Positions 1 to 15,490 of a DNA stretch of 15,490 nucleotides are shown here, piece by piece (the stretch's first letter is position 1; each line of letters starts with the position of its first letter). The position numbers and the translations under genes are program-made. The DNA comes from an uncultured Salinimicrobium sp. (GTDB lineage: Bacteria; Bacteroidota; Bacteroidia; Flavobacteriales; Flavobacteriaceae). The stretch spans positions 1-15,490 of the forward strand of contig CAMPJY010000052.1 of assembly GCA_946887025.1 (NCBI GenBank), given 5' to 3'. The notes beneath the pieces were generated by a model. That model saw only the letters and a list, made by a program, of their open reading frames with translations. It was not told where the DNA came from and ran no database searches.

Positions 1-31
1 CTGGTTAAGTCCAAGTATAGCTGACAATTGA
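1..31 (+). CDS. metH: Probable C-terminal end of methionine synthase MetH (partial)
   Basis: Reading from base 2, the first codons give WLSPSIADN and then a TGA stop at 29-31. This resembles the usual C-terminal end of cobalamin-dependent methionine synthase, which finishes with a W-L/I-x-P-x-L-x-Y/D type tail. The position immediately upstream of metF fits, because MetH uses the 5-methyl-tetrahydrofolate that MetF makes and the two genes are often adjacent in Flavobacteriia. Only nine residues are visible, so the identity rests mainly on context. An alternative frame from base 1 ends at 22-24 and resembles nothing I recognise. Confidence 0.45.
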   Translation, partial: WLSPSIADN

Positions 32-36
32 GGGGG

Positions 37-85
37 AAATTCCAATAATAAAATTACAAATTACAAATTCCAAAATCCAAATTCC
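37..85. repeat. Seven-base-period AT-rich tandem repeat between metH and metF
   Basis: From 37 to 85 the sequence runs in register as seven 7-base units: aaattcc, aataata, aaattac, aaattac, aaattcc, aaaatcc, aaattcc. The second unit is the most degenerate. The array fills the spacer between the probable metH stop and the metF start. Its 7-base period does not match the DNA helical repeat, so phased A-tract bending is not the obvious explanation. I recall similar heptad arrays in flavobacterial intergenic regions, but no function can be read from this copy. Confidence 0.7.
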
Positions 86-115
86 AATTAAAAATACATA
101 GTGCTGACAAATTCA

Positions 116-1072
116 ATGAAAGTAACCGAACATATAGAAGCCGCCAAAGGTAAAACCCTCTTCTCTTTTGAAATTCTGCCCCCGCTCAAAGGGCAACATG
201 TACAATCCATTTTTGACGGCATCGACCCCCTCATGGAATTTAAGCCTCCTTTTATTGATGTCACCTATCACAGGGAAGAATACATCTATAAGGAAAAGGA
301 AAATGGACTTCTGGAAAAACGTATCGTACGGAAGCGTCCCGGGACTGTAGGTATCTGTGCGGCGATACAAAGTAAATACGGAATTGATGCCGTGCCTCAT
401 ATTCTATGTGGTGGATTTAACAAGGAGGACACTGAGAATTTTTTAATAGATCTCAACTTTCTGGGCATTAAAAATGTGATGGCTCTCCGCGGTGATATGG
501 TAAAGAGCGAATTGTATTTTAAACCGGAGGTCAATGGGAATTTCTTTGCCAATGATCTTGTCTCCCAGATCAGGGAAATGAACCAGGGAAAATATCTGGA
601 AGAAACTCTGGAGGATGGTTGTGCGACTGATTTTTGTATAGGAGTGGCGGGTTACCCTGAAAAACATATGGAGGCCCCAAGTCTCGAAAAAGATATCGAA
701 AGATTAAAAGCCAAGGTGGCAGCCGGAGCAGAATATGTGGTGACCCAGATGTTTTTTGATAACCAGAAGTTTTTTGAATTTGTGGAAAAGTGCCGGGAAA
801 GGGGTATCACAATTCCCATTATTCCAGGATTAAAGCCTCTGGCATCCAAAAACCAGTTAAGCACCATTCCTCATCGCTTTCATGTCGATCTACCCGATGC
901 TCTGGTGCATGAGGTGGAAAAATGCAGGAATAACGAGGCTGTCAGGCAGGTGGGTATAGAATGGGGCATCGAGCAGAGCCGGGAATTAATTGCTGCGGGG
1001 GTGCCGGTGCTACACTATTATTCAATGGGGAAAAGCCATAATATCAGGGAAATTGCCGCCGCTGTTTTTTAA
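116..1072 (+). CDS. metF: Methylenetetrahydrofolate reductase [NAD(P)H]
   Basis: Flavoenzyme that reduces 5,10-methylene-tetrahydrofolate to 5-methyl-tetrahydrofolate in the cytoplasm, supplying the methyl group for methionine synthesis. The 318-residue protein is of normal family length and has the FAD-dependent TIM-barrel hallmarks. These are FSFEILPP, with Glu19 at the catalytic position (Glu28 in E. coli); DVTY, with Thr50; PHILCGG, with His95; LRGD, with Asp127 (E. coli Asp120, flavin-tuning); and the TQMFFD strand near residue 210. I chose ATG 116 because the protein then begins MKVTEHI, directly before the conserved core. A GTG at 101 in frame would only add five residues that do not look conserved. 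It probably belongs with the upstream metH as one transcription unit. The downstream gene has its own promoter-like box. Confidence 0.95.
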   Translation: MKVTEHIEAAKGKTLFSFEILPPLKGQHVQSIFDGIDPLMEFKPPFIDVTYHREEYIYKEKENGLLEKRIVRKRPGTVGICAAIQSKYGIDAVPHILCGGFNKEDTENFLIDLNFLGIKNVMALRGDMVKSELYFKPEVNGNFFANDLVSQIREMNQGKYLEETLEDGCATDFCIGVAGYPEKHMEAPSLEKDIERLKAKVAAGAEYVVTQMFFDNQKFFEFVEKCRERGITIPIIPGLKPLASKNQLSTIPHRFHVDLPDALVHEVEKCRNNEAVRQVGIEWGIEQSRELIAAGVPVLHYYSMGKSHNIREIAAAVF

Positions 1073-1081
1073 TATTTAAGC

Positions 1082-1089
1082 TACCTTTG
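1082..1089 (+). promoter_or_regulatory. Bacteroidota -7 promoter box abutting the PagL-like gene
   Basis: TACCTTTG matches the Bacteroidota -7 consensus TAnnTTTG exactly and ends only six bases before the ATG at 1096. The implied transcription start is within a few bases of the start codon, giving a leaderless or nearly leaderless mRNA. The upstream -33 TTG is weak: the nearest is at 1053-1055, 26 bases away, slightly beyond the usual 17-23. Confidence 0.5.
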
Positions 1090-1095
1090 GGCGGT

Positions 1096-2187
1096 ATGAA
1101 GTATTTTTTGTGCTCCCTGTTTTTTTTATCCTTTACGCTGCTTTCTGCCCAGGAAAAGAATTCCTATTCTCTTGAAGCAAATTATTTCTACGGTAATATT
1201 CTGGAGCACAATCCTCATATCGGGCATCTTATTACCCATCATCCGGAAGGCCTGTTGCTGAGTCTGAATAAAAAAACCTTTGGCGAAGACGCCTGGGAAG
1301 CGCGATATAATTACCCTGATGTCGGCTATACCTTCAGCTATCAGGATCTGAAGAACACTTATTTAGGAGAAAATTATGGCCTCTATGCTCATCTGGGATT
1401 CTATTTTCTCAATAGAAATCTCAAATTAAAAGTGGGGCAGGGCCTGGCCTATGCGACCAATCCTTATCATCCGGATGAGAACTATATTAATAATGCCTAT
1501 GGCTCCAGGATCCTTAGTTCCACCTTTTTCAGCGGGAATTTTATAAAGGAGAACCTCTTTGGGGGAATTGGGTTTCAGGCAGGATTTTCACTGGTACATT
1601 ATTCAAATGCGGATTTTAAATCCCCCAATAACAGCACCAATACCATTGCTTTCAACGCAGGGCTGAATTACCTGTTCAATTCTGAGATGGAGAGAACTTA
1701 CATACCCGCAGAAAAGGAAGACTATTCAGAACCTTTGCGTTACAATTTTGTCTTGCGCGGGGGCTTCAATACCATTGGGATCATTGGTTCAGAATCCTAT
1801 CCTTTTTTAACACTGTCTGCCTATGCAGATAAAAGGATCAACAGGAAGAGCACTTTCCAGGGGGGTGCTGAATTCTTTTTGTCAAGAGCGTTGGAGGAAT
1901 TTATCTACTATCAGTCGGTTACCTTTCCTTTTGGAGAGACTGAAGGAAATGAGGACGCAAAGAGGCTGGGGATTTTCCTTGGACATCAGCTCACTTTCAG
2001 GAAGCTTTCGCTGATCACCCATCTGGGATATTACGTGTATTATCCGTATGATAATTACGTCGAAAGGGTATACAACAGGATTGGCCTACAGCGCAGTATT
2101 TACAAAGATCTTTTCGGTTCGGTGACAGTGCGCTCCCATTGGGCCAACGCGGAAGCCGTGGAATTCTCAATTGGATACAGGTTATGA
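1096..2187 (+). CDS. PagL-like acyloxyacyl hydrolase family outer-membrane beta-barrel
   Basis: This 363-residue protein starts with a signal peptide (residues 1-19, ending LLSAQ). The rest is rich in alternating aromatic and hydrophobic strands typical of an outer-membrane barrel. Residues 164-178 carry the lipid A 3-O-deacylase signature GFSLVHYSNADFKSP, with His168, Ser170 and Asn171 matching the catalytic H-x-S-N of PagL. PagL removes the 3-linked acyl chain from lipid A in the outer membrane. The position of the third triad residue, Glu 14 residues after the His in Pseudomonas PagL, is Asn182 here, so activity is uncertain. The protein is about twice the length of PagL itself, with a second block of strand-like repeats after residue 215, as often seen in Bacteroidota members. 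ATG 1096 is preferred to TTG 1087 because it starts the signal peptide cleanly. It overlaps the next gene by ATGA. Confidence 0.75.
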   Translation: MKYFLCSLFFLSFTLLSAQEKNSYSLEANYFYGNILEHNPHIGHLITHHPEGLLLSLNKKTFGEDAWEARYNYPDVGYTFSYQDLKNTYLGENYGLYAHLGFYFLNRNLKLKVGQGLAYATNPYHPDENYINNAYGSRILSSTFFSGNFIKENLFGGIGFQAGFSLVHYSNADFKSPNNSTNTIAFNAGLNYLFNSEMERTYIPAEKEDYSEPLRYNFVLRGGFNTIGIIGSESYPFLTLSAYADKRINRKSTFQGGAEFFLSRALEEFIYYQSVTFPFGETEGNEDAKRLGIFLGHQLTFRKLSLITHLGYYVYYPYDNYVERVYNRIGLQRSIYKDLFGSVTVRSHWANAEAVEFSIGYRL

Positions 2188-2936
2188 GGAAATTGTTCTA
2201 TTTGGCATTACTGGGATTTTTTTTCGTGGCCTGTGACAAAGAGGATGCACCTGATTGTTTTCAGACAGTTGGAGATATGGTCTCTCAGGAAGTGAAGGTG
2301 GAGCCTTTTCATGAACTCATAGTATACAAGGGAATAAAGCTTTTCATCCGGCAAGGGGAGGAACAAAAGGTTATTATAGAATCAGGGAAAAACCTGATTG
2401 GGGAGATAAGTGCTGAGGTGGAGGATGGAAGACTGAGTCTTAGGAATTCCAATGGCTGTAACCTGTTCAGGGATTATAATGTGACAAAAGTCTATGTTAC
2501 CGTACCTGATCTTAGCTGGCTTCAGAACGCCGGGAACAATGCAATAGAAGGGATTGGGGAACTCCATTTTCCCGAGATCTGGCTGAGGGCCTACGACCAG
2601 GAGAATATTTCGGAGATCTATACGATCGGGGATTTTAAGCTTAATCTGGTGTCCGAGAGTATAAGGATCACCAGTGACAACTATTCGCATTTTTTCCTAT
2701 CCGGCAGTACAGGCTACCTTGATGCTTATTTTGCTGCTGGGGATGGTCGTCTGGAGGCTGCCGACCTCATTGCCCAAACCGTGGAGATCCAGCATCGGGG
2801 AACAAATAAACTGATCGTAAATCCGCAGCAGGTGCTAAAAGGAGAGATCAGGAGCACCGGGGATGTGATTTCAGTCAACCGGCCACCGGTTGTGGATATA
2901 GAAACCTTTTATACCGGGAGTTTAATATTCGAATAA
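2184..2936 (+). CDS. DUF2807 (head GIN domain) lipoprotein, possibly surface exposed
   Basis: A 250-residue lipoprotein. The signal peptide (1-16) is followed by Cys17 in FFFVAC, a usable lipobox. The residues after the cysteine, DKED, fit the lipoprotein export signal described in Flavobacteriia (Lys followed by two acidic residues), which would send the protein to the cell surface. The rest fits the DUF2807/head GIN domain: an N-terminal strand pair (FHELIVYKGIKLFIRQG), a middle built of short right-handed repeats each giving one strand and turn, and a C-terminal strand of the form GDVISVNRPPVVDIE. This domain is a beta-solenoid, often called a putative auto-transporter adhesin head; its function is unproven. 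The start codon overlaps the stop of the PagL-like gene (ATGA at 2184-2187), implying translational coupling. It ends 16 bases from the convergent gldA with no visible terminator hairpin. Confidence 0.8.
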   Translation: MRKLFYLALLGFFFVACDKEDAPDCFQTVGDMVSQEVKVEPFHELIVYKGIKLFIRQGEEQKVIIESGKNLIGEISAEVEDGRLSLRNSNGCNLFRDYNVTKVYVTVPDLSWLQNAGNNAIEGIGELHFPEIWLRAYDQENISEIYTIGDFKLNLVSESIRITSDNYSHFFLSGSTGYLDAYFAAGDGRLEAADLIAQTVEIQHRGTNKLIVNPQQVLKGEIRSTGDVISVNRPPVVDIETFYTGSLIFE

Positions 2937-2952
2937 CCGAATTACTTTTAAA

Positions 2953-3864
2953 TTAGGTTGCAGCCCTCTCTGGCAGCGTAAGTTCTGAAAACAGGTTCTC
3001 CAGATTTTTATTCTTCCTGTTCAGCTGTAAGATCTTCAGGCCATTATCATGGGCAAAATCGAATACCACTGCTCTCATGTCCTCCTTGTTTTCGAAAGAG
3101 AGTTCATAAACAAACCCAATGATATTGATGACGGAAACCAGATGAGGCAGGCGCTGCAGCGCTATTTCTTCCACCCGGTAGTCAAACTCCACTTCGATTA
3201 TTTGCTGCTTGTCATCCCTTAGATCCGAGAGCTTTTTATCGGCCACTATTTTTCCTTTGTTGATGATGATCACCCGCTCGCAGAGGGCCTCCACCTCCCG
3301 CATGATATGAGTGGAGAGGAAGATGGTTTTTTCTTTTCCGGCTTTTTTTATCAGCTCCCTTATTTCCACCAGTTGATTCGGGTCAAGGCCAGTGGTGGGT
3401 TCATCCAGGATCAGGACCTGGGGGTCGTGTAGTAAGGCATTCGCCAGGCCTACTCTCTGTCGGTAACCTTTGGAAAGCTGATGGATCCTTTTATTGGCTT
3501 CAGGAGCCAGGCCTGTTTGAGTAATTACTTCTTCGATGCGAGATTTGTCCACCTTATAGATGGATGCGTTAAAGCCAAGATATTCTCGAACATACATTTC
3601 CGTGTACAGGGAATTGTGTTCGGGAAGATAGCCGACACTTTTCTGAGCCTCCAGGGTTTCTTCTTCCACCAAAAATTCATTTACTGTGGCGTTCCCTTCT
3701 GAAGGTTTGAGGTAGCCGGTAAGGATCTTCATCAATGTGGATTTTCCTGCCCCGTTCGGACCAAGAAATCCCACGATTTCACCTTTTTTAATGGAAAAGT
3801 CAACATTGTCAAGAGCCTTCTGGCTGCCGTAATATTTGGAAATTCCTTTGACGGAAATAGACAT
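2953..3864 (-). CDS. gldA: Gliding-motility ABC transporter ATP-binding protein GldA
   Basis: A 303-residue cytoplasmic ABC ATPase. Visible motifs are Walker A GPNGAGKS (35-42), the GYLPE loop in place of the Q-loop (79-82), the signature LSKGYRQ (130-136), Walker B LILDEP followed by TTGLDPNQ (151-164), and the switch His186 in STH. The 90-residue C-terminal tail after the ATPase core is typical of GldA rather than of generic drug-export ATPases. In Flavobacterium johnsoniae GldA works with the membrane proteins GldF and GldG and is required for gliding. gldA is commonly unlinked to gldFG, as here, where no permease gene is adjacent. It is transcribed away from the aromatic operon. A closely related ABC-2 type ATPase of another role cannot be fully excluded from motifs alone. 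Confidence 0.88.
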   Translation of the reverse strand: MSISVKGISKYYGSQKALDNVDFSIKKGEIVGFLGPNGAGKSTLMKILTGYLKPSEGNATVNEFLVEEETLEAQKSVGYLPEHNSLYTEMYVREYLGFNASIYKVDKSRIEEVITQTGLAPEANKRIHQLSKGYRQRVGLANALLHDPQVLILDEPTTGLDPNQLVEIRELIKKAGKEKTIFLSTHIMREVEALCERVIIINKGKIVADKKLSDLRDDKQQIIEVEFDYRVEEIALQRLPHLVSVINIIGFVYELSFENKEDMRAVVFDFAHDNGLKILQLNRKNKNLENLFSELTLPERAAT

Positions 3865-3878
3865 AGCATCGGTTTTTT

Positions 3879-3886
3879 CAAAAATA
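3879..3886 (-). promoter_or_regulatory. Candidate gldA -7 promoter box
   Basis: On the minus strand this reads TATTTTTG, an exact TAnnTTTG match, 14 bases before the gldA ATG. No good TTG lies 17-23 bases upstream of it, so it is only a candidate. It would give a very short 5' untranslated region. Confidence 0.35.
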
Positions 3887-3985
3887 AGAAGAATCCGCCA
3901 AGCCCTGACAGGTTTGGAAAGTTTCTTGGAGGTTTTTAAATATACAAAGAGCAGAAAAATCTTTGACAGAGCTCTTTCAGGACTC

Positions 3986-4015
3986 TTTTCCCGAAAACGT
4001 TCTCGTTAATTTTTG
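3986..4015 (+). promoter_or_regulatory. Weak candidate promoter of the pheA leader transcript
   Basis: AATTTTTG at 4008-4015 is one mismatch from TAnnTTTG (TA is present one base further upstream). TTTT at 3986-3989 lies 18 bases before it, at the spacing of the -33 element. The expected transcript start near 4020 would leave about 55 bases before the leader-peptide ATG. No better match occurs between gldA and the leader peptide. Confidence 0.3.
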
Positions 4016-4074
4016 TAAAAACTTTTCTTTTTCTTTAAAATTAAATACTACATTAGCCATATACAAAACAACGA

Positions 4075-4152
4075 ATGAACAATTTTTCTACCTGGAACGC
4101 TTCTTTTTATTTTTATTTCTATTACGGAGATAAGATCGGGAGCGCCATGTAA
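4075..4152 (+). CDS. Phe/Tyr leader peptide of the aromatic amino acid attenuator
   Basis: A 25-codon open frame from ATG 4075 to TAA 4150-4152. It contains Phe at codons 4, 11, 13 and 15 and Tyr at codons 12, 14, 16 and 17, so codons 11-17 read FYFYFYY, plus a single Trp at codon 7. Eight of 25 residues are the end products of the operon that follows. It sits 21 bases upstream of an intrinsic terminator stem, and 65 bases separate its stop from the pheA ATG. This is the classical layout of a ribosome-sensed leader: shortage of Phe-tRNA or Tyr-tRNA would stall the ribosome in the run, while free passage would bring it to the stop codon over the antiterminator bases. The run is too regular to be chance, and the peptide itself probably has no further function. 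No clear Shine-Dalgarno precedes it, as is usual in this phylum. Confidence 0.88.
   Translation: MNNFSTWNASFYFYFYYGDKIGSAM
4098..4144 (+). promoter_or_regulatory. Predicted protector (1:2) hairpin of the attenuator
   Basis: CGCTTCT at 4098-4104 can pair with GGGAGCG at 4138-4144 (seven pairs, two of them G-U). The loop is 33 bases and contains almost the whole FYFYFYY codon run. A ribosome stalled in the run would cover the 5' arm and release the 3' arm. With no ribosome, or one that has passed and left, this hairpin would sequester the antiterminator bases and favour termination. Deduced by eye without energy calculation. Confidence 0.5.
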
Positions 4153-4183
4153 TTAAATTAAAATTATAGAACGAAATCCCGAT
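4135..4183 (+). promoter_or_regulatory. Predicted antiterminator (2:3) pairing
   Basis: ATCGGGA at 4135-4141, inside leader codons 21-23, is a perfect complement of TCCCGAT at 4177-4183, which is the core of the terminator 5' arm. The loop is 35 bases. This seven-base pairing is mutually exclusive with the 11-bp terminator stem and overlaps the protector pairing. It would form when a ribosome is held on the Phe/Tyr codons and be masked when the ribosome reaches the leader stop at 4150-4152. Confidence 0.6.
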
Positions 4184-4205
4184 GTCCGCATCGGGATTTT
4201 TTTTT
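4174..4205 (+). terminator. Intrinsic terminator of the pheA attenuator
   Basis: Perfect 11-bp stem: AAATCCCGATG (4174-4184), loop TCCG (4185-4188), CATCGGGATTT (4189-4199). The stem runs into nine consecutive T residues (4197-4205). It lies between the leader peptide and pheA, with the pheA ATG only 12 bases after the T-tract, so it cannot serve an upstream gene (gldA points away). Its placement before a coding gene marks it as conditional. Confidence 0.9.
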
Positions 4206-4217
4206 GCAGTAAAACCA

Positions 4218-5045
4218 ATGGAAGAAAAAATCGCAATTCAGGGAATTAAAGGCTCGTTCCATTATCAGGTAGCCCAGGAATGTTTCGGGCGTGATATTCT
4301 GGTGGACGAATGCAGGACCTTTAAAGGGGTAATTGACAGTCTGCTTTCGGGGAGCTCCACTTCGGCCGTTATGGCAATAGAAAATTCCACGGCTGGTTCC
4401 ATTCTCCCGAATTTTGCCCTGATCGATGAAAATAATATCCGCATCACCGGGGAACATTACATTCCCATTCATATGGATCTGATGGCGGTTCCCGGACAGA
4501 AACTGGAGGATATAACTGAAGTGTACTCGCATCCCATCGCATTGCTGCAGTGCAAGAATTTCTTTGAGGATTTTCCTGAAATGAAATTGATTGAAACCTC
4601 TGATACTGCAGAGGCGGCGAGAAAGATTTCTGAAAAAAGATCCTTAGGCATGGCAGCTATCGCAGGGACAGTAGCAGCAGATTTGTTCGGGCTAGAAATC
4701 CTTTCCTCGGGAATCCACAGTATGAAAAACAACGCTACCCGCTTTCTTATCCTCAATGTTGGAAAAAACGGTGCAGCTCCCGATAAGGTGAACAAAGCCT
4801 CCCTGAAATTTGAACTTGATGATCATCACGGAAGCCTTGCCTCTGTCCTGAACATCCTCAATGACTGCAACCTTAACCTTTCCAAGATACAATCCTTACC
4901 CATAGTGGAAACTCCCTGGAAGTATTCCTTTTTCGTAGATGTAACCTTCAATAAATATGAGGAGTATCAAAAAGCAATGGGAATCGTAAAGGTGCTTACG
5001 GAAGAACTGAAAATATTAGGAGAATACAAAAACAACAGAAAATGA
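4218..5045 (+). CDS. pheA: Prephenate dehydratase with C-terminal ACT domain
   Basis: Converts prephenate to phenylpyruvate, the committed step to phenylalanine. The 275-residue monofunctional protein has the dehydratase domain first, with GIKGSFHYQVA (9-19), ENSTAGS (55-61) and the catalytic TRF motif (174-176). The ACT domain follows (about 192-265), with HGSLASVL (204-211) for the GALV region. The Phe-binding ESRP motif is replaced by QSLP (225-228), a variant I associate with Bacteroidota, so feedback control may differ from the classical enzyme. I chose ATG 4218 because an in-frame ATG at 4182 lies inside the attenuator stem and would add 12 residues encoded by the terminator and its T-tract. 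First gene of the attenuated operon; it overlaps the aminotransferase by ATGA. Confidence 0.95.
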   Translation: MEEKIAIQGIKGSFHYQVAQECFGRDILVDECRTFKGVIDSLLSGSSTSAVMAIENSTAGSILPNFALIDENNIRITGEHYIPIHMDLMAVPGQKLEDITEVYSHPIALLQCKNFFEDFPEMKLIETSDTAEAARKISEKRSLGMAAIAGTVAADLFGLEILSSGIHSMKNNATRFLILNVGKNGAAPDKVNKASLKFELDDHHGSLASVLNILNDCNLNLSKIQSLPIVETPWKYSFFVDVTFNKYEEYQKAMGIVKVLTEELKILGEYKNNRK

Positions 5046-6184
5046 TACAGGCAGAAAGACTCACACAGATCAATGAGTACTACTTTTCGAAAAAACTTGA
5101 AGAGGTACGCGCCCTGGAGGCAGGTGGAAAAGAGATCATCAATCTTGGAATTGGCAGCCCCGATCTTGCGCCACCCGAATCGGTGGTAATGGCTTTAAAC
5201 GCAGCCCTTGGGGATGTGGGGGCACATCAATATCAGCCATATAAGGGGCAATTGAAATTCAGGCAGGCCATCCAGGAATTTTATGCCCAGCATTATTCTG
5301 TGGAACTTGGGGAATCAGAAGTTCTTCCTTTAATGGGGAGCAAGGAAGGCATCCTGCACATTTCCATGGCTTTTTTGAATCATGGGGACCAGGTGCTAAT
5401 CCCAAATCCGGGATATCCAACTTATAAATCCGTGACCGAAATGCTGGGTGCAAAACCTCTGTTATACGATCTTTCTGAGGATAATAACTGGCTGCCCGAT
5501 CTGCAGGCGCTGGAAGAGGAGGATCTTTCAAAAGTAAAGATCATGTGGGTGAATTACCCCCATATGCCTACAGGGGCTTCTGCGACGGAAAAGCTTTTTG
5601 TGGACCTGGTGGAATTCGGAAAGAAACACGATATCCTGATTGTTAATGACAACCCCTACAGTTTCATCCTGAACGATAACCAGCTGAGTATCCTGGCTGT
5701 TCCCGGGGCCTTGGATGTTGCCATGGAACTGAATTCCCTCAGCAAGACCTTCAACATGTCAGGCTGGAGGGTCGGGATGCTCTGTGGGAGTCAGGAACAT
5801 CTGAGTACAGTGTTAAAGGTGAAATCCAATATGGACAGCGGAATGTTCTACCCTTTGCAGATCGGGGCCATTGCCGCACTAAAATTGTCAAAGACCTGGT
5901 TCAAGACCCAGAATGAGATCTACCAGAACAGAAAAGAAAAAATACTTGCCCTGGCCAAAGCACTAAATTGTGTTCCCTCAAGGGACCAGGCGGGAATGTT
6001 CATCTGGGCGAAGGTCCCGGAGGGGGAAACTTCAGAAGGTCTGGTTGAAAAGCTGCTGCACCAATACAGCATCTTTGTTGCTCCCGGCTTTATTTTCGGC
6101 AGCCAGGGAGAGGGTTATATCCGATTTTCCCTTTGTGCCGACGCCGATGTAATAGAAAAAGCTTTAAAAAGAGTCGAGCAATGA
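5042..6184 (+). CDS. PLP-dependent class I/II aminotransferase, probably aromatic
   Basis: A 380-residue fold-type I aminotransferase. Visible features are LGIGSPD (35-41), the NYPHMPTG loop with Asn171, the VNDNPYS strand with Asp203 and Tyr206, the PLP Schiff-base Lys235 in NSLSKTFNMSGWRVG, and the carboxylate-binding Arg361 in IRFSL. Motifs resemble the aspartate/LL-diaminopimelate aminotransferase-like group, so sequence alone does not fix the substrate. Its place between pheA and tyrA, with four-base overlaps on both sides (ATGA at 5042-5045 and 6181-6184), suggests it transaminates phenylpyruvate and 4-hydroxyphenylpyruvate to phenylalanine and tyrosine, using glutamate or aspartate. 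Prephenate amination is a less likely alternative because both keto-acid-producing enzymes flank it. Confidence 0.85.
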   Translation: MIQAERLTQINEYYFSKKLEEVRALEAGGKEIINLGIGSPDLAPPESVVMALNAALGDVGAHQYQPYKGQLKFRQAIQEFYAQHYSVELGESEVLPLMGSKEGILHISMAFLNHGDQVLIPNPGYPTYKSVTEMLGAKPLLYDLSEDNNWLPDLQALEEEDLSKVKIMWVNYPHMPTGASATEKLFVDLVEFGKKHDILIVNDNPYSFILNDNQLSILAVPGALDVAMELNSLSKTFNMSGWRVGMLCGSQEHLSTVLKVKSNMDSGMFYPLQIGAIAALKLSKTWFKTQNEIYQNRKEKILALAKALNCVPSRDQAGMFIWAKVPEGETSEGLVEKLLHQYSIFVAPGFIFGSQGEGYIRFSLCADADVIEKALKRVEQ

Positions 6185-7029
6185 AGGTTTGCATCATTGG
6201 AGTTGGACTTATAGGTGGATCTTTTGCGTTGGGTTTGAAGAAGAACGAACCCCAGGTAAAGATCTATGGGATTGACGCCCGGAAAGATCATCTGGAGAAG
6301 GCAAAAAACCTTGGAGTCATAGATGAGGCAGCAGAACTAGGGGAGGTGAGGGATGCCGACCTTGTAATTATCGCCGTTCCCGTAAATGCTGCGCCAAAAG
6401 TACTGGAGGAAGTTCTGGATCTGGTTCATGAAAAATCTTTGGTTATAGACATGGGGTCGACCAAGCAAAGTATCTGTGCCGCGGTGGAAAACCATCCGCG
6501 AAGAAGAAATTTTCTGGCAGCCCATCCCATTGCAGGGACTGAATTCTCGGGTCCTGAGGCTGCTTTTCACGGCTTGTTCGAAGGGAAAACAACAATAATC
6601 TGCGAGGTGGAAAAAACTGCCTTTCAGCTTCAGGAAAAAGCACTGGAAATTTTCAGGAATATGGGGATGAGAATCAGGTATATGAACCCTCAGGCGCACG
6701 ACCGGCATATTGCCTATGTATCTCATCTCTCACACATCAGCGCCTTTATGCTGGGGAAGACGGTTCTTGAAAAGGAAAAGAATGAACGGGACATCTTTGA
6801 CCTAGCAGGAAGTGGATTTGCTTCCACGGTTCGCCTGGCCAAAAGTTCGCCTGCCATGTGGGCTCCTATTTTTGAACAGAATAAGGATAACGTGCTGGAA
6901 ACGCTAACGGAATACATCCAAAACCTGACGGGATTCAAAAGCCTGCTGGAAAATGAAAACTATCCTGAGATATTCAGGGAAATGGAACAGACCAATCATA
7001 TCAAAAAAGTATTAAACGGAATAATTTAA
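6181..7029 (+). CDS. tyrA: Prephenate dehydrogenase
   Basis: Oxidatively decarboxylates prephenate to 4-hydroxyphenylpyruvate in tyrosine synthesis. The 282-residue protein opens with the Rossmann motif GVGLIGGS (7-14); the acidic residue ending the second strand is Asp32. It then shows VIDMGSTKQSI (88-98), the HPIAGTE motif (His115) and the helical-domain AHDRHIAYVSHLSHI (172-186) with the catalytic-region histidines. It ends without an ACT or chorismate-mutase extension, so regulation is probably left to the leader attenuator and to other enzymes of the pathway. ATG 6181 is chosen because it overlaps the aminotransferase stop and begins right at the first strand; upstream in-frame starts lie within the previous gene. 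The next gene follows after 14 bases. Confidence 0.95.
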   Translation: MKVCIIGVGLIGGSFALGLKKNEPQVKIYGIDARKDHLEKAKNLGVIDEAAELGEVRDADLVIIAVPVNAAPKVLEEVLDLVHEKSLVIDMGSTKQSICAAVENHPRRRNFLAAHPIAGTEFSGPEAAFHGLFEGKTTIICEVEKTAFQLQEKALEIFRNMGMRIRYMNPQAHDRHIAYVSHLSHISAFMLGKTVLEKEKNERDIFDLAGSGFASTVRLAKSSPAMWAPIFEQNKDNVLETLTEYIQNLTGFKSLLENENYPEIFREMEQTNHIKKVLNGII

Positions 7030-7043
7030 GATCATAAACAAAA

Positions 7044-8126
7044 ATGGAAAACTCAAAAGAATTAGGAACCTGGCTAAATGCCTTCGGATTAAATCACCCA
7101 TTAGTAATTGCCGGGCCCTGTAGTGCCGAAACTGAAGAACAGGTACTTACCATCGCTCATCAGTTGAAAGACAGCGACGCCACTATCCTGCGCGCGGGGA
7201 TCTGGAAACCAAGAACCCGTCCCGGGAATTTTGAAGGAGTAGGAGCCGAAGGATTAAATTGGCTACAGAGAGCTAAGCAGGAAACAGGAATGATGATATC
7301 TACCGAGGTTGCCAATCCGCAGCATGTGGAGCTGGCCCTGGCGCACGATGTGGACCTGCTGTGGATAGGAGCCAGAAGTACAGTTTCCCCATTCATAGTA
7401 CAGGAAATTGCGGAGGCCTTAAAAGGAACTGATAAAATAGTGTTGGTGAAAAACCCTGTTAACCCGGATCTGGCGCTATGGCTTGGGGCGGTGGAGCGCT
7501 TACACTCCATGGACATCAAAAAACTGGGGGTCATCCACCGTGGTTTCTCTTCGTATGAAAAATCCAAATACAGAAACAATCCGGAATGGCAGATTCCCAT
7601 TGACCTGCAGCGACAGTTCCCCGACCTGCCTATTATCCTGGACCCTTCCCATATTTCAGGAAGACGCGACAATATCTTTGACCTTTGCCAGACAGCTCTT
7701 GATCTGAACTATGACGGGTTGATGGTGGAAACCCATCACGATCCTGACAACGCCTGGAGTGATGCCAGTCAACAGGTGACGCCGGAAACCCTGATACAGA
7801 TCATGCACGACCTGAAAATACGAAAGGAAGCCTCTGAAAGTCAGGACTACCTGAATAAACTGAATGGTTTACGCGCAAAAATAGATATTGCCGATACCCA
7901 ATTACTGAACATCCTTTCCCGCAGGATGAAGATTTCCGATGAAATAGGGAAGGTGAAAAAGTCACAGAACGTGGCAATTCTTCAAAGTCAGCGTTGGGAT
8001 GAGATTCTGAACAAAATGACGAAGGAAGGTGAGGAAAATGGTCTTAGCCAGGATTTTGTAGAGAGTATTTTCAAGGCTATTCACCAGGAATCCATCAACC
8101 ACCAGAAAAAAGTTATTAGCGAATAA
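7044..8126 (+). CDS. Bifunctional DAHP synthase / chorismate mutase
   Basis: A 360-residue fusion. Residues 1 to about 255 form a type I-beta DAHP synthase barrel: AGPCS with metal-ligand Cys26, KPRT (55-58), GAR (109-111), KNP (136-138), HRG (165-167), DPSH with His203, and Glu229. It condenses phosphoenolpyruvate and erythrose 4-phosphate, the entry to the shikimate pathway. After a linker near 258-270, residues 271-355 are an AroQ-type helical chorismate mutase with LRAKIDIADTQLLNILSRR (Arg277, Arg293, Arg294) and Lys303. The mutase converts chorismate to prephenate, substrate of both PheA and TyrA. In related C-terminal fusions from Bacteroidota the mutase domain also acts as the regulatory domain that responds to a pathway product; that is family knowledge, not visible here. 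The cluster thus encodes the first enzyme and the whole Phe/Tyr branch together. Confidence 0.94.
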   Translation: MENSKELGTWLNAFGLNHPLVIAGPCSAETEEQVLTIAHQLKDSDATILRAGIWKPRTRPGNFEGVGAEGLNWLQRAKQETGMMISTEVANPQHVELALAHDVDLLWIGARSTVSPFIVQEIAEALKGTDKIVLVKNPVNPDLALWLGAVERLHSMDIKKLGVIHRGFSSYEKSKYRNNPEWQIPIDLQRQFPDLPIILDPSHISGRRDNIFDLCQTALDLNYDGLMVETHHDPDNAWSDASQQVTPETLIQIMHDLKIRKEASESQDYLNKLNGLRAKIDIADTQLLNILSRRMKISDEIGKVKKSQNVAILQSQRWDEILNKMTKEGEENGLSQDFVESIFKAIHQESINHQKKVISE

Positions 8127-8151
8127 ACATAAGTTTTCGCACTTTTGTAGG

Positions 8152-9105
8152 ATGACGGGAACTGTTTATAAATCCACGGGAAGCTGGTATCTGGTAAAAT
8201 CAGAAGAAGGACAGTTTTACAACTGCCGTATCAAGGGAAAATTCAGGATCAAGGGCATTAAAAGCACCAATCCTGTTGCCGTGGGAGACAGGGTGGAATT
8301 CTCCCCCGATGAAAAGGGAGGAGAAAGTGAAGGGGTGATCAACAGGATTTATGACCGGGACAATTATATCATCCGCAGGTCGGTAAACCTCTCAAAACAG
8401 ACGCATATAATTGCATCGAATATTGATGTGGTTTTTTTGCTGATCACCCTGAATAACCCGCCAACCTTTACCACCTTCATCGACAGGTTCCTCGTCACCG
8501 CGGAAGCCTATGGCATCAACGCAGTACTGCTCTTCAACAAGGTAGACACCTATAATGAGGACGAGCTGGTGGATGTGAAATATCTGGCAGCGCTCTATCG
8601 GAAGATCGGGTATCAGTGTATCGGGATTTCTGCGAAAACCGGAAAGAATGTGGAGCAGGTAAAGGAGATAATGATGGGAAAAACGAGCATGATCTCCGGG
8701 CACAGTGGAACCGGGAAATCAACCCTTGTAAATGCCATCGAGCCAACTCTGGACCTGAAAACCTCCAAGATATCTGAGCAGCATAAGCAGGGGCAGCATA
8801 CCACCACCTTTGCGGAGATGTTTGATCTCAGCTTTGATGCCCGTATCATCGATACTCCCGGGATAAAAGGGTTTGGGGTTGTAGATATGGAGAAGGAGGA
8901 ACTTTCTGATTATTTTCCTGAGTTCTTTGAAAGGAAGCAGGACTGTAAATTCAATAACTGCCTCCACATCGACGAACCACAATGCGCCGTCAAGGAAGCT
9001 CTGGAGGAAGGGGAAATCGCCTGGTCCCGCTATAAAAGCTATCTGCAGATCCTGCAGGGGGAGGAAGACCAGCATTATCGAATTGATAATTACCCACAGG
9101 AATGA
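8152..9105 (+). CDS. rsgA: Ribosome small-subunit-dependent GTPase RsgA
   Basis: A 317-residue circularly permuted GTPase that acts in late 30S subunit maturation. An N-terminal OB fold (about 1-75, including VAVGDRVEF) is followed by GTPase motifs in permuted order: G4 NKVD (129-132), G1 GHSGTGKST (183-191), the TTT of switch I (217-219) and G3 DTPG (234-237). The C-terminal zinc knuckle has Cys265, Cys270, His272 and Cys278. It starts 25 bases after the DAHP synthase gene. A promoter-like CACTTTTG at 8140-8147, one mismatch from consensus and four bases before the ATG, may let it be transcribed apart from the aromatic operon. It overlaps dtd by ATGA. Confidence 0.96.
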   Translation: MTGTVYKSTGSWYLVKSEEGQFYNCRIKGKFRIKGIKSTNPVAVGDRVEFSPDEKGGESEGVINRIYDRDNYIIRRSVNLSKQTHIIASNIDVVFLLITLNNPPTFTTFIDRFLVTAEAYGINAVLLFNKVDTYNEDELVDVKYLAALYRKIGYQCIGISAKTGKNVEQVKEIMMGKTSMISGHSGTGKSTLVNAIEPTLDLKTSKISEQHKQGQHTTTFAEMFDLSFDARIIDTPGIKGFGVVDMEKEELSDYFPEFFERKQDCKFNNCLHIDEPQCAVKEALEEGEIAWSRYKSYLQILQGEEDQHYRIDNYPQE

Positions 9106-9554
9106 GAGTTGTAATACAGCGCGTATCCGAAGCCTCGGTTACGATAGACCATAAAATGAAAGCAGAAATAGGAAAGGGAGTTTTGGTCCTGCTCGGGATA
9201 GAGGAGGAAGATTCCCGGGAAGACATAGCCTGGCTCTGCGGAAAAATTTCCCGACTCCGCATTTTTAATGATGAAGATGGGGTTATGAATTTATCTCTTC
9301 TGGACGTCGAAGGCGATGCCATAGTCGTCAGCCAGTTCACCCTTTACGCCAATACCAAAAAGGGCAACAGGCCCAGCTATATCAAGGCTGCCCGCCCGGA
9401 AACCGCCATCCCACTCTACGAACAGTTTGTGGGCTTCCTCGAAAAAGAATTGGGAAGAAAAGTAGGCACCGGGGAATTTGGAGCAGACATGAAAGTGGCC
9501 CTTATCAATGATGGTCCTGTTACAATCATGATGGATTCAAAGAATAGAAGTTAA
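9102..9554 (+). CDS. dtd: D-aminoacyl-tRNA deacylase
   Basis: Removes D-amino acids (and glycine mischarged on tRNA-Ala) from tRNA, a translation proofreading step in the cytoplasm. The 150-residue length is exact for the family. The two diagnostic motifs are present: SQFTL (77-81), with the catalytic-site Thr80, and the cross-subunit loop NDGPVT (136-141) carrying the Gly-cisPro pair. MRVVIQRVSEASV at the N-terminus is also typical. Its ATG overlaps the rsgA stop, so the two translation-linked genes are probably cotranslated. Confidence 0.97.
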   Translation: MRVVIQRVSEASVTIDHKMKAEIGKGVLVLLGIEEEDSREDIAWLCGKISRLRIFNDEDGVMNLSLLDVEGDAIVVSQFTLYANTKKGNRPSYIKAARPETAIPLYEQFVGFLEKELGRKVGTGEFGADMKVALINDGPVTIMMDSKNRS

Positions 9555-9573
9555 AAAAAGATTAAAATTTTTA

Positions 9574-9597
9574 TATTGCAGAAGTTAACCTGCAATA
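9574..9597 (+). promoter_or_regulatory. Hairpin upstream of the first DUF3857 gene
   Basis: TATTGCAG (9574-9581) and CTGCAATA (9590-9597) form a perfect 8-bp inverted repeat around the 8-base loop aagttaac. It lies in the 52-base gap between dtd and the next gene, ending nine bases before its ATG. No T-run follows, so it does not look like an intrinsic terminator. It overlaps an imperfect -7-like TATATTG and could be a protein-binding operator or an RNA hairpin at the translation start. Confidence 0.5.
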
Positions 9598-9606
9598 ATT
9601 CCCCCC

Positions 9607-11520
9607 ATGTTACGAGCCTTGCTTATTCTCGTTTTATTTCTTGCGCCTTTAAGTGCCTCTTCCCAGGATTTCGAGTATCAGGCTTTGCTGCTGCCCGAGG
9701 GGCTTAGTGAGAATGCCAATGCCATTATTCGTAATGAACAGGTGGAAGTGGAGATTGGGGCAGTCGATCAGATGACAATTCGAATAAAAAGAGTGGTCAC
9801 TGTATTGAATGAATATGGCAACGGAGTGGCAAGGACCTGGGAAATTTACGATGAGGTTACCAAAATTAAGGAACAGGAAGCCATCTTCTACGACCAGCTG
9901 GGGAATCAGTTAAAGAAGGTGAAGAAGAAGGATTTTGTTGACAGAAGCCTTCCGGGTTCAAATCTTATTACCGATAACCGTCTTCGTTATTACGAATATA
10001 TCCCGCGGGATTATCCCTATACTGTAGTCTATACCAGTGAGGTGGAAAGCGCTACAACCATCTTTGTCAATCCCTGGGATCCAGTTCCCGGCTATTATGT
10101 CAGTGTGGAAAATTCATCATACCAGCTGAAAAGCGAGGCAGGCATTCCGGTGCGATATCAGGAAAGTAATCTGGATTCGCTCGGGGTGGAAATAAGCAAT
10201 TCTGAGCTGGAACTCAATTATAAACTGGAAAATCTCCCGGCTTTTAAAAAGGAGGTGCTGAGTCCCGATCTGGAGAGCTTCACCCCTAAAGTTAAGGTTG
10301 CCCTGGATGAATTCAGTCTGGTAGGGGTAGAAGGCAGCGCTTCTGACTGGGCCGACTTTGGAAAATGGCAGTACGACCACCTGCTTTCGGGGAAAAGTCA
10401 ATTGTCCGAAGAAACCATTGCAAAAATAGAAAACCTGACAGCTGCTGCTGAATCTGATCTCGAAAAAGCCAGGCTTATCTATGAGTACGTTCAGGAAAAC
10501 ACCCGCTATATCAGCGTTCAGCTCGGAATTGGCGGTTGGGAACCCATGTCGGCTGCGGAGGTTGACAAGCTGGGCTACGGGGACTGTAAAGCCTTAACCA
10601 ATTATACCCGGGCGCTGCTCGCATCGCAGAATATTATTTCCTATTATGCGGTGGTTTATGGAGACGAGGACAGAAGGAACCTGGATGCCAGTTTTGCTTC
10701 CATGCAGGGAAATCATGTTATTTTAAATATTCCAAATGAAGGGGAGGACGTATGGCTGGAATGCACAAGTCAGACCACTCCTTTTAATTATCTGGGTGAT
10801 TTTACGGATGACAGGAACGTTTTACTGGTAAAGCCTGAAGGTGGCGAGATCGTTAAAACGAAGTCTTACGGGGCGGAAGAAAATTTACAGCTAAGTTCGG
10901 CTACCATTCTGCTCGATCCCCAGGGTAGTTTTTCTGCGGATTTCACCCGAAAAAGTCTGGGAGTTCCATACGGAAATATATACCCCCTGATGCGGCAGTC
11001 GGAAGAGGATCAGCAATTGTACTATAAAAACAGCTGGGGGCATTTAAGAAATCTTGAGCTCCGGGAAATGAACTTTACCAATAACCGCGTAGATCCTGAA
11101 TTTATTGAGAAGCTCGCCTTGTCAGGAGAGCGTTATGCTTCCAAAGCAGGAAACAGGATACTGCTTCCGCTGCATTTTTTAAATCCCTCTACCCATGATC
11201 TTCCGAATGATTCCAATAGAAGATTACCTATAGAAATTCAAAGGGGACGGACCTATCAGGAATCTTTCGAATTTGTATTACCCACTGGATTTGAACCAGA
11301 GTCAATCCCTGAAAGCGTAACCATTGAGAATGAATTCGGCAGCTTCAGTACCCGGATTGAGGTGGTAGAAAAGGAAGGCCGGAAATCAATCCTGCTGCAG
11401 CGGGATTATGTAATCAATGAAGGCATTTGGCCCACGACTTCCTATGAAAAGTACAGAGACTTTATGAATCAGATAAACGCCATTTCAAAACAAAAGGCGG
11501 TACTAATAAAAACCAGCTAA
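9607..11520 (+). CDS. DUF3857 / transglutaminase-like exported protein
   Basis: A 637-residue exported protein with a signal peptide (1-20, ending SASSQ). The DUF3857 beta-sandwich spans roughly 40-210. A transglutaminase-like core runs from about 285 to 400 and a C-terminal beta domain (DUF3858-like) from about 420 on. The core contains YVQENTRYISVQLGIGGWEP, then GDCKALT with Cys327, GNHVIL with His370, and WLECTSQ with Glu385 where papain-fold transglutaminases usually have Asp. The site is therefore nearly complete and may be active, perhaps as a protease or amidase in the periplasm or outer envelope. The substrate is unknown. The next gene, a diverged paralogue, starts 12 bases later, so the two are likely made together. 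Roles of such pairs in Bacteroidota are not established as far as I know. Confidence 0.85.
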   Translation: MLRALLILVLFLAPLSASSQDFEYQALLLPEGLSENANAIIRNEQVEVEIGAVDQMTIRIKRVVTVLNEYGNGVARTWEIYDEVTKIKEQEAIFYDQLGNQLKKVKKKDFVDRSLPGSNLITDNRLRYYEYIPRDYPYTVVYTSEVESATTIFVNPWDPVPGYYVSVENSSYQLKSEAGIPVRYQESNLDSLGVEISNSELELNYKLENLPAFKKEVLSPDLESFTPKVKVALDEFSLVGVEGSASDWADFGKWQYDHLLSGKSQLSEETIAKIENLTAAAESDLEKARLIYEYVQENTRYISVQLGIGGWEPMSAAEVDKLGYGDCKALTNYTRALLASQNIISYYAVVYGDEDRRNLDASFASMQGNHVILNIPNEGEDVWLECTSQTTPFNYLGDFTDDRNVLLVKPEGGEIVKTKSYGAEENLQLSSATILLDPQGSFSADFTRKSLGVPYGNIYPLMRQSEEDQQLYYKNSWGHLRNLELREMNFTNNRVDPEFIEKLALSGERYASKAGNRILLPLHFLNPSTHDLPNDSNRRLPIEIQRGRTYQESFEFVLPTGFEPESIPESVTIENEFGSFSTRIEVVEKEGRKSILLQRDYVINEGIWPTTSYEKYRDFMNQINAISKQKAVLIKTS

Positions 11521-11532
11521 AACCAAACCATC

Positions 11533-13545
11533 ATGAAAAAAGCCTTTACCCTTATTCTCCTGCTATTTGCTTTCCAGGGACTATTGGCCCAGGATTTTAA
11601 ATTCGGAAAAGTCTCCAAAGAGGAGGTGTTGGAAAAAGAACATCCTGAGAATAAGGATGCCGATGCAGCAGTGCTTTTCCGGGAGCACAAAGTTTATTAC
11701 AAGACTAGTCAGAATTCAGGATTTACCCTGGTAACTGAGGTACATGAACGTATTAAAATATACAACAAGGACGGCTTCGACTGGGCCAACAAGGAAATTT
11801 TTTACTACCAGAATGGATCTGACCGGGAAAACGTCATAGGAATCAAGGGTTATACCTACAATATCGAGGATGGGAAGCTGGTGGAGGAAAAATTGCGGAA
11901 AGACGGGATCTTCGATGAGGAGGTGAATAAGTATCGCCTTAAAACCACCCTGACCATGCCGGAGGTAAAAGAAGGAAGTGTAGTGGAATACCAGTATACG
12001 CTGGAATCTCCTTTCCTGATTTCGATCGATGAGATCCCGCTGCAGTACACCATTCCCATAAACAGATTGGAAGCCCAGGTGACCATTCCCGAATATCTCG
12101 TATTCAGGAAATATTTTAATCTGAAATCTCCCCTTTTGTTTGAGATCGATGAAAGCATGAAAAGCAACAGTTTCACTGTTACTTCCAAAACAAGATCGGG
12201 CCACCGGGTTCAAACTACTTCATTTAACACTTCCAAAGTCGACTATAAAGAGAATGTCTATTCCATTACCAAGGAGGATATCCCTGCCTTAAAGGATGAG
12301 GCTTACGTGGATTATCTGAAGAATTATGCTGCCTACATGCGCTGGGAGCTACAATATACCCAGTTCCCGAATTCTGTTGTGGAAACCTATACCCAGTCCT
12401 GGGAAAGTGTAACAAAAACGGTATACAACGATGGAAATTATGCCAGGGAACTCGGTCGCAATGGATTCTTTGAGGAGGAAGTTGATGCTCTTGTGAAGGG
12501 AATTCAGGACCCGGAGCAAAAGGCCAGGCTTATTTATAATTTTGTCAGGAACAAGGTCAAGTGGAATGAATTCTATGGATTCCTTCCCGATAAAGGTGGA
12601 AGAGCTGCTTATAAGGATGGGGAAGGTAATGTTGGTGACATTAATCTGCTTTTGACAGCTATGCTGAAATATGCAGGTCTGAATGCCAATCCGGTTCTTG
12701 TGAGTACGCAGGATAACGGGATACCACTTTTCCCTACCCGTCAGGGATTCAATTATCTGGTGTCGGGTCTGCAGCTCCCGGACCAATTCCTTCTACTCGA
12801 TGCGACCGATCCTAATGCTGCTTTGGGAGAGCTGCCCGAGAGAGCCAGAAACTGGCAGGGAAGGCTGATCACGGGTGCTGAGACCTCCGAGTGGGTTAAC
12901 CTGAGGCCTAATACCAAATCTGGAAGTACCTCCACGATAAACCTCCAGTTTGATGAAAATTTCGGGGTTCAGGGAAAGCTAACCGATATGTACAACGGGT
13001 TTTATGCCAAATCCTTTCGGGAGGAATTTGCAGGAGTCAATGCCGAGAAATATGTGGAAATCCTTGAAAAGGATAAAGGAAATATCAGCATTACCGACCT
13101 GAAAACTGAAAACGAAAAGAAAATAGGGGAGACCATAAAACAATCCTATACTTTCAGTCTACAGGATGAGATCGAAGTGATCGAAGACCGGGTGTATTTT
13201 CAACCGCTCTTATTTGAAGCTGTTGACGAAAATCCATTTAAGGCCGAGGAACGACAGTATCCGATTTCTTTCAACTTCCCTTCTGTAAAAGAGACCACTG
13301 TGAACATTCTGGTGCCAGAGGGTTATGTAGTAGAAAGCCTTCCTGAAAGTTTAATTGTGGATCTCAATGGAGGTGCGGGAAGTTTTAAATACCTTGTGCA
13401 CCAGAACGGGCAATTCCTTCGGGTGAATACAGTGGTGGATTTGAATAACATATTTTATTCTGCTGCCGATTATAAGGCCCTGAAGGATTTTTATGGTAAA
13501 ATTGTTGAAAAACAAACGGAAGCCATTGTGCTAAAAAGAATATAA
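11533..13545 (+). CDS. DUF3857 protein with degenerate transglutaminase domain
   Basis: A 670-residue paralogue of the preceding gene, with a signal peptide (1-20, ending GLLAQ), an N-terminal DUF3857 region (about 60-250), a transglutaminase-like region (about 325-430) and a C-terminal beta domain. Aligning the core by eye, GDCKAL of the neighbour corresponds to GDINLL here, placing Ile370 at the catalytic Cys. GNHVIL corresponds to GFNYLV, placing Asn407 at the His. Only the acidic residue remains (Asp423 in LLDATDP). It therefore looks like a non-catalytic member, possibly a partner or binding protein. The frame is intact and the rest of the domain is well kept, so it is not a decaying pseudogene. 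The MazG-like gene begins one base after its stop. Confidence 0.85.
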   Translation: MKKAFTLILLLFAFQGLLAQDFKFGKVSKEEVLEKEHPENKDADAAVLFREHKVYYKTSQNSGFTLVTEVHERIKIYNKDGFDWANKEIFYYQNGSDRENVIGIKGYTYNIEDGKLVEEKLRKDGIFDEEVNKYRLKTTLTMPEVKEGSVVEYQYTLESPFLISIDEIPLQYTIPINRLEAQVTIPEYLVFRKYFNLKSPLLFEIDESMKSNSFTVTSKTRSGHRVQTTSFNTSKVDYKENVYSITKEDIPALKDEAYVDYLKNYAAYMRWELQYTQFPNSVVETYTQSWESVTKTVYNDGNYARELGRNGFFEEEVDALVKGIQDPEQKARLIYNFVRNKVKWNEFYGFLPDKGGRAAYKDGEGNVGDINLLLTAMLKYAGLNANPVLVSTQDNGIPLFPTRQGFNYLVSGLQLPDQFLLLDATDPNAALGELPERARNWQGRLITGAETSEWVNLRPNTKSGSTSTINLQFDENFGVQGKLTDMYNGFYAKSFREEFAGVNAEKYVEILEKDKGNISITDLKTENEKKIGETIKQSYTFSLQDEIEVIEDRVYFQPLLFEAVDENPFKAEERQYPISFNFPSVKETTVNILVPEGYVVESLPESLIVDLNGGAGSFKYLVHQNGQFLRVNTVVDLNNIFYSAADYKALKDFYGKIVEKQTEAIVLKRI

Positions 13546-13546
13546 A

Positions 13547-13873
13547 ATGGATCTACAGAACGCCCAGGCGGCAGTCGACGAATGGATAAAGCAGCATGGG
13601 GTGAGGTATTTTAATGAACTCACCAATATGGCGCAGCTAACGGAAGAAGTGGGGGAAGTGGCACGCATCATTGCGCGCCGCTATGGAGAACAGAGCGAAA
13701 AGGAAAGCGACAAAAACAAGGATCTTGGTGAAGAACTGGCAGACGTGGTTTTTGTGGTGCTCTGCCTGGCCAACCAGACCGGGGTCGATCTGCAGCAGGC
13801 TTTTGACAAAAAGCTGGAATTAAAAACAAAAAGGGACCACGACAGGCATCAGAATAATGAAAAATTAAAGTAA
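13547..13873 (+). CDS. MazG-like nucleotide pyrophosphohydrolase
   Basis: A 108-residue all-alpha single-domain protein of the MazG/dUTPase-like NTP pyrophosphatase superfamily. The metal-binding motif is in two halves: TEEVGEVAR (32-40, with Glu33, Glu34 and Glu37) and EELADVVFVV (62-71, with Glu63 and Asp66). Such proteins hydrolyse nucleoside triphosphates, often non-canonical ones, to monophosphate and pyrophosphate; the exact substrate cannot be told. A lysine- and acid-rich segment (50-60) separates the two halves. Its stop overlaps the start of the next gene (TAATG). Confidence 0.88.
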   Translation: MDLQNAQAAVDEWIKQHGVRYFNELTNMAQLTEEVGEVARIIARRYGEQSEKESDKNKDLGEELADVVFVVLCLANQTGVDLQQAFDKKLELKTKRDHDRHQNNEKLK

Positions 13874-14142
13874 TGGGAATGTTGGACAATTTCAAGAACA
13901 AACAATACTGGATTGAGGTTCTGAAGCTCGGGGTTATTTTCTTCGTTTTATTCATGGGATTTTCCCTGCTGTTCGCCCAGTTCTCGAACGTCTTCTCCGG
14001 AAACTTTGCCCAGATCTACCAGGAGGAATGGGCCGATGGGAAGTGGGTGAACGATGTTCTACTTAAAGGGGCCATAAGCCTTGTCTATGCCATGTATATG
14101 GTGAGCAAGCGAATGAGTTCAAAAGAAAACCTACATAATTAA
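13873..14142 (+). CDS. Small two-helix membrane protein of unknown function
   Basis: An 89-residue protein I do not recognise as a named family. Two hydrophobic helices are visible, at about 16-36 (VLKLGVIFFVLFMGFSLLF) and 62-78 (VLLKGAISLVYAMYMV). They are joined by a polar, tryptophan-containing loop and followed by a short basic tail. Both ends are probably cytoplasmic, since lysines lie before helix 1 and a KR-K pattern follows helix 2. The start overlaps the stop of the MazG-like gene, and aroA begins five bases after its stop, so it is translated as part of this gene run. ATG 13879, two codons on, is an equally possible start. Confidence 0.7.
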   Translation: MGMLDNFKNKQYWIEVLKLGVIFFVLFMGFSLLFAQFSNVFSGNFAQIYQEEWADGKWVNDVLLKGAISLVYAMYMVSKRMSSKENLHN

Positions 14143-14147
14143 AGACA

Positions 14148-15371
14148 ATGGACTTGCTGCTCTCCAAATCCCCGGATGAACTTTCCGGGACTATTTTCGT
14201 AACCGGCTCCAAAAGTGAAGCCAATCGCCTCCTCATTCTTCAGGCCTTATATCCTGAAGTAGAGATCAAAAATCTCTCGGAAAGCGATGATACCATGGCT
14301 TTACAGAAAGCCCTGGCCACCAAAGAAGGCACAGTGGACATCCATCATGCCGGAACCGCCATGCGGTTCCTGACTGCCTATTTTGCATCCCGGGAGGGGA
14401 TGGATATCCTGTTAACCGGAAGCGAACGAATGCAGGAGCGACCGGTAAAACTGCTGGTGGATGCGCTCCGCAGCCTGGGTGCGGATATTGAATATGAAGC
14501 TAATGAAGGCTTCCCTCCCTTGCGGATAAAAGGAAAAAGCTTACAACAACATAAAGTGGTACTTAAAGCAAATGTCAGCAGCCAATATATCTCGGCGTTG
14601 ATGCTGATCGCGCCCTCCCTTCCCAACGGACTGGACATTAATCTGGCAGGGCAGATAACCTCGGCGCCCTATATCAATATGACCCTGGCACTGCTGAAAA
14701 AAGCCGGGATCGAAGGAAAATTCGAAGCCCAGAGGATCATTATTCAGCCCAAGGCGAAGCTGGAGCCAGTTGTTTTTACGGTAGAATCTGACTGGAGCTC
14801 AGCCTCCTATTTCTATAGCCTTGCAGCCCTGAGCAGCAGTGCTGATTTAAACCTTTCCAGCTATAAGAATATCAGCAACCAGGGTGATGCCGTGGTAGCC
14901 AAAATCTATGAGCAGCTGGGGGTACACACCGAATATTCCCAAGATAGCATACGACTTACAAAAGTTTCTGTCAAAAAGCCGAAATCCCTGAACCTGAACC
15001 TGAGCGACAGCCCTGATATTGCACAGACCATCGTGGTCACCTGTTTTGGATTGGGCATAAGCTGTGAACTGAAAGGTCTGCATACCCTGAAGATTAAGGA
15101 AACGGACAGGCTGGAAGCCCTGAAGTCAGAACTTCAGAAACTGGGGGCAAAAGTCGAGGTTACCTCCGACACTCTAAGGCTAAAAGCGAGGACGGAGATC
15201 AGGGAAAACGTTCGGATAGAAACTTATAACGACCATCGGATGGCCATGGCCTTTGCTCCTTTGGCGCTACTGGTTCCGCTGGAAATTGCTGATGCCGGAG
15301 TGGTTTCAAAATCCTATCCAAAATTCTGGGAAGATCTTACAGCTTTGGGAATTGTCAGCAAAAAGGCCTAG
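14148..15371 (+). CDS. aroA: 3-phosphoshikimate 1-carboxyvinyltransferase (EPSP synthase)
   Basis: Transfers the enolpyruvyl group from phosphoenolpyruvate to shikimate 3-phosphate, the sixth shikimate-pathway step. The 407-residue protein is slightly shorter than the usual 420-440. Substrate residues are present: GSKSEANR with Lys22, Ser23 and Arg27; AGTAMR (68-73); ERP (97-99); SSQ (144-146); catalytic Asp290 in DSPDIAQT; KETDR (317-321); NDHRMAMA (361-368); and Lys388 in SKSYPKFW. The residue after AGTAMR is Phe74, where E. coli has Pro101. It is part of the same plus-strand gene run but far from the other aromatic genes. No clear terminator follows it. Confidence 0.96.
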   Translation: MDLLLSKSPDELSGTIFVTGSKSEANRLLILQALYPEVEIKNLSESDDTMALQKALATKEGTVDIHHAGTAMRFLTAYFASREGMDILLTGSERMQERPVKLLVDALRSLGADIEYEANEGFPPLRIKGKSLQQHKVVLKANVSSQYISALMLIAPSLPNGLDINLAGQITSAPYINMTLALLKKAGIEGKFEAQRIIIQPKAKLEPVVFTVESDWSSASYFYSLAALSSSADLNLSSYKNISNQGDAVVAKIYEQLGVHTEYSQDSIRLTKVSVKKPKSLNLNLSDSPDIAQTIVVTCFGLGISCELKGLHTLKIKETDRLEALKSELQKLGAKVEVTSDTLRLKARTEIRENVRIETYNDHRMAMAFAPLALLVPLEIADAGVVSKSYPKFWEDLTALGIVSKKA

Positions 15372-15405
15372 TCGCAGGCATTTCTGTAAATAAACCGCCT
15401 TTTCC

Positions 15406-15437
15406 TTGACAACGCCTGCTTTGAGGTCGTATATTTG
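15406..15437 (+). promoter_or_regulatory. Bacteroidota promoter upstream of queA
   Basis: TTG at 15406-15408, 21 bases of spacer, then TATATTTG at 15430-15437: a full match to the flavobacterial consensus TTG-N17-23-TAnnTTTG. The expected start near 15440 leaves about 20 bases before the queA ATG. This is the best promoter match in the window and suggests that transcription of queA is independent of aroA. Confidence 0.7.
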
Positions 15438-15458
15438 CAGCCTTTAAAAATCTACTAT

Positions 15459-15490
15459 ATGGGAATGAAATTATCGCACTTCAATTTTGA
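15459..15490 (+). CDS. queA: tRNA ribosyltransferase-isomerase QueA, N-terminus (partial)
   Basis: The window ends ten codons into this frame: MGMKLSHFNF. KLSHFNF is the typical opening of S-adenosylmethionine:tRNA ribosyltransferase-isomerase, which adds the epoxycyclopentane ring in queuosine synthesis at the tRNA wobble position. ATG 15465 is an alternative start and gives the more usual MKLSHF. It sits behind its own promoter and 87 bases after aroA. The call rests on these few residues. Confidence 0.7.
   Translation, partial: MGMKLSHFNF

Follow-up and report, generated by a model that had tools for sequence, protein, structure and literature searches.

A probable Phe/Tyr leader-peptide attenuator before pheA in Salinimicrobium, with co-varying counterparts in other Bacteroidota

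Background

Leader-peptide attenuation is a classic regulatory switch known from E. coli. The enteric pheL/pheA attenuator, which controls prephenate dehydratase, combines a Phe-rich leader peptide with three alternative pairings of the leader RNA, referred to as 1:2, 2:3 and 3:4. Attenuation across bacteria was reportedly treated by Lopatovskaya et al. in 2010, in a study that may already list leaders from Bacteroidota.

For Flavobacterium psychrophilum, published work presents strong clues that operons for amino-acid biosynthesis are preceded by leader-peptide attenuators (PMC9723704, ISME Commun. 2021). According to section 19 of that paper, the 5' elements located before pheA and hisG, among others, are present in other genera and have no Rfam hits, and the element before pheA is conserved in other Flavobacteriaceae (PMC9723704). 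Short frames reminiscent of leader peptides are also described for Bacteroides thetaiotaomicron in a further report (PMC7366714). The first-pass annotation of the DNA considered here had left open whether a flavobacterial case was already on record; the answer is a partial one, in that a conserved pheA 5' element and clues to attenuation are in print (PMC9723704). An account of the phylum-wide pattern was not found in the literature searched, with subscription papers and supplements lying beyond its reach.

The pheA operon of Salinimicrobium

The window, that is, the whole stretch of 15,490 nucleotides analyzed, comes from an uncultured Salinimicrobium sp. and carries a pheA operon, preceded by what is probably (about 93%) a transcription attenuator that works through the ribosome, like those at trpL and pheL. 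Profile matches agree with the gene order first proposed for the region downstream of the attenuator, as follows.

4218..5045, plus strand: pheA, prephenate dehydratase (PF00800), with the ATG at 4218 as the most likely start
5042..6184, plus strand: class I/II aminotransferase (PF00155)
6187..7029, plus strand: tyrA, prephenate dehydrogenase (NF006307 above its cut-off, PF02153)
7044..8126, plus strand: fusion of DAHP synthase and chorismate mutase type II (PF00793, PF01817)

The pheA start had been described as easily misplaced at 4182, and the ATG at this position, inside the terminator stem, does mechanically open the pheA frame 12 codons ahead of the ATG at 4218, so that automatic gene callers may misplace it there. 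Since the pheA profile matches begin at residues 12-17 of the frame opened at 4182, the likely start to annotate is not 4182 but the ATG at 4218 (residue 13), which is also the residue where the PheA matches of several relatives begin. Elsewhere in the window, the frames 1087-2187 and 2139-2936 have no NCBIfam match at 1e-8, and the frame 11533-13545 has no Pfam match at the same threshold.

Anatomy of the leader region

The region between the likely promoter and pheA holds the following features.

4049..4056, plus strand: likely -7 promoter element TACATTAG, an instance of the TANNTTWG found upstream of leaders
4075..4152, plus strand: leader peptide frame MNNFSTWNASFYFYFYYGDKIGSAM plus stop, 25 aa from ATG to TAA, with an equivalent in 109 of the 126 distinct regions upstream of pheA, window included
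4089..4104, plus strand: segment 1, 5' arm of the 1:2 hairpin, whose partner in the window's best fold consists of stretches of 4138-4151 (fold of 4061-4207; own-partner preference in 70 leaders)
4105..4125, plus strand: Phe/Tyr codon run TTT TAT TTT TAT TTC TAT TAC, the proposed stall site, compared with the runs of relatives
4135..4141, plus strand: segment 2 core ATCGGGA, the antiterminator strand, whose 3' part (4138-4141) is also used by the 1:2 hairpin
4173..4184, plus strand: segment 3, 5' arm of the terminator and alternative partner of segment 2 (core 4177-4183)
4189..4205, plus strand: segment 4, 3' arm of the terminator and T run

The promoter element is likely to be a -7 element of the Bacteroidota type TAnnTTTG. 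TANNTTWG stands at a near-fixed distance upstream of 54 of 70 non-redundant leaders (described below), where 7.6 would be expected from shuffles, and transcription in the window would start near 4060-4063. Neither this element nor the 1:2 hairpin had been part of the first-pass annotation.

The frame itself had been noticed in that annotation as 25 codons with the run FYFYFYY, and it was recovered as such, with phenylalanine or tyrosine in seven of the seven codons at 4105-4125. It thus abounds in codons for the two amino acids whose synthesis the operon serves. A scan for chance occurrences in the window together with eight loci from named relatives (L001-L008), 102,036 bases in all, gave 2256 frames of 8-60 aa, of which 19 have at least six aromatic residues in nine; the nine frames reaching at least seven are all pheA leaders, with none elsewhere in the same set.

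As for the terminator, the perfect 11-bp stem 21 bases past the leader stop that had been claimed is present (4174-4184 with 4189-4199), and a terminator scan extends it to 12 pairs over 4173-4200. The nine T claimed at 4197-4205 are also there, but not all of them trail the stem: three (11-bp stem) or four (12-bp stem) lie within it, leaving six or five unpaired. Going by the letters, an intrinsic terminator thus lies at 4173-4205, between the leader and the first structural gene. The ATCGGGA at 4135-4141 was confirmed as the exact complement of 4177-4183. A complement of seven nucleotides could by itself be due to chance; its co-variation across relatives, presented below, could hardly be.

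The RNA from 4061 to 4207 folds with a z score of -4.77, and its best fold consists of a hairpin of the 1:2 type (4089-4104 with 4138-4151), an inner hairpin (4111-4120 with 4126-4135), and the terminator. No match to any of 4227 Rfam models was found in the window, nor one at gathering score to the family Phe_leader. A riboswitch was considered as well, and the lack of an Rfam match in the window leaves it unsupported.

Proposed mechanism

The proposed sequence of events begins with the RNA polymerase starting near 4060 and a ribosome entering the 25-codon leader. Given an ample supply of charged tRNA-Phe and tRNA-Tyr, the ribosome would reach the stop codon at 4150-4152 and mask segment 2; segments 3 and 4 would then form the terminator, and the RNA would end near 4205. 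When either tRNA is scarce, the ribosome would instead stall within 4105-4125, masking segment 1 or sitting between segments 1 and 2, and thereby hinder the 1:2 hairpin. Segment 2, left free just beyond the leading edge of the stalled ribosome, would pair with segment 3 as soon as the latter is made, preventing the terminator and allowing transcription of pheA, the aminotransferase, tyrA, and the DAHP synthase/chorismate mutase gene. Without a ribosome, the 1:2 hairpin is predicted to form and the terminator to win.

When folding was calculated with positions 4096-4134 masked to mimic a stalled ribosome and the RNA ending at 4188, the 2:3 helix came out best (-14.4 kcal/mol). Extending the masked RNA to its full length makes the terminator the best fold at equilibrium, and timing, the order in which the segments are synthesized, must therefore decide. 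Among 70 leaders, the calculated bare 2:3 duplex is as strong as the terminator or stronger in 22.

Masking by a ribosome at the stop codon fits the window, where segment 2 sits 9-15 nt ahead of that codon. This step may not be equally plausible in every relative, since 27 of the 70 leaders have a segment 2 whose start precedes the end of the stop codon by more than 20 nt, too far for complete coverage by a ribosome bound at the stop.

Distribution among relatives

The closest comparison involves eight loci from named genomes, with PheA identities of 60-62% for Gillisia and Salinimicrobium and 55% for one Flavobacteriaceae MAG; the leader-terminator arrangement is present in all eight. Wider sampling took as its reference the genome that carries the Salinimicrobium marinum locus (L008). 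PheA matches were obtained in 46 of 60 relatives of this genome, 125 of 246 genomes from its order, and at least 215 of 247 from its phylum. Six duplicate loci (L009-L012, L015, and L016, lying on contigs already represented by L002-L006 and L008) were left out of the count. The examination covered 126 distinct regions upstream of pheA, the window included and mostly from the closer matches, followed by 20 more distant ones.

A strict script, requiring at least five aromatic residues in nine plus a terminator, accepted 104 of the 126 regions, and 101 of these have at least six aromatic residues in nine. A looser script recovered a further four leaders (L051, L092, L117, and L122), and inspection by eye one (L118), bringing the regions with an F/Y-run leader and a terminator to 109 of 126, window included. 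The length of the frame, counted from the nearest in-frame ATG, is 17-30 aa in 99 of the 103 strict leaders with such an ATG. Two loci, L108 and L118, contain two tandem F/Y-run frames at a distance of about 90-325 nt upstream of the pheA match, and a terminator-like stem comes after each frame (the stems having been read partly by eye), as in L108 with MTQYTGRFYFSYYFYYAHA and then MPASVFFYYGYYYFFFTKKRGPVCQS. These tandem leaders would represent a possible double attenuator.

No leader was found in the remaining 17 regions (L022, L023, L048, L052, L053, L088-L090, L095-L097, L101, L103, L104, and L129-L131). Five of them (L052, L053, and L129-L131) belong to distant PheA proteins, with E values of 4.9e-47 or weaker, and their exclusion gives 109 of 121. 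Four others (L095, L096, L103, and L104) come from genomes of about 0.6 Mb. At L088, L089, and L090, which also lack a leader, pheA lies directly behind aroA. The 20 further distant loci, with E values from 8.6e-45 to 1.9e-31 among the matches listed and presumably largely Bacteroidales-like, yielded no leader in the 600 nt before the match; none reaches six aromatic residues in nine, and two (L145 and L150) reach five.

The neighborhood of the leader was compared in 70 longer loci, where a gldA match is present in 39 and the aminotransferase in 66. A leader without a neighboring gldA match occurs at 27 loci (one of which, L035, is shortened by the contig end), which ties the leader to pheA rather than to the gene on its upstream side.

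Co-variation and spacing of the alternative pairings

For the comparison of pairings, 34 near-duplicates were removed from the 104 strict leaders, giving a non-redundant set of 70; the five recovered leaders stand outside this set. Pairing of the stretch between codon run and terminator averages -13.0 kcal/mol with the 5' arm of its own terminator, against -8.4 for swapped partners (sd 0.29, z -15.7) and -6.0 for shuffled stretches, and the own-partner value was reached in none of 20,000 permutations. The permutations ignore descent; as relatedness should favor the swapped partners, the test should be conservative. When all 70 terminators are ranked for each leader, only 15 leaders have their own in first place and 34 have it within the top five, because many terminator arms resemble each other. 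Unbroken 2:3 helices of at least 7 bp are found in 46 of 70 own pairs against 26.9% of swapped ones, and helices of at least 8 bp in 29 of 70 against 8.4%. Counting paired bases only, the 70 leaders hold 68 distinct arm pairs and 62 distinct segment 3 strings, such as ATCGGGA/TCCCGAT and CATGAGACT/AGTCTCGTG. An antiterminator that excludes the terminator is thus maintained by co-variation.

The competing 1:2 hairpin, present in the fold of the window, shows the same preference in the 70 leaders (-13.2 for own against -9.3 for swapped partners, reached in 0 of 5000 permutations; -8.35 against -6.81 with a narrower stretch, again 0 of 5000). What was found in close kin, order, and phylum is therefore the opposite of the lack of conservation that the first-pass annotation had named as fatal to its own proposal: the frame, the terminator, and the antiterminator are conserved, and the arms co-vary. 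Its reading of the locus as an attenuator of a Phe/Tyr operon gains support from these comparisons.

Phenylalanine and tyrosine are concentrated in the run: F and Y make up 576 of 1029 residues within the 15-aa segment that it closes, against 28 of 549 further on. Segment 2 is placed at a near-fixed distance from the codon run, starting a median of 9 nt past the last aromatic codon (IQR 7.25-11, sd 3.0) in the 70 leaders. Measured from the stop codon its start is more scattered (sd 8.6), and shuffled stretches give a median of 22 with an sd of 14. A ribosome with the last aromatic codon in its A site should cover about 9 nt beyond that codon, which puts the start of segment 2 roughly at the edge of a stalled ribosome. 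Taking this footprint as a general value, the spacing would leave segment 2 free with a ribosome stalled at the run.

Candidate His and Trp leaders at other loci

Candidate leaders with runs of other amino acids precede other biosynthetic genes in the genomes of the relatives. The gene hisG was found in 29 of 40 relatives, and all 29 loci (L152-L180) have a frame with three to six His in nine residues, e.g., QLHHHHSHSFALAR, together with a terminator, within 260 nt before the match. The 2:3 pairing prefers its own partner here too (-13.2 against -10.9, 0 of 5000), a preference weaker than at pheA and calculated with redundant loci included. In a search of the 40 relatives for the trpE family, nothing scored above the curated cut-off. 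Among the best 29 trpE-like loci (L207-L235), 25 have a frame with at least two Trp in nine residues, mostly as WWW, within 240 nt before the match; no Trp-run frame was seen at L218-L220 and L234. The trpE-like loci often share a nearly constant terminator, AAAGGCTTGTC/GACAAGCCTTT. Regions upstream of ilvD contain frames rich in Ile, Leu, and Val that are too unspecific to judge, and these were left uncounted.

On balance, it seems more likely than not that an old attenuation platform, with leaders for Phe/Tyr, His, and Trp, is common to much of Bacteroidota. Its antiterminators would start at the leading edge of the stalled ribosome, and its Phe/Tyr leader may respond to each of the three aromatic amino acids. 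Such a platform would imply tight coupling of transcription and translation from the first dozen or so codons. The ribosomes of Bacteroidia fail to recognize Shine-Dalgarno sequences, as reported in PMC9976891; the platform, if true, would thus mean coupling in a phylum that initiates translation by other means.

Alternative readings

One addition to the attenuator reading, compatible with it, is that tryptophan is also sensed, so that Phe, Tyr, and Trp would all act on the operon. We regard this as tentative and somewhat doubtful. The DAHP synthase at the end of the operon would fit it, and so would the residue composition of the leaders: within the 15-aa segment ending with the run, Trp accounts for 36 of the 449 non-F/Y residues (last residue omitted), against 1 of 549 after the run, with 37 of 70 leaders having a Trp in the segment. 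The bases of TGG, however, are paired in the 1:2 hairpin in 78 of 105 cases, against 975 of 2415 for other codons, suggesting that the codon may be kept for pairing, and the Trp-run frames at 25 of 29 trpE-like loci would give the relatives a Trp leader of their own.

It is far less probable that the terminator acts constitutively or responds to a ligand or protein, such as an aromatic-amino-acid riboswitch or an RNA-binding protein, with the F/Y frame not being the sensor. Left to itself, the whole RNA folds best with the terminator formed, and translation of the leader is a predicted step, both of which agree with this explanation. Against it, the run stays Phe/Tyr across otherwise differing sequences, hisG and most trpE-like loci have runs of the residue that matches their own pathway, segment 2 is placed more tightly relative to the run than to the stop, and Rfam offers no match. 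That the frame is a small functional protein followed by an ordinary terminator is the least credible explanation, as the residues after the run differ between clades while their DNA tracks the terminator arm, and two genomes have two such frames in tandem, despite the similar length of the frame in relatives.

The ribosome-mediated attenuator remains the preferred reading. It extends leader-peptide attenuation, with alternative pairings backed by co-variation, to a phylum that starts translation differently, and it offers a sequence-based sign of transcription-translation coupling in Bacteroidota. The position of segment 2, about 9 nt past the last regulatory codon, provides a rule of thumb for finding such leaders, and the pheA leader is a ready test system.

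Comparison with known systems

The Salinimicrobium locus resembles the enteric pheL/pheA attenuator in its Phe-rich leader, its alternative 1:2, 2:3, and 3:4 pairings, and the control of a prephenate dehydratase gene, here as predicted from the DNA. It differs in that the leader mixes Phe and Tyr codons, the operon also holds tyrA and the DAHP synthase/chorismate mutase gene, the window has no Rfam match, and the stretch before the leader ATG (ACAAAACAACGA) has no purine block resembling a Shine-Dalgarno sequence. With trpL and hisL it shares a run of cognate codons, a terminator, and alternative pairing; the amino acid is a different one, and the look-alikes before hisG and trpE-like genes were seen in the genomes of relatives and not in the window.

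The pheA element reported for F. psychrophilum lies before the same gene, is likewise conserved in Flavobacteriaceae, and has no Rfam hit; section 19 of that paper describes neither a peptide nor pairing arms and names no attenuated operons (PMC9723704). The finding at the Salinimicrobium pheA locus is real and partly in print already, and the predicted mechanism is held with high confidence on the basis of sequence. To this the present comparison adds the distribution of the leader beyond the family, the own-partner preference of its alternative pairings, and the spacing that puts segment 2 at the edge of the ribosome.
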